Source: Methylocapsa aurea
GTDB lineage: Bacteria; Pseudomonadota; Alphaproteobacteria; Rhizobiales; Beijerinckiaceae
Direction: 5' to 3'
DNA: 63,783 bases
Assembly (NCBI RefSeq): GCF_000746085.1
Contig: NZ_JQKO01000020.1
Span: 1-63,783 of the forward strand
This document shows positions 1-63,783 of the stretch, in pieces. A program made the translations under genes and the position numbers. Numbering within the stretch: position 1 is the first letter of the stretch; each line of letters begins with the position of its first letter. Under the pieces are notes generated by a model. That model was not told the DNA's origin. It was given only the letters and a program-made list of their open reading frames with translations, and made no database searches.

Positions 1-627
1 TCCTTCGCCCCTGAATTCCAGACCTATTGGATGCGCATCCTCTACATCGAAGAGCCCGTCGAACTGATCTCCTTCCTCGCGATCGTCGGCTATCTCTGGA
101 AGACCCGCGACAAGGACCTCGCCAATGTCGCCCCCCGCGAAGAACTGCGCCGCATCTTCTACCTGTTCAACTGGTTGATCGTATACGCCATCGCGATCTA
201 CTGGGGCGCCAGCTACTTCACCGAGCAGGACGGCACCTGGCACCAGACGGTCATTCGCGACACCGACTTCACGCCCAGCCACATCATCGAATTCTATATG
301 AGCTACCCGATGTATATCATCATGGGCGTCGGCGGCTTCATGTATGCCCGCACCCGCCTGCCGCTGTTCGGCCTGAAGGGCTACTCGATCGCCTATCTGA
401 TGCTGTTCGTCGGCCCGTTCATGATTTTCCCGAACGTTGCGCTCAATGAATGGGGCCACACGTTCTGGTTCATGGAAGAACTGTTCGTTGCTCCGCTGCA
501 TTGGATGTTCGTCTTCTTCGGCTGGTTCACCCTCGCCATCTTCGGCGTCGTCCTGCTGATCCTCGGCCGGATCCAGGAGCTTTGCGCCGGCAATGAAGAC
601 GTCCTCGGCCTCGAGCCGGCGGAATAA
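1..627 (+). CDS. pmoC: particulate methane monooxygenase subunit C (5' truncated by window edge)
   Basis: Membrane subunit of particulate methane monooxygenase, which oxidises methane to methanol in the intracytoplasmic membranes. The reading frame is open from base 1, so the N-terminal part lies outside the window; 208 residues remain. The fragment begins with the conserved PmoC stretch around FAPEFQTYWM and contains several hydrophobic helices. The copper site known for PmoC (Asp, His, His) is present: Asp in EQDGTWHQ (codon at 229-231), the His four residues later, and a third His in DFTPSHII. The C-terminal segment NEWGHTFWFMEELF is also characteristic. It is followed by pmoA after 194 bases and then pmoB, the canonical CAB order. 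The pmo promoter lies upstream, outside the window. Confidence 0.97.
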   Translation, partial: SFAPEFQTYWMRILYIEEPVELISFLAIVGYLWKTRDKDLANVAPREELRRIFYLFNWLIVYAIAIYWGASYFTEQDGTWHQTVIRDTDFTPSHIIEFYMSYPMYIIMGVGGFMYARTRLPLFGLKGYSIAYLMLFVGPFMIFPNVALNEWGHTFWFMEELFVAPLHWMFVFFGWFTLAIFGVVLLILGRIQELCAGNEDVLGLEPAE

Positions 628-821
628 GCAAACAAGCGCCGGCGGCGGCGATCTCAACGATCCGAACCGCCAGCGTCCGGCCAGGCAATCCGTCATTTCT
701 CGAAGACTTATTTCTCGATGAATGGCTGGTTCCCGCGCCGTGCGGTCAAGTCTGCCATCAACTGACGCTTGCTCCAGTAATCCGGCGATTGAGTCCGGTG
801 GGGCAATAGGGAGGATAGTAA

Positions 822-1706
822 ATGTTTAGTCGTAAACCAACTCTGGCTGGGTCCGGTCCCGTGACCGAATCGATCTCGGCATCGCCGGGCATCGAGGGCG
901 GCGCAGGGGCCAATGCGCCAGCGCGCGCGGCGGACGCCGGCGCAATCGCTGGCGGCGCTCCGAGGGCCGTAGCCGAATCGCCGTTCAATTCCAAAGCTGA
1001 AGCCGCTGGACTCGTCAGAAGCGCTGACATAATCCTGTTGGTCGTTCTTTTCTTGGTCACCCTTGGCGGCTATCATATTCACGCCATGCTTACGATGGGC
1101 GACTGGGACTTCTGGATCGACTGGAAAGACCGCCGTTTTTGGCCAACGGTTCTCCCGATCATGTTGGTCACCTTCCCCGCCGCCGCCCAGTACTTCTTCT
1201 GGAACCACTTCAAGCTTCCGTTCGGCGCGACGTTCCTGATCCTCGCCCTTCTCGTCGGCGAATGGATCAATCGCTACACCAACTTCTGGGGCTGGACCTA
1301 TTTCCCGATCAGCTTGGTGTGGCCGACCTCGCTCGTCCCAATGGCGCTTTTCCTCGATCTCGTGCTTTTGCTTAGCGGCAGCTTCATCGTCACGGCAATC
1401 GTCGGCGCGATGGGCTTTGGTTTGCTGATGTATCCCACCAACTGGCCGATCCTTGCTCCCTACCATCAGGCGACCGAGCAATATGGCTTGCTCATGTCCC
1501 TCGCCGACCTGATTGGCTTCCACTACGTCCGGACGTCGATGCCTGAATACCTCCGGATCGTCGAGCGCGGCACGATGCGCACCTTCGGTAAGGACGTCGT
1601 CGCGGTCGCGGCCTTCTTCTCCGGCTTCGTCTCCATCCTGGTTTATTTCTGGTGGTGGTACGTGGGCAAGCTTTTCTCGACCACGAAATTCACCAAAGCA
1701 GTCTAA
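822..1706 (+). CDS. pmoA: particulate methane monooxygenase subunit A with N-terminal extension
   Basis: Membrane subunit of pMMO. The core matches PmoA strongly: YHIHAMLTMGDWDFW, WINRYTNFWGWTYF, YPTNWPI, MRTFGKDV. The WINRY..FWGWTYF signature places it with alphaproteobacterial PmoA rather than the gammaproteobacterial type. The ATG at 822 is preceded by a clear GGGAGG (from about 808), and no better downstream start exists before the first helix. This gives 294 residues against about 250 for the family: YHIHAM is at residue 84 instead of about 40. The extra 45 or so residues are Ala/Gly/Pro-rich and of low complexity. pmoB follows after 76 bases, and small inverted repeats lie in that gap. 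Confidence 0.97.
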   Translation: MFSRKPTLAGSGPVTESISASPGIEGGAGANAPARAADAGAIAGGAPRAVAESPFNSKAEAAGLVRSADIILLVVLFLVTLGGYHIHAMLTMGDWDFWIDWKDRRFWPTVLPIMLVTFPAAAQYFFWNHFKLPFGATFLILALLVGEWINRYTNFWGWTYFPISLVWPTSLVPMALFLDLVLLLSGSFIVTAIVGAMGFGLLMYPTNWPILAPYHQATEQYGLLMSLADLIGFHYVRTSMPEYLRIVERGTMRTFGKDVVAVAAFFSGFVSILVYFWWWYVGKLFSTTKFTKAV

Positions 1707-1782
1707 CGCGCCTGCCGAAAAGTCCAGCAAGGACTGGTTGAATATAAAAATTGCCACGGCTCGGCCGTGTGGGAGATTGTAA

Positions 1783-3063
1783 ATGAAAACAACACTGTTT
1801 AGTTCACTGGCGAGTCACGCCAAACGCCAGGCCGGGAGGCTTTGGGCTTTGGGTTTGGCGGTCGGACTCGTCGCGACAATGGGTATGACCGCCGGTCCGG
1901 CCGATGCCCATGGCGAGAAGTCGCAGGCGGCGTTCCTTCGCATGCGCACGCTGAATTGGTATGATGTGAAATGGTCGAAGACGAGCCTCAACGTCAACGA
2001 CAAGATGGAAATCACTGGTAAGCTCCATATCATGGAAGCTTGGCCCGTCGCCGTCGCCAAGCCTGAAGTCGCCTTCCTCAACGTCGGCGAACCGGGACCA
2101 GTGTTCATCAGAGAAGGGTCGTTCATCGGCGGTAAATTCGCGCCGAGGTCGCTTTCGCTCGAATTGGGCAAGACCTACGAGTTCAAGATTCTGCTCAAGG
2201 CCCGTCGCGAAGGCCGGTGGCATATTCACACCCAGTTGAGCGTCGAGACCGGCGGTCCAATCGTTGGCCCCGGCCAGTGGGTTGAAATCAAGGGCTCGAT
2301 GGCCGATTTCACCGATCCCGTGACCTTGCTCAATGGCGAAGTCATCGATCTTGAGACCTACAAGATCGCCAACATCTACTGGTGGCACTTGTTCTGGATC
2401 ATCGTTGCGGTGGTCTGGATTGGTTACTGGTTCCGCAAGCGGGGCTTCATCGGCCGCTATGTCTTCGTGGCGTCCGGTAAGGGTGACGAGCTGATCACCC
2501 CTCAAGAGCGCACGGTTGGCGCGGCGGTCCTTGCTGCGACTCTGTTGACCGTCATCATTTCCTACGCGATCACGGCCAGCGAATTTCCGCGCACAATTCC
2601 GTTGCAGGCTGGTAACTTGAGAGGCATCGAGCCGCTTCCCACGGTCGAAGCGCCGATCAAGGTCGTCTACCAGAGAGGCACCTATAAAGTGCCGGGCCGC
2701 GAACTCGTCGCGACCTACAAAATCACCAACACGGGCAAGGAGCCCCTGCGGATCGGTGAATTCGCCACCGCCGGCCTTCGCTTCCTGAACCCCGACGTCT
2801 ATACGACGAAGATCGAGTATCCGGACTATCTCCTGGCCGACAAGGGCGTTACGCTGAGCGATAACGCGCCCATCGCGCCCGGCGAAACGAAGGAAATCAC
2901 AGTCAAGGTTCAGGACGCCCGTTGGGATACGGAACGTCTGGCGGACTTGGCCTATGACGTCGACAGCTCGTTCGCTGGCCTCCTGTTCTTCTTTACGCCC
3001 AGCGGGACCCGCTACGAAATCGAAGTCGGCGGACCGGTTATTCCGGAATTCCTTCCGATCTGA
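1783..3063 (+). CDS. pmoB: particulate methane monooxygenase subunit B
   Basis: Periplasmic copper-binding subunit of pMMO, 426 residues. ATG at 1783 follows a GGGAG ribosome site. A signal peptide of about 42 residues ends in ADA, so the predicted mature N-terminus is His43 (HGEKSQ). With His147 and His149 (RWHIHTQ) this reproduces the three-histidine copper site of PmoB; the spacing of 104 residues between His43 and His147 equals that between His33 and His137 of Methylococcus PmoB. Two cupredoxin-like domains flank two membrane helices (about residues 190-215 and 240-262). It is the last structural gene of pmoCAB and is followed by a strong hairpin and then a fourth gene on the same strand. 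Confidence 0.97.
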   Translation: MKTTLFSSLASHAKRQAGRLWALGLAVGLVATMGMTAGPADAHGEKSQAAFLRMRTLNWYDVKWSKTSLNVNDKMEITGKLHIMEAWPVAVAKPEVAFLNVGEPGPVFIREGSFIGGKFAPRSLSLELGKTYEFKILLKARREGRWHIHTQLSVETGGPIVGPGQWVEIKGSMADFTDPVTLLNGEVIDLETYKIANIYWWHLFWIIVAVVWIGYWFRKRGFIGRYVFVASGKGDELITPQERTVGAAVLAATLLTVIISYAITASEFPRTIPLQAGNLRGIEPLPTVEAPIKVVYQRGTYKVPGRELVATYKITNTGKEPLRIGEFATAGLRFLNPDVYTTKIEYPDYLLADKGVTLSDNAPIAPGETKEITVKVQDARWDTERLADLAYDVDSSFAGLLFFFTPSGTRYEIEVGGPVIPEFLPI

Positions 3064-3107
3064 GCGCGATCGCTTCAGTGCATCGTAGAATGTGATTGAA
3101 AAAAGAC

Positions 3108-3145
3108 TTTCCCCCGCTGGAGCCAAGCCGCGCCGGCGGGGGAAA
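3108..3145 (+). terminator. GC-rich hairpin downstream of pmoB
   Basis: Inverted repeat with arms at 3108-3120 and 3133-3145, 13 pairs with one G-U and a 12-base loop, located 45 bases after the pmoB stop and just before the ribosome site (AAGGAGG, 3152-3158) of the next gene. No run of T follows it. It is more likely an mRNA 3'-stabilising or partly attenuating element than a full terminator, and would set the downstream gene below pmoCAB in expression (inference). Confidence 0.5.
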
Positions 3146-3172
3146 TAGCTTAAGGAGGCTAACGCAAAAATC

Positions 3173-3799
3173 ATGCGCGGAGCGTGCGCGGTTTTCCTGA
3201 TCCTCGGTTTCCTCGTCTCCGGCGCGCAGGCGCATGGCGGATTGAGCATAGACAAGGATCAATGCATGTTAAGGATTGGTCCGGACCTTATGCATTTCAC
3301 CGGGTACCAGCCTCTCCAGACGACGCAGATGTTCTGCGAGGACATTCCTTCAGTTGGCGCCACGGTCATAGTTCTTGACGCCGTGGATTCCGAACTTCGG
3401 GACATGACCACCGAAGTCCGCATCATCAGGGACGTCGCTGCGCGGGGGATGACGGGACGGACGGGGGTTTTAAGGGACGATGAATTGTCGAGCGATTATC
3501 TGGACCCGCTCACAGTGTCCTATCTGCCGCCCAAACGCTATCCCACTGGCACATTGCATTTCGAGCATGTCTTCCAAGAGGCCGGCGCCTATATAGGCAT
3601 TGTCACGGCCAGAAACGATCATGGTCAGTACTATGTCTCCCAGTTCCCTTTCTCGGTTGGTCGAAGCTGGGTGAAAATCGGGGGCTATTACGCCCTCTTG
3701 GTCATAGGCATCGTCGGCGCGCTTTTCCTTTATTGGAAATTAGGCCTAGCGCAAGGCTGGGCTCCCGCGACGAAGACCTCGAATAAGCGGTTGCACTAG
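3173..3799 (+). CDS. pmo-linked secreted, membrane-anchored protein (candidate copper accessory)
   Basis: A 208-residue protein with a signal peptide ending in AQA at residue 20, so the predicted mature protein starts with His21-Gly-Gly. The N-terminal third holds potential metal ligands and a likely disulfide pair: Cys31, Met40-His41 (LMHFTGYQP), Met53 and Cys55 (FCEDIP). A beta-rich middle part is followed by one C-terminal helix (about residues 166-190) and a short basic tail inside the cell. It resembles conserved uncharacterised proteins I associate with pmo/amo operons; it is not an obvious PmoD. It follows pmoB on the same strand after a hairpin. The Shine-Dalgarno AAGGAGG is strong but 14 bases from the ATG, an unusually long spacing. 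A role in copper delivery or pMMO assembly is inference. Confidence 0.75.
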   Translation: MRGACAVFLILGFLVSGAQAHGGLSIDKDQCMLRIGPDLMHFTGYQPLQTTQMFCEDIPSVGATVIVLDAVDSELRDMTTEVRIIRDVAARGMTGRTGVLRDDELSSDYLDPLTVSYLPPKRYPTGTLHFEHVFQEAGAYIGIVTARNDHGQYYVSQFPFSVGRSWVKIGGYYALLVIGIVGALFLYWKLGLAQGWAPATKTSNKRLH

Positions 3800-3850
3800 A
3801 GCATGACGCCACAGAGATGCAGATATTTTGCTTTAAGTAGGCGCCAGCGG

Positions 3851-3936
3851 CGAGCGCTTCCCGATCCGATGGAGTCAGCTGATCGAAAAAGGATCGCTCA
3901 GAATCCAGAGATTGGAGCATGCCTGAAGGCATGCCG
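3851..3936 (+). repeat. intergenic palindromic repeat, family A
   Basis: Begins GAGCGCTTCCCGATCCGATG and carries the family's broken inverted repeat, then a tract ending ATTGGAGCATG. Inside is a perfect palindromic hairpin at 3917-3934 (GCATGCCT/AGGCATGC, two-base loop). Other copies are at 11302, 12354 (reverse), 22843, 28542 and, partial, 34319. The rest of the gap between 3800 and 4208 shows nothing I recognise. Confidence 0.7.
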
Positions 3937-4208
3937 TGGTCCCGGTCATTCATGATGACCGTAAACCATGCTATCGGGTAGGCATCCGGCTCCGTGGTCG
4001 GCGTTGAGCTTTTTGGAAGACGTAATTGGATCGCCCCTGACAGAAATTGCGTTGTCGTCGCCTTGGCCGGATCTTCCCGCGCCGCTGCCATCGAAGCGCT
4101 GAGCTGCGTTTTCCTCAATTCCGACGTGACTAGCGCCGTCGCGCCAATGCTAGGCGCCTGGCTGGTTTCGGATCGGAAAAATTGTCTCCTGAACGACTGA
4201 GTTGGTCC

Positions 4209-4742
4209 ATGAAGATTAAACTGCCTCCCCTCATTCATAATTTCATCGGCGTCATGGAAGGCGATGTCGGTCCGGAGGTTTTGCCAAAGTCAAATTCGTT
4301 CTTGGTGGCGAGCCTAGGCTTTTTCGCGCTGGTCGAGTTTGGCGTCCGTCTCCTCACTCATTCGGCGATCGGCGCAGTGGGGATTGGCGTCAGCGCCACG
4401 GTGTTTTTGATCATTGTCGCCGCAATCAGTGCGCGCCTTCTCGGACGCAATGAGCGGCTGGTTCAGACGCTCATTGCGTTGGCGCTAGCCGGAGCCATCG
4501 TGGCGCTCGTTAATTTTGTTTGTCGCACCTTTCTCAAGGTCGGGTTTCATCTGATGCTTGAGGACGAGGCGCCTGTCGAGTCCATAACAAATTTTCTTCT
4601 CTTTCCAATATTCCTGTGGAATATTATAGTATATGCGGTGATCTTTCGCCGCGCTTTTCCCATCGGGACATTGTTGGCGTTTGGTCTATCCTTCAGCTGC
4701 GTTTTGATGCTGTTCTTTGAAATTCCCCACTTCTTTAAATGA
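4209..4742 (+). CDS. hypothetical integral membrane protein
   Basis: A 177-residue protein if started at the ATG at 4209; an in-frame TTG at 4182 would add nine residues, but neither start has a convincing ribosome site. Four to five hydrophobic segments are visible (about residues 35-52, 60-80, 92-112, 130-148 and 152-172), separated by short charged loops such as ARLLGRNERL. I recognise no catalytic or transport motif. It stands alone between the pmo operon and the long gap before pyruvate carboxylase, on the same strand. Codon use resembles that of a real gene less strongly than its neighbours, but the hydrophobic periodicity supports expression as a membrane protein. Confidence 0.55.
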   Translation: MKIKLPPLIHNFIGVMEGDVGPEVLPKSNSFLVASLGFFALVEFGVRLLTHSAIGAVGIGVSATVFLIIVAAISARLLGRNERLVQTLIALALAGAIVALVNFVCRTFLKVGFHLMLEDEAPVESITNFLLFPIFLWNIIVYAVIFRRAFPIGTLLAFGLSFSCVLMLFFEIPHFFK

Positions 4743-5332
4743 CCAGGCAGGAATCGTCGACGGATAGCCGGGCGATGCTCGGATTTGCTTCTAGGAGCGA
4801 TATCCTTGTTTCGCCAACAAGGATGGGCGCCTTATCCCGCGTTGGACTAAGCCCGCGGCGCGTCGCGGTCCTTCGTCCCATCCGCGGCGTATGGGGACGC
4901 AAGTTCGGCCCGATCTCTGGCGCTTGAGGCAGCTTCAAGGACAATCGAGGCTTTGGCGAAAACGCAGAAGGCTTCTCCTCTGGATTTGCTGCGTTTCTTG
5001 TCGCCGGATTCTCTAAACCGGCCGCCGCCGCCGCTCTTTCGGTGGCCGCTTGGCTCCAAGAAGTCGCATTTTTTGGGCAGATCGAGTATTTTGACCGTCA
5101 ATGCGCCTTGCGCCCATGGGTCTGAAATCTGTGCGGTAGGGAAAACGGCAAGACAATTGCGTCGAAAGCGGCAACCGCGTTTCGCCCGAATCAAATGCTC
5201 TCTCTCAAGGCGTTTCCCAAACTGCGGCGCATCGCCGGCCCGGGCCTCATGACGGGCGCGGACTTGGCGGTTCGGCGCAATGCATGGTTTCCAGCGGCGG
5301 GACATGCCGCAGCCCGATGGTAGCGAGTGCCT
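4743..5332. other. 590-base gap without recognisable gene
   Basis: Open frames on both strands here are short and compositionally biased, and none resembles a known family. No tRNA-like T-arm or Rho-independent terminator was seen. It presumably contains the promoter of pyruvate carboxylase; a TTGACC near 5088 has no clear -10 partner. Confidence 0.4.
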
Positions 5333-8300
5333 ATGGCCCGAATTCGTCGTCTATTGGTCGCCAACCGATCCGAGATCACAATCCGGGTTTTCCGCGCCGC
5401 CACCGAACTGGGGATTCGAACGGTGGGGGTCTATGCGGAAGAGGATAAGCTTTCGCTCCATCGCTTCAAGGCCGACGAAGCCTATCAGATTGGCGTTGGC
5501 AAGGGGCCGCTTGACGCCTATCTGTCGATCGACGAGGTCATCCGCGTCGCCCGGGACGCGAAGGTCGACGCGATCCATCCAGGCTATGGCTTTCTATCGG
5601 AAAGCCCCGAATTCGCCGAAGCTTGCGCCGAAGCCGGCGTCATTTTCATCGGTCCGTCGCCGCAGACCATGCGCGATCTCGGCAATAAGGTCGCGGCCCG
5701 GAACCTTGCGGCGTCCTGTGGCGCCCCCGTCATGCCGGCGAGCGGGCCGCTGCCCGAGGCGCCTGACGAAATCAAACGCCTCGCGCGAGAGATCGGCTAT
5801 CCGGTCATGCTCAAAGCCTCCTGGGGCGGCGGCGGGCGCGGCATGCGGCCGATCGAGAGCGAGGACAAGCTTCTTGACGCCGTGCTCAGCGCAAAGCGCG
5901 AGGCCAAGAACGCCTTTGGCAAGGACGAGGTCTATCTCGAAAAGCTGGTGCGCCGGGCCCGCCATGTCGAAGTTCAGCTTCTTGGCGACATGCACGGGAA
6001 TCTCGTGCATCTCTTTGAACGCGATTGCTCGATTCAGCGCCGGAACCAGAAGGTCGTCGAGCGGGCTCCCGCGCCCTATCTCGACGATGCGACCCGCCAG
6101 GGCCTTTGCGATGCGGCGCTGAAAATCGGCCGCGCGAGCCACTATGTCGGAGCCGGCACTGTCGAGTTCCTGATCGACACCGACACTGGCGCTTTCTATT
6201 TTATCGAAGTCAATCCGCGCATCCAGGTCGAGCATACCGTGACGGAAGTGGTGACCGGCCTCGATATCGTGAAGGCGCAGATCCGCATCGCCGAAGGCAA
6301 GCGCATCGGCAAGCCGGAAGAGACCGGCATTCCGCGGCAGGAGGACATCCGCCTCTCGGGGCACGCCTTGCAGTGCCGGATCACCACGGAAAATCCGGAA
6401 AATAACTTCATTCCTGACTATGGACGGATCACCGCCTATCGCGGGGCTATGGGCTTTGGCATTCGCGTCGATGGCGGCACGGCCTATTCGGGGGCGATCG
6501 TGACACGGTTTTACGATCCGTTGCTCGAGAAGGTCACAGCTTGGGCGGCGACGCCGGAAGAGGCGATCGCCCGGATGGATCGGGCGCTGCTCGAATATCG
6601 CATCCGCGGGGTCGCGACGAATCTCGCCTTCTTGCATAATATCATCAACCATCCGCGCTTTGTCGCCAATGATTATACGACGCGTTTCATCGACGAGACC
6701 CCTTCGCTGTTTGATTTCAAGAAACGCAAGGACCGGGCGACGAAGCTGCTCACCTGGATCGTCGACGTCACGGTCAATGGCCATCCCGAAACGCGGGGCC
6801 GCGCCCGTCCGCCGGTAACAGCGCGCCCGCCGATAGCCCCGCAATTTCCTGTCGCAGCCGCGATCGCTCCCGGAGCGCGCCAGCTTTTTGAAACGCTTGG
6901 GCCGAAAAGCTTTGCGCAATGGATGCGCAATGAGGAGCGCGTGCTCGTCACCGACACCACCATGCGGGACGCGCATCAGTCGCTCATCGCCACGCGCATG
7001 CGCACCCGCGACATAGCGGCGGCCGCTGAGGCCTACGCCAAAGGGCTGCCTCAGCTTCTCTCGCTCGAATGCTGGGGCGGCGCGACCTTCGATGTCGCGA
7101 TGCGGTTTCTGTCCGAAGATCCTTGGGAGCGGTTGGAGCTCGTGCGCGCGCGGGCGCCAAACCTTTTGACGCAAATGCTGCTGCGCGGCGCCAATGGCGT
7201 CGGCTACACCAATTATCCCGATAATGTCGTGAAATATTTCGTCCGCCGCGCCGCCGCCGGCATAGATCTTTTCCGCATTTTCGATTGCCTCAACTGGGTC
7301 GAGAACATGCGCGTCGCGATCGACGCCGTGGTGGAGACCGGCAAGCTCGCCGAAGGCGCAATCTGCTATACCGGCGATATCCTCGATCCCGACCGGGCGA
7401 AATTCTCGCTGAATTATTATGTCGGCGTCGCCAAGGAACTGGAGCAGGCCGGCTGCCACATCCTCGCGATCAAGGACATGGCCGGCCTGTTGATGCCGGC
7501 CGCCGCGCGGGTTCTGGTCAAGGCGTTGCGCGAAGCCGTCGGCCTGCCGCTGCATCTTCATACCCATGACACCTCCGGGATTTCCGCGGCGACGGTCCTC
7601 GCCGCCGCCGACGCCGGAGTCGATGCGATCGACGCCGCGATCGATTCGATGTCGGGCACGACTTCGCAGCCCTGCCTCGGCTCCATCGCCGCCGCCTTGC
7701 GGCACAGTCCCCGCGACACCGGCCTCGATCCGGAGGCTATTCGCCAGCTCAGCTTCTATTGGGAGGCGGCGCGGGCGCAATACGCCGCCTTCGAGAGCGA
7801 TTTGAAAGCCGGCACGTCCGAAGTTTATTTGCACGAAATGCCGGGCGGCCAATTCACCAATCTCCGGGAGCAGGCGCGCGGGCTCGGCCTCGAATCGCGC
7901 TGGCATGAGGTCGCCAAGGCCTATCGCGCGGCCAATGATCTTTTCGGCGACATCGTCAAGGTGACGCCCTCATCTAAGGTCGTCGGCGACATGGCGCTGA
8001 TGATGGTCTCGCAGAATCTAACGCCGGAAGACGTGCTCGATCCCAAGCGGGAGATCGCCTTTCCGACCTCCGTCGTCGAGATGTTGAAGGGCGACCTTGG
8101 CCAGCCTCCGGGCGGCTGGCCGGCGCCGGTGCAGGAGAAAGTGCTGAAGGGCGAAAAGCCGATCAATGGTCGCCCCGGCGCCCTTTTGCCGCCTGCCGAT
8201 CTCGCCGCCGCGCGGGCGGAGGCCGAAAAGGCGTGCGGGCGTCATCTTACCGACGACGAGCTTGCCTCTTATCTGATGTATCCGAAGGTTTTCACGGAAT

Positions 8301-8779
8301 TTTCCGCCACCGTCCGCCGTTTTGGACCGGTGTCGGTGCTGCCGACGCCGGTGTTTTTCTATGGGATGCAACCGGGCGACGAGATCGCGATCGAGATCGA
8401 ACCCGGCAAGACGCTCGTGCTGCTCTTGTTGACGATCGGCGAGACCGATGACGAGGGGCAGGTCAAGGTTTTCTTCGAGCTGAACGGCCAGCCGCGCATC
8501 ATCAAGGTCCAGAACCGTTCCGCGCATGTCAAAGTCGTCGCGCGCCGCAAGGCGGAGGAGGGAAACGATTGCCATGTCGGCGCGCCAATGCCGGGGGCGG
8601 TCTCGACGATCGCGGTGCGCCAGGGCCAGGAGGTGAAGGCAGGCGATATTGTCGCGACGCTCGAAGCGATGAAGATGGAGACTGCGCTCCATGCCCCGCG
8701 CAATGGCAAGGTCACGGAAATTCTGGTCGCGCCGGGCGCCCAGATCGACGCCAGGGATCTTTTGATGGTGTTGGAGTGA
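5333..8779 (+). CDS. pyc: pyruvate carboxylase
   Basis: Biotin-dependent cytosolic enzyme carboxylating pyruvate to oxaloacetate with ATP and bicarbonate. About 1,148 residues, the normal single-chain length. Order: biotin carboxylase (LLVANRSEI at the start, glycine-rich ATP loop KASWGGGGRGMR near residue 165, FIEVNPRIQVEHTVTE near 290), carboxyltransferase beginning TDTTMRDAHQS near residue 540 with CYTGDI and AIKDMAGLL, then a C-terminal biotinyl domain with EAMKMET (biotin Lys about 1114). The ATG at 5333 is preferred over GTG at 5327; the ribosome site is weak. In a methanotroph it would replenish C4 acids for the TCA and serine cycles (inference). The gene is monocistronic by spacing. 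Confidence 0.96.
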   Translation: MARIRRLLVANRSEITIRVFRAATELGIRTVGVYAEEDKLSLHRFKADEAYQIGVGKGPLDAYLSIDEVIRVARDAKVDAIHPGYGFLSESPEFAEACAEAGVIFIGPSPQTMRDLGNKVAARNLAASCGAPVMPASGPLPEAPDEIKRLAREIGYPVMLKASWGGGGRGMRPIESEDKLLDAVLSAKREAKNAFGKDEVYLEKLVRRARHVEVQLLGDMHGNLVHLFERDCSIQRRNQKVVERAPAPYLDDATRQGLCDAALKIGRASHYVGAGTVEFLIDTDTGAFYFIEVNPRIQVEHTVTEVVTGLDIVKAQIRIAEGKRIGKPEETGIPRQEDIRLSGHALQCRITTENPENNFIPDYGRITAYRGAMGFGIRVDGGTAYSGAIVTRFYDPLLEKVTAWAATPEEAIARMDRALLEYRIRGVATNLAFLHNIINHPRFVANDYTTRFIDETPSLFDFKKRKDRATKLLTWIVDVTVNGHPETRGRARPPVTARPPIAPQFPVAAAIAPGARQLFETLGPKSFAQWMRNEERVLVTDTTMRDAHQSLIATRMRTRDIAAAAEAYAKGLPQLLSLECWGGATFDVAMRFLSEDPWERLELVRARAPNLLTQMLLRGANGVGYTNYPDNVVKYFVRRAAAGIDLFRIFDCLNWVENMRVAIDAVVETGKLAEGAICYTGDILDPDRAKFSLNYYVGVAKELEQAGCHILAIKDMAGLLMPAAARVLVKALREAVGLPLHLHTHDTSGISAATVLAAADAGVDAIDAAIDSMSGTTSQPCLGSIAAALRHSPRDTGLDPEAIRQLSFYWEAARAQYAAFESDLKAGTSEVYLHEMPGGQFTNLREQARGLGLESRWHEVAKAYRAANDLFGDIVKVTPSSKVVGDMALMMVSQNLTPEDVLDPKREIAFPTSVVEMLKGDLGQPPGGWPAPVQEKVLKGEKPINGRPGALLPPADLAAARAEAEKACGRHLTDDELASYLMYPKVFTEFSATVRRFGPVSVLPTPVFFYGMQPGDEIAIEIEPGKTLVLLLLTIGETDDEGQVKVFFELNGQPRIIKVQNRSAHVKVVARRKAEEGNDCHVGAPMPGAVSTIAVRQGQEVKAGDIVATLEAMKMETALHAPRNGKVTEILVAPGAQIDARDLLMVLE

Positions 8780-8925
8780 ATGCCTTTGTTAGGGTCCCGG
8801 AAAGCCTCGCGGAACGCGAAAGCTGGTCTTTAGAATGTACTCCTGGTTGAGGGCGCCCTTGCGCCAACGGCTCTATTGAGGCAGATGATTCAAAGGCGGT
8901 AGCGGCGGCCGAGGGATCCTTGCTC

Positions 8926-10146
8926 ATGGGTGCGACTGATCAGGGCGATGCGCCCATTGTAGAGCCGAAGCCTGACGACGAAGGTCCGGACATGACCCTT
9001 CGCGCCTTGGAGCAGCGCATCCGGCAGCAGGAAATCCTGGCGGAGCTTGGCGTATCGGCGCTCCAGGGCGCTGCGCTGGATCAACTGCTGACGGACACCG
9101 TGCAACTCACCGCTGAAGGCCTGCGCGCCGAGTTTTGCAAGGTGCTCGAACTGATTCCATCGGAAAACCGCTTCCTCGTTCGTGCGGGCGTGGGTTGGAA
9201 TCCGGGCATCATCGGCGTTGCGAGCGTCGGCGCGGACCTCGCTTCTCCCGCAGGATTCGCCCTGCGAACCGGCAAACCCGTCATTTCGAACCATCTCGAG
9301 AACGAAGAGCGATTTAGGACGCCCGAAATACTTCAGCAGCACGGCGTCCGTCGCGCCATGAACGTCATTTTGCAGGGCGACGGAAGGCCGTTCGGGGTTT
9401 TAGAGGTCGACAGCCGTTCTGAAAACGAATTCGTGGAGCACGATCTCGCGTTCTTGCAGGGCGCGGCCAATATTCTAGGCATGGCGATCGAGCGGGAGCG
9501 ACACGAGCGCAGACTCAAGGCAGCGCTGAAGCGAGATCAGGTGCTTCTTAAAGAGATGAATCACCGGGTCAAGAACAGCCTGGCGATCGTCGGGAGCATG
9601 CTGCACCTTCAAGCCAGAGAAGTCGGCAATGAGGAACTGGCGGGACATCTGAATGAGGCGTCGCGACGGGTGGCGGCTGTTGGGAGAGCTCATGACCAGA
9701 TCTTCTACGGATCAGACGTAGAGCGGATGGACATTGGCAAGTATATTCAAGCGGTTTGCAAGGATTTGGATGAGAGCGTCCTCCACTGCGACGTTTCCAC
9801 CGACGTGGAGGAGGGAATTGAGATTTCGACCGACAGGGCCATCGCGACTGCGATGATCGTCAATGAGCTCATCGCGAACGCCGCTAAATACGCGTATCCA
9901 AATCAATCTGGCGGAACGATCTTCATCAAGGTTTCCCGTTCAGGAGAGAGGGATTTTGCCGTCGCTGTTCGCGATCAAGGCGCCGGACTGCCCGCAAACT
10001 TCGCGCTTAATAGCGCCAAGGGACTGGGCATGCGCATTATCACTTCCTTTGCGCAGCAATTGAACGCAACCATTGCGGTGCGTCCTCAAAATCCCGGGAC
10101 GGAATTCGCGGTTTGCATTCCGCTCGGGGTCCCATCCACCCGGTAG
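8926..10146 (+). CDS. GAF-domain sensor histidine kinase (HWE/HisKA_2 type)
   Basis: Soluble sensor kinase of about 406 residues without membrane segments. An N-terminal coiled segment is followed by a GAF domain (about residues 20-185; SENRFLVRAGVGW and RRAMNVILQGDGRPFGVLEV are typical). A HisKA_2 dimerisation box holds the phosphorylatable His near residue 213 in MNHRVKNSLAIVGSMLHLQ. The ATPase domain shows NELIANAAKYAYP and DQGAGLP..GLGMRI. Start is ATG 8926 or the TTG six bases upstream. No response regulator is adjacent, so it is an orphan kinase. Proteins of this class often feed the alphaproteobacterial general stress response (PhyR) or light/redox sensing; the ligand here is unknown. 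Confidence 0.9.
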   Translation: MGATDQGDAPIVEPKPDDEGPDMTLRALEQRIRQQEILAELGVSALQGAALDQLLTDTVQLTAEGLRAEFCKVLELIPSENRFLVRAGVGWNPGIIGVASVGADLASPAGFALRTGKPVISNHLENEERFRTPEILQQHGVRRAMNVILQGDGRPFGVLEVDSRSENEFVEHDLAFLQGAANILGMAIERERHERRLKAALKRDQVLLKEMNHRVKNSLAIVGSMLHLQAREVGNEELAGHLNEASRRVAAVGRAHDQIFYGSDVERMDIGKYIQAVCKDLDESVLHCDVSTDVEEGIEISTDRAIATAMIVNELIANAAKYAYPNQSGGTIFIKVSRSGERDFAVAVRDQGAGLPANFALNSAKGLGMRIITSFAQQLNATIAVRPQNPGTEFAVCIPLGVPSTR

Positions 10147-10158
10147 ACCATCACCGAC

Positions 10159-11040
10159 TCATCGGTTCTTTGCCCCCGAATGGGGGCGGGCCGCCTTCTG
10201 ACTCTCGATCCGGTACGGATGGGCCGGATAAACGCCCAGAATTTTCAACTCCTTGCAGAAAAACGCGAGTTCCTCCAGCGCCCCCGCGAGTGCCGGCTCC
10301 TCGGGATGGCCATCGACATCGGCCAGAAATTGGGTGGCGGTGAATTCGCCTTCGACCATATAGCTTTCGAGCTTGGTCATATTGACGCCATTGGTGGCGA
10401 AGCCGCCGAGCGCCTTGTAGAGCGCCGCCGGCACATTGCGGACCCGGAACACAAAGCTCGTCACGGTTGGCTCCGCCCTGGGCCGCGCCCATTTGGGGCT
10501 TTTCGAAAGCACGACGAAACGCGTGGTGTTATGCGGCTCGTCCTCGATGTCGGCTTTGAGCACGTCGAGCCCGTAGATCTCGGCGGCCAGACTTGTCGCG
10601 ATCGAGGCGCGCGACGCGTCGCCCCATTCCGCCACCTCCCGGGCGGAGCCCGCGGTGTCGCCCGTCACATGCGCCGCAAGGCCCAGCTTGCGAATGATCT
10701 TGCGGCACTGGCCGAGGGCGTGAACATGGCTATAGACGGATGCGATCGCATTCAGCCTCGCGCCCTTGAGGCCAAGCAATTGAAAATGAATCGGCAGGAA
10801 ATATTCGCCGACGACATAGAGGCTGGCGCTCGGCAGCAGGTGGTGGATATCGGCGACGCGGCCGGCGATTGAATTCTCGATAGGAATCATGCCGAGCCCG
10901 GCGGCGCCCTCCGTGATCGCGGTCAGCGCATCCTCGAATGTGGCGCAGGGGAGGGGCTCCCACTCCGGATAGACATTCTTGCAGGCGATATGGGAATTGG
11001 CGCCGGGCTCGCCCTGATAGGCGATCTTAGGGACGGTCAT
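10159..11040 (-). CDS. pheA: prephenate dehydratase
   Basis: Converts prephenate to phenylpyruvate in phenylalanine synthesis. 293 residues starting at the ATG complementary to 11038-11040 (MTVPKIAYQGEPGANS), with GAGAGG about 11 bases upstream. The PDT catalytic part includes GMIPIENSIAGRV and the essential Thr-Arg-Phe in NTTRFVVLS. A C-terminal ACT domain (from about residue 195, SFVFRVRNVPAALYKALGGF, then KLESYMVEGEF) would give phenylalanine feedback control. There is no fused chorismate mutase, as usual in alphaproteobacteria. It converges with the histidine kinase gene, with 12 bases between the stops. Confidence 0.95.
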   Translation of the reverse strand: MTVPKIAYQGEPGANSHIACKNVYPEWEPLPCATFEDALTAITEGAAGLGMIPIENSIAGRVADIHHLLPSASLYVVGEYFLPIHFQLLGLKGARLNAIASVYSHVHALGQCRKIIRKLGLAAHVTGDTAGSAREVAEWGDASRASIATSLAAEIYGLDVLKADIEDEPHNTTRFVVLSKSPKWARPRAEPTVTSFVFRVRNVPAALYKALGGFATNGVNMTKLESYMVEGEFTATQFLADVDGHPEEPALAGALEELAFFCKELKILGVYPAHPYRIESQKAARPHSGAKNR

Positions 11041-11301
11041 TTTCTGCGGAAACCTCTCGCGCAAGCTGAAACCCGTAAGCCTATGGCATGTTCTGGAGCA
11101 ACAGAAAACGCCGTGGCGCGGTTCTCGCTAAGCAGCTCGCGTCGCCAAGAAGCTTGGGCGAGAGCGGCCGGCGACAAAAAGTAGCACAGGGCGCCGCTTC
11201 ATTTATGTTGCATTGCAATGCAGATGGCGTTTAATCAATGCTGCGCTGCAGCGACCGTCCAGGTTCCGCTTTGATTCGGGTTTGGGCGCCGCAGAGCGCC
11301 G

Positions 11302-11416
11302 AGAGCGCCTCCCGATTGGATCGACTCATCTGATCGAAAGGGAATCGCCTCAGAGTCAAAGGGTTGGAGCATGTCGCAAGCGAAACAGTCGATTGGTTTT
11401 TTAAGAACATGCTCTT
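11302..11416 (+). repeat. intergenic palindromic repeat, family A
   Basis: Starts GAGCGCCTCCCGATTGGATC and ends AAGAACATGCTCTT, matching the boundaries of the copy at 28542. It lies between pheA and the cytochrome-like gene and runs into the region just upstream of that gene. The remaining gap (11041-11301) shows no gene. Confidence 0.7.
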
Positions 11417-11472
11417 TGTCAAATGGAATGAACTCTAACAGCAGAGCTCCTTTGGTGGAATGTGGTGCGAAA

Positions 11473-12102
11473 ATGCGAATGTCCTTTTTCGAATTCAGTA
11501 AACTTGCCAGCGGTCTCCTCTTTGCAGTCGCCTTGGCCATGTCGCTGTCGGTCGTTTCGGATCGCATCTTCTCCCATGTGAAGCTGGCGAAGCCGGCCTA
11601 TAATATTTCTGTAGCGACCGATGGACGGAGCACGCAAGGCGCCGCCGGAGCCCAGGCCGCCGCACAAGCCGCGCAACCTTCCGAAAGCGTTGCCGCTGCG
11701 AGCAATGCGCAGAGCCCGGAAAATATTGCGCAGGCCCCGACCGTCGCTCTCGCCAGCGATTCGGCGACGACGGAAGGGAAAACCGCCGAGCGCGACGCCA
11801 ATGCCTGCAGCGACTGCGACCATCTCGAAAAAGGCGTTGCCGCCAAAGCCGGCCCGCCGCTTTTCGCCATCGTCGACCATCCAAAAGCTGCCGTCGCAGG
11901 CTTGGCGCGCTCAAATGCGAGGAAACCCGCGGACGCCAATTGGACCGTTGACGATCTCGATCAGTTCCTCGCCAATCCGAAAGTCGCCGCCAGCGTCACA
12001 AAAGCGACCTATGCGGGCGCTCGGGACCTCGGCAAACGGGCCGACATGATCGAATATTTGCGCATTTTGTCGGATCATCCCCGCCGGGTCTCCGCGAAAT
12101 GA
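11473..12102 (+). CDS. membrane-anchored cytochrome c homologue with degenerate heme site
   Basis: A 209-residue protein starting at ATG 11473 (MRMSFFEFSK; upstream in-frame ATGs at 11371 and 11428 fall in or next to a repeat). An uncleaved-looking N-terminal helix is followed by an Ala/Gln/Ser-rich linker of about 75 residues, then a class I cytochrome c fold: ACSDCDHLEKG, GPPLFAIVDHPKAAVAGLA, WTVDDLDQFLANPK, TYAGARDLGKRADMIEYLR. The heme motif CXXCH reads C-S-D-C-D-H, with Asp at the His position and His one residue later, and the usual axial Met in GTKM is Ala (VTKATYAG). The architecture resembles CycM-type membrane cytochromes. Loss of heme binding or an altered attachment is possible. 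The frame is intact, so it is not an obvious pseudogene. Confidence 0.8.
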   Translation: MRMSFFEFSKLASGLLFAVALAMSLSVVSDRIFSHVKLAKPAYNISVATDGRSTQGAAGAQAAAQAAQPSESVAAASNAQSPENIAQAPTVALASDSATTEGKTAERDANACSDCDHLEKGVAAKAGPPLFAIVDHPKAAVAGLARSNARKPADANWTVDDLDQFLANPKVAASVTKATYAGARDLGKRADMIEYLRILSDHPRRVSAK

Positions 12103-12166
12103 CATGATCCCAAAAAGGCGCCGGTTTTCCGACAAGATCATGCGCCAAAACAAAGAGATAGAGCCG
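12102..12166 (+). repeat. Rhizobiales-type intergenic repeat (ATGATC...GGTTTTC...GATCATG)
   Basis: Imperfect inverted repeat beginning CATGATCCCAAAAAGGCGCC, with CGGTTTTCCGACAAGATCATG and a trailing AAAACAAAGAGATAGAGC. This is a variant of a repeat common downstream of genes in Rhizobiales; a better copy is at 57478. It lies directly after the cytochrome-like gene. Confidence 0.6.
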
Positions 12167-12353
12167 CATTTCTGATTGCTCATGAGTTGAACGCGGCTCC
12201 CCTCATCTCGTCTTGCTTGAAATGCCGGGTTCCCGCCCGGCATTTCCGCGTCTATCATGGCGTGAAGCGGGTTGGCGTTTTTGACCAGAATCCCGACATA
12301 AACATGCTCAATCATGCGGGAGCCGGACGAATCACCACCTTTCGCCTTCCGCC

Positions 12354-12471
12354 TAGAGCTTGCTGCGAAATAGTTGATCGACTTTTTCGGTCAAAACATG
12401 TTCCAACTCTTTGAAATTGAGCGCTTCCCGATCAGATGATTCCATCTGATCGGGAAGCGTTCCAGAGCCGA
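12354..12471 (-). repeat. intergenic palindromic repeat, family A, reverse orientation
   Basis: Read on the minus strand it matches the copy at 28542: GCGCTTCCCGATCAGATGGA with its inverted partner ATCTGATCGGGAAGCGCTC, then AAAGAGTTGGAACATG and AAAAGTCGATCAACT. The hairpin at about 12420-12459 is nearly perfect. It sits just upstream of yejA. Confidence 0.75.
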
Positions 12472-12531
12472 CTTAGCGCCTCGAGGCCATTTTTGACCGC
12501 TAAATACTCTTTGCCCGAATTTTCTGCGCCG

Positions 12532-14406
12532 ATGGATGTCCGGCCGTCGCGCCGCTCCGTCTTGGGTCTTGCTATCGGCGGGCTGGTTCTGCCGCCGCTC
12601 TTCAGCCGCTCCACGGAAGCTTTGGCTGAAGAGGTCGAGGTCCATGGACTGTCGGTATTCGGAGATCTCGCGCTTCCGCCTGATTTCGCCCATCTGGCCT
12701 ATGTCAATCCGGCGGCGCCGAAGGGCGGCGAGATCGTGCTCCAGTCCAGCTCTATTTCGGGCAACCAGAACTTCACCACATTCAATACGCTGAACAGCTA
12801 TATCCTAAAGGGCGACGGCGCCGCGGGAATGGGGCTCATCTTCGATTCGCTCATGACCGGAAACGGCGACGAGGCGGATTCGCTTTATGGCCTTGTGGCG
12901 CGCGCCGTGCGGATCTCGCCCGACAAAAATATCTATCGCTTCCTCTTGCGCAAAGAGGCGCGCTTTCACGATGGCTCGCCGCTGACCGCGCGGGACGTGG
13001 CTTTTTCTCTAAACGTCTTGAAAGCCAAGGGTCATCCCTCGCTTCGGCAACCTTTGCGCGATCTCGACGCCGCCGAGGCCGAGGCCGAGGACATCGTTTT
13101 GGTGCGGTTGAAGCCGCATCATAGCCGCGAGGCCATATTGATGGTCGCGGGATTGCCGATCTTCAGCGCCGCCTATTATCAAACCCATCCCTTCGACGAG
13201 ACGACGCTGGAGCCGCCGCTCGGATCGAGCGCCTATAAAGTCGGGACATTCGATCAGGGCCACTTCATTTCCTTCGAGCGGGTCCCCGATTACTGGGGCC
13301 GGAATTTGCCGATCAATCTCGGCCAAGCGAATTTCGGCAAAATCCGGTTCGAATATTTTTCCGACCGCAAGGTGGCTTTCGAGGCTTTCAAGGCGGGGCT
13401 GTTCACCTTCCGCGAGGAATTCACCTCCACCGTCTGGGCGACCGGCTATGACTTCGCCGCCGCCAAAGACGGCCGCGTCAAGCGCGAGACCCTCCCTGAT
13501 GAGTCGCCATTGGGAACGCAGGGCTGGTTCTTCAACTTGCGGCGGGACAAGTTCAAGGACGCCCGGATCCGCGAGGCGATCAGCCTCGCTTTCGATTTCG
13601 AATGGACCAACGCCAATATCATGTATGGCGTCTATGCGCGCACCACGTCCTTTTTCCAGAACTCTCCGATGGCGGCGCAAGGCAAGCCCGCGCCGGAGGA
13701 GCTTGCGATACTCGAGCCCTACCGGAGTCAACTCTCAGCCGAGGTGTTTGGCGAGGTCTATGCGCCGCCGGTTTCCGACGGTTCGGGACAGGACCGCGCG
13801 CTTTTGCGCCGCGCCAGCGCGCTGTTTGCGGCGGCCGGATGCCAGCGGCAGGGCACAAGCCTGACCTTGCCGGATGGGAAGCCGTTTGAAATCGAATTTC
13901 TGGATTTCGACAATTCGCTCGAGCCGCATACGGCGCCTTTCATCAAGAACCTGAAGCTGCTCGGCGTCGAGGCTCGCTATCGCGTGGTCGACGCGGCGCA
14001 ATACAAACGCCGCACCGATGCTTTCGATTATGACGTCGTGACGTCGCGGTTTGGCTTTGGGCTCACGCCGGGGGAGGGCATGCGCTCGGTCTTCGGTTCG
14101 GAATCAGCCGGCATGCCCGGATCGAGAAATGTCTCCGGCATCCAGAATAAAGTCGTCGACGCCTTGATCGAAAAGGCGCTGGTCGTCGAGACGCGCGAGG
14201 AGCTGACCTTCATCTGCCGCGCGATCGATCGCATTTTGCGGGCCGGCCATTCCTGGACGCCGATGTGGAACAAGCCCAATCATCTCGTCGCCTATTGGGA
14301 CCTTTTCAGCCGTCCGGAGCGCGGTCCCCGCTATGACATCGGCGTGGTCTCTACCTGGTGGTATGATGAAGAAAAAGCCAAACGCGTTAATCTTGCTGGC
14401 CGTTGA
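12532..14406 (+). CDS. yejA: peptide ABC transporter periplasmic binding protein, Tat-exported (YejA-like)
   Basis: Extracellular solute-binding protein family 5, 624 residues from ATG 12532. The N-terminus MDVRPSRRSVLGLAIGGLVL is a twin-arginine signal. Family features include the LAYVNPAAPKGGEI segment, FDSLMTGNGDEADSLYGLVA and the closing GPRYDIGVVSTWWYD. YejA binds oligopeptides and, in enterobacteria, microcin C-like peptides in the periplasm. An in-frame ATG at 12436 falls inside the repeat and is unlikely. yejB starts nine bases after the stop, so yejABEF is one operon. Confidence 0.92.
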   Translation: MDVRPSRRSVLGLAIGGLVLPPLFSRSTEALAEEVEVHGLSVFGDLALPPDFAHLAYVNPAAPKGGEIVLQSSSISGNQNFTTFNTLNSYILKGDGAAGMGLIFDSLMTGNGDEADSLYGLVARAVRISPDKNIYRFLLRKEARFHDGSPLTARDVAFSLNVLKAKGHPSLRQPLRDLDAAEAEAEDIVLVRLKPHHSREAILMVAGLPIFSAAYYQTHPFDETTLEPPLGSSAYKVGTFDQGHFISFERVPDYWGRNLPINLGQANFGKIRFEYFSDRKVAFEAFKAGLFTFREEFTSTVWATGYDFAAAKDGRVKRETLPDESPLGTQGWFFNLRRDKFKDARIREAISLAFDFEWTNANIMYGVYARTTSFFQNSPMAAQGKPAPEELAILEPYRSQLSAEVFGEVYAPPVSDGSGQDRALLRRASALFAAAGCQRQGTSLTLPDGKPFEIEFLDFDNSLEPHTAPFIKNLKLLGVEARYRVVDAAQYKRRTDAFDYDVVTSRFGFGLTPGEGMRSVFGSESAGMPGSRNVSGIQNKVVDALIEKALVVETREELTFICRAIDRILRAGHSWTPMWNKPNHLVAYWDLFSRPERGPRYDIGVVSTWWYDEEKAKRVNLAGR

Positions 14407-14415
14407 CGGAGCCTG

Positions 14416-15507
14416 ATGTTCGCTTATATCGCCCGCCGCGTCCTCCTCATGATTCCGACGATTTTCGGAATCCTGCTCATCTCGTTCATGATTGTGCAAT
14501 TTGCGCCCGGCGGGCCGGTCGAGCGCGTTCTTGCGCAATTGCAGGGGGTCGATTCCGGGGCCACCGCGCATTTTGGCGGCGGCGGTGAAATTGGCGCCGC
14601 TGCCGGGGGCGCCGACTTTTCTTCGAAATATCGCGGCGCCCAGGGGCTCGATCCGAAATTCATCGCCGAACTCGAAAAGCAATTCGGATTCGACAAGCCG
14701 GCCTATGAGCGTTTCCTCCTGATGCTCGAGAATTACGCCACGTTCCAGTTCGGGCGGTCTTATTTCCGCGACGTGCCGGTTCTTCAACTCATCAAGGAAA
14801 AGCTTCCGGTCTCGATTTCGCTCGGACTTTGGATGACGCTTCTTTCCTATGCGATTTCAATTCCGCTCGGGATCAAGAAGGCGGTGACCGATGGTTCGCG
14901 CTTCGACATCTGGACCTCCGCCGTCGTCATCACCGGCTATGCGATCCCCGGCTTTCTTTTCGCGATCCTTCTCATCGTGCTTTTTTGCGGCGGCTCGTTC
15001 TGGCAAATTTTTCCGTTGCGCGGACTGACTTCGGAGAACTGGCCGCAGCTCTCACTCTTCGGCAAGGTCACGGATTATTTCTGGCACATTACCTTGCCGG
15101 TTGCGTCGCTGACGCTCGGCGCCTTCGCGACATCGACCTTCTTGACCAAGAATTCGTTTCTTGACGAGATCCGCAAGCAATATGTTCAGACGGCGCGGAT
15201 GAAGGGCCTCAGCGAAAGGCGGGTGCTCTATGGCCATGTGTTTCGCAACGCCATGATGATTGTCGTCGCGGGCTTTCCGGGCGCCTTCATCGCCGCGTTT
15301 CTTGGCGGCTCCCTCTTGATCGAGACGATCTTTTCGCTTGACGGCCTGGGTCTGCTTTCGTTCGAATCGATCGTCAATCGGGATTATCCGGTTGTTTTCG
15401 CCAATCTTTACATTCTCTCGCTGCTTGGCCTCGTCGTGAATCTGCTTTCCGATTTGATCTATATGTGGATCGATCCGCGCATCGACTTCTCGACGCGTGA
15501 GGTCTAG
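14416..15507 (+). CDS. yejB: peptide ABC transporter permease (YejB-like)
   Basis: Inner-membrane permease of the peptide importer, 363 residues, BPD_transp_1 family. It has the N-terminal helix RRVLLMIPTIFGILLISFMI, a large periplasmic loop (about residues 35-130) with a Gly/Ala-rich part, and five further helices. The EAA coupling loop is around QTARMKGLSERRVLYGHVFRN reading to FPGAF. It resembles DppB/OppB but has the longer loop of YejB. The stop is three bases before the yejE start. Confidence 0.93.
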   Translation: MFAYIARRVLLMIPTIFGILLISFMIVQFAPGGPVERVLAQLQGVDSGATAHFGGGGEIGAAAGGADFSSKYRGAQGLDPKFIAELEKQFGFDKPAYERFLLMLENYATFQFGRSYFRDVPVLQLIKEKLPVSISLGLWMTLLSYAISIPLGIKKAVTDGSRFDIWTSAVVITGYAIPGFLFAILLIVLFCGGSFWQIFPLRGLTSENWPQLSLFGKVTDYFWHITLPVASLTLGAFATSTFLTKNSFLDEIRKQYVQTARMKGLSERRVLYGHVFRNAMMIVVAGFPGAFIAAFLGGSLLIETIFSLDGLGLLSFESIVNRDYPVVFANLYILSLLGLVVNLLSDLIYMWIDPRIDFSTREV

Positions 15508-15510
15508 GCG

Positions 15511-16686
15511 ATGAGCGCGCCTCTGTTGCGCAGCGCCCTTGCAGGGCCGCGCCTCGCGCCTCCCGAGCCGAGGCAGGGATGGCTCCATTTGAGCCCGATC
15601 AACCGGCGCCGCCTCAGCAATTTCCAAAGCCATCGGCGCGGGCTTTGGTCGTTCTGGATCTTTATGGTCCTCTTTGTCCTATCGCTTTTTGCCGAATTCA
15701 TTGCCAACGACCGGCCGATCCTCGTCGTCTATAAGGGCGAGGTCCTGTTGCCGATTCTGCATGATTATCCGGAAGAAAAATTCGGCGGCTTCCTCGCAAG
15801 GACCGATTACCGCGACCAGGTGATCGCCAAGGAGATCGACGACCATGGCTTCATGGTCTGGCCGCCGATTCGCTATTCCTACAAGACGATCAACCGGCAA
15901 TTGCCGACGCCCGCGCCGTCGCCGCCGACCTGGATGCTCAGCCAAGCCCAATGCAAGAGCGCGGCGGCGCGTTTCAGCAAAAGCGATCCGGACGGCGGCT
16001 GCAACGGCATCGAGTGGAACTGGCTCGGCACCGACGATCAAGGCCGCGACGTTCTGGCGAGGCTGATCTACGGCTTTCGCCTTTCGCTCCTGTTCGGCCT
16101 GACCTTGGCGGGCGTGTCCTCGGTGATCGGGATTGCCGCCGGGGCGGTGCAGGGCTATTTCGGCGGTTGGACCGATCTGGTTTTTCAGCGCTTCATTGAA
16201 ATATGGTCATCGCTGCCGCATCTCTATTTGCTGATCATTATTTCCTCGATCATCACGCCGAGCTTTTTCGTGCTGCTCGGCATCCTGCTTCTGTTTTCGT
16301 GGGTCAATCTGGTGCATGTCGTGCGCGCCGAATGCCTGCGCACGCGCAATTTCGAATATGTGAACGCCGCGCGGGCGCTGGGGCTGACCAATGCCGCGAT
16401 CATCTTCAAACATGTCCTGCCCAATGCGATGGTGGCGACGCTGACCTTCCTGCCCTTCGTCCTCAATGGGTCGATAACCACCCTGACGGCGCTGGACTTT
16501 CTCGGCTTCGGCCTGCCGCCCGGCTCGCCCTCGCTCGGCGAGCTTTTGCTGCAGGGAAAGTCCAATCTGCAGGCGCCCTGGCTCGGCCTCACCGGCTTTA
16601 TCGTAATCGCCGCCATGCTATCGCTGCTGATCTTCATCGGGGAAGCCGTCCGCGATGCGTTTGATCCGCGCAAGACGTTGCAATAG
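15511..16686 (+). CDS. yejE: peptide ABC transporter permease (YejE-like)
   Basis: Second permease subunit, 391 residues, OppC/DppC-like. A cytoplasmic N-terminal tail precedes the first helix (about residues 45-65). A long periplasmic loop includes FGGFLARTDYRDQVI and CNGIEWNWLGTDDQGRDV, the latter diagnostic of OppC-type permeases. Five helices follow, with the coupling motif in NAARALGLTNAAIIFKHVLP. It is translationally close to yejB and followed 27 bases later by yejF. Confidence 0.94.
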   Translation: MSAPLLRSALAGPRLAPPEPRQGWLHLSPINRRRLSNFQSHRRGLWSFWIFMVLFVLSLFAEFIANDRPILVVYKGEVLLPILHDYPEEKFGGFLARTDYRDQVIAKEIDDHGFMVWPPIRYSYKTINRQLPTPAPSPPTWMLSQAQCKSAAARFSKSDPDGGCNGIEWNWLGTDDQGRDVLARLIYGFRLSLLFGLTLAGVSSVIGIAAGAVQGYFGGWTDLVFQRFIEIWSSLPHLYLLIIISSIITPSFFVLLGILLLFSWVNLVHVVRAECLRTRNFEYVNAARALGLTNAAIIFKHVLPNAMVATLTFLPFVLNGSITTLTALDFLGFGLPPGSPSLGELLLQGKSNLQAPWLGLTGFIVIAAMLSLLIFIGEAVRDAFDPRKTLQ

Positions 16687-16713
16687 GGGCAGGAAAATTT
16701 ATGGACGCCCTTG

Positions 16714-18339
16714 ATGCCTGACGCGCCCCTCCTCGATGTCCGCGACCTGACCGTCGCTTTTCGGCAGGGCGCCCTGGAGACGCCCGCCGTCGACGGCGTC
16801 TCCTTCACGCTGGAGAAGGGGCGCACGCTCGCCCTTGTCGGAGAGTCGGGTTCGGGCAAATCGGTGACCGCGCTCTCGATCGTCCGACTGCTGCCTCCCG
16901 GCGTCGCGCCGCGCGGCAAGGCGCTGTTTCGGGGCGAAGATCTCTTGACCTGCAGCGAGGCGCGGCTTCGCGCCATTCGCGGCGCCAAGATCACCATGGT
17001 TTTCCAGGAGCCGATGACCTCGCTCAATCCGCTCCATACGATCGAGCGTCAGATCGGCGAAATTCTGGAGTTGCATGGCGCGCGCGGGGCGCAGAAAATC
17101 AGAGGCCGCATCGTCGAGCTTCTGGAGGAGGTCGGCATTGCCGACCCGGGCGAGCGTCTCGGCGCCTTCCCGCATCAATTGTCGGGCGGCCAGCGGCAGC
17201 GGGTGATGATCGCCATGGCGCTCGCCAACCGGCCAGACCTTTTCATCGCCGACGAGCCGACCACGGCGCTCGACGTCACCGTGCAGGCGCAGATCCTGGA
17301 CCTCTTGAAGGAGCTGCAAGCCCGCCATGGCATGGCGATGCTGTTCATCACCCATGACCTTAACATCGTGCGCAAGGTCGCCGACGATGTGGCGGTGATG
17401 CAAAAGGGCAAGATCGTCGAAGCTGGCGGCGTCGCGGAAATTTTCGCCGCGCCGCGTCACCCCTACACCAAGGCGCTGATCGCCGCCGAGCCGAAGGGAA
17501 TGCCGCCCAAGGTCGATCGCGCGGCGAAAACCATCCTCAGCGCGCAAGACCTTCGCGTCTGGTTCCCGATCAAGCGCGGCTTCTTTCGCCGGACGGTCGG
17601 CTTCGTCAAGGCGGTCGACGGCCTGTCGGTGACGGTCAGGGAAGGCGAGACGGTCGGCGTCGTTGGCGAATCGGGATCGGGCAAAACCACGCTGGGCCTT
17701 GCGCTCTTGCGACTCATTCGTTCGGAAGGCGCGATCGTCTTTCTTGGACGGCGGATCGACGGGCTGCGCTTCAAGGCGATGCGGCCGCTGCGGCGCGACA
17801 TGCAGATCGTGTTTCAGGACCCTTATGGCTCGCTCTCGCCGCGGCTTTCGGTGGCCGATATTGTCGCCGAAGGCCTCGGCGTCCAGGACAAGGCCCTGCC
17901 TTACGCGGACCGGCGCGAGATCGTCGCGCGCGCCCTGCATGACACCGGCCTCGATCCGGCGGCGATGGATCGCTATCCGCACGAGTTTTCCGGCGGCCAG
18001 CGGCAGCGCATCGCGATCGCGCGGGCGATGGTGCTCGAACCGAAATTCATCGTTCTCGATGAGCCGACCTCCGCCCTCGACATGTCGGTGCAGGCGCAGA
18101 TCGTCGATCTCTTGCGCGATCTGCAAAAGCGGCGCGGCCTCGCCTATCTTTTCATCAGCCACGACCTTAGGGTGGTCCGCGCCCTCTCCAGCGAAATCAT
18201 CGTGATGCGCCACGGCAAGGTCGTTGAGGCCGGTCCCGCCGCCGAACTTCTGGGCAATCCGCGCAGCGATTACACACGGGCGCTGTTCGCCGCGGCCTTC
18301 GACATCAAGGCCGAGGCGGGAGCGGCCTTGAGCGATTAG
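16714..18339 (+). CDS. yejF: peptide ABC transporter double ATP-binding protein (YejF-like)
   Basis: Fused ATPase of the Yej importer, 541 residues with two ABC domains. Domain 1 has Walker [11 protein letters not shown], signature [15 protein letters not shown] and Walker [13 protein letters not shown]. Domain 2 starts near residue 270 with [25 protein letters not shown] and [12 protein letters not shown]. Both carry the oligopeptide-transporter type inter-domain segment ([13 protein letters not shown]). ATG 16714 is preferred; TTG 16711 precedes it, and an ATG at 16701 is blocked by a stop. It is the last yej gene; deoB starts 16 bases later and may be co-transcribed. Confidence 0.95.
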
Positions 18340-18355
18340 ATTTTAAGGCGAATCC

Positions 18356-19585
18356 ATGCCACGCGCGCTCATTCTCGTTCTCGACTCGGTTGGCTGCGGC
18401 GGGGCGCAGGACGCCGCTCTTTATGGCGATGCGGGCGCGGATACGCTCGGGCATCTCGCCGTCGCCTGCGCCACCGGGCGGGGGGATCGCAATGGAGTGC
18501 GGCAGGGGCTCTTGAACGCGCCGAACCTCGACGCCCTCGGCCTCGGCCTCGTCGCTTTGGCCTCGAGCGGGATGATGCCGCCGGGCTTTTCCTTGCCGGC
18601 GGAGCCCAAGGCGCTCTGGGGCTATGGCGTCGAATGCGCGCAAGGCAAGGATACGCCTTCCGGCCATTGGGAAATGGCCGGGGCGCCGGCGCTTGCGCCT
18701 TGGGGCTATTTCCCGAAGGCCGCGCCTTGTTTCCCGCCAAAATTGACGCAGGCCTTGATCGCCGAGGGCGGGCTTCCAGGCATTCTCGGCGACTGTCATG
18801 CGCCGGGCATTGAAATCATTGAAAGGCTTGGCGCGGAGCATATCCGGACCGGCATGCCGATCTGCTACACTTCCGCCGATTCAGTCTTCCAGATCGCCGC
18901 GCATGAAGAGCATTTTGGCCTGGAGCGGCTCTATGATCTCTGCAAGGTCGCTCGCCGCTTGTGCGATGCCCTCGCGATCGGACGGGTCATCGCGCGCCCC
19001 TTCGTTGGCGATGCGCGGCAAGGATTTGTTCGCACGCCCCGCCGCAAGGATTTCGCGATTCCGCCGCCGCCGGGCAATCTCCTCGAACGGGTCGCGCAAG
19101 CAGGCCGCGCCATGGCGTCGATCGGAAAGGTTGGCGATATTTTCGCGCATTGCTTCACAGGGCAGGAGATCAAGCGCGACGGCAATATGGCGCATTTCGA
19201 CGCGACGCTCGAAGCCTTGCGCGATCTGCCCGATGGCGGCTTGATCATTACCAATTTTCTCGATTTCGATACGGACTTCGGCCACAGGCGCGATATCGCG
19301 GGCTATGCGCATTGCCTTGAGATTTTCGATTCCCGGATGCCCGAACTCTTCGCCGCGATGCGTCCGGGCGATCTTGCCGTCATCAGTTCGGATCACGGCA
19401 ACGATCCGACCTGGACCGGGACCGATCACACTCGCGAGCACGCTCCAATTCTTTGCTTCGGGCCCCGCGTCGCCGGCGGGCCGATCGGGCGGCGCGAGAG
19501 CTTCGCCGATATAGGCGCGAGCCTCGCGGCGCATTTGGAGCTGCCTGCGACGGCCAGCGGATCGTCTTTTCTAAAGGCGGCTTAG
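18356..19585 (+). CDS. deoB: phosphopentomutase
   Basis: Interconverts ribose/deoxyribose 1- and 5-phosphates in nucleoside salvage. 409 residues in the alkaline-phosphatase superfamily: N-terminal metal Asp in [21 protein letters not shown], the metal-binding [19 protein letters not shown] near residue 345, and PILCFGP. Length fits the family. It follows yejF closely and is followed by a repeat and then upp, another salvage gene on the same strand. Confidence 0.95.
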
Positions 19586-19687
19586 AGCATTTTCGAGCGA
19601 AGTGGAGGCCGGTTCGCGTTAAGAAAATGCTATAAAACAAAGATCTAGAGCAGCTTTCCGATTCCGCTGAATCCGAAGGCGCTCCAG
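19585..19687 (+). repeat. intergenic repeat, family B
   Basis: Starts GAGCATTTTCGAGCGAAGTG, contains GGTTCGCGTTAAGAAAATGC and AAAACAAAGATCTAGAGCAGC, and ends GAAGGCGCTCCAG. A second copy with the same order lies at 31669-31770 after dnaA. The family overlaps in style with the widespread Rhizobiales repeat ending in ATAAAACAAAGANCTAGAGC. Confidence 0.7.
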
Positions 19688-19710
19688 CAGACGGAAGGCG
19701 GGGGCTTCGA

Positions 19711-20355
19711 ATGGCGGAAAACGCAGCGGAGGGGGTCAGCGTCGTCGGCCATCCCCTGGTCCAGCATAAGCTCACCTTGATGCGCGAGCGCGGTCAGTCG
19801 ACGAAGAGCTTCCGGCAATTGCTGAATGAAATCGGCATGCTGCTTTGCTACGAAGTCACCCGCGACCTGCCGCTCGAGATGATCGAGATCGAGACCCCTG
19901 TCGCGAAAACGCGGGCTCCGGTCATTTCCGGCAAGAAGCTGATATTCGCGCCGATTCTCCGCGCGGGCGCGGGCTTTCTCGATGGCATGCTAGATCTCGT
20001 GCCTTCCGCGCGCGTCGCCCATATCGGCCTGTATCGCGATCCGAAAACGCTCGAAGCGGTCGAATATTATTTCAAGACGCCGCAGGATCTTCCCGAGCGG
20101 CTCGTGATCCTCATGGACCCAATGTTGGCGACGGGCAATTCAGCCAGCGCCGCCATCGCCGGCTTGAAGAAACGCGGCGCAAGGGAAATCCGTTTCGTGT
20201 GCCTGCTCGCCGCCCCTGAGGGAATCGCCAAGGTTCGCGGCGGGCATCCCGATGTCGCGATCTGGACTGCGGCCATCGATGAGCGGCTGAATGAGCACGG
20301 GTATATTGTCCCCGGGCTCGGCGACGCCGGCGACCGGATGTTTGGAACCAAGTAG
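19711..20355 (+). CDS. upp: uracil phosphoribosyltransferase
   Basis: Makes UMP from uracil and PRPP, cytosolic. 214 residues, usual length. The conserved start [16 protein letters not shown], the [13 protein letters not shown] stretch, the PRPP loop [18 protein letters not shown] and the C-terminal uracil-binding part [17 protein letters not shown] are all present. The family usually has TGGS in the PRPP loop; here it is TGNS, a mild change. It shares a likely salvage role with deoB upstream, separated by repeat B. Confidence 0.95.
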
Positions 20356-20454
20356 GCGTCCCGGGCCCGCCGGGTTCGGCGCTCGCGCTTGACCGCCTTG
20401 CGCGGCGAACCTATGAAGCCACAGCGGCGGCAAGCCGCCAGGGAGGCATAAAAT

Positions 20455-21684
20455 ATGCGGGTTCTGATACCCGCCGTCCCAGAAAGGGGACGGCGAGCTT
20501 GGAGTATGGCTCTTTTGGCGGCGGGTGTATTGCTTGCGGGCGCGCCAGTAAACGCCGCTCCCTATCGGCCAACCGACGATGAGGCTGTCCTCGCCACTGT
20601 CCCGCCGGCGTCCGTTCCAAATCAGTCCGAATTCCGCAGCTCGCAAAAGAAACTCACCGAGAATCCCAACGATCTCGCGACCGCCGTGGAAGTCGCCCGC
20701 CTCGCCATCCGCGAAGGGAAGGCTGGCGCGGACCTCCGCAGTTTTGGCCAGGCGCAAGCCGCGCTTGGCCCTTGGTGGTCCCAGGGAGAGCCGCCGGCGT
20801 CGGCGCGCCTGCTGAGGGCGGTGATCCGCCAGAACCTGCATGATTTCGCCAGCGCCGAGGCCGATCTCAACGCCATCCTCGCCATTGATCCGCAGAATGG
20901 GGAGGCGCGTCTCACCCGCGCCTTCGTTCGACAAACCATCGGCGCGCTCGATGCCGCCAAAGAGGATTGCCGCAAGCTTCCCTCGAGCGTCCGGCCCTTG
21001 GAGGCCGCTATCTGCCTCGCCGGGGTCGAGACCGCGACCGGTTCGTCGGCAAAGGCGCTAGAGCGGCTAGCCGAAGCGCTTGCGGCAGACGAAGCCGTTG
21101 CCGCCGACGCAAAGGCCAAACCCGAAACCCGGCGCTGGGCGCAAGCCCTGGCGGCGGACGCCGCGTCGGGCCTTGGCCTGACCGAGGAGGCCAATCGGCG
21201 TTTTTCCGACGCCGCCGCCAATAGCGATGACGTTCCAACGCTCGTCGCCTATGCCGATTATCTGCTCGACGCCGGTCGGCCGGCGGAGGTGCTGACGCTG
21301 CTCGCCGATCGCAGCGACGCCGATGTCGTGCTCTTGCGGCTCGCGATCGCAGGCAAGGCGGTGGGCGATCCGCGGGCGTCCCGATGGGCCAGCGTGCTTG
21401 GCGAACGCTTCGCCGCCGATCGGGCCAATAAGGTGGCGATCCATCAGCGGGAAGAAGCGCGCTTCGAACTCGAGGTCAAAGGCGATCCCGCAACGGCGCT
21501 TGCGCTGGCGGAGGCCAATTGGAAAGCGCAGAAGGAGATCGCCGACGCGCGTCTCGTCCTGCAAGCGGCTCTCGCCGCGAGGGATCGCGCCGCCGCGGCG
21601 GATGTTCTCGGCTTCATTAAGGCGACCGGCCTCAATGACATTCGGATCAAGTCGCTCCAGGACCAGATCGCGGAGAAACGCTGA
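20455..21684 (+). CDS. secreted tetratricopeptide-repeat protein
   Basis: A 409-residue protein with an N-terminal signal peptide (cleavage near VNAAPYRP, residue 33) and helical TPR-like repeats across residues 55-405, for example ASAEADLNAILAIDPQNGEA and AKALERLAEALAADEA. ATG at 20455 follows GGGAGG. It is rich in Ala and has no cysteine pair or enzymatic motif, so it is probably a periplasmic protein-interaction scaffold. The stop overlaps the start of the HupE-like gene (ATGA-type overlap at 21684), indicating translational coupling and a joint function, possibly assembly or partner binding for that membrane protein (inference). Confidence 0.75.
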   Translation: MRVLIPAVPERGRRAWSMALLAAGVLLAGAPVNAAPYRPTDDEAVLATVPPASVPNQSEFRSSQKKLTENPNDLATAVEVARLAIREGKAGADLRSFGQAQAALGPWWSQGEPPASARLLRAVIRQNLHDFASAEADLNAILAIDPQNGEARLTRAFVRQTIGALDAAKEDCRKLPSSVRPLEAAICLAGVETATGSSAKALERLAEALAADEAVAADAKAKPETRRWAQALAADAASGLGLTEEANRRFSDAAANSDDVPTLVAYADYLLDAGRPAEVLTLLADRSDADVVLLRLAIAGKAVGDPRASRWASVLGERFAADRANKVAIHQREEARFELEVKGDPATALALAEANWKAQKEIADARLVLQAALAARDRAAAADVLGFIKATGLNDIRIKSLQDQIAEKR

Positions 21685-22832
21685 TGAACCGCTCTATTGC
21701 CTGGCTTTGCACGGCCGCCGTTCTTTTTTGCGCGTCCATTTTCGCCGCTACGCGCGCCGAGGCGCATGCGCAAAGCTACGGGTTCTTGCGCGTGAACGTG
21801 GGCGACCATCAGGTTTCGGGGCAACTCGAACTGGCGTTGCGCGACCTCGACCTTATCTTGGACCTCGACGCCAATGGCGACGGCAAATTGACCTGGGGCG
21901 AGGTGCGCCAGCGCGAGGAGGAAATCGGCGCCCTCGCCGAGGAAAATCTCTCGATCGGGCCGATCGAAGCCCCATGCAAGCTGGTTCCCGAGCCCATCAA
22001 GATCGATGCGCGCGGCGGCGAAAATTACGCGATTATTCCCTTTACCGGCCAATGCGGGGAACTCGGGGACCGGATCACCGTCGCCTATGATCTGATGTTC
22101 GAGGCCGACGCGCAGCATCGCGGACTGGTGAATGTCACCAAAGGCGAACAAGGCCGCTCCAATGTGATGACGCCGGACGCGATGTCCGCGGTTTTCGACT
22201 TTGGATCCGAAAGCAGCCTCGTCGTTTTCAGAGCTTTCGTCGCTCATGGCATGCACCATATCTGGACCGGCTATGATCATATGCTGTTCCTGATCACGCT
22301 GCTGCTTTCGGCGGTGGTTATTCGATCGAATAAGCGGTGGATCCCGGTCAAGACGCTCTCCAGCGCCCTCTGGGCGACGGTGCGGATCGTCACCGCCTTT
22401 ACAGTCGCCCACTCGATCACCTTGACGGCGGCGGTCTTCAACATTGTGGAATTGCCCTCAAAACTCGTCGAATGCGTCATCGCCGCTTCGGTCGCGATCG
22501 CTGCGTTCAACAATCTCTTTCCGGTCGTATCCCGGCGGATATGGGTTGCCGCTTTCGTCTTCGGGTTGATGCATGGATTTGGCTTCGCCAACGCGCTGAC
22601 CGATCTTGGACTGCCTCCGGGCGGCAAGGCCGTGGCTCTCCTCGCCTTCAACGTCGGCGTGGAGTTGGGGCAGCTCGCCGTCGTCGCGGCCGTCCTGCCG
22701 ATCCTGTTCTGGATGCGGAGGACAGTCTTCTACACGCGGGTGGCGCTGCCGGTGGGGTCGCTCATCATCGCGATCATCGCCATCCTCTGGTTGATCCAAA
22801 GGGCGACCGACACGACCATCATCTTCGGCTGA
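21684..22832 (+). CDS. HupE/UreJ-like membrane protein with periplasmic EF-hand domain
   Basis: 382 residues. A signal peptide ends at AEA, giving a predicted mature N-terminus His28 (HAQSYG). A periplasmic domain of about 165 residues follows, then six to seven helices of the HupE/UreJ_2 type (HGMHHIWTGYDHMLFLITLL, FTVAHSITLTAA, FGLMHGFGFANAL). Such proteins are thought to move divalent metals such as nickel, though this branch is poorly characterised. The periplasmic domain contains a full EF-hand loop at residues 62-73, DANGDGKLTWGE, with oxygen ligands at positions 1, 3, 5 and 12. The gene overlaps the TPR gene by one base. His-rich helix motifs (HGMHH, GYDHM) suggest metal transit. The metal is unknown. 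Confidence 0.85.
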   Translation: MNRSIAWLCTAAVLFCASIFAATRAEAHAQSYGFLRVNVGDHQVSGQLELALRDLDLILDLDANGDGKLTWGEVRQREEEIGALAEENLSIGPIEAPCKLVPEPIKIDARGGENYAIIPFTGQCGELGDRITVAYDLMFEADAQHRGLVNVTKGEQGRSNVMTPDAMSAVFDFGSESSLVVFRAFVAHGMHHIWTGYDHMLFLITLLLSAVVIRSNKRWIPVKTLSSALWATVRIVTAFTVAHSITLTAAVFNIVELPSKLVECVIAASVAIAAFNNLFPVVSRRIWVAAFVFGLMHGFGFANALTDLGLPPGGKAVALLAFNVGVELGQLAVVAAVLPILFWMRRTVFYTRVALPVGSLIIAIIAILWLIQRATDTTIIFG

Positions 22833-22842
22833 GTCGCCGCTT

Positions 22843-22959
22843 GAGCGCTTTCCGGTCGAATGGAGTCATTTGATCGATCGGAAATCGCTCCAGTGTCTAA
22901 AGAGTCCAAGCATATTCTCGTCGAACAGATTGAACCAATCTGTTCGGAATACGCGCTAA
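22843..22959 (+). repeat. intergenic palindromic repeat, family A
   Basis: Begins GAGCGCTTTCCGGTCGAATG and carries a perfect ten-pair hairpin GAACAGATTG-AAC-CAATCTGTTC at about 22924-22946. It lies 11 bases after the HupE-like gene. A further small hairpin (GGGTGATTCGAATCGCCC) occurs at about 23000-23017. Otherwise the gap to otsA (to 23252) contains no gene and no clear promoter. Confidence 0.7.
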
Positions 22960-23252
22960 GGGCGAGCCTCCAGAACCGATGCGGGGCTCGATGAGGGAAG
23001 GGTGATTCGAATCGCCCTTGTTCGCCGGCGCAAGTCGCCTCGAAATCCCCCGAGATCAGAATCTCGAGAAGCAATTCTTAAATTATTTCAACGGCGGGCA
23101 CATTGCCCAGCCGTAACTTTGCCATTGTTGTTTCCTAATATAGACAAATAGATCTGGTTAATGTGGGAACCATTCTAGGTGTCAAGCAACCATTGTTTCG
23201 ATGAGGCGTTGTCAACCCGAAGTCAGTGTAAGCAATGGAGGTGGTCGCGCTC

Positions 23253-24785
23253 ATGGTTCATCTCGAGCTCCTGTACAAGCCGGTCACGGTAAATCGCAAT
23301 GAATCGGGCGGTAGACTGGTCGTAGTATCGAACCGCGTGCCTGCGCCGACTTCGTCGACCGAACCGTCCGCGGGAGGACTTGCCGTTGCGCTCCATGCCG
23401 CGCTCAAGATGCGAGGCGGCGTCTGGTTCGGTTGGTCGGGGAAAATCAGCCAGGAGGCGGAGCCTGCGACGCAAGCGCGAAGCTTCGGGCCGATCAGCTA
23501 TGCGCTGACGGACCTCTCCCGCCGGGATCTCGACGATTATTATCATGGCTTCGCCAACCGGGCGCTTTGGCCGATTTGCCACTACCGCCTCGACCTCGCC
23601 AATCTGTCGGCGCGCGCCGCCGCCGGATACTTCAGGGTCAACGAGCAGTTTGCCCGGCGGCTGGCCAAGCTGTTGCGGCCGAACGACGTCGTTTGGGTGC
23701 ATGACTATCATTTGATCCCGCTGGCAAGCTTTCTGCGCCAGATCGGCTGCGCCAACCGGATCGGGTTTTTCATGCATATCCCTTGGCCAGCGCCCGACAT
23801 CGCCGCCGCGCTTCCCGCCTATGACCGCATCCTTCGCGCGTTCTCGGCCTATGACCTCGTCGGCTTCCAAACGCCTTCCGACGCGGAAAACTTCCGCGAT
23901 TGCCTCGTTCAAGCCAAGGCCGGACGCGTCGTCGGCGAGGACTGGTGCGAGGCCTATGGCCGGAGGTTTCAGGTCGATGCTTTTCCGATCAGCATTGACG
24001 CCGAAGCCTTCGCTCAGGAGGCGCGCGTCGCTGAAAAGAACATCGTGGTCAAACGCATGCGCGCCAGCCTCGAAGGCCGGGAATTGATCATCGGCGTCGA
24101 CCGGCTTGACTATTCAAAGGGCATCAAACAGCGAGTCGAAGCGTTTTCCACTTTCCTTGAACATTCGCCGCAGGCGGCGAGGTCTCGCGTGACAATGCTG
24201 CAGATCACGCCGAAGTCGCGCTCCGAGGTTCCCGAATACGCCAAGATCCAGCGCGAGTTGGCCGAGCAGGTTGGCCATGTCAACGGTAAATGGGGCGATG
24301 TCGACTGGACGCCGCTGCGCTATGTCAACAAGGCGATGAGCCAATCGGCCCTCGCCGGCCTCTATCGAATGGCCAGAGTTGGCCTCGTCACGCCGTTGCG
24401 GGATGGCATGAATCTGGTCGCAAAGGAATATGTCGCGGCCCAATCGCCGGAAAACCCCGGCGTTCTCGTCCTGTCGCAATTTGCCGGCGCCGCGCAGGAA
24501 TTGAAAACCGCGCTAATCGTCAACCCATACGATATCGAGGCGACCGCGGCCGCCATCGCAAGAGCCTTTGCAATGTCGCTCGAAGAACGTCAGGATCGCT
24601 GGGGCGCCATGATGGAGGCGCTGCGCTGCAATAGCATCGGCAATTGGGCCGCGCGCTACCTTCAGGCGCTCGGCGGCGAAACCGATCTGGCGGAGCCCGA
24701 GGGTTTGCTGGCGACGCCAGAGGCGATGGGAACAGCCGAGGCCTGGAGCGCGCCCGCGCCGGTTTGGACGACGCGCGGGCATTAG
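23253..24785 (+). CDS. otsA: trehalose-6-phosphate synthase
   Basis: GT20 glycosyltransferase making trehalose 6-phosphate from UDP-glucose and glucose 6-phosphate. 510 residues from ATG 23253, which has GGAGGTGG at 23237-23244; an earlier ATG at 23235 overlaps that ribosome site. Motifs: RLVVVSNRVPAP, VWFGWSGKI, VWVHDYHLIPL, GFFMHIPWPAPDI, GVDRLDYSKGI, VTPLRDGMNLVAKEYVAAQ. The first basic residues of the usual N-loop are present. No otsB phosphatase is adjacent or fused. Together with treS 500 bases downstream it forms a trehalose locus for osmotic or desiccation protection. Confidence 0.95.
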   Translation: MVHLELLYKPVTVNRNESGGRLVVVSNRVPAPTSSTEPSAGGLAVALHAALKMRGGVWFGWSGKISQEAEPATQARSFGPISYALTDLSRRDLDDYYHGFANRALWPICHYRLDLANLSARAAAGYFRVNEQFARRLAKLLRPNDVVWVHDYHLIPLASFLRQIGCANRIGFFMHIPWPAPDIAAALPAYDRILRAFSAYDLVGFQTPSDAENFRDCLVQAKAGRVVGEDWCEAYGRRFQVDAFPISIDAEAFAQEARVAEKNIVVKRMRASLEGRELIIGVDRLDYSKGIKQRVEAFSTFLEHSPQAARSRVTMLQITPKSRSEVPEYAKIQRELAEQVGHVNGKWGDVDWTPLRYVNKAMSQSALAGLYRMARVGLVTPLRDGMNLVAKEYVAAQSPENPGVLVLSQFAGAAQELKTALIVNPYDIEATAAAIARAFAMSLEERQDRWGAMMEALRCNSIGNWAARYLQALGGETDLAEPEGLLATPEAMGTAEAWSAPAPVWTTRGH

Positions 24786-25281
24786 GGCGCGACTCCTGAA
24801 GCGCCCTTACGATTTGGCGGCTTCCCAAAGCTGCTGTAACTATTCGTCCTCTTGCGTGTTCTTGACGGATCCACTTGCGGCCTTGCGGGCGATTGCCGCA
24901 GAGCGCGACGCCTCCGAGCGAAATCGAACGCGCGCCCTATCTCAATTCAAGCTGAAGCGTCGCACCCTCAGTGTTTGGGTGCAGGATTCTGGGATCGCCG
25001 CAGGCTCCTGCAACCGCAAATTCCCTTCGGCTTCGTTTTCCCCGAGAGCGTCGGCGGTTTATTGGCCCTGGCCTAGACCGCTGATTGCGCCGCTTGGCGC
25101 CGCGGCGATTCTCCGTCATGATTTTAAACTGCGATTCCGCATTCTTGGCTATGATTCTTGGCCGGAAAGGGCCGTATGTTTAGGCGCGGACGATCGTCGG
25201 CATCGGATCTCACCCTAAGCTGATCTATCTCCTTGGCGGCCCCTCCCTCCGCGTGCGGCCCGCCCATAGGAAACTCATCCC
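24786..25281. other. gap between otsA and treS without recognisable gene
   Basis: A seven-pair hairpin AGGGCGC...GCGCCCT lies at 24784-24807, immediately after otsA, without a T tract. An open frame at 24814-25218 has no family resemblance and poor composition. Nothing else was found. Confidence 0.4.
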
Positions 25282-28200
25282 ATGATCCATCGCAATGACA
25301 TGCAATGGTATCGCGACGCGATCATCTATCAGTTGCACGTGAAATCGTTTTTCGATTCGGACAATGATGGCGTCGGCGATTTTGGCGGCCTCATTCATAA
25401 GCTCGATTATGTGAAGGATCTCGGCGCGACCGCGATCTGGCTGATGCCTTTCTATCCCTCCCCGCTCCGCGACGACGGATATGATATTTCCGACTATCGG
25501 GGCATCAATCCGACCTATGGCGGGCTCCGCGATTTCAAGCATTTCGTGCGGGAGGCGCATCAGCGTGGCCTGCGGGTCATCACCGAACTCGTCATCAACC
25601 ATACCTCGGACAAGCATCCCTGGTTCCAGCGCGCCCGCGCCGCAAAGCCGGGCTCCGCCGCGCGCGCCTTCTATGTCTGGGCCGGCACGGATCAGGGGTA
25701 TAGGGACGCGCCGATCATTTTCCTTGATGCGGAGAAGTCAAACTGGACCTGGGACGAGGAAGCCAAGGCCTACTATTGGCATCGTTTCTACGCGCATCAG
25801 CCGGACCTGAATTTCGACAATCCACGCGTTCTCGAAGCCGTGCTCGACGTGATGCGCTACTGGCTCGACATGGGCGTCGACGGGCTGCGGCTTGACGCCG
25901 TTCCCTATCTGATCGAGCGGGAAGGCACGACGTGCGAAAATCTCCCCGAGACCCACGCGATCGTCAAGAAGATCAGAGCCGCGCTCGACCTCCGCTATCC
26001 GGACCGCATGCTGCTCGCCGAAGCCAATCTATGGCCGGAAGAGACTGCGCAATATTTCGGCCAAGGCGATGAATGCCATATGGCTTTTCATTTTCCGCTC
26101 ATGCCGCGCATCTATATGGCGCTGGCGCAGGAGGATCGCCATCCGATCACCGACATCATGCGGCAGACGCCGGAAATTCCAGAGGGGGCGCAATGGGCGA
26201 TCTTCCTGCGCAACCATGACGAGATGACGCTTGCGACGGTGACGGATAAGGAGCGCGACTATCTGTGGTCCTTTTACGCCGCCGATCGGCGCGCCCGGAT
26301 CAATCTGGGCATTCGCCGCCGCCTGGCGCCTTTGCTCGAAAACGACCGGCGGAAGATCGAGCTTTTGAATTCGCTGCTGTTTTCCATGCCGGGCGCGCCA
26401 GTGATTTATTATGGCGATGAGATCGGCATGGGCGACAACATCTACCTTGGCGATCGCGACGGCGTGCGCACGCCGATGCAATGGTCGGTCGATCGCAATG
26501 GCGGCTTCAGCAGGGCCGATCCGGCCAGGCTTTTTCTGCCCGCGATCCAGGATCCCGTCTATGGCTTCAACGCGGTCAATGTCGAGGCCCAGCTCGCCAG
26601 CCCATCGAGCCTCCTGACCTGGATGCGGCGCATGATCGCGGTGCGCCGGTCGCATCTCGCGTTCGGGCGCGGCGGCTTGCGCTTTCTTTACCCGGCGAAC
26701 CGGAAGGTTTTGGCCTATCTCCGGGAGATAAAGGACGAGCGCATTCTCTGCGTCGTCAATGTGTCGCGCGCGCCGCAGGCGGTGGAGCTCGATCTTGGCG
26801 AGTTCAAGGGCGCCGCGCCAGTCGAACTCACCGCGGGCAGTCTGTTCCCGCCGATCGGCGCGCAACCTTATCTTCTGACGCTGCCGGCCTATGGTTTCTT
26901 CTGGTTCAGGCTGGAAAGCGTGGAGGCGAACAAGGATCAATTCGGTTTTCAACCCGCGCCGGAGCTATTTACGCTAGTCATCACCGGCAAGCTCGAAACG
27001 ATTTTCTCCGGCCGCGAACTGATCGCCTTCGAGCGCACTGTCGCGCCGCGATATCTGACCTCCCGGCGCTGGTTCCACGCTCAAGGAACGCCGATCCATA
27101 GCGTCTTCGTGAAGGATTTCGCGGTGCTTCGCGACGGCGGAGAGGGTCGTTTCGTTCTCCCCTTGCTCGACGTTCATTTGGCTGGCGGCCAGGTCGAGAC
27201 CTATTTCACGCCGCTTACGGCGGAGCAGGAGCGCGAGGATCAGCCAGCGCTCGCCTTTGCCGTCGCCAAGCTGCGGCGCGCGGCAATCACCGGCCTGCTT
27301 TACGATGCCGGCTCCAGCCGGCAGTACGGCGTCGCCATGCTGGAGGCGCTCCGGCGCGGCGACAAATTGGCCTCGAACCGGGGCGGCGCCATCGTCTTCG
27401 CTCCAACTCATCGGCTTGTCGATGAGCCGGCGGTCGAATCCGCCGACGTCTATCCCATCGGCGCCGAACATTGCGAGTCGGCGCTCGTCCTCGGCAATCG
27501 CATGATGCTGAAAATCTATAGGCGATTGCAGATCGGCGATTCTCCAGAGGTCGAGATCGGGCGCTTTTTGACCGAAGTCGCCCATTTCGCCAATACCCCT
27601 CCCGTGCTCGGCGTCGTCCAGCATGTCGATGGCGCAGGCGCCCGCGCCACGCTGGCGATCCTGCAGACCTTCGTGCGTTGCCAGGGCGACGCCTGGACCT
27701 GGACGCTCGAGGCCTTGAAGCGCATTTTGGAAGCGCACGCTCTGGCGCCGGCGCAAGATGATGAATCGCCGCCGGAAAGCTTTTCAACCTATGTGCCGCA
27801 TATGCGGCGGCTGGCCTCGCGCACCGCGCAAATGCATCAAGCGCTGGCGACCCCTACCGAGGAACCCGCCTTCCGGTCCGAAGCCCTGACCCTCGCTGAC
27901 GTAATTCAGGAGGCGGAAGCGGCAAAAGACGCGGCCGAGCGCGCCTTCGAGCGATTGGAGCGCATCGACGCCGCAAGCGACGAGGCCAGAGCCGGGGCCA
28001 AGCGGCTTTTGGCGCGGCGGCTAGAATGTCTCGGTTTGATCGACGCCCTGGCCAAAGAGCCGCTGGGCGCGATCAAGATCCGCATTCACGGCGATTTTCA
28101 TCTTGGCCGGGCGCTGGTCGTCAACGACGACGTGATCATCGTCGGTTTCTCGGCCAATTTTTCACGGTCAATCGAAGGCGGGCGCGCCAAGGCATCGCCC

Positions 28201-28542
28201 TTGCGCGACGTGGCGAACATGCTCCGCTCCTTTGCCTATGCCGCGACCGTGGCCAAACGCGATATCGCGCGGCTGTTGCCGGACCCGACGTCGGCCGCGA
28301 CGAAACTGAGCGAGCAACTTGTCGAATTCTCCCGGATTTTCGTCGAGGCCTATATGGAGGGAACCCGCGACACTCCGGTCTGGATAGAGGATCAGGCGAC
28401 GCGACGGCGCCTGCTCATCCTCTACCTCCTCGAAAAAGCGCTGCAGGACATTAATGACGAAGCCGATCGGCGTCCGGACTGGATCGAAATTCCCATCGAC
28501 ATCGTGAACGCGGTCCTCGATCATGCCGCGAAGACCCATTAG
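25282..28542 (+). CDS. treS: trehalose synthase / maltokinase fusion protein
   Basis: A 1,086-residue bifunctional enzyme. Residues 1 to about 545 are a GH13 maltose/trehalose isomerase: catalytic Asp in DGLRLDAVPY (about 200), Glu in LLAEANLW (about 245), Asp in LRNHDE (about 311), plus the TreS-type start WYRDAIIYQLHVKSFFDSD. Residues about 565-1086 are a maltokinase (Pep2/Mak) domain with IRIHGDFHLGRALV in the phosphotransferase core. TreS converts trehalose to maltose, and the kinase makes maltose 1-phosphate, the precursor for GlgE alpha-glucan synthesis; no glgE is in the window. The key kinase Asp-Asn-Asp pattern is altered: the usual DFEGEP after HGD reads as GFSANFS. ATG 25282 has AGGAAA upstream. 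Confidence 0.93.
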   Translation: MIHRNDMQWYRDAIIYQLHVKSFFDSDNDGVGDFGGLIHKLDYVKDLGATAIWLMPFYPSPLRDDGYDISDYRGINPTYGGLRDFKHFVREAHQRGLRVITELVINHTSDKHPWFQRARAAKPGSAARAFYVWAGTDQGYRDAPIIFLDAEKSNWTWDEEAKAYYWHRFYAHQPDLNFDNPRVLEAVLDVMRYWLDMGVDGLRLDAVPYLIEREGTTCENLPETHAIVKKIRAALDLRYPDRMLLAEANLWPEETAQYFGQGDECHMAFHFPLMPRIYMALAQEDRHPITDIMRQTPEIPEGAQWAIFLRNHDEMTLATVTDKERDYLWSFYAADRRARINLGIRRRLAPLLENDRRKIELLNSLLFSMPGAPVIYYGDEIGMGDNIYLGDRDGVRTPMQWSVDRNGGFSRADPARLFLPAIQDPVYGFNAVNVEAQLASPSSLLTWMRRMIAVRRSHLAFGRGGLRFLYPANRKVLAYLREIKDERILCVVNVSRAPQAVELDLGEFKGAAPVELTAGSLFPPIGAQPYLLTLPAYGFFWFRLESVEANKDQFGFQPAPELFTLVITGKLETIFSGRELIAFERTVAPRYLTSRRWFHAQGTPIHSVFVKDFAVLRDGGEGRFVLPLLDVHLAGGQVETYFTPLTAEQEREDQPALAFAVAKLRRAAITGLLYDAGSSRQYGVAMLEALRRGDKLASNRGGAIVFAPTHRLVDEPAVESADVYPIGAEHCESALVLGNRMMLKIYRRLQIGDSPEVEIGRFLTEVAHFANTPPVLGVVQHVDGAGARATLAILQTFVRCQGDAWTWTLEALKRILEAHALAPAQDDESPPESFSTYVPHMRRLASRTAQMHQALATPTEEPAFRSEALTLADVIQEAEAAKDAAERAFERLERIDAASDEARAGAKRLLARRLECLGLIDALAKEPLGAIKIRIHGDFHLGRALVVNDDVIIVGFSANFSRSIEGGRAKASPLRDVANMLRSFAYAATVAKRDIARLLPDPTSAATKLSEQLVEFSRIFVEAYMEGTRDTPVWIEDQATRRRLLILYLLEKALQDINDEADRRPDWIEIPIDIVNAVLDHAAKTH

Positions 28543-28680
28543 AGCGCTTCCCGATCAGATGGCGCCATCCGATCGGGAAGCGCTCTAATTCAATGATTTG
28601 GAGCAGGTTCTCATGAGACATCGGATATATCCGATGTCTCAATATCGAAGAAGTCGATCAACTTTTTAAGACCATGCTCT
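28542..28680 (+). repeat. intergenic palindromic repeat, family A, most complete copy
   Basis: About 139 bases, from GAGCGCTTCCCGATCAGATG to AAGACCATGCTCT. It holds two hairpins: GAGCGCTTCCCGATC...GATCGGGAAGCGCTC (28542-28588) and a palindrome GAGACATCGGATATATCCGATGTCTC (about 28615-28640). It starts at the last base of the treS stop codon, so it may also act as an mRNA 3' end. Confidence 0.8.
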
Positions 28681-28789
28681 AAGGATGTCGGGACAAAGTC
28701 TCCCGGCGCCCGCGGCCTCCGCCCTCCATCGGTCATGGCGGGTCCGGCGCAAAAGGCGAAGCGGCGAGGCTGAGCGGCCTTCTCCGGCG

Positions 28790-28819
28790 TTGACGGGCGG
28801 GAGCGTTCGTGATTATAAG
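28790..28819 (+). promoter_or_regulatory. sigma-70-type promoter for rpsT
   Basis: TTGACG at 28790-28795, an 18-base spacer and TATAAG at 28814-28819 (TTATAA one base earlier gives 17). Located 80 bases upstream of the rpsT ATG and the best housekeeping promoter visible in the window. Confidence 0.65.
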
Positions 28820-28898
28820 CACGACCTCTCGGGCTTTGGCCGGCCGCTCTTCGCGGCGACGGCTATCTATGACAGCCCTCGTTCAGGAACCTGTTTAT

Positions 28899-29165
28899 AT
28901 GGCGAATACATCCTCGGCCAAGAAGGCCGTCCGTAAGATCGAGCGTCGCACCAAGGTGAACAAGTCGCGCCGCAGCCAGATGCGCACTTATGTTCGCAAG
29001 GTCGAAGAGGCCATCGCCTCCGGCGATTCGGACGCGGCTTTCGCGGCTCTGCGGGCTGCGGAGCCTCTGGTCATGCGGGCTGCGCAAAAAGGCATCGTGC
29101 ATAAGAATACCGCGTCGCGCAAAGTATCGCGGCTCAATCGGCGGGTTAATGCTTTAGGCAAGTGA
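28899..29165 (+). CDS. rpsT: 30S ribosomal protein S20
   Basis: 88-residue basic ribosomal protein binding 16S rRNA. ATG at 28899 ([20 protein letters not shown]) is the family start; the frame is open upstream, but that part has no S20 similarity. The helical repeats rich in Lys/Arg, [18 protein letters not shown] at the C-terminus and the length are typical. It has its own promoter (28790) and terminator (29202). Its position just before dnaA is the common alphaproteobacterial arrangement. Confidence 0.97.
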
Positions 29166-29201
29166 TAAAAGCCGGTTGATGGCGTAAGAGTTTTTTCAAT
29201 C

Positions 29202-29230
29202 AAAGCCCGGCGTCAGTCGGGCTTTTTCTT
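29202..29230 (+). terminator. Rho-independent terminator of rpsT
   Basis: Stem AAAGCCCG (29202-29209) with CGGGCTTT (29218-29225), an eight-base loop, then TTCTTT. Located 36 bases after the rpsT stop. Confidence 0.85.
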
Positions 29231-30106
29231 TGCGTTGCAGCAAAAAAATGCGCCTCGCGCGATCGCCCCCTTCTAAGCGGCACGATTCGCGTCGGACATC
29301 TATTTTCCATGCAACTCAACAGCTTGTCGCTAAAGGACGGGTCGAAGCTGCGGCTCCGGCGCTTTGGCGCCAGGTCGCGGCCGGTGGACAAGTTTTTTTG
29401 GCCCAAGCGGGAGGCGTCGGAACCCATTTTTCGGTCCCTTTTCCGGGCCGTGGATTCGCGGGAAATCAGGCGTTTAGGTCGGTCCGACTGGTTTGCTTCG
29501 GAGGACCCCGGACGACGGCGCGCCGTCAACATGAATTTTTCGTTAAGGGACGCCTTGCGGAGGCCGGGCCCTATGTTAAGGTCTTGGTGCGGTTGGGATG
29601 CGCGTGACGAAGAGTTGAAGGCGCGTTGCCGACGCAATTTCCGGTTTTTTTGAAATAAGGCGCGTAAAAGCGCGGCGTTCGCCTGTGCAAATGGCATGGG
29701 AGCATCTGTGCGTAAGGATTTCGTTACGAATTTTCTCAACTGAATCTATTAAGGCGACACCCGTTTCTTTAAGTTGCATGTGATTGTAAGTGCAGATTTG
29801 ACGATTGTTTTGGTTCTTGAAATGAGGGTCCGTGCTTTACAATGCGGGGGCCAAAGGGGGACTGTGGCCGTGAATCTGTTTGTCCGTTATCAGCTTCAAT
29901 TCTCGCGTGCATCAAATTTTGAGCCTGCGCCTGCGGAAGCGGCATATTGGGCGACGGCGCGGCATCGCTGGCGCGCTCGAGGCTAGGTCTCGCGCGCCTC
30001 GCGGATTCCCATCTCATCACGACATCTTATCGGCGCCGCGATTCAGCGGCAGCCGTTGTTTGCCTCGATTCATAGAAGAAGAGCGATGCTGGATTGGTGT
30101 GGACAC
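29231..30106. other. long dnaA upstream region without gene
   Basis: About 870 bases with no credible coding frame. The part from 29640 to 29860 is less GC-rich than the surroundings. A DnaA-box-like TGTGCGTAA occurs near 29707 (one mismatch to TGTGNATAA), but I see no cluster of boxes, so an origin cannot be claimed. A possible dnaA promoter is TTGAAA (29817) with TACAAT (29838-29843), though the spacer is only 15 bases. Confidence 0.35.
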
Positions 30107-31654
30107 ATGAACGATCCTCGAGATCGGGGCGAATCGTTCGCTCCTCGCAACGTCGCAACCAAAGAAGAAGCATGGATGCGGATCTGTCGGCGCCTGCGCG
30201 CCGAACTCGGCGACGATGTTTTCTCCTCTTGGTTCGGACGACTCGAGCTTGATGGCCTTTCGGAGCCGAACGCCTATCTTTCCGTGCCGACCAAGTTTTT
30301 GAAGAGCTGGATTCAGTCGCATTACGCAGACAAGATCTTGCCGGCGCTCACAGCTGAATTTCCCGAAATCAAGCGGTTGTCGATTACGGTTCGCTCTTCG
30401 AGCCGGCCGCCGCGCCCAGACGCGCCGGCCGGCGCGTCTGGGCGCGGCGATTACGTCTCGGCGATCGGCGCGCATGGGAACGACGAAAAAAGCGCCGCAT
30501 CCTTTGGGGCCGCCTGCGAAGGCGCTCCAGCCGCGCCAAGACCGTCTTCAGCGCAAAGGACCTTCGAGCGCGCCGCGCGGACCTCGTCCGATGCCGGCGA
30601 CGCTGACATCATCGCCGGTTCGCCGCTCGACCGGCGCCTGAATTTCTCGAGTTTCCTCGTCGGCAAGTCCAATCAGCTCGCCCATGCCGCCGCGCAGAAG
30701 GTGGCGTCGGCGACGGCGGAAGATTCGCTCCTCTATAATCCGCTTTATCTCCATGCTTCGGTGGGGCTGGGCAAAACGCATCTCCTTCAAGCGGTCGCGC
30801 ATGCCGCCTCGGCGGGAACGCGGCGCGTCATCTATCTGACCGCCGAGCGCTTCATGTATGGCTTCGTCTCGGCCCTCAAGGCGCAGACCGCTATCGCCTT
30901 CAAGGAAAAGCTGCGCGGCATAGATGTCCTGGTGATCGACGATGTCCAATTCCTGCAAGGCAAATCGATTCAACAGGAATTCTGCCACACGCTGAACGCT
31001 TTGATCGATGCGCGGCGGCAGATCGTGATCGCGGCCGATCGTCCGCCGGCGGATCTCGAAAGCCTCGACGAGAGGGTTCGCTCGCGTCTTGCCGGCGGCC
31101 TTTGCGTCGAAATGGGAGGGCTCGACGAAGCGCTCAGAATCAAGATTCTCGAAGCGCGGATCGGCGCGGCCAAAACGGCGCATCCGAATTTCGAAGTTCC
31201 GCCCGCCGTCATGGCCTATGTCGCAAGCGTCATTCAGACCAATGGCCGCGATCTTGACGGCGCCGTCAACAGGTTGCTCGCCCATGCATCGTTGAATGGC
31301 GCGCCGCTCGGAGTCGAGACCGCCGAACTCGCGATACGCGATCTGGTGCGAACGCATGAGCCGAAACGGGTCAAGATCGAAGACATCCAGAAACTCGTCG
31401 CCAGCCATTTCAATGTGAGCCGCGCCGATATCCTGTCCTCGCGGCGAACCGCGAATGTGGTGCGCCCGCGCCAAATCGCCATGTATCTTTCCAAGGTGCT
31501 GACCTTGCGATCGCTGCCTGAAATCGGGCGGCGGTTCGGCGGCCGAGACCATACGACAGTGCTCCATGCGGTGCGCAAGATCGAGGGCCTGACTACGAGC
31601 GACGGAAGCTTGTCGGAGGAGCTCGAGCTCTTGAAGCGCATGCTCATGGAGTGA
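30107..31654 (+). CDS. dnaA: chromosomal replication initiator DnaA
   Basis: AAA+ initiator that opens oriC. 515 residues from ATG 30107 ([10 protein letters not shown]); ATG 30086 and TTG 30056 are alternatives. Domain I ([23 protein letters not shown]) is followed by a long, low-complexity domain II, longer than average. The AAA+ domain has [11 protein letters not shown] (Walker A), [13 protein letters not shown] (Walker B) and SRLAGGL. The C-terminal DNA-binding helix-turn-helix ends with [15 protein letters not shown], the DnaA-box recognition motif. It lies downstream of rpsT and is followed by repeat B and ruvC. Confidence 0.97.
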
Positions 31655-31668
31655 TGATAATCGTCGCT

Positions 31669-31770
31669 TGAGCATTTTCGAGCGAAGTGGGCCCCGGTTC
31701 GCGTTAAGAAAACGCGATGAAACAAAGAGCTAAAGCTGCTTTCTGATTCTTGCGGATTTGCAAGCGCTCT
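31669..31770 (+). repeat. intergenic repeat, family B
   Basis: Second copy of the element at 19585: GAGCATTTTCGAGCGAAGTG, GGTTCGCGTTAAGAAAACGC, AAACAAAGAGCTAAAGC, ending CAAGCGCTCT. Located 15 bases after the dnaA stop. Confidence 0.7.
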
Positions 31771-31811
31771 TGCGCTCCCCATTGGCCGCCATCCGGGTTA
31801 GGCTGGCGGCT

Positions 31812-32354
31812 ATGCAGCACGCAGCGATTCGCATCCTCGGCATCGATCCCGGGCTCCGCAACATGGGTTGGGGCGTGATCGAGGTTTCGGGCTCGCGGCT
31901 CGCCTATGTCGCCAGCGGCCTTGTTCATTCGAACGAGAAGGCCGCGCTGGCCCAGCGTTTGCGCCAGCTCTATGAAGGTCTTTTGGCGGTGATCGCCGCT
32001 CACGAGCCTCAAGAGGCGGCCGTCGAGGAGACTTTCGTCAATCGCGATCCGCAATCGGCCCTCAAACTTGGCCAGGCGCGCGGGATAGCGCTTGTGGCGC
32101 CGGCGCTCGCCGGCCTGCCGGTCGCCGAATATGCGGCCAATCTGATCAAGAAGACCGTCGTTGGGACCGGCCATGCCGAAAAAGCCCAGATCGCCATGAT
32201 GGTGAAATTTCTTCTGCCCTTGAGCGAGGCCAAGAGCGCCGACGCGGCGGATGCGCTCGCGGTGGCGATCACTCATGCGCAGCTTCGCATGAGCCGCAAA
32301 TGGTCCGACGCCCCCGCCATCCGCGATGGGCGCTCGAAAGGCGCGGCGTTGTGA
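31812..32354 (+). CDS. ruvC: crossover junction endodeoxyribonuclease RuvC
   Basis: Holliday-junction resolvase, 180 residues. The acidic catalytic residues are in [14 protein letters not shown] (Asp), [11 protein letters not shown] (Glu) and [15 protein letters not shown] (Asp). The [18 protein letters not shown] segment is family-typical. Start ATG 31812; the frame is open further upstream, but that segment is non-conserved. ruvA follows 141 bases downstream. Confidence 0.96.
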
Positions 32355-32495
32355 TGAGCGGCGCGCCGGCGAGAGCGCTCCGGCTCCTTCGGTCGGCGCA
32401 TTTTCCTGCCGAAGCCTCAGTCACGCCGTGCTTGAGAATGGTTTTTAGGGGAGCCTTCATATCGAAGGACCTCCGCAACTCCGGCGATCCGCGCG

Positions 32496-33113
32496 ATGAT
32501 CGGCAAGCTTAGAGGCGTCATCGATTCCAACGGCGAGGATTTCGTGATCCTCGACGTCAATGGCGTCGGCTATATCGTGCATTGCTCCAGTCGCACCTTG
32601 CAGAGATTGCCCCGGCCAGGCGAGCCGGCCTCGCTCGCCATAGAGACGCAAGTGCGGGAGGATTCGATTCGGCTCTTTGGCTTCGCCTCGGAAGCGGAGC
32701 GCGAATGGTTCCGGCTCTTGCAATCCGTGCAAGGCGTCGGGGCCAAAGTGGCCCTCGCGGTTCAGAGCATTTTGGAGCCCTCGGACCTCGCCGCCGCGAT
32801 CGCGCTTCAAGATAAAGCGGCGATCTCGCGAGCGCCAGGAGTCGGACCGAAACTCGCCGCGCGCATCGTTGCGGAATTGAAGGACAAGGCGCCCGCGATC
32901 GGCGCGGTCGATCCCGCATTTTTGCGCGCGGCCGGCGCCGATGACGCCAAAGCCGCTTCCGGCGCAGCAAATGACGCGATTTCGGCGCTGGTCAATTTGG
33001 GCTATGGCCGGCCGCAGGCGGCGGCGGCGGTGGCGGCTGGCGTCGCCGCGTTAGGGGAGGACGCGCCAACCGCCGCGCTGATCAAGCGCGGGCTGAAGGA
33101 ATTGGCGCAGTGA
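32496..33113 (+). CDS. ruvA: Holliday junction DNA helicase subunit RuvA
   Basis: Tetrameric junction-binding protein that loads RuvB. 205 residues: N-terminal OB fold [23 protein letters not shown], two helix-hairpin-helix segments ([14 protein letters not shown] and [16 protein letters not shown]), and a C-terminal domain III ([17 protein letters not shown]) that contacts RuvB. ruvB does not follow; instead tsaD converges, with three bases between the stops. Confidence 0.96.
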
Positions 33114-33116
33114 GGT

Positions 33117-34175
33117 TCAGGCCTTGCCGTTATGCGCGGCTTCCGCATTGGCGTCGAGCGGCCAGCGCGGCCTCGCTGCAAAAGTCATGTCGTCGGTGAG
33201 GCCGAGGGACAAGCGCTCCAGTCCCGCCCAGGCGATCATCGCGCCATTGTCGGTGCAGAGCTGCGGCGGCGGCAAGACGAGCCGCAGCCCGCTTTCGCCG
33301 CAAAATCGCATCAAGGCCCGGCGGATGGCGCCATTGGCGGCGACCCCGCCCGCCACCACCATGGCGTTGGGAGCGCCGACCGTTTCACGAAACAGCCGCA
33401 AGCCCGCGCGCGAGCGATCGATGATCGTATCGACCACCGCGGCCTGGAAGGAGGCGCAAAGATCGGCGACGTCGGTCGGGGTCAAAGCGGCGATGCGCTG
33501 CGCCTCGAGACGAACGGCGGTTTTGAGGCCGGAAAGCGAAAAGTCCGGCTTCGCCCTGCCGAGCATGGGGCGGGGAAGATCGAAGCGGGTGGCGTTGCCT
33601 TCCGCCGCGACTTTTTCGACCTGCGGTCCGCCGGGATAGGGAAGGCCAAGCATTTTGGCGACCTTGTCGAAGGCTTCGCCGACGGCGTCGTCCACGGTCG
33701 AGCCCAGACGAAGATAATCGCCGACGCCTTTGATGGCGACGAGCTGGGTGTGGCCGCCGGAGACGAGAAGAAGCAGATAGGGAAACGCGAGTTCGTCGGT
33801 CAAGCGCGCCGTCAAGGCATGCGCCTCGAGATGGTTGACCGCTATGAAGGGCTTGCGGCTCGCCAAAGCCAAGGCCTTGGCCGTGGTCAAACCGACGATG
33901 ACGCCGCCGATGAGGCCTGGTCCCGCCGCCGCCGCGACGCCGTCGAGATCGGCCAATTTGACCCCGGCGTGTTCGAGTGCGCGTTGAACCAGCCGGTCGA
34001 TGACTTCGATATGCGCGCGCGCCGCGATCTCCGGCACGACGCCGCCATAGGCGGCATGTTCGGCGATCTGGCTCATGACCTCATTCGAGAGAATTTCGCC
34101 CGCTCCGCCCGGCTGCAGCCGGACCACGGCGGCGGCGGTTTCATCGCAAGTCGTTTCAATGCCGAGAACGAGCAT
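33117..34175 (-). CDS. tsaD: tRNA N6-adenosine threonylcarbamoyltransferase TsaD
   Basis: Transfers threonylcarbamoyl to A37 of ANN-decoding tRNAs. 352 residues: start [18 protein letters not shown], metal-binding histidines in [22 protein letters not shown], the ATP-binding [12 protein letters not shown] and the closing [16 protein letters not shown]. Normal length. Convergent with ruvA; the upstream side carries a partial family A repeat and then hemC in the divergent direction. Confidence 0.97.
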
Positions 34176-34318
34176 GGGCCCCTTTCAAAGTGGTTCCTCT
34201 CGAGCGTTTTCGCGATTATGAGTACCGCGACAGCGCTTCGATTTTTCTTTGCCGCATTTTCATGCCAATCGGCGTCGGCCTCGCTCGCGGCCGGCCTCGG
34301 CTCCAACCCTTTAGAACC

Positions 34319-34372
34319 TGAGCGATTTCCGTTCGATCGGATGAGTCCATCGAACAGGAATCGCTCCAGGGA
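34319..34372 (+). repeat. intergenic palindromic repeat, family A, partial
   Basis: GAGCGATTTCCGTTCGATCG, ATGAGTCCATCGAACAGGAATCGCTC: the first hairpin of the family only. It lies in the divergent tsaD-hemC gap (34176-34464), which otherwise shows no gene. Confidence 0.65.
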
Positions 34373-34464
34373 TGCGATCGAGCTTGAACGACTGATGGCG
34401 TCCAACATCGGCCGCATTATTTTCCATCCTATAGAGCCATCCTGTCCATTAAGGAAACCCGTCG

Positions 34465-35412
34465 ATTCTTCACTCCAGCTCACCACAGGACCTGACGATC
34501 GCGTTCAAAATTGGGACGCGCGGCAGCCCCTTGGCCCTCGCCCAGGCGCATGAGGTCAAACATTGCCTTGGGCTCGCGCATCAAATCGACGCCGACGCGA
34601 TCGAAATCGTCGTCATCAAGACAAGCGGCGACGCTATTTTGGACCGGTCGCTGAGCGAGGCGGGCGGAAAGGGTCTCTTCACCAAAGAGCTCGACATCGC
34701 CTTGATGCGCGGCGAGGTGGACATGGCCGTACATTCCGCAAAGGATCTGCCGACCGTCCTGCCCGCCGAGATCGCGATTGCCGGCTATCTGCCGCGGGAG
34801 GATGTTCGCGACGCCTGGATTTCTCCCTGCGCCAGCCATCCGCTCGGCTTGCCGCCGCGCGGCATCGTCGGCACGGCTTCGCTGCGTCGCGGGGCCATGG
34901 TCAAGAGGCTGCGTCCCGATGTCTCCATCGCGCTGTTGCGCGGCAATGTCGCGACAAGGCTCGCCAAACTCACGGCGGGCGAGATGGACGCCACGCTTTT
35001 GGCGCTCGCCGGCCTCAAGCGGCTTGGCCTCGAAGCTCGCGCGACGGCCGTGCTCGACGCGCGGGAATTTGTCCCGGCGGCGGGGCAGGGCGCCATCGCC
35101 GTCACCGTCCGCTCGTCCGATGGCGCGATGCGGGACGTTGTGGCGCCGATGCTCGATGCGGCGACCGGCTCCGCCCTCGCCGCCGAGCGGGCCTTCCTGC
35201 ATGTGCTCGACGGCTCCTGCAAAACGCCCATCGGGGCCTATGCGCGGATCGAGCAGGGCAGCCTCCTATTTCACGCCATGGTGCTGAAGCCGGACGGGTC
35301 GCGGTTTTTTGAGTCGGTTTTGAGCGGGCCGCCGGACCAGGCTGCGGCGCTTGGACAGGCCGCCGGACGCGATCTCCTCGCCCGCATCCCAGCTCATTTC
35401 TTCGAGGCCTAG
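34465..35412 (+). CDS. hemC: porphobilinogen deaminase with non-standard start codon
   Basis: Hydroxymethylbilane synthase of heme and tetrapyrrole synthesis. The conserved N-terminus FKIGTRGSPLALAQAHEV is encoded from about 34504, upstream of the first in-frame TTG (34531). The frame is open only back to a TAA at 34450, with no ATG, GTG or TTG between. The best start is ATT at 34465, nine bases after AAGGA (34451-34455), giving 315 residues; CTG at 34492 is the alternative. Other motifs: DMAVHSAKDLPTVLP, GTASLRRGAMVKRLRPD and the dipyrromethane Cys in LDGSCKTPIGAYA. hemD follows four bases after the stop. Confidence 0.9.
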   Translation: MLHSSSPQDLTIAFKIGTRGSPLALAQAHEVKHCLGLAHQIDADAIEIVVIKTSGDAILDRSLSEAGGKGLFTKELDIALMRGEVDMAVHSAKDLPTVLPAEIAIAGYLPREDVRDAWISPCASHPLGLPPRGIVGTASLRRGAMVKRLRPDVSIALLRGNVATRLAKLTAGEMDATLLALAGLKRLGLEARATAVLDAREFVPAAGQGAIAVTVRSSDGAMRDVVAPMLDAATGSALAAERAFLHVLDGSCKTPIGAYARIEQGSLLFHAMVLKPDGSRFFESVLSGPPDQAAALGQAAGRDLLARIPAHFFEA

Positions 35413-35416
35413 AGAC

Positions 35417-36175
35417 ATGCTGGTCTTGCTTACACGCGCCGTGGATGAAGCCGCGCGCACCGCCGCCAAGCTCGCTGAAAATGGCCACAGCGCGATCCTG
35501 TCTCCGGTTCTGGACATGGTGCCGACCGGCGCCGAATGGCCGCGCGGCGTCATCGACGGCGTCCTCGCGACCAGCGCGCAGGCCTTCGAATTGTTTTCCG
35601 ATGCCCCGGATTGGCCGTTGCCGGAAGCCCGCCGCCTCATGCCGCTGTTCGTGGTTGGCGCGCGGACCCTCGACGCCGCCCGCGAACGCGGCTTCGAGGG
35701 CGCCGCACTGGTCGCCCCGGACGCGCGGGCCCTCGCGGCGAGCGTAACCGCGCATGTCGCCGCCTCCAGCCGCCTCGTCTATCTCGCCGGACGCGATCGC
35801 AAGCCCGACCTCGAGAAAGAGGTTGCTGGGGCTGGAATTGGCGTCGAAACGATCGAAGTCTATGCGGCGCAGGCGGCCGAATCCCTGAGCGAGGAAGCCG
35901 AAGCGCTCATCGCGGCGGGAGAAATCGGCGCCGTCCTGCATTATTCGAAGCGCAGCGCGGAAATCTTCGTCGGCCTCGCCCGCCAGTCCGGGCTTGAGGT
36001 CGTTGACCTCGTCCATATAGCGATTTCGGCGGATGCGGCGGCGCCACTCCGGCGCGCCCAGTTCAAGGACGTTTATATCGCCGAAGAGCCCAATGAACAG
36101 ATGATGCTGAGACTGGTCACCGCCCTGGCGGCGCCGCTGAAAGATTTATTCGTCGAACGCAGCGCGAAACCTTGA
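35417..36175 (+). CDS. hemD: uroporphyrinogen-III synthase
   Basis: Cyclises hydroxymethylbilane. 252 residues from ATG 35417 (MLVLLTRAVDEAARTAAKLA). This family is poorly conserved, but the start LLTRA, GVLATSAQAFELF, VYLAGRDRKPDLE, VYAAQAAE and the late LVHIAISADAA segment fit, as does position directly after hemC. Likely an operon with hemC. The next gene starts 31 bases downstream and may be read through. Confidence 0.88.
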   Translation: MLVLLTRAVDEAARTAAKLAENGHSAILSPVLDMVPTGAEWPRGVIDGVLATSAQAFELFSDAPDWPLPEARRLMPLFVVGARTLDAARERGFEGAALVAPDARALAASVTAHVAASSRLVYLAGRDRKPDLEKEVAGAGIGVETIEVYAAQAAESLSEEAEALIAAGEIGAVLHYSKRSAEIFVGLARQSGLEVVDLVHIAISADAAAPLRRAQFKDVYIAEEPNEQMMLRLVTALAAPLKDLFVERSAKP

Positions 36176-36206
36176 TCGGCGAAGGCCGCGGGATCATCAT
36201 CCAGCC

Positions 36207-37406
36207 ATGATTTTCACGCGATGCGTTCTTGCGGGCTTCCTCGCCATGACGCTAACGGCGGCCGTCCTGCCGGCGCGGGCGGCGGAGATCGTCAGCGTCA
36301 AGGCCGGCTTCATCCGCGCCCCGCATCCCCGCGAGACCATTTCGATCCTCGATATTCCAGCTGATGACGACGGCGTCGCCGGCGCAAGGCTTGCGGTGGA
36401 GGATAATAATACGACGGGACGCTTTCTCGATCAGGCCTTTGCGATCGAGGACGTTAGGTTGAAATCCGGCGAGGATCCCGTCGCGGCTCTGAAGGGCCTT
36501 GCGGCGGCCGGCGCATCGCTGATCCTGGTCGATCTTCCCGCCGCCGAGACCCTCGCGCTCGCCAATGCGGCCAAGGACGCGGATATTCTGTTGTTCAATG
36601 TCGGCGCTCCCGATGAGACGTTGCGCGAGGAAAATTGCCGCGCCAACATGATCCATGTTGCGCCCTCCCATGCCATGCTCGCCGACGGCCTCGCCCAATA
36701 TCTCGTCTGGAAACAATGGAAGCGCTGGCTTCTGATGAAGGGGTCGCATCCGCAGGACCAACTCTATGCGGATGCGCTGCGGCGCTCCGCGAAAAAATTC
36801 GGCGCCAAGATCGTCGATGAGCGGGCCTATGAGGATTTGGGCGGCGGCCGGCGCTCCGATTCCGGGAGCGTGCAGACGCAAAGGCTCGTGCCCGTGGCGA
36901 CCCAGAACGCGCCGGCCTATGATGTGCTCGTCGCCGCCGACGAAAGCGATGTCTTCGCCAATTATCTGCCCTATCGCACCTTCGATCCGCGCCCGGTCGC
37001 GGGTTCGGCCGGGTTGAAGCCGGTCAGCTGGGACGCAAGCCATGAGCAATGGGGTGCGATCCAATTGCAGAACCGCTTCGCGAAACTGGCCGCGAGGCGG
37101 ATGAACGAGCGCGACAATCAGGCCTGGATCGCGATGCGCATGATCGGCGAGGCCGCCGCGCGAACGCGTTCCAAAGATCCCAAGACCATCCGCGATTATC
37201 TGACCGGACCGGATTTTTCCATCGCCGCCTTCAAGGGCCAAAAGCTGACCTTGCGGCGGTGGAACCAGCAATTGCGCCAGCCCATTCTCCTTGGCGATGG
37301 CCGCATGATCGTGTCGGTTTCGCCGCAGGAAGGCTTTCTGCATCAAACATCGGAACTCGATACGCTGGGCGTCGATCAGCCAGAGACGAAATGCAAACTG
37401 CAATGA
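36207..37406 (+). CDS. periplasmic binding protein of a PQQ-alcohol-associated ABC system
   Basis: 399 residues with a signal peptide (cleavage near ARAAEIV) and a type I periplasmic-binding fold like branched-chain amino acid receptors. It resembles the binding protein found beside PQQ-dependent alcohol dehydrogenases (family described as PQQ_ABC_bind). Features: RETISILDIPADDDGVAGARLA, NVGAPDETLREENCRANMIHVAPS and a C-terminal KLTLRRWNQQLRQPILL. The next three genes are the matching partners: beta-propeller, ATPase and ABC-2 permease. The ligand is unknown; export or sensing of alcohol/aldehyde products has been suggested for such clusters. Its stop overlaps or nearly touches the propeller gene. 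Confidence 0.82.
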   Translation: MIFTRCVLAGFLAMTLTAAVLPARAAEIVSVKAGFIRAPHPRETISILDIPADDDGVAGARLAVEDNNTTGRFLDQAFAIEDVRLKSGEDPVAALKGLAAAGASLILVDLPAAETLALANAAKDADILLFNVGAPDETLREENCRANMIHVAPSHAMLADGLAQYLVWKQWKRWLLMKGSHPQDQLYADALRRSAKKFGAKIVDERAYEDLGGGRRSDSGSVQTQRLVPVATQNAPAYDVLVAADESDVFANYLPYRTFDPRPVAGSAGLKPVSWDASHEQWGAIQLQNRFAKLAARRMNERDNQAWIAMRMIGEAAARTRSKDPKTIRDYLTGPDFSIAAFKGQKLTLRRWNQQLRQPILLGDGRMIVSVSPQEGFLHQTSELDTLGVDQPETKCKLQ

Positions 37407-37426
37407 TTTTTCAGGCGAGGCGCGGC

Positions 37427-38404
37427 ATGATGAATTTTTCTTTGCGCCTTTGCGCGCTTGGCGTTCTGGCGCTGGCCATTTCGTCGCCAGCCGCAGCGTT
37501 CACGGCCTATGTTTCGAACGAAAAAGGCAATTCGATCTCGATCATCGACACCGATAAAATGGCGGTAGTCAAGACGGTGAAGGTTGGCCAGCGCCCGCGC
37601 GGGATCGCATTGAGCCAGGACGGCGGGCAGTTGTTCATCTGCGCCGGCGACGAGGATGCGATCCAGATCCTCGACACCAGGACGCTTGAAATTATCGGCC
37701 ATCTGCCGTCCGGCCCCGATCCCGAACTCCTGATCTTGAGCCCAGACGGCAAGCTTCTCTATACGTCGAATGAGAACAACAATCTGGTGACTGCGATCGA
37801 CGTCGCGACGCGCAAAGCGGTCGCCGAAATTCCGGTTGGCGTCGAACCGGAGGGAATGGCCCTGAGCCCTGACGGCAAGGTGCTCGTCAATACGTCGGAA
37901 ACGACGAATATGGCGCATCTCATCGACACGCAAACGCGCAAGATTTTCGCCAATGTCCTCGTCGACGCCAGGCCGCGCTCCGCGCAATTTACGCCCGATG
38001 GGTCTGAATTATGGGTTTCGGCCGAAGTCGGCGGCACGGTCAGCGTGATCGACGCGGCCAGCCATCAGGTCAAGCAGAAGATCGCTTTCACGATCCCAGG
38101 TCTTTCGAAGGAGGCCATTCAGCCGGTCGGCGTGCGGTTCACGCAGGATGGCGCCAAGGCCTTCGTGGCGCTTGGTCCGGCCAACCGCGTCGCGGTGATC
38201 GACGCGGCGACGAAACGGATCGAGAAATATCTTCTCGTTGGGCAAAGGGTCTGGCAATTGGCCTTTACCCCGGATGGCAAATATCTCTATACGACCAATG
38301 GCGTGTCGAACGATGTTTCGGTGATCGACGTAGCCGCCCTCAAGGTCGTGAAATCGATCGCGGTCGGATCATTTCCTTGGGGCGTTGCGATTGCAAGACA
38401 ATGA
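37427..38404 (+). CDS. YncE-like beta-propeller protein of the PQQ-associated ABC cluster
   Basis: 325 residues with a signal peptide (LALAISSPAAAFTAYVS) and seven repeats of the YVTN type, such as LYTTNGVSNDVSVIDVAALK, each about 40-45 residues with D-G-K turns (SPDGKLLYTSNENN). A periplasmic propeller. ATG 37427 follows AGGCGAGG; an upstream ATG at 37403 overlaps the previous stop. It matches the propeller usually encoded with PQQ-dependent alcohol catabolism genes. The ATPase gene starts ten bases after the stop. Confidence 0.85.
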   Translation: MMNFSLRLCALGVLALAISSPAAAFTAYVSNEKGNSISIIDTDKMAVVKTVKVGQRPRGIALSQDGGQLFICAGDEDAIQILDTRTLEIIGHLPSGPDPELLILSPDGKLLYTSNENNNLVTAIDVATRKAVAEIPVGVEPEGMALSPDGKVLVNTSETTNMAHLIDTQTRKIFANVLVDARPRSAQFTPDGSELWVSAEVGGTVSVIDAASHQVKQKIAFTIPGLSKEAIQPVGVRFTQDGAKAFVALGPANRVAVIDAATKRIEKYLLVGQRVWQLAFTPDGKYLYTTNGVSNDVSVIDVAALKVVKSIAVGSFPWGVAIARQ

Positions 38405-38413
38405 CCCAATACA

Positions 38414-39193
38414 ATGACCTCTGTGACGCCTGAAAGGCACAACGGGGTCGCCGCCGCTCTCGAGGTCGAGGGCGTCAGCCATAGCTATGGCCGGCGCAAG
38501 GCGCTGGACAATGTCTCCTTCAGCGTCGGGCCGGGCCGTTTCGCCGTGCTGCTCGGCCTCAACGGCGCCGGAAAGAGCACGCTGTTTTCTTTGATCACGC
38601 GTCTTTTCGCCGCCCAGTCCGGCGCGATATGCATCTTCAACTGGGACGTTAGCCGCGCGCCTGGCGAGGCTTTGCGCCGCCTTGGCGTCGTCTTTCAGGC
38701 GCGAACGCTCGATCTCGATCTGTCGATCTCGCAAAATCTTGCCTATCACGCGGCGCTGCATGGGATTGGCGGGCGCGAGGCCAAACAGCGCGCGCGTGAA
38801 GTGCTGGAGCAGGTCGAGATGGCCGATCGCGCCGACGACAAGGCCCGCGACCTTTCCGGCGGCCAGATCCGCCGCGTCGAGATTGCGCGCGCGCTGCTGC
38901 ATCGCCCGAAAATGCTCCTTCTCGACGAGCCGACGGTCGGGCTCGACATCAGGGCGCGCGCGGATATTCTCCTCCATGTGCGCGGCCTCGTCGCGGGCGA
39001 AGGCATCAGCGTGCTCTGGGCGACGCATCTCATCGACGAGATCGAGGCGAGCGACGACGTTCTCGTCTTGCATCGCGGCCAATTGATCGACAAAGGCAAT
39101 GTTGGCGAAGTCGCGTCCCGCGCCGGCGCAGCGGACATCGGCGCCGCCTTCGCCAAACTGACCGGCGCGGGCAGAGCCGAGGACGCCAGATGA
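38414..39193 (+). CDS. ABC transporter ATP-binding protein of the PQQ-associated cluster
   Basis: 259 residues, one ABC domain: Walker A GLNGAGKSTLFSL, Q-loop VFQARTLDLDL, signature LSGGQIRRVEIARAL and Walker B MLLLDEPTVGLD. It belongs to the exporter/ABC-2 class (like NodI or PedA-type) and pairs with the next gene, with which it overlaps by four bases (ATGA at 39190). Forms part of the four-gene unit 36207-40065. Confidence 0.9.
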   Translation: MTSVTPERHNGVAAALEVEGVSHSYGRRKALDNVSFSVGPGRFAVLLGLNGAGKSTLFSLITRLFAAQSGAICIFNWDVSRAPGEALRRLGVVFQARTLDLDLSISQNLAYHAALHGIGGREAKQRAREVLEQVEMADRADDKARDLSGGQIRRVEIARALLHRPKMLLLDEPTVGLDIRARADILLHVRGLVAGEGISVLWATHLIDEIEASDDVLVLHRGQLIDKGNVGEVASRAGAADIGAAFAKLTGAGRAEDAR

Positions 39194-40065
39194 CCAACCC
39201 GGCCTCGAACGACGCGGCGATCGCCAAGGAGATCGCCAAGGACTTAGGTCTGAAGGGTTTCGGCGCCGCCCAATATGCGATTTGCCTCAAAGGCGTCGTT
39301 TGGCGCGAGGCGTTGCGGTTTCTGCATCAGCGCGAGCGCTTCGTCTCGGCGTTGGTGCGTCCGCTGGTCTGGCTGTTCATCTTCGCGGCGGGGTTTCGGT
39401 CGGTCCTGGGCGTATCGATCATTCCGCCTTATGACACCTATGTGCTCTATGACGTTTACATCACGCCTGGCCTCATGGCGATGATTCAACTGTTCAATGG
39501 CATGCAATCGTCGCTCTCGATGGTCTATGATCGAGAGATGGGCAATATGCGAACGCTTCTCGTCAGCCCGTTTCCGCGCTGGTTCTTGCTGACCTCGAAG
39601 CTTGTCGCCGGGGTGGCGGTGTCGCTGCTTCAAGTCTATGCGTTCTTGCTTGTGGCTTATTTCTGGGAGATCGAGCCGCCCTCGCCCTGGGGCTATCTGA
39701 CGCTCGCTCCGGCGCTCATTCTGTCCGGCCTGATGTTCGGCGCTCTCGGCATGCTCTTGTCGTCGCTGATCAAGCAATTGGAGAATTTCGCCGGGGTCAT
39801 GAATTTCGTCATTTTCCCGATGTTCTTCACATCCTCGGCGCTCTATCCGCTCTGGCGCGTCAGGGAGGGCAGTCCTTGGCTCGCATTCGCCTGCGAGCTC
39901 AACCCGTTCACCCATGCCGTCGAGTTGATCCGCTTCGCCTTTTACGAACAGATCAACCCTTTCGCGCTTGCGGTCGTGCTGAGCGCTGCGATCGTCTTCC
40001 TCGCCGCGGCGATCAGGGCCTATGATCCCTCGCGCGGCATGCTGGTGCGGCGCGAGGGGCTTTGA
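39190..40065 (+). CDS. ABC-2 type permease of the PQQ-associated cluster (PedC-like)
   Basis: 291 residues with six helices in two groups and an N-terminal cytoplasmic stretch. The conserved segment DREMGNMRTLLVSPFPRWFLL and PMFFTSSALYPLWRV are typical of ABC-2/NodJ permeases. It is predicted to export its substrate together with the preceding ATPase. A convergent cytochrome c gene follows. Confidence 0.88.
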   Translation: MTNPASNDAAIAKEIAKDLGLKGFGAAQYAICLKGVVWREALRFLHQRERFVSALVRPLVWLFIFAAGFRSVLGVSIIPPYDTYVLYDVYITPGLMAMIQLFNGMQSSLSMVYDREMGNMRTLLVSPFPRWFLLTSKLVAGVAVSLLQVYAFLLVAYFWEIEPPSPWGYLTLAPALILSGLMFGALGMLLSSLIKQLENFAGVMNFVIFPMFFTSSALYPLWRVREGSPWLAFACELNPFTHAVELIRFAFYEQINPFALAVVLSAAIVFLAAAIRAYDPSRGMLVRREGL

Positions 40066-40109
40066 AGCGGATGTTCCGGGCTGGAATGATCCTGCCGGAG
40101 CGCTTTCGC

Positions 40110-40505
40110 CTATTTTTTCTTGCCGGAGGCGTCGAACTGGGCGAGATAGGCGGCGATATTGTCCCTATCTGTTTCCTTCGGCAGTCCGGCGAAGATCATT
40201 TTCGTGCCGGCGACCTTGGCTTTCGGGCCCGCGAGGAACTCCTTGAACGTCGCTTCATCCCAAGTCAGCCCCGAAGCCTTCATCGCGTCGGAATAGGCAT
40301 AATCGGCGGCAGAGGCGGCCTTGCGCCCAATCACGCCGTTCAACTCCGGGCCGACGAAATTCTTGGCGGTTTCGCCGACCTGGTGGCAGACCTTGCACTT
40401 CTGATTAAAGAGCGTCTCGCCAGCGGCGGCGTCTGCGGCCAAGGCGCCGGCGGCGGATGCGACCCAAGCAGCAGCGGCGGCCATGCAGACAAATTTGAAA
40501 TTCAT
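40110..40505 (-). CDS. class I cytochrome c (c2/c550 type)
   Basis: 131 residues with a signal peptide ending GALAADAAAG. Heme motif CKVCH near residue 38, NFVGPELNGVIGRKAAS, and axial Met in GTKMIFAGLPKETDRDNIAAYL. Start ATG at 40505 (minus) with GGAAGG upstream. A soluble periplasmic electron carrier; its position beside a PQQ-associated ABC cluster suggests it could serve alcohol oxidation. It is intact, unlike the cytochrome-like gene at 11473. Confidence 0.94.
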   Translation of the reverse strand: MNFKFVCMAAAAAWVASAAGALAADAAAGETLFNQKCKVCHQVGETAKNFVGPELNGVIGRKAASAADYAYSDAMKASGLTWDEATFKEFLAGPKAKVAGTKMIFAGLPKETDRDNIAAYLAQFDASGKKK

Positions 40506-40625
40506 TTCCAGTTTCCTTCCCTTTGTGCGAGGGGCATTCGATAAAGGTCTCGCATGCGGCCTTTGAACCGGGCCGATCTAGCGACCCTCATTATAGCTTA
40601 CCGAGCAAACATGTATCCTGACAGC

Positions 40626-41747
40626 ATGGCCGAAGACAACCCGAACTCGAAAAGAATCAAGCGCAACCGCGCCGTCATCGGATCGGTCGGCCTATTGGCG
40701 GCGCTTTCTTTGTGGGCGCTTGCAGTCCGCAGCCGGGGCTTTTCCGCGCCCGTGGCGCTTTACCTCATTCTCGCGGCATTTTTCAATACCCAAGTCTTGT
40801 CGCAAGCCTCGCCCCAAGTCTTGCCTCAAGCCCGGGCCGCCGACAAACTGCGGGTGGCGGCGCAAAAAACCGGAACTTTCGCCTGGGAACTCGGGATCGT
40901 CCAAGCGCGCGGCCTGGACCGAGCCGCCGGCCTCGAAATCGAGGTTACCGAGCTAGCGTCTCCCGAAGCCGCGCGGATCGCCCTGATGAGCGGCTCGGTC
41001 GACATGATTCTCAGCGACTGGCTGTGGGTCGCCCGCGAAAGAAGCCTTGGCGTCCGGCTCGTTTTCGCGCCCTATTCGAGCGCGCTTGGCGCGGTCATGA
41101 TTCCCGCCGGCTCGCCGCTCAAGGAAATTGCCGATCTGAAGGGAAAGACGCTGGCGGTCGCCGGCGGCCCGCTCGATAAGAGCTGGCTTTTGCTGCAGGC
41201 GCTCGCCCAGGTTTCAAACCTCGATCTCAAGGCGGAGGCGAATGTTGTTTATGGCGCGCCGGCGCTGCTTTATCAAAAAGCCGTGAACGGCGAGGCGGAC
41301 GCCAATCTGAATTTTTGGAATTTCTGCATTGCGCTCGAAGCGCGCGGCTTTCGGCGTCTCATTGGCATGGATGAGGTGGAGCGGCGTCTTGGCGCCAAGG
41401 GACCCGTGTCCATGGTCGGCTATGTTTTCGATGAAAGCCTCGCGCAAAAAAATCCCGCCGCGCTGGCGCGCTTTTTTAAGGTCGCAGCGCAGGCCAAGGA
41501 GGCGCTCGTCCATTCCGATGCGGATTGGGCCAAGCTCGCGCCCCGGATCGGAGTCGCCGACCCCGCGCAACTCGCGCTCTATAGGCAAAGCTACGTCGAG
41601 GGCGTCCCGCGCCGATCGATCGAGGAGGAAGCGGCCGACGCGCGGGCGCTTTACCGCATCCTTGCGGAGATTGGCGGGCCGGAGCTTGTCGGTCCGGCAA
41701 AGGAGCTCGACCCCGGCGTCTACTATCAAGCGCCGTCGGGTCGCTGA
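40626..41747 (+). CDS. NrtA/SsuA-like ABC transporter substrate-binding protein
   Basis: Type II periplasmic binding protein similar to taurine, sulfonate, nitrate and thiamine-precursor receptors. Mature part starts near ADKLRVAAQKTGTFAWELGI; further on MILSDWLWVARERSLGVRLVF and DLKGKTLAVAGGPLDKSWLLL. Start is uncertain: ATG 40554 or 40626, or a GTG near 40750 that would give a compact signal peptide; the early frames add an extra hydrophobic segment. An imperfect repeat (QVLSQASPQVLPQA) precedes the mature part. The permease starts three bases after the stop. Substrate unknown. Confidence 0.82.
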   Translation: MAEDNPNSKRIKRNRAVIGSVGLLAALSLWALAVRSRGFSAPVALYLILAAFFNTQVLSQASPQVLPQARAADKLRVAAQKTGTFAWELGIVQARGLDRAAGLEIEVTELASPEAARIALMSGSVDMILSDWLWVARERSLGVRLVFAPYSSALGAVMIPAGSPLKEIADLKGKTLAVAGGPLDKSWLLLQALAQVSNLDLKAEANVVYGAPALLYQKAVNGEADANLNFWNFCIALEARGFRRLIGMDEVERRLGAKGPVSMVGYVFDESLAQKNPAALARFFKVAAQAKEALVHSDADWAKLAPRIGVADPAQLALYRQSYVEGVPRRSIEEEAADARALYRILAEIGGPELVGPAKELDPGVYYQAPSGR

Positions 41748-41750
41748 CCC

Positions 41751-42491
41751 GTGCTGTTTCGATTGGCGTCGCTGCTGCTTCTGTTGCTGGTCTGGGAGTT
41801 AGGATCGAAAATCGCCGGAGCGCGCCTGCTGCCGGCGCCGTTCGAGGTCCTGGTGGTCATCGGCTCGGAAGCGCGCTCGGGGGCGCTTTTCATCAATCTG
41901 GCGGCCACGCTCGGCCGCGTCGCGGCCTCTTTCGCGCTGGCGATGGGGCTTGGGACCGCGCTCGGCATGCTCATGGGGCGCAACAAGACAATCGACAATC
42001 TGTGCGATCCCTGGCTCATCGTGCTCTTGAACCTTCCGGCTCTGGTGATCATCGTATTGGCCTATATCTGGGTCGGTCTGAACGAAGTCGCGGCGATCGG
42101 AGCCGTGGCGCTCAATAAATTGCCAAATACGGCGGCGACGGTGCGCGAAGGGGCCCGCGCCTTCGATGCGAGCCTCGATGAAATGGCGCGGGTTTTCGCC
42201 ATGCCGCTGCGCACAAGGATCAGACATGTCTTCCTGCCTCAGCTCGCCCCTTATCTCGCGGCGGCCACGCGCTCCGGCCTCTCGCTGGTCTGGAAAATCG
42301 TCCTGGTGGTGGAATTGCTCGGGCGCCCGAATGGCGTCGGCTTCGAGATCGGCATCGCCTTTCAACTCTTCGACGTGACCCGGCTTTTAGCCTATGCCCT
42401 TCCCTTCGTCGGCCTCATGCTGACGATCGAGACTTTCGTTGTGCAACCGATCGAGCGACATGTCTCCCGCTGGCGACCGCATCAAGTTTGA
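41751..42491 (+). CDS. NrtB/SsuC-like ABC transporter permease
   Basis: 246 residues, GTG start, five to six helices, BPD_transp_1 family. Coupling loop near LDEMARVFAMPLRTRIRHVFLPQLAPYLA, and LVWKIVLVVELLGRPNGVGFEI close to the end. It overlaps the following ATPase gene by 32 bases. Confidence 0.9.
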   Translation: MLFRLASLLLLLLVWELGSKIAGARLLPAPFEVLVVIGSEARSGALFINLAATLGRVAASFALAMGLGTALGMLMGRNKTIDNLCDPWLIVLLNLPALVIIVLAYIWVGLNEVAAIGAVALNKLPNTAATVREGARAFDASLDEMARVFAMPLRTRIRHVFLPQLAPYLAAATRSGLSLVWKIVLVVELLGRPNGVGFEIGIAFQLFDVTRLLAYALPFVGLMLTIETFVVQPIERHVSRWRPHQV

Positions 42492-43188
42492 AATCGCCAT
42501 CGCGTCCAAGACGCTTCGGACCGCCGCCGGCGCCATGCGCGTCGTGCTGCGCGACGTCGCCTTCAGTTTGAAGGAAGGCGAGGTTTGCGCCCTGCTTGGA
42601 CCCTCCGGCTGCGGCAAGACGACTTTGCTGCGGATCATCGCCGGCATCGATCGGGATTTCGAGGGCCGCCTCGCCTTGCCCTCCCGCCACAAGATCGGCA
42701 TGGTTTTCCAGGAGCCGAGACTGCTGCCCTGGCGCAGCGTCGCGGATAATCTGCGGCTTGCCGGGGCCTCGAACGAAACCAGCCTCGCCGAGATCGCCTC
42801 GGCGCTCGGCCTCGACCTGCATTTGGATCATTTTCCGGGGGAGCTATCGCTCGGCCTGGCGCGGCGCGTCGCCATCGCCAGGGCCTTCGCCATCAAGCCG
42901 GATCTTCTTCTCCTCGACGAACCCTTCGTCTCCCTCGACGCCGCGTTGGCGATGCGCCTGCGCGAAGAATTGATCGCGCTTGTCGAGACGCGCAAGGCGA
43001 CGACGCTCATCGTCACGCATGACGTCGACGAGGCAATCGCGCTGGCCGATCGCATCATTGTGTTGTCGGCGGCGCCCGGGCGGATCGTCGCCGAGGCGAC
43101 CATCGAGACGGCCCGCCTCGCGCTGACGCCTGAGCGCGCGGCGGGGGTCAAAAGCGCGCTTCTGGCGCGCATCGCGGCCGCGGCGTGA
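42460..43188 (+). CDS. NrtD/SsuB-like ABC transporter ATP-binding protein
   Basis: 242 residues from ATG 42460. Walker A GPSGCGKTTLLRII, Q-loop MVFQEPRLLPW, Walker B LLLLDEPFVSLD and H-loop VTHDVDEAI. The signature motif is degenerate: ELSLGLARRVAIARAF instead of LSGGxxQRVAIARA, with Leu-Gly replacing the two glycines, seen in some small-solute importers. Third gene of the 40626-43188 transporter. Confidence 0.88.
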   Translation: MSPAGDRIKFEIAIASKTLRTAAGAMRVVLRDVAFSLKEGEVCALLGPSGCGKTTLLRIIAGIDRDFEGRLALPSRHKIGMVFQEPRLLPWRSVADNLRLAGASNETSLAEIASALGLDLHLDHFPGELSLGLARRVAIARAFAIKPDLLLLDEPFVSLDAALAMRLREELIALVETRKATTLIVTHDVDEAIALADRIIVLSAAPGRIVAEATIETARLALTPERAAGVKSALLARIAAAA

Positions 43189-43701
43189 AGGGGTCGATCC
43201 AAATCCAGCTGTTTGCGCGCGCACAAGAGAGATATAGCGGCGCGGTAGCGTCTCAGTTTGAATTTCTGCAATGGGTGGATTTCTGCCTGTCCGCTCCCCG
43301 GCCTGCAATTTCGTAACCGGCCATTCTGTCTATGGCGTGGTCGGGCCGAAAACTGCCTGTCTCGTTTTGAGCGAGCGACACGATGATGCGGATCGGATAT
43401 CAACGCCCGTGGGAGGTTTGGAGGCTGACGACCCAAGTCCGTCGCTCGGGCGCTGATCAGCTCGTCCCGAAACCGGTCGCTGCGCGAACAAATCTACCGG
43501 CGGTAGAGCGCCCACTCCGAACGGACCATCTCTCTCGGCGCCACCTGCCGGTTGACGAGAGATCGCGGCCGGGGAAAATACCCGCGAATGTAGCTCCCTG
43601 CCGCACGCATCACTTCTCGGCGCTAACTTGCGACTAGCCCATCAACGAGCGCGTGGCTGACAGAAGCCTGGTGCGCCCCGTCCGCCGCTATCAGTAATCT
43701 A
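43189..43701. other. gap without recognisable gene
   Basis: About 510 bases; short frames on either strand have no family resemblance. A seven-base inverted repeat TCTCTCG/CGAGAGA at about 43529-43562 is the only structure seen. Confidence 0.35.
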
Positions 43702-43986
43702 TCAGTAATAAGTACGCCGATGCCAGCGGCGGATCGCGCGCCGTTCATGCCGATAGACGCGACGATTAACGCGACGATTAACGCGACGCCAATGGCCATA
43801 ATAAGCTTTCTCGACTTGCGCGTGCTCCATGTCTTCCGAGGTAGCGACGCCCGGCTGCGGCGTCAAACCCAGATCATGGTCCGGCGCGGCGAGCGGCGTG
43901 AACGAGTTGAAAGCCTTCGCAGGCGCCACTGCTGCCGCCACACCCGCTCCAATGCAAAGCAGTTTCAAGAATGCGCGTCGTTCCAT
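43702..43986 (-). CDS. small exported Arg-rich protein with Tat-like signal
   Basis: 94 residues starting at 43986 with GGGAG upstream. The N-terminus MERRAFLKLLCIGAGVAAAV is a twin-arginine-type signal (RRAFLK) ending AKAFNSF. The mature part is short, and its last 30 residues are dense in Arg and Tyr (RRVNRRVNRRVYRHERRAIR). A 12-base tandem duplication in the DNA (43757-43785 area) encodes the repeated RRVN. No family function is known to me. It is one of several small exported proteins in this region. Confidence 0.7.
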   Translation of the reverse strand: MERRAFLKLLCIGAGVAAAVAPAKAFNSFTPLAAPDHDLGLTPQPGVATSEDMEHAQVEKAYYGHWRRVNRRVNRRVYRHERRAIRRWHRRTYY

Positions 43987-44328
43987 CGCAATCTCCCGAA
44001 ATTTAGCAGAGATGTCGGGTGCAAAACTCGAGACGGGTGCAAGGGTTCCGCCCGACCTTTTAGCAATTGCTAACATCCTCATTCCGGGCGGAGTTGGAAT
44101 TGGGCGGCAGTTGGCGTCGCTGAGAAAGTTTGACAGCGCAATCCCGCGTTAATTCAAGCTGTAATGGAGACCCTTGATTCGCTTGACAAGGGAACGCTTA
44201 TCCACGTCCTTCTTTCAAAGGCGCAAGCGATCGAAGGTTTGAGGCTGACCTTTGCGTCCCACCAAAATAGAGCGCGTGGACGTTGAAATTGGCCTAAATT
44301 GGGTCGCCGCTGAATTCGGGGCCGATAG
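43987..44328. other. gap without recognisable gene
   Basis: A lone DnaA-box-like TTATCCACG occurs at about 44199. The start region of the 43702 gene lies at the left edge. Nothing else was found. Confidence 0.3.
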
Positions 44329-44973
44329 TTAATCGCTTAGGGGGGCTGCGTCGGCGTTCAGATTCTGCCTTTCAAAGGACGATCTTGCCAAGAGATTCGA
44401 AAGGCCGCGCCCGGACTGCTCGAGGCACGCGAGTGCGTCTCGGCAAGAAATATTGAGAGGAGTGATGTGGTCGGCGCTGACAATCTGCACCACTCCCGAC
44501 GAAGGGTCAGGCGCGCCGGGCATAAACACGGCAACTTGGCCATCGTTGAACGCGTCGACAACGAACCCAAGCCGCAATCCACTGTTCATGCGCACCAGGA
44601 CCGACTTGAGGTCTTCGTTTGTCTTTACCTCCAACCCTGCCAAGCGATCAGCGTATTTACGAACGGCGACGTAGGGGGGCAGTTTGTTTAGGACCTTCTC
44701 TTCAAGGAAGGAGGCCGCGTCCTTTTCAATTCTAAATGAACGCAGGAAAAGCCCAGCGGCGAAGGCCACTAGCACAAGCAAAAAAGTCCCTACGACATAA
44801 ACGGCGAGAACCGCCTCGCCCTTTGAAATTGGCAGCTTTTCCGCGAGTGGCGTCGCGGAATCGACAGCCATCTTGCCCGCCTTGATGACAACGAGAAGAA
44901 CCGCAGCGAAGGGGAGCAAGAAGACAGCGCCACCGACCACCGTCGTTTTCACAAAGTCGAAAATTTGCCTCAT
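44329..44973 (-). CDS. DUF502-like membrane protein
   Basis: 214 residues from ATG 44973 (MRQIFDFVKTTVVGGAVFLL). Two N-terminal helices (about residues 9-30 and 50-75) are followed by a cytoplasmic or periplasmic domain containing VLVRMNSGLRLGFVVDAFN and VAVFMPGAPDPSSGVVQIV, which resembles DUF502 proteins. Function unknown. The frame is open upstream to 45108, but that part overlaps a repeat-rich stretch and is unlikely to be coding. Monocistronic, reverse strand. Confidence 0.75.
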   Translation of the reverse strand: MRQIFDFVKTTVVGGAVFLLPFAAVLLVVIKAGKMAVDSATPLAEKLPISKGEAVLAVYVVGTFLLVLVAFAAGLFLRSFRIEKDAASFLEEKVLNKLPPYVAVRKYADRLAGLEVKTNEDLKSVLVRMNSGLRLGFVVDAFNDGQVAVFMPGAPDPSSGVVQIVSADHITPLNISCRDALACLEQSGRGLSNLLARSSFERQNLNADAAPLSD

Positions 44974-45118
44974 GACACCCTGCGTGCTGGGCGAAACCTG
45001 TTTTTCCTTAGAAACGCAAAATATCCGCGCCGATGGGCCCAACCAAGTCTTTAACGAAAATATGTCGGGCTTTTGCCACGGAGCCTCGTGCGCGCCAAAG
45101 GGCGTCATCGATGAAGCT

Positions 45119-45160
45119 GTAGCAAGCGGCTGCAGGCCCTCGCCTGCAGCCGCTTGCTAC
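45119..45160. repeat. perfect 18-bp inverted repeat
   Basis: Arms GTAGCAAGCGGCTGCAGG (45119-45136) and its exact complement (45143-45160) with a six-base loop CCCTCG. Located between the small Arg-rich gene at 45214 (its 3' side) and the DUF502-like gene. No T tract follows on either strand, so it is not a standard terminator. Confidence 0.8.
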
Positions 45161-45213
45161 GCTCGACACTCGCTTTTTGACCCGCCGCGCTCGGCGGCCA
45201 TCATCTTAGTGGT

Positions 45214-45453
45214 TCAGTAGCTGTGGCGGCGGACTGTCCGGCGAGCGGTGCGGCGCACCGAACGACGGGCGGTCCCATAAACCGCCTTCTCCACGAAGCT
45301 GTTGGACGCAGCGAAGCCGTTGGACGCTACAATTTCCATGCAGGCTCGTGAATAGTTCGCGGGGGCAGCCGCTTGAGCGTGAGCGCCGAGCCCTACTGCT
45401 AGCGCCGCACCTAATGCCGCGGCAGCGAATCCATGAACCGTCATCATCCTCAT
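45214..45453 (-). CDS. small exported Arg-rich protein
   Basis: 79 residues from ATG 45453, with GGAGG nine bases upstream. A signal peptide ends AHAQAAAPANYS. The mature part has one Cys (RACMEIVASNGF) and an Arg-rich tail RRSVRRTARRTVRRHSY. The tail resembles that of the protein at 43702. Function unknown; the cationic tail could bind the envelope or nucleic acid (inference). Confidence 0.65.
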   Translation of the reverse strand: MRMMTVHGFAAAALGAALAVGLGAHAQAAAPANYSRACMEIVASNGFAASNSFVEKAVYGTARRSVRRTARRTVRRHSY

Positions 45454-45598
45454 CGCAAACATCCTCCGTTTAAGGCGTTCGTTATTGGCAACGCCTGACA
45501 CTTTTTGCCTATGAGAGCGCATTTAAAAAGACTGCGCCCGAGTCCTGTCTCCGCCGCAGTCTTGTCGAAGCTTCTGTATCCTTCGCCATCGCTAGACT

Positions 45599-45982
45599 CT
45601 ACTCAACAAGTCCCCGCGCGTGGCCGCCGTAGACCTTGCAAGAACAGCCAGTCCCAAGCCATCCCGGCTCATAGAGCAAGCACGTCTTCACGGGAGTCGC
45701 GCAATAATTCCCGGAGACCGCAGCGCTTCGGCCAGTCATCAGAGGCGCGGTCCCGAGGGCCGCTAACCCGGTTCCATACCCATAAGGGTAGCCGTATCCG
45801 TGCCAGCCAGGGCGCCAGCCATAGTGCCTATAGTGATGCCGATGGTAATAGCGGGCCTGCTCGATCTGTATTGGTGGTGTTATAAGCTTCGAGCTCGATA
45901 CGCTCATAGGACCGGCTGAAGCGGTCGCGGTGAGCGTGAACAGGGCGGTTCCGGCTACAAGCAAGATGCTTTTAATGTCCAT
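45599..45982 (-). CDS. small exported His/Tyr/Gly-rich protein
   Basis: 127 residues, with a strong ribosome site GGAGGT. The signal peptide ends TATASAGPM. The centre is YYHRHHYRHYGWRPGWHG followed by YGYPYGYG, and the C-terminus holds four Cys (YCATPVKTC, GTGCSCKVYGG). Similar low-complexity exported proteins are common in Rhizobiales. The His cluster could bind metal (inference). Confidence 0.7.
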   Translation of the reverse strand: MDIKSILLVAGTALFTLTATASAGPMSVSSSKLITPPIQIEQARYYHRHHYRHYGWRPGWHGYGYPYGYGTGLAALGTAPLMTGRSAAVSGNYCATPVKTCLLYEPGWLGTGCSCKVYGGHARGLVE

Positions 45983-46162
45983 AACACACCTCCTACCAGG
46001 CTATTCAACACCTCTTGTAAGGATCAGAGAAAAGACGTCGTTTGATTTGAACGCTTATTTGTATGGTTCGTTCCAGTTTGGCTTGGGAGACCGTCTCACA
46101 CTCGCGCGTCTCCACATCCCCGTTTGCCCCCGTCAGCTCCATCAAATGCCCGGACTAAACAT

Positions 46163-46771
46163 CTAGCGACCCTGAAATCCAGAAGGAGCGCCAAATAAAG
46201 GAGCGAAAAAATCCGAGCGCGGGCTTGCCTGAGCCCCGGCGGTCCCGTACTCGCCGCCCGGGCTAACCCCGGTTACCGTAACATGCGTATTCTCCAGGCC
46301 GTTCTCCTTCACCAGCGCATAAAGTGTGGCGGCATTCTTGGGCGAGATGCGCACGCAGCCATGCGAGACCGGCTTGCCAAGATTCCTTACGTCAAAGCTG
46401 CCGTGGATGGCGTGACCGTCTTTAATAAAGAAAACGGAATGGGGCATGGGGGCGTTGTCCCACTCTTTGCTATACCAAATTTCGTTCATCGAGGTGGCGG
46501 TATAGGTTCCTGACGGAGTTGAATATCCCAGCCGGCCAGTTGACACCGGCCATTGATATTTTCCTACTCCGCCCAAAAAAACGGTCATTGTTTGACTTGT
46601 CTTGTCGATGTTGACGAGGACGGCGCCCTTCCTGACGCCGGCGACATCCGCGTTAATCGCTCTGCGGGATCCAGATCCCGCGTGAGCCGTCGCCGCAAAA
46701 GAAACCGACGCCGCAGCCATGGCGGCCAACAAAAGTGCAGTTCTCATAGCTTGATTTAAGGGAATCCGCAT
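46163..46771 (-). CDS. L,D-transpeptidase (YkuD family)
   Basis: 202 residues from ATG 46771 with GGAGG upstream. The signal peptide ends ATAHAGS. The YkuD domain includes WPVSTGRLGYSTPSGTYT and the catalytic motif HGSFDVR...SHGCVRIS with the nucleophilic Cys. It forms 3-3 peptidoglycan cross-links or attaches proteins to peptidoglycan. An in-frame ATG at 46801 is less likely. It is on the same strand as the small exported proteins downstream. Confidence 0.93.
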   Translation of the reverse strand: MRIPLNQAMRTALLLAAMAAASVSFAATAHAGSGSRRAINADVAGVRKGAVLVNIDKTSQTMTVFLGGVGKYQWPVSTGRLGYSTPSGTYTATSMNEIWYSKEWDNAPMPHSVFFIKDGHAIHGSFDVRNLGKPVSHGCVRISPKNAATLYALVKENGLENTHVTVTGVSPGGEYGTAGAQASPRSDFFAPLFGAPSGFQGR

Positions 46772-47238
46772 TCGCGCCTCCGAAGCCGGGGAAATGAGCA
46801 TACGTCAGGTTTGGGAGAGCTTCCGATCGACGGAGTCGCTCCCATGTGACGGCCGCCTTTTTGCAAGTCGGCAGCGATTTCTAAATTGCCGTGAACGGAT
46901 CTTCGTTCAGACTGGCATTGAGCTGTCGCGCGGCCGCAGGCGCCACGAGTCCAAGTCTTATCGCGATCCCGGCAATGAGGACGCGAGCCGCTCGCCCCGG
47001 AATTCGGCCGATGCGTAGTTGCGACCTCCGCCATGCTCGTCTCCCCAACCGCATGGTGAAGCTGCGCGGCTTTTTGTCAATGCGTCTCAAAGTTCCTGGG
47101 TCCGATTTGTGCCGAACGTCAGCTTCGGGGCGGCGGCGCCGTTTGGACCGAAGGGCCGGGACGGGCGCACTTCGGAGCACGCATTTGCAGGGATAGATGG
47201 AACTCCTTGGCAAGGAGGTCGAGGAGTTCCTTGAATCG
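46772..47238. other. gap between L,D-transpeptidase and recombinase
   Basis: No gene recognised. A nine-base inverted repeat GGAACTCCT/AGGAGTTCC at 47199-47230 abuts the 3' end of the recombinase gene. No tRNA-like attachment site was seen. Confidence 0.4.
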
Positions 47239-47877
47239 CTACACCTCCGTGCCTTCCGCAAGGGCGAGCGCATCCTCTACATCGACGCCGAGGTATCGAA
47301 CGGTGCTTTCGATTTTAGTATGCCCGAGCAATATTTGCACGGCACGCAAGTTGCTTGTCTGTTTATAGATGATGGATGCCTTGGTTCGGCGAAGCGAATG
47401 CGTCCCATAGTCCTCCCGGCGTAATCCGATCCCGGTTACCCATTCGTCGACGAGGCGAGCATATTGCCGCGTGCTGATATGATCGGCTTGATCGATACGA
47501 CTTGCAAAGACGAAGTCGTCGAGCGCGCCGCCGCGCCATTCGAGCCATGCCAGAATACTGCCGCGAGCAGGTTCAAGGAGCTCGAACTGAACGGGGCGAC
47601 CGGTCTTCCGCTGAATAACGGTCGCGCGTGTACGAACCCGGCCGCCGCTGACGAGGTCGCTGATCTTGATCTTGACCTTGACAACGTCACACCCGCGGAG
47701 CTTGGCGTCGATTGCGAGATCGAACATCGCCCGGTCGCGAAGCCGCTGCTCTCGATCGAGCCAGAACCTGATGGCCCGGACCTGTTGTGGCTTCAGCGCG
47801 CGTTTCGCGCCAAGTTTCCGACCTGCATTCCATGGACGGCGCTCTTTGGCGCCCGGGTCGTATTCCGAGTGTCCCAT
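47239..47877 (-). CDS. short tyrosine recombinase/integrase
   Basis: 212 residues. Catalytic residues of the tyrosine recombinase family are visible: Arg in DLAIDAKLRGCDVV, HxxR in GTHSLRRTKAS, His in LLGHTKIESTV and Tyr in VRYLGVD. The N-terminal core-binding domain is much reduced, as in a group of short alphaproteobacterial integrases. It marks the start of a mobile-element-rich stretch, with an IS5-type remnant just upstream. Confidence 0.88.
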   Translation of the reverse strand: MGHSEYDPGAKERRPWNAGRKLGAKRALKPQQVRAIRFWLDREQRLRDRAMFDLAIDAKLRGCDVVKVKIKISDLVSGGRVRTRATVIQRKTGRPVQFELLEPARGSILAWLEWRGGALDDFVFASRIDQADHISTRQYARLVDEWVTGIGLRREDYGTHSLRRTKASIIYKQTSNLRAVQILLGHTKIESTVRYLGVDVEDALALAEGTEV

Positions 47878-48009
47878 CGCCTTTCGCCTCTCGGCCCTAA
47901 TTGGCCAAGAGGAAAACTCGGCGCCCTCACGCTCGACACCCGAGAACTGGCCGTAGCGGCCAGACCGCTTTGGGTCAGCAACCTCGAATAGCCGACCTTC
48001 TGTTGGTCG

Positions 48010-48235
48010 GTAAGAGCGTGTTTAATAATGGCTCAGTGAACGATGCGTCGCCATAGAGGCTGCGGAGAGCGACAAGGACCATCGCCTTGGAGACGTCGAT
48101 CCGCTTCTAATAATCGCGGACGAGGTGCCGCCAGCGGGTCATCCAGCCGAACGTGCGTTCGACGACCCATCGGCGGAGCAAAACCTCGAAACCCCTTCTG
48201 GCCGTCGACGCATTTGATGGATCTACATCGCAAGC
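48010..48235 (-). pseudogene. IS5-family transposase remnant
   Basis: The minus strand encodes the C-terminal transposase segment [27 protein letters not shown], then an in-frame TAG, then KRIDVSKAMVLVAL. The rest of the transposase is missing, and no complete terminal repeats were found. A dead fragment. Confidence 0.75.
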
Positions 48236-48383
48236 TTGAATCGCGCCGGCAAAACGTCCGCAATCTCATTCTCAAACGGTCTTTCTTTAGCTGGCCACGT
48301 GCAGGAAAAAAACCTGCATCAGGAGCATTGCCAAAAGCGGGCGTCCAACGAGCGATAAATCCGCGTCATCCTCCTGCAAGAGT

Positions 48384-50057
48384 TTACTTAGAAGCGCTGT
48401 CGTTTGTGAATGCAGTGGACGCCTCTTCGAGGTCTTCGAAGATCATCGGCTTTCCGATCTTCTCCAGCAGGCCGGCCCGTTTCAGAAGATCCATGGGTTC
48501 GCTGTGCAACTCGGCTATCCCGAATGCAATGCCACGCTCGGCAAACATGCCGCACACCTCGTCGAGCATTGCCGCCGCCGTCGAATCCACTTGGACGATG
48601 GCGCTGGCGTCGAGCACGAACCAACGCGTATCGGACAAACCGTCCGCGATAGCCGTGAGGCGCGCCTTCACATAGTCAACATTGAAGAAGAGAAGACTGC
48701 CCTCGATCAAGCAAATCGCCAGTCCTGGGATCGGTCGCGCTGGCTTTGACCTGTGCATTTTGTAGAAGCCATGTTGGCCTGGGATGAGGCCAAGCATCGC
48801 GTCGCGGGGCCGCATTTCCTTGAGCAGCGTGTACAAGAGGGTCGCCGCTACAGCGATTACGACGCCCTTCAGGACGCCAAGGCTAATCGGACCCGACATG
48901 CCAATGAGGGCGAAGACAAACTCCATCCGGCTGACGCGCCAGATCTCGCGCAGGCCCGCAAGATCAATGAGGCTGATTGCGGCGGCGACAAGAATTGCTC
49001 CGAGCGCCGGAACCGGCAAAACCCGGAGAGCGTCGTTCAAGTAGAGGAGCGCCGCCGTGAGAGTGAGGGCCGCAACGATGCTCGACACTTGTGTCCTGCC
49101 GCCAACAGTCATGTTAATGGCGGTGCGCGAATCGGAAACGGTCACTGGAAAGCCGCCAAATAGCCCCGATGCGATATTTGCGGCTCCAAATCCGACGAGT
49201 TCCGTGTCGGCGTCCACCGCGAACTTGCCGCGCGCGCCGAAACTGCGCGCCGTGACGATGCCTGAGCCGAAGCTCACCAGCCATATCGCCAAGGCATCGA
49301 GCAACAGCTCTCCCAGGGGCAAATTCATCACGTCAGGAAGGGAAAACGTAGGCAGCGATCGGGGCAGGTTCCCCACCACCGCCACACCCATCTTCTCAAA
49401 GTCGAAGATCGCAGAGGCCGCGGCTGCAATTACAATAACGACTACTGGTCCCGGCACCGGCGAGCGCCAAAGGGTCATGAGCTGCAGAATGACGAACATC
49501 GCGATTCCGATCACAACGGAAAGCCAGTGGATCGATCCTGCTTTTTGGAAGAGCTCGACGAATGGCGGGAAAAGCCCCTCGGATTCGATCCGCAAGCCAG
49601 TCAATCGTCCGATCTGACCTACAAGGATCGAAATTGAGACGCCGCCGATGAAGCCGACAAGGATTGGTTTCGACAAAAAGACGCCGATTACGCCGAGATG
49701 AAGCTTGCTGGCGACAATACAGAAGATGCCGACGGCCAGCGCGAGCGCCGAAGCCGCGGCGAGGCGGTCGGCCGGCAGATTCATCGAGGCATCTACGAGT
49801 GCGGCGGCCAGAACGGTCATCGTCGGCGCGTCAGGACCAACAATCAACTGACGCGACGGGCCAAGCAAAGCGTAACCGACAAGCGGGAGAATGCTTGAAT
49901 AAAGCCCTGCCTCGGGCGGTAGACCGGCGATCGCTGGATAGGCGATCGCACTTGGCACGGCTACCGCTGCGACGGCGAGGCCCGCCGTCGCGTCTCGACC
50001 GAGCCACTCGGGCCTGTAGCCCTTAAGGCTCGTCAGGATCCCAAACCGGGCGAACAT
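48384..50057 (-). CDS. SulP family anion transporter with STAS domain
   Basis: 557 residues: about 10-12 helices starting WLGRDATAGLAVAAVAVPSAIAYP with the SulP signature PPEAGLYSSILPLVGYALLG. A C-terminal STAS domain (about residues 430-545) includes VLDASAIVQVDSTAAAML. SulP proteins carry sulfate, bicarbonate or other anions across the inner membrane; the substrate is not deducible here. ATG at 50057. The regulatory Ser of STAS is replaced by the DST sequence also seen in other members. Confidence 0.92.
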   Translation of the reverse strand: MFARFGILTSLKGYRPEWLGRDATAGLAVAAVAVPSAIAYPAIAGLPPEAGLYSSILPLVGYALLGPSRQLIVGPDAPTMTVLAAALVDASMNLPADRLAAASALALAVGIFCIVASKLHLGVIGVFLSKPILVGFIGGVSISILVGQIGRLTGLRIESEGLFPPFVELFQKAGSIHWLSVVIGIAMFVILQLMTLWRSPVPGPVVVIVIAAAASAIFDFEKMGVAVVGNLPRSLPTFSLPDVMNLPLGELLLDALAIWLVSFGSGIVTARSFGARGKFAVDADTELVGFGAANIASGLFGGFPVTVSDSRTAINMTVGGRTQVSSIVAALTLTAALLYLNDALRVLPVPALGAILVAAAISLIDLAGLREIWRVSRMEFVFALIGMSGPISLGVLKGVVIAVAATLLYTLLKEMRPRDAMLGLIPGQHGFYKMHRSKPARPIPGLAICLIEGSLLFFNVDYVKARLTAIADGLSDTRWFVLDASAIVQVDSTAAAMLDEVCGMFAERGIAFGIAELHSEPMDLLKRAGLLEKIGKPMIFEDLEEASTAFTNDSASK

Positions 50058-50122
50058 TGCTTGAGCTCCGGCGCGGACTCAGCTGCTTACGCAAGCCGGG
50101 CCCTCTGAAGGCGCCTGTTGCC

Positions 50123-50584
50123 TTATCCGCAAATCCAAACGTATCCGATGGGGCTCGCGCGCCAACAGGAACCGACGCCGTAGGGCCACCATCGGCCACG
50201 CCAGAAGCGCCGTCCTGTCCCATACCAGACGCCACCGTAATAGCGGCCGCCAATGCGATGGCGACCCACCGCTGCGCCGTGGGCGCCGTATCCGCGATGC
50301 ATGCCGCCGCCACGAATGCCATATCCGCGATGGGCTACGCCCACCCCGCGATGATAGCCATGTCCACCGCCAGCGACACCCATCCCGCGGTGCCCGGCAA
50401 ACCCACGATGCCCACCACCCCTTCCGCCTCCTCCGCCGAACCGCACAAAATCGATATCGGGGGTGGATGTGGCGGTGGCCGCGCCGAGGATTTGTGGCGC
50501 AATGGGGAACGCGAGGACCGGATTGAAGTCGGCGATCGCCAAGGCGAGGCTTAAGGCAAGAGGAAACAGCTTGATCCTAAGCAT
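50123..50584 (-). CDS. exported Gly/His-rich protein
   Basis: 153 residues with a signal peptide (LSLALAIADFNPVLAFP). The middle is a Gly/His/Arg repeat region such as GGGHGYHRGVGVAHRGYG. The tail has two Cys (GSCWRASPIGYVWICG), typical of a group of Rhizobiales secreted proteins. Good ribosome site GAAGGAAG. It is between SulP and PPK2 on the same strand. Function unknown. Confidence 0.7.
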   Translation of the reverse strand: MLRIKLFPLALSLALAIADFNPVLAFPIAPQILGAATATSTPDIDFVRFGGGGGRGGGHRGFAGHRGMGVAGGGHGYHRGVGVAHRGYGIRGGGMHRGYGAHGAAVGRHRIGGRYYGGVWYGTGRRFWRGRWWPYGVGSCWRASPIGYVWICG

Positions 50585-50701
50585 GACGAGACTTCCTTCA
50601 GAAAGATAAGTGTAAACGCGGAAGAACGGGAGCGCAATAACCCGATTTTGCTTTTACGTTCACGACAAACAACTGTCGACCAACGATCATGCGAAAATGC
50701 T

Positions 50702-51553
50702 TCATGCGGAAACCCATTCCAATTCCGGCACGAGCTTATAGGGATAATTCGGGTCTTTGTAGCCGTGCGTCTTCCGCCGCTTCGGCAGTTTCGGCTTGTC
50801 TCGCGGCAGATCTTCATAGGGGATCTGCGACAGGAGATGCGAGATAACGTTGAGCCGCGCGCGTTTCTTGTCGTCTGAGCGCGCGACATGCCATGGCGCC
50901 CAGGGCGTGTCAGTCGCCTTGAACATGTCGTCGCGGGCTTGAGAATAGTCAATCCAGCGATCGTAGGATTTCAGATCCATAGGCGACAATTTCCAGATTT
51001 TTCGTGGATCGTTGATGCGCGCCTCCAGGCGGCGAGTCTGCTCCTCGGGACTCACTTCCAGCCAATATTTGATAAGCACGATGCCCGATTCGACGATCGC
51101 CTTTTCCATTTCCGGCGCGACTCCGAGAAAACGCTCGACCGCCTCCATCGAGCAAAACTCCATGACCCGCTCGACTCCGGCGCGATTGTACCAGCTTCGA
51201 TCGAAGATCACGATCTCGCCCGCGGCCGGCAGATGGGGGACGTAACGCTGCATATACATCTGCGACTTTTCTCGATCCGTCGGCGCGGGCAGCGCAACGA
51301 CGCGAAAGACGCGCGGACTCACGCGGTCGGCGATCGCCTTGATGACTCCTCCCTTGCCGGCGCCATCTCGGCCTTCAAAGAGGACGCATATTTTGAGGCC
51401 TTTGTGCACGACCCAGAGCTGAAGCTTGACAAGCTCGGCCTGGACTCGCGCGAGCTCGCGTTCGTAAGCTTTGTTGCTCAGCTTGCCCTGAGGGGTCGGT
51501 TCATCTTCGCCACGCGTCTTGTAGCCGTTCTCACGATTGTCTGTCGCGCTCAT
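50702..51553 (-). CDS. ppk2: polyphosphate kinase 2 (PPK2)
   Basis: 283 residues from ATG 51553 with GGGGAG upstream. Walker A EGRDGAGKGGVIKAIADR, Walker B FDRSWYNRAGVERVM and lid RRLEARINDPRKIWKLSPMD identify a PPK2, which moves phosphate between polyphosphate and nucleotides. The one-domain layout and GxGKG loop fit class I, but class assignment by eye is provisional. It is divergent from the efflux operon, with 184 bases between starts. Confidence 0.93.
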   Translation of the reverse strand: MSATDNRENGYKTRGEDEPTPQGKLSNKAYERELARVQAELVKLQLWVVHKGLKICVLFEGRDGAGKGGVIKAIADRVSPRVFRVVALPAPTDREKSQMYMQRYVPHLPAAGEIVIFDRSWYNRAGVERVMEFCSMEAVERFLGVAPEMEKAIVESGIVLIKYWLEVSPEEQTRRLEARINDPRKIWKLSPMDLKSYDRWIDYSQARDDMFKATDTPWAPWHVARSDDKKRARLNVISHLLSQIPYEDLPRDKPKLPKRRKTHGYKDPNYPYKLVPELEWVSA

Positions 51554-51737
51554 CGCTTTCTCCCCACTTGGATCTTTACAACATAGGCGCGTCTGCCTAG
51601 TAGAAAAGATGCCGTGGGCGACCGATGAAGGCGGCGGCTGCAAATTGCAACGTTCACTCCGAATTGCGAAACGAGGACGGCGGTTGTCCAGATTTTCGGT
51701 TCCGGGTCCCGCCGGCGTGACGCCGGAAGCGGGCATC

Positions 51738-52895
51738 ATGCGCGGGAAAACCGCCATTTCCTTTCGTTTGCCCGCCGCCGCGGCCTTCGCCTTTCTGATT
51801 GGCCTCGGGGCTCCGCTTCCCTCGACTGGCGACGGAGGACAGTCGGGCAGCGACGCGTTCGTCTCTTCCGCGCGGGCTCAGTCCGGGATCCGCAATCTGA
51901 TCTCTCGCTTGCGCCGAGAGAAACTGCCAGCGAGCATCGCTAAGACGAATGGCCGGATCGAAGCCACCCAAGTCGACGTCTCATCGAAATACGCCGGCCG
52001 CTTGGCCGAGGTCATGGTGGAGGAAGGCTCCAGCGTCACGCAAGGCCAAGTCATAGCGAGAGTCTTTTCGCCGGAATATGAAGCGCAGTTGCGCGCGGCC
52101 CAAGCCGATGTGCAGCGCGCCAAGGACGCGCTCATCGCAGCCGAAGCCGAAATTGTTGCGCGACAGAGCGCTCTCGAGTTCGCCAAATCCGACTACCAGC
52201 GCGGACAAGAGCTCATGAAGACCGGGACCATCACAAAGCAGGCCTTCGAGCAGCGCAAGCGCAATTTTGATGCGGCCGACGCCGCGGTGAAGAGCTTCAC
52301 CTCGCAGCGCGATCAGGCCAAGTCCTCGATCAAGAACTCGGAAGCCGAGGTCGAGCGAATCGAGTCGATCATTCAGGACCTCACGCTCACATCGCCCAGA
52401 AGCGGACGGGTGCAATATCAGCTCGCGCGCGCGGGCGAGGTTGTCGCAGCGGGAGCGCCTATCGTGACGATCCTTGACCTCACCGACGTCTACATGACCA
52501 TTTTCCTGCCTGCCGCCGTCGCAAGCAGACTCGAGATCGGCGGCGAGGCGCGCATCGTGCTCGACGCGGTGCCGGATTATGTCATTCCGGCCGCCGTCAG
52601 TTTCGTCGCCGCTGACGCACAGTTCACTCCGAAGACCGTTGAAACCAAGGACGAACGCGCGAAGCTGATGTTCCGCGTCAAGCTTAAGCTTGATCCGCAG
52701 GTCCTGCGGAAATTCTACACGAAGGTGAAAACCGGGTTGCGCGGCATGGGTTTCGTGCGCACGGACCCGTCGACTCCTTGGCCGCACGACCTGCAAATCA
52801 AGCTCCCTGCGGATAAAGCGCCCAAGCCCGGGCGCGCCAAAACTGCAGCGCCGGAAGCCGAGGCGCCCGGCTCCAAATCCCGCGACGCCGAATGA
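51738..52895 (+). CDS. HlyD-family membrane fusion protein (YhiI-like)
   Basis: 385 residues from ATG 51738; the open frame extends upstream to 51537 across the ppk2 promoter and is not likely used. One N-terminal helix or signal, a biotinyl-lipoyl half motif (VDVSSKYAGRLAEVMVEEGS), a coiled-coil hairpin (about residues 110-210, KQAFEQRKRNFDAADAAV), then the second lipoyl half and a beta-barrel. It bridges the inner membrane transporter to an outer membrane channel; none is in the window. It overlaps the next gene by four bases. Confidence 0.9.
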   Translation: MRGKTAISFRLPAAAAFAFLIGLGAPLPSTGDGGQSGSDAFVSSARAQSGIRNLISRLRREKLPASIAKTNGRIEATQVDVSSKYAGRLAEVMVEEGSSVTQGQVIARVFSPEYEAQLRAAQADVQRAKDALIAAEAEIVARQSALEFAKSDYQRGQELMKTGTITKQAFEQRKRNFDAADAAVKSFTSQRDQAKSSIKNSEAEVERIESIIQDLTLTSPRSGRVQYQLARAGEVVAAGAPIVTILDLTDVYMTIFLPAAVASRLEIGGEARIVLDAVPDYVIPAAVSFVAADAQFTPKTVETKDERAKLMFRVKLKLDPQVLRKFYTKVKTGLRGMGFVRTDPSTPWPHDLQIKLPADKAPKPGRAKTAAPEAEAPGSKSRDAE

Positions 52896-55636
52896 GCAAA
52901 GAAAGCATCGCCAGGATCACGAATGTCTCGCACCGCTATGGCGCCTCAGTCGCGCTTGATGGCGTCACGATCGACATACCCGCGCGGATCATGGTGGGCG
53001 TCATCGGGCCTGATGGCGTCGGAAAATCAACTCTGCTGGCTCTGATTGCGGGCGTCCGCAAAATGCAGAGCGGCGAGATCCTCGTTTTCGACGGCGACGT
53101 CGCCGATCCAGACCATCTCTGGGAGATCCGCGGCCGGATCGCCTATATGCCGCAAGGCCTCGGCCGCAACCTCTATCCAACGCTGAGCGTGTTCGAGAAC
53201 ATCGATTTCTTCGGCCGTCTTTTCGGCCAGGGCGCGGACGAGCGACGAGCCCGGATCACCGACCTTCTGAGCGCAACCGGCATGGAGAAGTTCGAAGCCC
53301 GGCCGGCGGGCAAGCTCTCCGGCGGCATGAAGCAGAAGCTCAGCCTCTGCTGCGCGCTCATCAACGATCCGGATCTTCTCATCCTCGACGAGCCGACGAC
53401 CGGCGTCGATCCGCTGTCGCGCGGCCAATTCTGGGATCTCATCAACAGCATCCGCGCGCGACGCCCGCAAATGAGCGTCATTGTCGCGACCGCCTATATG
53501 GACGAAGCCGAGCGCTTTGACTGGCTGATGGCGATGGACGATGGCAAAATCATCGCCACCGGCGCGTTGAAGGAGCTTCTCGCAAAGACCGGCGAGCCCA
53601 ATCTCGACGAGGCGTTCATTGCGCTGATGCCGGAGGCCAAACGCGCTTTGCACAAGAAGGTCGTCGTGCGTCCGCGCGTGGCTTCGCCCGACGAGACTCC
53701 GGCGATCGAGGCGGAGGGCCTGACGCGGCAATTCGGCGACTTCATCGCAGTCGATCACGTCAGCTTCAAGATCGCCCGCGGCGAGATCTTCGGCTTTCTC
53801 GGCTCCAACGGCTGCGGCAAGTCGACGACGATGAAAATGCTGACGGGGTTCCTGCCCGCGACCAGCGGCTGGGCGAAGCTGTTCGGCCAGCCGATGGGGT
53901 CGAGCGACATGGAGGCCCGGCGCAACGTCGGCTACATGACCCAGGCCTTCTCGCTCTACGGCGAGCTCACGGTCGGCCAGAATCTGGAGCTGCATGCGCA
54001 GCTTTATCACTTGCCCCGGGAACAGATCGCAGGCCGGATCGCGGACCTCATCGAGCGCTACGATCTGAAGGCCGTCGTCAACGCCCGGCCGGACAGCTTG
54101 CCGCTCGGCATCAAGCAGAGGCTTCAGCTCGCTGTCGCCGTCCTGCACGAACCGGCCATTCTCATTCTCGACGAACCGACGTCGGGCGTCGACCCGATCG
54201 CGCGCGATTCGTTCTGGCGCACGCTGATCGATCTCTCGCGCGACGATGGCGTGACGATTTTCATTACCACGCACTTCATGAACGAGGCCGAGCGCTGCGA
54301 CCGCATCTCGCTCATGCACGCGGGCAAAGTGCTCGCCGTCGGGCCGCCGCTGGAACTCGTCGAGGAGCGCGGCAGCGACTCGCTTGAGGATTGCTTCGTC
54401 GGATATCTCGCGGACGCGGCCGGGATCGATCGGTCGAAAAAGATCGAGGCCGCCGCGGCCGGATCTGAAACCGTCGAGGCGGAGGCGCTTGCGCCGCCGA
54501 GGCGCTTCGATCTTGCGCGGCTCTGGGCCTATGCGCGTCGCGAAACGGTCGAACTCCTGCGCGATCCGATTCGCATGGCCTTCGCTGTTGTCGGTCCGAT
54601 CATTCTCATGTTTGCTTTCGGCTTCGGCATCTCCTTCGACATCGAAAACCTGCAGACAGCCGCCTTCGACCAAGACGACACGCCCCAGAGTCGCGAACTG
54701 CTTCAGGGCTTCGAGGGCTCGCGCTATTTCTCTATGCAGCCGCCGATTACGTCCGCCGAAGAGATGGAGCGGCGGCTCAAGAGCGGCAACACGCAGATCG
54801 TGGTGGAAGTGCCGCCCGGCTTCGGTCGCGATCTCTTGAGCAAGCGGCGGCCGGACGTCGACGCGACGGTCGACGGCGCCATGACGTTCCGCGGCGAGAC
54901 GGCGAAGAATTATGTCAATGGAGTCGTGACGAAGCAAGGCGAGGAGCTTCAGCGTCAGCTGCGTCGACCTGGAACGGCGAACGCTTGGAGCAGCAACAAT
55001 ATCGAAACCAGGTTCCGCTACAATCAGGCCTTCCTCAGCGTGAACGCCATGGTGCCAAGCGTGTTCATGCTGATGTTGTGTCTTATCCCGGCGATCATGT
55101 CGGCGATCGCGGTCGTGCGCGAAAAGGAGACCGGCTCGATCGCCAATTTCCGCTCGACCCCGATCACCAAATTCGAGTTCCTCATCGGCAAGCAGCTCCC
55201 TTATGTCGCCGTCGCAATGATGAATTTCGTCGTCCTGTTCCTCATGGCGATCTTCGTTTTTCGCGTGCCGATCAAGGGGCCATTCCTCACTTTGCTGATC
55301 GGGACCTTCGTCTATGTTTTTGCGACGACCGGCTTTGGCCAGCTCATTTCATCCTTTGTGCGCACCCAGGTCGCGGCCGTCTTCGCGACGGCTATCCTTT
55401 CGATCGTTCCGGCGGTGAACTTCTCCGGGCTCTTCGCGCCGGTCTCTTCCCTGTCCGGAGGCGCCAAGATCCTCGGGCTATCCTTCCCGTCGGCCTGGTA
55501 TCAACCGATCACGGTTGGCGTGTTCGCTAAGGCCCTCGGGATGCTCGACCTTTGGCGCAACGTCGCCGCGATAACAATCATCGCGCTCGCGTTCCTCGCC
55601 CTTTCGCTTCGCCTTTTGAGCAAACAGGAAGCGTGA
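52892..55636 (+). CDS. rbbA: fused double ATPase and ABC-2 permease (RbbA/YhiH-like)
   Basis: 914 residues. ABC domain 1: GPDGVGKSTLLALI, SGGMKQKLSLCCALINDP, LLILDEPTTGVD. ABC domain 2 from about residue 270: GSNGCGKSTTMKML, LPLGIKQRLQLAVAVLHEP, ILILDEPTSGVD. C-terminal ABC-2 permease from about 545 with RETVELLRDPIRMAFAVVGP and five further helices. In E. coli this protein is RbbA, a ribosome-associated ATPase of the yhiI-rbbA-yhhJ set. It is one base away from the following permease gene. Confidence 0.92.
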   Translation: MSKESIARITNVSHRYGASVALDGVTIDIPARIMVGVIGPDGVGKSTLLALIAGVRKMQSGEILVFDGDVADPDHLWEIRGRIAYMPQGLGRNLYPTLSVFENIDFFGRLFGQGADERRARITDLLSATGMEKFEARPAGKLSGGMKQKLSLCCALINDPDLLILDEPTTGVDPLSRGQFWDLINSIRARRPQMSVIVATAYMDEAERFDWLMAMDDGKIIATGALKELLAKTGEPNLDEAFIALMPEAKRALHKKVVVRPRVASPDETPAIEAEGLTRQFGDFIAVDHVSFKIARGEIFGFLGSNGCGKSTTMKMLTGFLPATSGWAKLFGQPMGSSDMEARRNVGYMTQAFSLYGELTVGQNLELHAQLYHLPREQIAGRIADLIERYDLKAVVNARPDSLPLGIKQRLQLAVAVLHEPAILILDEPTSGVDPIARDSFWRTLIDLSRDDGVTIFITTHFMNEAERCDRISLMHAGKVLAVGPPLELVEERGSDSLEDCFVGYLADAAGIDRSKKIEAAAAGSETVEAEALAPPRRFDLARLWAYARRETVELLRDPIRMAFAVVGPIILMFAFGFGISFDIENLQTAAFDQDDTPQSRELLQGFEGSRYFSMQPPITSAEEMERRLKSGNTQIVVEVPPGFGRDLLSKRRPDVDATVDGAMTFRGETAKNYVNGVVTKQGEELQRQLRRPGTANAWSSNNIETRFRYNQAFLSVNAMVPSVFMLMLCLIPAIMSAIAVVREKETGSIANFRSTPITKFEFLIGKQLPYVAVAMMNFVVLFLMAIFVFRVPIKGPFLTLLIGTFVYVFATTGFGQLISSFVRTQVAAVFATAILSIVPAVNFSGLFAPVSSLSGGAKILGLSFPSAWYQPITVGVFAKALGMLDLWRNVAAITIIALAFLALSLRLLSKQEA

Positions 55637-55637
55637 G

Positions 55638-56822
55638 ATGACGTCGCTCCCGGCTCATCCGACGCCCCATCTTGCTGAATCGAGGCCTCTGTCCTTCGCC
55701 GATCATGTCGTCAATATCTACCGCCTCGTGATCAAGGAATTGCGCAGCATCCGGGCCGATCCGACGATGTTGATCCTCGTCGTTTACGCGTTCAGCATCT
55801 CAGTCAACACGGTCGCCACGGGGGCGGTGACCGAAGCGACCAATCTCTCGGTGGGCGTCGTGGACGAGGATGGCTCGGACTTGTCGCGGCAGATCGCCGA
55901 GGGGCTGAGGCGTCCGACCTTCCAACCGCCCGTGCAGATCACGGCGTCGGAAATCGACCCGATGATGGATCAGGGCAAGCTCCTCTTCATCGTCGAGATC
56001 CCGCCCAATTTCGAGGCGAATATCCGCGCCCAGCGCAAGACCGGCATCCAGATCAACGTGGACGCGACGGCGGTCGCTCAGGCCGGCAATGGCGCGAGCT
56101 TTCTGAGAACCGCGATCGCCAACGAGATCCAGGCGTTTATCGCCGGCAAGGAGGGTGCGAGGGCAACGCCGATCAATCTTGTCCTGCGCGCAGCTTTCAA
56201 TCCGAACCTGAAGACCGCCTGGTTCTCGGCAATGACGCAGGTCATCAACCAGATCACGCTTCTCACCGTCATCCTGACCGGCGCCGCCCTGATCCGCGAG
56301 CGCGAGCAGGGCACGGTTGAGCACCTCCTGGTCATGCCTGTCGTGCCGACGGAGATCATGCTGGCGAAGATGATCGCCAACGGCCTCGTCATCCTGGTCG
56401 CGGCGATGTTTTCTCTGCAATTCGTCGTGCACTGGTGGATCGGCTCGCCGATCGCCGGATCGCTGCTGCTGTTCCTGGTCGGCGCGGCGATCTACGCCCT
56501 TGTCGTGGCTGCGCTTGGCATCATGCTCGGCACACTGACGACCACGATGGGCCAATTTGGATTGCTGGCCATGCCGGTGCTGATGGTTACCCAATTGCTT
56601 TCCGGCAGCAGCACGCCGATGGAAAGCATGCCGGTCTGGCTTCAGCACGTCATGCAGACGATCAGCCCGACGCCGCATTTCGTCTCCTTTTCGCAGGCGG
56701 TGCTGTTCCGCGGCGCCGACGTCACGCTCGTCTGGCGTCCGCTTATTGCGATGATCATCATTGGCGCGGTCTATTTCGCCGTGGCGGCGCGCCGTTTCCG
56801 TCGGGTGATTTTCGGGGGCTGA
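55638..56822 (+). CDS. ABC-2 type permease (YhhJ-like)
   Basis: 394 residues: an N-terminal helix, a periplasmic domain (about 60-205, VDEDGSDLSRQIAEGLRRPTF), then five to six helices with EREQGTVEHLLVMPVVPTEI and MLSGSSTPMESMPVW-like tail. Second permease for the fused RbbA protein. The trio forms an exporter of unknown substrate. Confidence 0.9.
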   Translation: MTSLPAHPTPHLAESRPLSFADHVVNIYRLVIKELRSIRADPTMLILVVYAFSISVNTVATGAVTEATNLSVGVVDEDGSDLSRQIAEGLRRPTFQPPVQITASEIDPMMDQGKLLFIVEIPPNFEANIRAQRKTGIQINVDATAVAQAGNGASFLRTAIANEIQAFIAGKEGARATPINLVLRAAFNPNLKTAWFSAMTQVINQITLLTVILTGAALIREREQGTVEHLLVMPVVPTEIMLAKMIANGLVILVAAMFSLQFVVHWWIGSPIAGSLLLFLVGAAIYALVVAALGIMLGTLTTTMGQFGLLAMPVLMVTQLLSGSSTPMESMPVWLQHVMQTISPTPHFVSFSQAVLFRGADVTLVWRPLIAMIIIGAVYFAVAARRFRRVIFGG

Positions 56823-56869
56823 TCCCGGCGACGACAGAGCCGGCGCGGGCGATCGAGCCGCGCTCGTAT

Positions 56870-57330
56870 TCGCTTCGACGCTTGATGTCGTCCGTCCAGG
56901 CGGCAGCGTGAACGAAGGCAGCGCGGTCGCGCTGATCGGCTGGCGCACCGTCGACCCATTGACCGAAACCCGGGTTTAGCGAAGCGGGGCGACGACCAAC
57001 CTTACGGCGGCCGGCGCGGGTGGAGCTGGCTTCGCCGCAATCAGCCTGGCCATGCGCTTCGATCCTACGGCGCGTCAGGCGTGGAACGTCCGGGGCCGTC
57101 GGCGTCGGATGTACGATGGTGCGCAAAAAGCAGGGCGACAGACTCGCGGGGCGCGGGCGCCCCTCAAGACAGATGCGGATCGCAAAGCCACGATCGGCGG
57201 CGCCAGGATCACCGGCCAATCGGTCAGGAAATAGGCGGCGAGGTCTATCTCACTTTGCGCCGCGTCGATCCGCGCGATGTTGATATGCTCGAGGTTCTCG
57301 GAAGGCTTTGCTTGGCCTGCCCCTCTGGGG
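56870..57330 (-). pseudogene. remnant of a PLD-like nuclease/phosphodiesterase
   Basis: The minus strand at 57207-57299 encodes ENLEHINIARIDAAQSEIDL then AAYFLTDWPVI, which resembles the N-terminal part of PLD-like nucleases. The next conserved segment, AADRGFAIRICLEGRP, is in another frame (near 57180-57215), implying a frameshift. A candidate VDG further on is weak, and the catalytic HKD motif is not found. Probably decayed; limits are approximate. Confidence 0.5.
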
Positions 57331-57401
57331 TGATCCCGGTTCACTGTTAGTTTAAAACTTCTCCAGACCGTTACGCCGTTATCGATCTTGATTAGGAGGC
57401 C

Positions 57402-57528
57402 TAGAGCCGGATGACTTTGGACGGAATCGCAACGCGATTCCGTCCAAAGTCTGAATCCGCCTCTCCTCCAAGAGTTAGAGCATGATGTCGTCCGAAAACC
57501 GGTTTCCACTTTTCGGCATCATGCTCTA
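57402..57528 (+). repeat. composite palindromic repeat with Rhizobiales-type element
   Basis: Contains a perfect inverted repeat at 57414-57450 (17-base arms starting ACTTTGGACGGAATCGC, three-base loop) and at 57478-57528 the element AGAGCATGATGTCGTCCGAA...CATCATGCTCT, whose imperfect arms flank AACCGGTTTCCACTTTTCGG. That second element is a familiar Rhizobiales intergenic repeat. Confidence 0.8.
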
Positions 57529-57678
57529 AGAATAGGCGACCCCGTGCGGCCGCCGGAACACCCGACTCAGAACCGGGCTTTTCCGGGCCACAACGACACC
57601 GTCATACAGACCGCGTTTATTCGCAGGCTATCGGTGTGCTAACTACCGCGTGATAAGACATCATCATTAGGAGTCCGC

Positions 57679-57933
57679 GTGGGTCGATTACTATTCGAAG
57701 GGGTTTCAGACGGCCGTCGCCGCAATATGCAGGCGAATAAAAGCAGGGACACCGCGCCGGAAATTGTGGTCCGCCGACACGGCGCACGCTTTGGCGTCAT
57801 CCCAGCTGAAAACAATGGCATGTCTGAAAGCTTCGTCAAAACCCAGAAGCGCGATCACGCTTGCCTTGCGGTCTTGCCGGACGCAGGTGCGATCCTTGCC
57901 AACTTACCCGGCTGGTTCGAAGAACTATTGTGA
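57679..57933 (+). pseudogene. Vsr-like endonuclease N-terminal fragment
   Basis: An 84-residue frame. GRRRNMQANKSRDTAPEIVV resembles the N-terminal motif of very-short-patch repair endonucleases (RxxNMxxNxSxDTxPExxxR). After about residue 38 the similarity stops (GARFGVIPAENNGM), and the catalytic Asp and His/Zn motifs are missing, so it is likely a decayed or frameshifted copy. No cognate DNA cytosine methyltransferase is in the window. Confidence 0.55.
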
Positions 57934-58041
57934 GATTCACCCGCACGCTGGCCTTCAAGTTCCAATCGCTTCGGGAGCTCATCTGTCTTAGTGCTTAACT
58001 CAACCGGCCAGGCGTCCCGTCAAACGGGGTGCACACCATAT

Positions 58042-58419
58042 TCACTCAGCCTTTTTCTTTTTGGTGGGTTTGGCGCCTTTAGCGCCACCTTCACCCGGAT
58101 CCGCTGAGAAATAGGCCTCATATTTATTCTTCTTGCCATCGAATTCCGCAGCCTCTGGCAGGGCCTTACGTTTGAACGCAAGATTTGGCCAGATCTTCGC
58201 CATGTCGGCGTTGAGCTTGGGGAAAATACCAAGGTTCTTGGCAGTATCGGCCTTAATCGCTTGGGCCGGACATTCTGGCTCGCAAACACCACAGTCGATA
58301 CATACATCCGGATCAATGACCAGCATATTCACGCCCTCGTAGAAACAATCGACGGGGCAGACCTCCACGCAGTCTGTGTATTTACATTTAATGCAATTAT
58401 CGAGCACGACAAAGGTCAT
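58042..58419 (-). CDS. fdxA: 7Fe (3Fe-4S/4Fe-4S) ferredoxin FdxA
   Basis: 125 residues from ATG 58419 with GGGAGG upstream. N-terminal [29 protein letters not shown] and a second cluster [17 protein letters not shown] match the seven-iron ferredoxin of alphaproteobacteria. The usual FdxA ends at about 110 residues; here a Lys/Gly-rich tail (PTKKKKAE) extends it. A low-potential electron carrier, and the likely partner of the large flavoprotein upstream on the same strand. Confidence 0.95.
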
Positions 58420-58599
58420 AACTGCCTCCCGGTGGCGCACTCGGTCCGCGCCAACGTGATTATCGGTGTGCTAATCCCTTTGCAGGGCCGCCGCAAGGAC
58501 GTTGCGTGCTGCCTTAAGTTAAACGCCAGCCGTTGAGACTCGCAAGCTGTTTTTTTCGTCAGGGCCGCCAAGTTTTTTCTGTGTCCTTAAAGGGGGCGA

Positions 58600-58800
58600 G
58601 TTTGCGGTGGTCAATTCTTGAAATAGGAGTTTTTGCTTCCAGATAGGCATCGCGTCGAAGCCCCGGTGCGACGACCCGCAAATGCGGAGCTGCCTTTCAA
58701 AGTGCGATCGTCAGTATGTCTCCCGGGACAACCGAATGCGCCGCAGCTTTGATCCTGATCGACCCCCATTAACGGGTCCAGTTTCAATGTTAGTGCATTG
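58600..58800 (-). pseudogene. remnant of an S4-domain RNA-binding protein (Hsp15-like)
   Basis: On the minus strand one frame reads SIRIKAAAHSVVPGDILTIAL, then a TGA stop, then KAAPHLRVVAPGLRRDAYLE in the same frame. This matches the latter half of the S4 domain and the tail of Hsp15-type ribosome-associated proteins. Just upstream VNG is in another frame, indicating a frameshift. Inactive; limits are approximate. The rest of the gap from 58420 to 58931 shows nothing. Confidence 0.5.
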
Positions 58801-58931
58801 ATGGCCTCGGGGCCAGCGCGGGCGGCGTAGCTGGTCGGCATTGCGAAGCTGCCTGCGCGGGGTCATGGCGGGCACGAAGACCTCGGGCGCGGGCGCCCGC
58901 AATCAGCGAAGCGCCGGCCTGAACTCCGCAT

Positions 58932-61900
58932 TCACTCAGCTGCGAGGTGCTCACGCCAGCCCAATTGACGCAGAGCCCGGTCGATCCATAACTTTGTCAG
59001 CTTCTCCTGCACGTTGTTTTGCGAGAGACGTTGGCGAAGGCTGGCGAAATCGACACGGTCGAGCGCCTGATCCTGGTTGAAGCAGGAGAACACGACCGTC
59101 TCGGCCCCGGTGCTCGGATCGCGATGAAGCTGGAGACATTGCCCGCAGATTTCTTTCATCGCGCATTGCATCGGCGAGTTGATCGATCCGATCGCGGCGT
59201 GAGACGCTTTCAGCAGCGGCTTCAACACACCATGCCGCGCCTTGGCCACGGCGTTCATCATGCCGTCCGACCCGATCGCAATGATGCGATCGACCTCGTC
59301 GAGCGGGATCGCCGGCGTACCCAGCTTACCCGATCCATAGGCCTCGATCGCTTCGACAATATTGCAGACGATGGTCGAATCCTGCGGCCGGGTCGGTTTG
59401 AAGCCGGGGGCTTCGTCCGAGCACCACACGATGACATCGGCCGCACGCTCGATCTCTTCGATCTTGTAGCGGTCGATCAGACGTTTGTAGCCGGCGACAT
59501 AGATAACCTTCGATCCCGCCGCGCGAAGCGCTTGCCCGATCGAGAACAAGACCGCATTGCCGAGACCGCCGCCGACAAGCAGCGCGGTCTCAGCCGGCGG
59601 CGTTTCGGTCGGCTCGCCCGTCGGTCCCATTAAGATGACAGGCTCGCCCGGCTTCAAATGCGCGCAGAGGTCCGACGAACCACCCATTTCGAGGACGATC
59701 GTCGACAGAAGACCCTTCTCCTTGTCGACCGAAGCGCCGGTCAGCGCTAGGCCCTCCATCATGAGCGTCGTGCCGCCGGTACGGGGCGCCAAGGCTTCGA
59801 AGTTCTGCAAGCGATAGAATTGTCCCGGCTCGAAGGCGCGCGCCGCGAAGGGCGCCCGGACCGTAACTTCGACGATTGTCGGAGTCAGGCGTTCGACCGA
59901 TTGCACGGTGGCCCGCAACCCCTCGTTCATCGCCGCGGCGAGGATCGCCGGCGTCACGACCGTATGCGGAATCGACGTCATTTTATGGCTGACGACCGGA
60001 TAGCCCAATTTCGCGCTGGCCATGGCCTTCACGACATTGCCGGCGAAGCTCGGATGCAGGTCGCCGAAGAAGCTCACGGCTCTTCCGTCGAGCCGCGCGC
60101 TCATCAACACATCAACGGTGTCGGGCTTGCAGGATTTTTCCGGGCTGACGGGCGAGCCGTCCTCGCCGTAGGCCTGGAAATAGCGGCCGTCGAGGACGAC
60201 ATTGTCGGGGTCTTCGCGGCCGAGCACCGTGTTTGGCTGGGTTCCCGCCGCCACGATGATGCAGCGCGCGGGCAGCGCGACCTGCTCGCTGGTTCCGTCG
60301 GCCGCTTTGCGCGATACAACCAGAGCTTCCGCCGCGCCCCAGCGGTCGACCTTGACCTGCTCGGGCGTGAGGCCCTCCGCGAAGCGGATGCCTTCCTGCA
60401 TGGCCAAAGCCACTTCTTCATGGTTCAGGGTATAGCTCGGCGCGTCGATCAGACGGCGGCGATAGGCCAAAACCACGCCGCCCCATTGCTCCAAGAGATC
60501 AGTAATACGAGGCTTCCGTCCTTCCGCCGAAGCGGCCTTGCGCTCCTGCCGGATGGCTCTCGCATGTGTAATGAATTCGTCGGCGATCTCTTGCTCGGCC
60601 GGCGACCAGACTGAACGGACCAGTGACTCGCCATGTTCGGCGACAAGCGTTTCGTAGCGGACCAGGAATTTCTCGACCTGCACGGGATAGTAGGCCAAGG
60701 CCTCGGTGCCGGCATCGATCGCGGTCAGGCCGCCGCCGATCACCACAACGGGCAGGCGGATCTGCAGATTGGCGATCGAATCCGCCTTGGCGGCGCCGGT
60801 CAATTGCAGGGCCATCAGGAAGTCCGATGCCTGCCGGACGCCGGGCGCCAAGCCATTCTTCATCGGGATCACTGTCGGACGCCCTGCCCCTGCGCAAAGC
60901 GCAATATGATCGAAGCCGAGTTCGAAGGCCTTATCGATGGTCAGCGTGCCGCCGAAGCGAACGCCGCCGATCATGGTGAACTGGCTGCGGCGCTCCAACA
61001 GCAGGCGAATTATCTTCAGAAAGTTTTTGTCCCAGCGGACAGTGATGCCATATTCCGCGACACCGCCGAAGCCAGCGCCGGACCGCGTCTCTAACGGTTC
61101 GATCAAGCCCTTCACGTCGTAGACCGGCTCGAACGGCACCCGGAGGCCGTGTTTTTCGACGCCGGACAAAGCCGGATCGAGCGGCTCGATCTTCAATCCA
61201 TCGACCGCGACGATGCTGTGACCTTCGTTCATCAAATGATGCGACAGCGTGTAGCCCGCCGGTCCGAGACCGACGACAAGCACTTTGTAGCCGGTCTCCG
61301 CCTTCGGCACAGGACGGCGAAGATTGAGTGGACTCCAGCGGGTCAGCAGCGAATAGATCTCGAAACCCCAAGGAAGGGACAGCAGTTCCTTCAGGGTTTG
61401 CGTCTCGACCTGCGGGATGTCGACCGGCTCCTGCTTTTGGTAGACGCAGGACTTCATGCAATCGTTGCAGATGCGGTGCCCAGTTCCCGCGCACATGGGA
61501 TTGTCGACCGTGACGATCGCGATCGCGCCGACCACGAAGCCGCGTGTCTTCACCAGATTCATCTCGGAGATTTTTTCTTCGAGCGGACAGCCGTTGAGCG
61601 GCACGCCGAAAGCGCTGCCCTTGAAGCCTGGCTTTTCCTTGTCCTTCAATCCGGTGGAGCAGCTGTCCCTACCCTGCTTGTGGCACCAGATGCAGTAATT
61701 GGCTTGATCGAGCGCGCCGCGCAGATCCATGCCGTGATCGGTCAGCGCGAAGCCTTCGCGATGCCGCCAATGGTTTCTTGGCAGATGCGCCTGAATGACG
61801 CCGTCGACCACTTCGGTCTCGATCGGAACGAGATGTTCGGGATTGAGCTTGTGCGGCACTTTGAACAATACGCCGGACTTGTGAATCGCGTGGCCTGCTT

Positions 61901-62426
61901 CGGAAAGCGTCGCCCAGGCGGCGTAGCTCTCCGCTAGGTCAAGCGCAGCTTCGTTCGCTCCGTCGTCGGCGTCGAGCCACTTCTGCACGTGGGACGCGTA
62001 GCTGAGTTCGGTGAGCGGTTCGCCGAACAGCTTTTCGAGGTCGGCCCGGACCGCTGGTCCGTCGATAGCCTCGGCCTCTTCCGGCTCGACGCCTTTGACC
62101 GCACGGCGCTGTACGAACAGCCGCTTGACCGTATAGATCGGCGCCAGTTCATCGTGGCGCGCCCGCATCGCCGAAATCTCGCCGGATATTCCGAAGAGCC
62201 GGCCGATAAAGTCCTCGACATGCGGCGCCACGTCTATGATCAGATCCGACTGGCTTTTGGCGTCGAGGGACGAGGGGTCCGCACGTCCGGCCGCCAAACG
62301 ATCGTGAAGCGCAACGTCGCTTTCGGCCAGATGTTTGATGAACGCCTGATCGATCGCAGCCGTCCCGTCGACGGTATAGAGCTGCTCAAAGCTAAAGCCC
62401 AGTCCGAGATTAAGCTTATGCGCCAT
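58932..62426 (-). CDS. large fused flavoprotein: GltD-like plus PyrK/NfnA-like oxidoreductase
   Basis: 1,164 residues, start MAHKLNLGLGFSFEQLYTVD. An N-terminal region of about 380 residues has a helical part and then a cysteine-rich cluster region (YCIWCHKQGRDSC, NGCPLEEKI, MCAGTGHRICNDCMKSCVYQ) expected to bind Fe-S clusters. A GltD-like FAD/NAD(P) module follows (KVLVVGLGPAGYTLSHHL; second Rossmann VVVIGGGLTAIDAGTEA; AAGTQPN). The C-terminal 270 or so residues are a ferredoxin-reductase/PyrK-like part (FEPGQFYRLQN, LLVGGGLGNAVLFSIG) ending with a [2Fe-2S]-like Cys set CAMKEICGQCLQL...FSC. The order equals NfnB+NfnA in one chain. No membrane segments. Exact electron donors are unknown. Reverse strand; fdxA lies 510 bases downstream. 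Confidence 0.85.
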   Translation of the reverse strand: MAHKLNLGLGFSFEQLYTVDGTAAIDQAFIKHLAESDVALHDRLAAGRADPSSLDAKSQSDLIIDVAPHVEDFIGRLFGISGEISAMRARHDELAPIYTVKRLFVQRRAVKGVEPEEAEAIDGPAVRADLEKLFGEPLTELSYASHVQKWLDADDGANEAALDLAESYAAWATLSEAGHAIHKSGVLFKVPHKLNPEHLVPIETEVVDGVIQAHLPRNHWRHREGFALTDHGMDLRGALDQANYCIWCHKQGRDSCSTGLKDKEKPGFKGSAFGVPLNGCPLEEKISEMNLVKTRGFVVGAIAIVTVDNPMCAGTGHRICNDCMKSCVYQKQEPVDIPQVETQTLKELLSLPWGFEIYSLLTRWSPLNLRRPVPKAETGYKVLVVGLGPAGYTLSHHLMNEGHSIVAVDGLKIEPLDPALSGVEKHGLRVPFEPVYDVKGLIEPLETRSGAGFGGVAEYGITVRWDKNFLKIIRLLLERRSQFTMIGGVRFGGTLTIDKAFELGFDHIALCAGAGRPTVIPMKNGLAPGVRQASDFLMALQLTGAAKADSIANLQIRLPVVVIGGGLTAIDAGTEALAYYPVQVEKFLVRYETLVAEHGESLVRSVWSPAEQEIADEFITHARAIRQERKAASAEGRKPRITDLLEQWGGVVLAYRRRLIDAPSYTLNHEEVALAMQEGIRFAEGLTPEQVKVDRWGAAEALVVSRKAADGTSEQVALPARCIIVAAGTQPNTVLGREDPDNVVLDGRYFQAYGEDGSPVSPEKSCKPDTVDVLMSARLDGRAVSFFGDLHPSFAGNVVKAMASAKLGYPVVSHKMTSIPHTVVTPAILAAAMNEGLRATVQSVERLTPTIVEVTVRAPFAARAFEPGQFYRLQNFEALAPRTGGTTLMMEGLALTGASVDKEKGLLSTIVLEMGGSSDLCAHLKPGEPVILMGPTGEPTETPPAETALLVGGGLGNAVLFSIGQALRAAGSKVIYVAGYKRLIDRYKIEEIERAADVIVWCSDEAPGFKPTRPQDSTIVCNIVEAIEAYGSGKLGTPAIPLDEVDRIIAIGSDGMMNAVAKARHGVLKPLLKASHAAIGSINSPMQCAMKEICGQCLQLHRDPSTGAETVVFSCFNQDQALDRVDFASLRQRLSQNNVQEKLTKLWIDRALRQLGWREHLAAE

Positions 62427-62654
62427 TCAAAATCCTATCGGCGAGAGAGACGGTTCAGTTTGCCGAAGCTCGAAATGCATAATTCAAACCAGATCCTCTG
62501 CGGCGGAATGTAGCAAAGTCCGAGGTTTGGGTACAAGCCAAATGCGGCTCGATAAATTGATGTACAGCCGCCCTGTCCTTTGTCGAGGTTGGCGTTAGAT
62601 GCGAAGCGGGACAGCCCAAATAGCCCGCGCGCCGCGTCCTTCATTCACTATTGA

Positions 62655-63545
62655 GGGGGGTTGCTTCATTTTGCGTGGTTAGTATTGTTCAGGTGCCGCT
62701 TTCTGGCATGATCGGGCATGGAAAAGAAAGCGAAATTGTCGTTTGGGCCGGGTATCGAGGCGCCTGGAGTCGAAGTTTTCGAGGGACGCCGGCTTGTGTC
62801 GGCCCAGGGAACCGGGGCGCGATCTTGCCCGAGTTGCGCGATGCAATTGACGTTGAGGCACAGTTGGCGCGTCCGGCGCCTGCACGATCTGCCGCTCCAG
62901 GGCGCCGGTGATCGTCCAGCTGCGGACAGGCCTCTGGAGACGCCGCAATGAGGAATGCGGGCAGAAAACCTTCGTCGAGAAGTTGACGGGCGCTGCCGCC
63001 TTTTCGCGGCGAACGCGCCGTCTCGGCAAGCTCGTGAGGCTCTTTGGTCATGCCGCTGGCGGCCGCGTCAGAGAAAGGCTGCTTGGGCGTTTGGGCATGG
63101 CGGCAACCGCACAACCGTTTTTCGGCACCTCAAGCGGCATCCGAGGTGAATGGCGGCGGCAATCCTCTCCGCGCCGTCGCCATTGACGATTGGAGCCAGC
63201 GCAACGGCTTCAACTATGGGACGATTGTCGTCGACCTGGAGCGCCGGACCGGCGTCGATGCGTTGGGGACCCGCTCCGCTGAGCGCACAACGGAATGGCT
63301 CGAGCAGCGCCCCGAGATCGAGATCGTCAGCCGTAACCGATGCGGGCTCTACGAGCAAGGCAGACGCCAGGGCGCGCCGCAAGCGCGGCAAGTCGCCGAC
63401 TATGCCGCTCATATCGGAGGGCCGGCGAAGGCAATCACCCATATCTGGCTGTTGGCGATCACGCCTTTTCAGCGCCGCCGAGGCGCGTGCCGCTATTCCG
63501 ACATCAGGGTCGAGACAGCCGACGGCGCGACGCACAAACTCTAAA
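62655..63545 (+). pseudogene. frameshifted ISL3-family transposase
   Basis: ISL3-type similarity runs through three frames: from ATG 62718 GPGIEAPGVEVFEGRRLV and CPSCAMQL, RRLHDLPLQG; then from about 62908 LRTGLWRRRNEECGQKTFVE and RRTRRLGKLVRLFG; then from about 63150 LRAVAIDDWSQRNGFNYGTI, VDLERRTGVD, EIVSRNRCGLYEQG. At least two frameshifts make it inactive. The expected DRFHLL after QVAD is replaced by an unrelated sequence. The possible left end is near 62655 (GGGGTTGCTTCATTTTGCG). Confidence 0.75.
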
Positions 63546-63754
63546 ATCGCCCAGATTCATGGTTCCGAAACGTCCGCGTTGGTCACGAAGGGACAATGGC
63601 ACGTTTTTCGCTGCTGTCGGGATTGGGCGCTCCATCTACGTGAGCGGCTGCTTCGGAGAATTGGAAGGTGGTCTTGGAACGACGAGGTTGGGTCCAGACT
63701 GTGTAAAAAGGGCCCCAAATTTGCTAGAATCGGCTCGATATAAGAGGGCCGGTC

Positions 63755-63783
63755 ATGGGGCGTTTCGTCGAGGGTGAAGACCG
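63755..63783 (+). mobile_element. start of an IS1182-type transposase, cut by window end
   Basis: ATG at 63755 begins MGRFVEGEDR, the typical N-terminus of IS1182-family transposases; only nine full codons are in the window. Upstream, GGTTGGGTCCAGACTGTGTA (about 63685-63705) looks like an IS terminal repeat. The protein continues beyond the window. Confidence 0.6.

Follow-up and report, generated by a model that had tools for sequence, protein, structure and literature searches.

NfnAB is a two-subunit enzyme of anaerobes that moves electrons among NADH, NADPH and ferredoxin. Fused Nfn homologues, designated Pattern C by Liang et al. (2019), occur in Actinobacteria, Alphaproteobacteria and Gammaproteobacteria and were left uncharacterised in that study (PMC6405883). 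One survey of bifurcating enzymes concludes that, Fix apart, aerobic cells have almost none of them, although it counts aerobes as 16% of the genomes in which a homologue was present (PMC6085437). Here we describe a fused Nfn-like flavoprotein gene and an adjoining fdxA in a stretch of 63,783 nucleotides from Methylocapsa aurea (contig NZ_JQKO01000020.1; hereafter the window).

Gene organization and family assignment

The flavoprotein (P0001) is encoded on the minus strand at 58932..62426 as a single ORF of 1164 amino acids with an ATG start, and fdxA (P0002) lies downstream on the same strand after a gap of 512 bp; ORF calls confirmed this arrangement as the initial annotation had given it. 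The ferredoxin ORF ends at 58042, and its likely start is the ATG at 58419, preceded by a GGGAGG site, so that fdxA would occupy 58042..58419 (minus strand) and encode 125 amino acids. P0002 scores above the cut-off of the FdxA family model (NF045490, 149.2 versus 135 bits) and by eye shows the motif CxxC-x6/7-CxxxCP followed by CxxCxxCxxxCP; we take it to be of the 7Fe type. A promoter and terminator scan was uninformative.

For P0001, the nearest family model is NF005128/PRK06567, which matches residues 6-978 with 740.7 bits, below a curated cut-off of 1072 that was reached in none of the 385 genomes of the class. The model carries the name "putative bifunctional glutamate synthase subunit beta/2-polyprenylphenol hydroxylase"; a text search of the literature returned no mention of PRK06567, and the phrases of the full-form family name were never found together.

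Module architecture and fold

Profile and fold comparison place an NfnB/GltD-like module (residues ~240-830; 59937..61709, minus), with two predicted [4Fe-4S] sites and FAD and NADPH Rossmann folds, ahead of an NfnA/NfnS/PyrK-like module (residues ~835-1145; 58992..59924, minus) with a predicted FAD, NAD site and [2Fe-2S] cluster, which bears out the fusion proposed from the sequence at the outset. Residues ~840-1139 match PyrK/NfnS-type models and chains; the Pfam cut-off is passed for Pyr_redox_2 (40.1 versus 26.1 bits), and the Fer4_20 match stays below it (20.4 versus 25.8 bits). The cysteine-rich part noted in the initial annotation exists but is not N-terminal: the first cysteine is residue 245, the region (residues 245-327) lies inside the NfnB-like module, and on its own it finds only a chance match in the PDB (E 0.76). 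Residues 1-236 instead form a separate, mostly helical domain (61719..62426, minus) for which Pfam, PDB sequence and fold searches gave no relative and of which no clear stand-alone copy was seen in the 80 genomes searched. A second mostly helical element, seen as a gap in the profile match and in the model, is inserted in the NADPH domain (residues ~580-650; 60477..60689, minus) between the motif GGGLTAID and the YRR motif.

The AF2 model of P0001 (pLDDT 94.4, pTM 0.93) was compared with the PDB by Foldseek, and the fold comparison recovered two flavin folds, in agreement with the second FAD site anticipated earlier. Ranked by E-value, the top chains were NfnI-L (5jfc_L, TMt 0.74) and Xfn (5vj7_A, TMt 0.77), the latter of which we take to be NfnII; NfnS (5jca_S) aligned with TMt 0.91 and rmsd 2.7, and the T. 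maritima chains 4ylf_B and 4ylf_A with TMt 0.75 and 0.85. Behind the Nfn chains came GltD (2vdc_G, 0.72; 6s6s_E, 0.70) and PyrK (5ksw_B, 0.80), although NfnL and GltD matches differ little in TM-score, and StnC and dihydropyrimidine dehydrogenase chains rank between them. Against PDB sequences, the family profile scored 100 and 93 bits for NfnL-type chains, 85 for NfnS and 55 for GltD.

Conserved residues

In 114 aligned rows of the P0001 family, the presumed Fe-S ligands are conserved: Cys 245, 248, 256, 280, 320, 323 and 327 (61446..61694, minus) are invariant, and Cys 1088, 1094, 1097 and 1115, the presumed [2Fe-2S] site (59082..59165, minus), are present in 110 rows, the other four being two cut sequences (L137, L143), one that is frame-broken (L005) and one without a match past residue 816 (L140). 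Arg464 (61035..61037, minus), aligned with NfnL R201, which hydrogen-bonds to the flavin N5, is likewise found in 114/114 rows. The GltD of the same genome has Lys at this position; Arg occurs in two other GltD-like proteins (L006, L012) and in StnC, which does not bifurcate there (PMC10482914), so that this residue is not exclusive to Nfn. In the YRR motif, which may supply counterparts of the two NADP-phosphate arginines of NfnAB, R656 is kept in 112 rows and position 657 is R or K in 110. The NAD-site glycines 952-954 are kept in 108-109 rows, with 4 gaps, and the a-FAD strand motif ERxPxT is half kept (E891 in 112 rows, T896 in 108; R is replaced by G and P by A).

Two NfnAB cluster signatures are absent. 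The motif DGTGMCGxCRx10CV, which supplies the Asp ligand of the [2Fe-2S] cluster, does not occur, since Cys1088 replaces the Asp and the family spacing is C-x5-C-x2-C-x17-C, and in place of the proximal-cluster Glu motif CPQExQC the family has C-N-D-C. Because residue 322 is acidic in every row (D in 113, E in one), it could possibly serve as an acidic ligand of the proximal cluster. Even the homologue on plasmid pTcM1, 43% identical, retains the seven and four cluster cysteines, R464 and the acidic residue 322.

Distribution and the fdxA association

Of the 385 genomes of the class, 85, or about a fifth, contain a homologue at E<=1e-100; the window genome is one of these 85. A pattern search of genome contigs yielded 289 stretches encoding a relative, the best 80 of which were kept as loci. 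Groups beyond the class carry the family as well, and some of these are aerobic. Methylocapsa acidiphila shares the stretch 58008..62621 (minus) at 91.5% nucleotide identity, and the 39 kb around its locus have nothing else in common with the window at E<=1e-20. The Nfn-like gene is slightly closer than GltD between genomes G000 and G011 (95 versus 89%), G000 and G023 (86 versus 81%), and G000 and G005 (83 and 92% in two pieces versus 83%); together with the unshared flanks, this does not by itself prove horizontal transfer of the gene pair.

In a set made up of the window genome and 39 relatives, this FdxA type was present in 4/4 carriers and 0/36 non-carriers. The ferredoxin link drawn in the initial annotation is real but not universal: fdxA adjoins the Nfn-like gene in Methylocapsa, on plasmid pTcM1 and in one bin each of Caulobacteraceae and Burkholderiales, but of the 80 loci (best 80 of 289) no more than 4, two of them Methylocapsa, have it within 1.5 kb. 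The density of ORFs with ferredoxin motifs is hardly higher close to the gene (1.8 per 100 kb) than at a distance (1.4 per 100 kb). Weak FdxA-like matches were also seen at L082, directly behind the gene (36%, E 6e-4), and at L017 (33%, E 3e-5).

Co-occurrence was assessed in 40 carriers and 40 other class genomes; two of the latter (G165, G182), which hold an N-terminal part at a contig end and so probably carry a cut copy, stayed in the counts. Since FdxA of any kind is present in 38/40 carriers and 36/40 others, mostly in one copy, an extra-copy test is uninformative here. Replacement of a plant-type ferredoxin reductase was considered and rejected, an E. coli Fpr-like gene being found in 3/40 carriers and 6/40 others at E<=1e-29, a cut set after the list was viewed, and in 6/40 and 9/40 at 1e-10, a comparison of Fpr-type reductases as distinct from thioredoxin-reductase-like FNRs.

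Beyond fdxA, neighbourhoods differ among lineages. Five Nitrotoga loci have pntAA-pntAB-pntB next to the Nfn-like gene (PntB itself occurs in 36/40 carriers and 32/40 others). On pTcM1 and in six betaproteobacterial loci, the gene is accompanied by a flavoprotein, a 2x[4Fe-4S] protein and a HEAT protein, with fdxA present in six of the seven (all except L054); the closest PDB chain to the pTcM1 flavoprotein is PAPS reductase alpha (8a8o). Five Dongia-type loci, of which L066 was scanned for families, contain MetF, a methyl-THF methyltransferase and an AcsV-like activase, and four of them MetV. The client of the reduced ferredoxin seems to depend on lineage, with a PAPS-reductase-like flavoprotein operon in one setting and corrinoid methyl transfer in another.

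Proposed function and alternatives

We lean towards reading P0001 as a single-chain NAD(P)H:ferredoxin oxidoreductase that resembles NfnAB in both design and mode of action. The GltD/NfnB-like half would bind NADPH and pass a hydride to its FAD, where the electron path would fork. One branch would run over the two [4Fe-4S] clusters to ferredoxin, namely the product of the adjoining fdxA; the second would reach NAD+ by way of the [2Fe-2S] cluster and the other FAD, both in the NfnA-like half. We infer these bound cofactors, partners and direction of flow from the module architecture and the conserved residues. Electron exchange between pyridine nucleotides and ferredoxin is probable on the evidence of sequence and model, and true bifurcation or confurcation is possible, with a chance somewhat below even. 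In aerobic cells that carry it, the family may be a source of low-potential ferredoxin, and the pairing with fdxA makes the proposal testable with two purified proteins.

The strongest competitor, in our view unlikely but a serious one, is a non-bifurcating NADPH:ferredoxin reductase, in which the NfnB-like half alone drives ferredoxin and the PyrK-like half serves another acceptor or a regulatory role. P. furiosus NfnII is a reported precedent for such an arrangement, the best profile match is 5vj7_A (Xfn) at 100.4 bits, and an all-Cys [2Fe-2S] cluster would lack the high potential ascribed to the Asp-ligated NfnA cluster (PMC6405883); conservation of the NAD-site glycines and of both flavin folds, with R464 invariant, speaks against it.

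More speculatively, the bifurcating form of our preferred reading could extend to a widespread separate class of single-chain transhydrogenases in aerobic bacteria. Their proximal cluster would have an acidic ligand and their [2Fe-2S] cluster cysteines only, and they would use the proton motive force to make low-potential ferredoxin: PntAB would keep NADPH high, and the P0001-type enzyme would split 2 NADPH into NADH and reduced FdxA. We regard this extension as rather doubtful. The Nitrotoga adjacency to the pnt genes and the pairing of the methanotroph enzyme with its own FdxA bear on it.

Less plausible still is a dedicated donor to a specific reductase (PAPS/APS-reductase-like, or a MetVF/corrinoid activator) with ferredoxin as intermediate in some hosts. 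The recurrent flavoprotein loci and the Dongia-type loci invite it, but contexts vary by lineage, MetV does not co-occur with the gene (5/40 carriers versus 4/40 others), and none of these neighbours was seen beside the window gene. Methanotrophs of this family (Beijerinckiaceae) often fix nitrogen, and electron supply to nitrogenase was among the uses first suggested; as a general client nitrogenase is very unlikely, as nifH exceeded its cut-off in 3/40 carriers, with a fragment in one more, and in 1/40 others (Fisher 0.62), a count that covers this sample of 80 genomes. A role as the small subunit of glutamate synthase, or as an enzyme that converts glutamine, is suggested by the GltD-like fold and by the family name "glutamate synthase/polyprenylphenol hydroxylase", which one genome paper takes literally (PMC5481527). 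It is scarcely credible, given that P0001 has no glutaminase or synthase domain among its profile matches, that gltD adjoins a GltB-like ORF (identified by eye) elsewhere in the genome, on contig C3, while the neighbour of the Nfn-like gene is fdxA, that the genome's GltD differs at position 464, and that Nfn chains come first by fold.

Relation to described enzymes

StnC, a chain of 1172 amino acids, resembles P0001 in its GltD/NfnB-like NADPH module but differs in having a NuoG-like rather than PyrK-like second half and a lysine at the proximal cluster (PMC10482914). GltD and PyrK have module folds in common with P0001 yet rank lower by sequence and fold, and their systems differ in that GltB is encoded elsewhere in the genome and no PyrD lies beside the P0001 gene. 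The [2Fe-2S] cluster of PyrK is all-Cys, as presumed for the P0001 family. Pattern C proteins, likened here from their description rather than their sequences, are also single chains with a C-terminal NfnA part, whereas the P0001 family has an N-terminal domain of its own; PRK12779, presumably the model representing Pattern C, has a cut-off of 1519 bits, of which P0001 reaches 67.5. Compared with NfnAB, P0001 is one chain in the order B-A; it carries an extra helical domain of 236 aa and about 70 further residues inserted in the NADPH domain, has Cys in place of the [2Fe-2S] Asp and lacks CPQExQC, but the two have in common both modules and their folds, the seven cysteines of the [4Fe-4S] pair, the N5 arginine and the YRR of the NADPH site.

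Architecture of the fused flavoprotein

The anatomy of P0001, the large flavoprotein encoded in the window, supports a single-chain Nfn-like oxidoreductase that is paired with an FdxA-type ferredoxin in several lineages; the protein may bifurcate electrons, and methanotrophs may make use of this. The 1164-aa ORF (58932-62426, minus strand) is followed after a 512-bp gap by fdxA (58042-58419, minus strand), which encodes P0002 and scores 149.2 bits against the NCBIfam FdxA model (cut-off 135), the same-strand order in which the initial annotation had placed them. Among the matches listed, the closest P0001 copy is from Methylocapsa acidiphila B2, of the same genus (95% identity). About 10 kb from the pair, a phage-integrase-family protein is encoded at 47239-47877 (minus strand).

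When the AlphaFold2 model of P0001 (71-sequence alignment; mean pLDDT 94.4, pTM 0.93) was compared with the PDB using Foldseek, the top folds by E-value were Nfn subunits: the middle part matched Pyrococcus furiosus NfnI-L and Xfn, the C-terminal part matched NfnS (TM 0.91 on the target), and Thermotoga maritima NfnB and NfnA were also among the first-ranked matches. StnC and dihydropyrimidine dehydrogenase chains ranked below these, followed by glutamate synthase beta and PyrK. The margin in TM-score was small (0.71-0.77 for NfnL versus 0.65-0.72 for GltD chains), and the separation of Nfn from GltD was clearer by family profile, which scored 100 and 93 bits against NfnL-type chains and 85 against NfnS, versus 55 for GltD. 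Structure prediction, Foldseek and the family profile thus bear out the proposal of a chain that fuses GltD/NfnB-like and NfnA/PyrK-like modules, here in the order NfnB-NfnA.

The mostly helical N-terminal domain (residues 1-236; modelled alone, pLDDT 92.9 and pTM 0.78) had no relative in Pfam, PDB sequences or PDB folds (best fold E-value 2.8). It was present in 42 of 80 genomes: all 40 carriers of the large gene, always within frames of at least 1035 aa, and two supposed non-carriers that match at the very end of a contig. None of these 80 genomes yielded a clear stand-alone gene for it.

Family membership and distribution

The best named model for P0001 is PRK06567, at 740.7 bits over residues 6-978. 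This is below its cut-off of 1072, which no class genome reached among 385 examined. The large gene was found in 4 of 40 near-relative genomes, including the window's own (that search listed 11 genomes, and the remaining 7 had weak matches to different flavoproteins), and in 85 of the 385 class genomes, own included. The best 80 of 289 relatives span Alpha- and Betaproteobacteria, Acidobacteriota and one Chloroflexota-labelled bin, a label that may be wrong. Two carriers (G186, G092) have, in addition, a separate pair of adjacent genes that align with PRK12779, one with its NfnB part and one with its NfnA part, without reaching the cut-off; if this pair is Nfn, it and the P0001 family would not be interchangeable. 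In PMC5481527, a Neorickettsia helminthoeca protein with the PRK06567 family name is interpreted as converting glutamine to glutamate, a reading that is probably wrong if the protein belongs to the P0001 family.

Link to ferredoxin

In a set of 40 genomes, the window's own plus 39 relatives (34 of them with completeness of 90% or more and contamination no higher than 5%), an FdxA with 80-100% identity to P0002 occurred in 4/4 carriers and 0/36 others, whose FdxA was at most 71% identical. The Fisher value of 1e-5 overstates this association because three of the four carriers belong to a single genus. The only stretch that the window has in common with the M. acidiphila region is the pair (58008-62621, 91.5% at the nucleotide level), and in G023 the two genes are 20 kb apart. 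The single FdxA match in G023 at E<=1e-15 is P0002-type; G000, G005 and G011 have a second, housekeeping-type FdxA besides the P0002-type copy.

Farther afield, fdxA adjoins the Nfn-like gene in a Caulobacteraceae bin (L040) and a Burkholderiales bin (L092), and on the mobilizable plasmid pTcM1 its position is 148 bp upstream of a homologue with 43% identity. Within the 80 loci, adjacency in three lineages, Methylocapsa among them, is unlikely to be due to chance (0.06-0.11 expected, P 3e-5 to 2e-4, with an assumed FdxA density and loci treated as independent). Counting against a link, such a ferredoxin was within 1.5 kb in just 4 of the best 80 of 289 relatives, and ferredoxin-motif ORFs in the gene's vicinity numbered 4 in 221 kb (1.8 per 100 kb), scarcely denser than the 13 in 934 kb (1.4) farther away, 11 of which came from one betaproteobacterial operon type. 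The genomic link anticipated by the initial annotation stands for co-carriage among near relatives and for adjacency in Methylocapsa, the two bins and pTcM1, and does not extend to close proximity across the family.

Other gene neighbourhoods and co-occurrence

The pTcM1 operon (L159, NC_010600.1 3794-11468) shares its type with six betaproteobacterial loci (L054, L056, L059, L067, L076, L080): a GntR regulator (in the six loci assigned by eye), a flavoprotein, a 2x[4Fe-4S] protein, a HEAT protein and the Nfn-like gene, with fdxA in all seven except L054. The operon flavoproteins of the six loci have 67-70% identity to that of pTcM1, and in the two loci scanned the match was PRK08275. It is PAPS/APS-reductase-like, the closest PDB chain to the pTcM1 protein being PAPS reductase alpha 8a8o (212 bits). 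In the six loci an importer is inserted between the operon genes and the Nfn-like gene; the substrate-binding protein in L056 is SsuA-like, below cut-off. Dongia-type loci (L038, L055, L064, L066, L079; families profile-scanned in L066 only) place the Nfn-like gene near MetF, a methyl-THF:corrinoid methyltransferase and an AcsV-like corrinoid activase (5/5), with MetV in 4/5, DUF1638 in 4/5 and a PF13769 protein in 3/5. In Nitrotoga (L075, L083, L090, L091, L094; families scanned in L091) it directly precedes pntAA-pntAB-pntB, encoding proton-translocating transhydrogenase; a sixth locus, incomplete at its end, shows the first pnt gene. In eight betaproteobacterial loci folD lies at most 0.5 kb upstream (scanned in L086). 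These contexts are single-lineage neighbourhoods and no independent proofs.

We compared 40 carriers with 40 other class genomes, two of which probably hold a cut copy. The suggested tie to nif genes found no support, nifH exceeding the cut-off in 3/40 carriers versus 1/40 others (one further carrier has a fragment). Neither nifH nor an Fpr-like gene (E<=1e-29; 3/40 versus 6/40), PntB (36/40 versus 32/40) or MetV (5/40 versus 4/40) told carriers from others in this sample.

Cofactor sites and comparison with known Nfn enzymes

Over 114 aligned family rows, Cys 245, 248, 256, 280, 320, 323 and 327 were kept in 114/114 and Cys 1088, 1094, 1097 and 1115 in 110/114, the Fe-S ligand conservation that the initial annotation had proposed to check. 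The remaining four rows are cut (L137, L143), frame-broken (L005) or unmatched past residue 816 (L140). L140 (G278) is a divergent member of 1129 aa with no PyrK-like module match beyond that residue. In the Methylocapsa bog bin G005 (contig C16; L005/L024, 4720-8135) the gene is split over two reading frames, with a break near query residues 943-964 that may reflect assembly error or decay.

PMC6405883 and PMC10482914 give as NfnB signatures RCx2Cx4Cx3CPV, GRVCPQExQCx3C and arginine R201 on N5 of the bifurcating FAD, and as NfnA signatures ERxPxT and DGTGMCGxCRx10CV. Compared with NfnB, the P0001 family keeps the seven-cysteine pattern, with the cysteines of the first motif farther apart, and lacks the glutamate motif CPQExQC; residue 322, directly preceding Cys323, is acidic in 114/114 rows. 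R464 aligns with R201 and is arginine in 114/114 rows, whereas the genome's own GltD has lysine there. This arginine is not exclusive to Nfn, being present also in the GltD-like proteins L006 and L012 and, according to PMC10482914, in StnC at a flavin described as non-bifurcating. Within ERxPxT, E891 and T896 are mostly kept, whereas R and P are changed; cysteine takes the place of the NfnA aspartate at the [2Fe-2S] site. The pTcM1 homologue retains all eleven cysteines, D322 and R464. Because two tested canonical signatures fail, we do not class P0001 with NfnAB; its mode of action is most likely NfnAB-like.

What is new here is an N-terminal domain peculiar to the family, the changes in cluster ligands, the conservation of R464 and D322, and the pairing with fdxA, none of which we found in the portions of the open-access literature covered. 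P0001 is otherwise a variant of something known, since fused Nfn homologues with the same module order were already noted, as uncharacterised, in PMC6405883.
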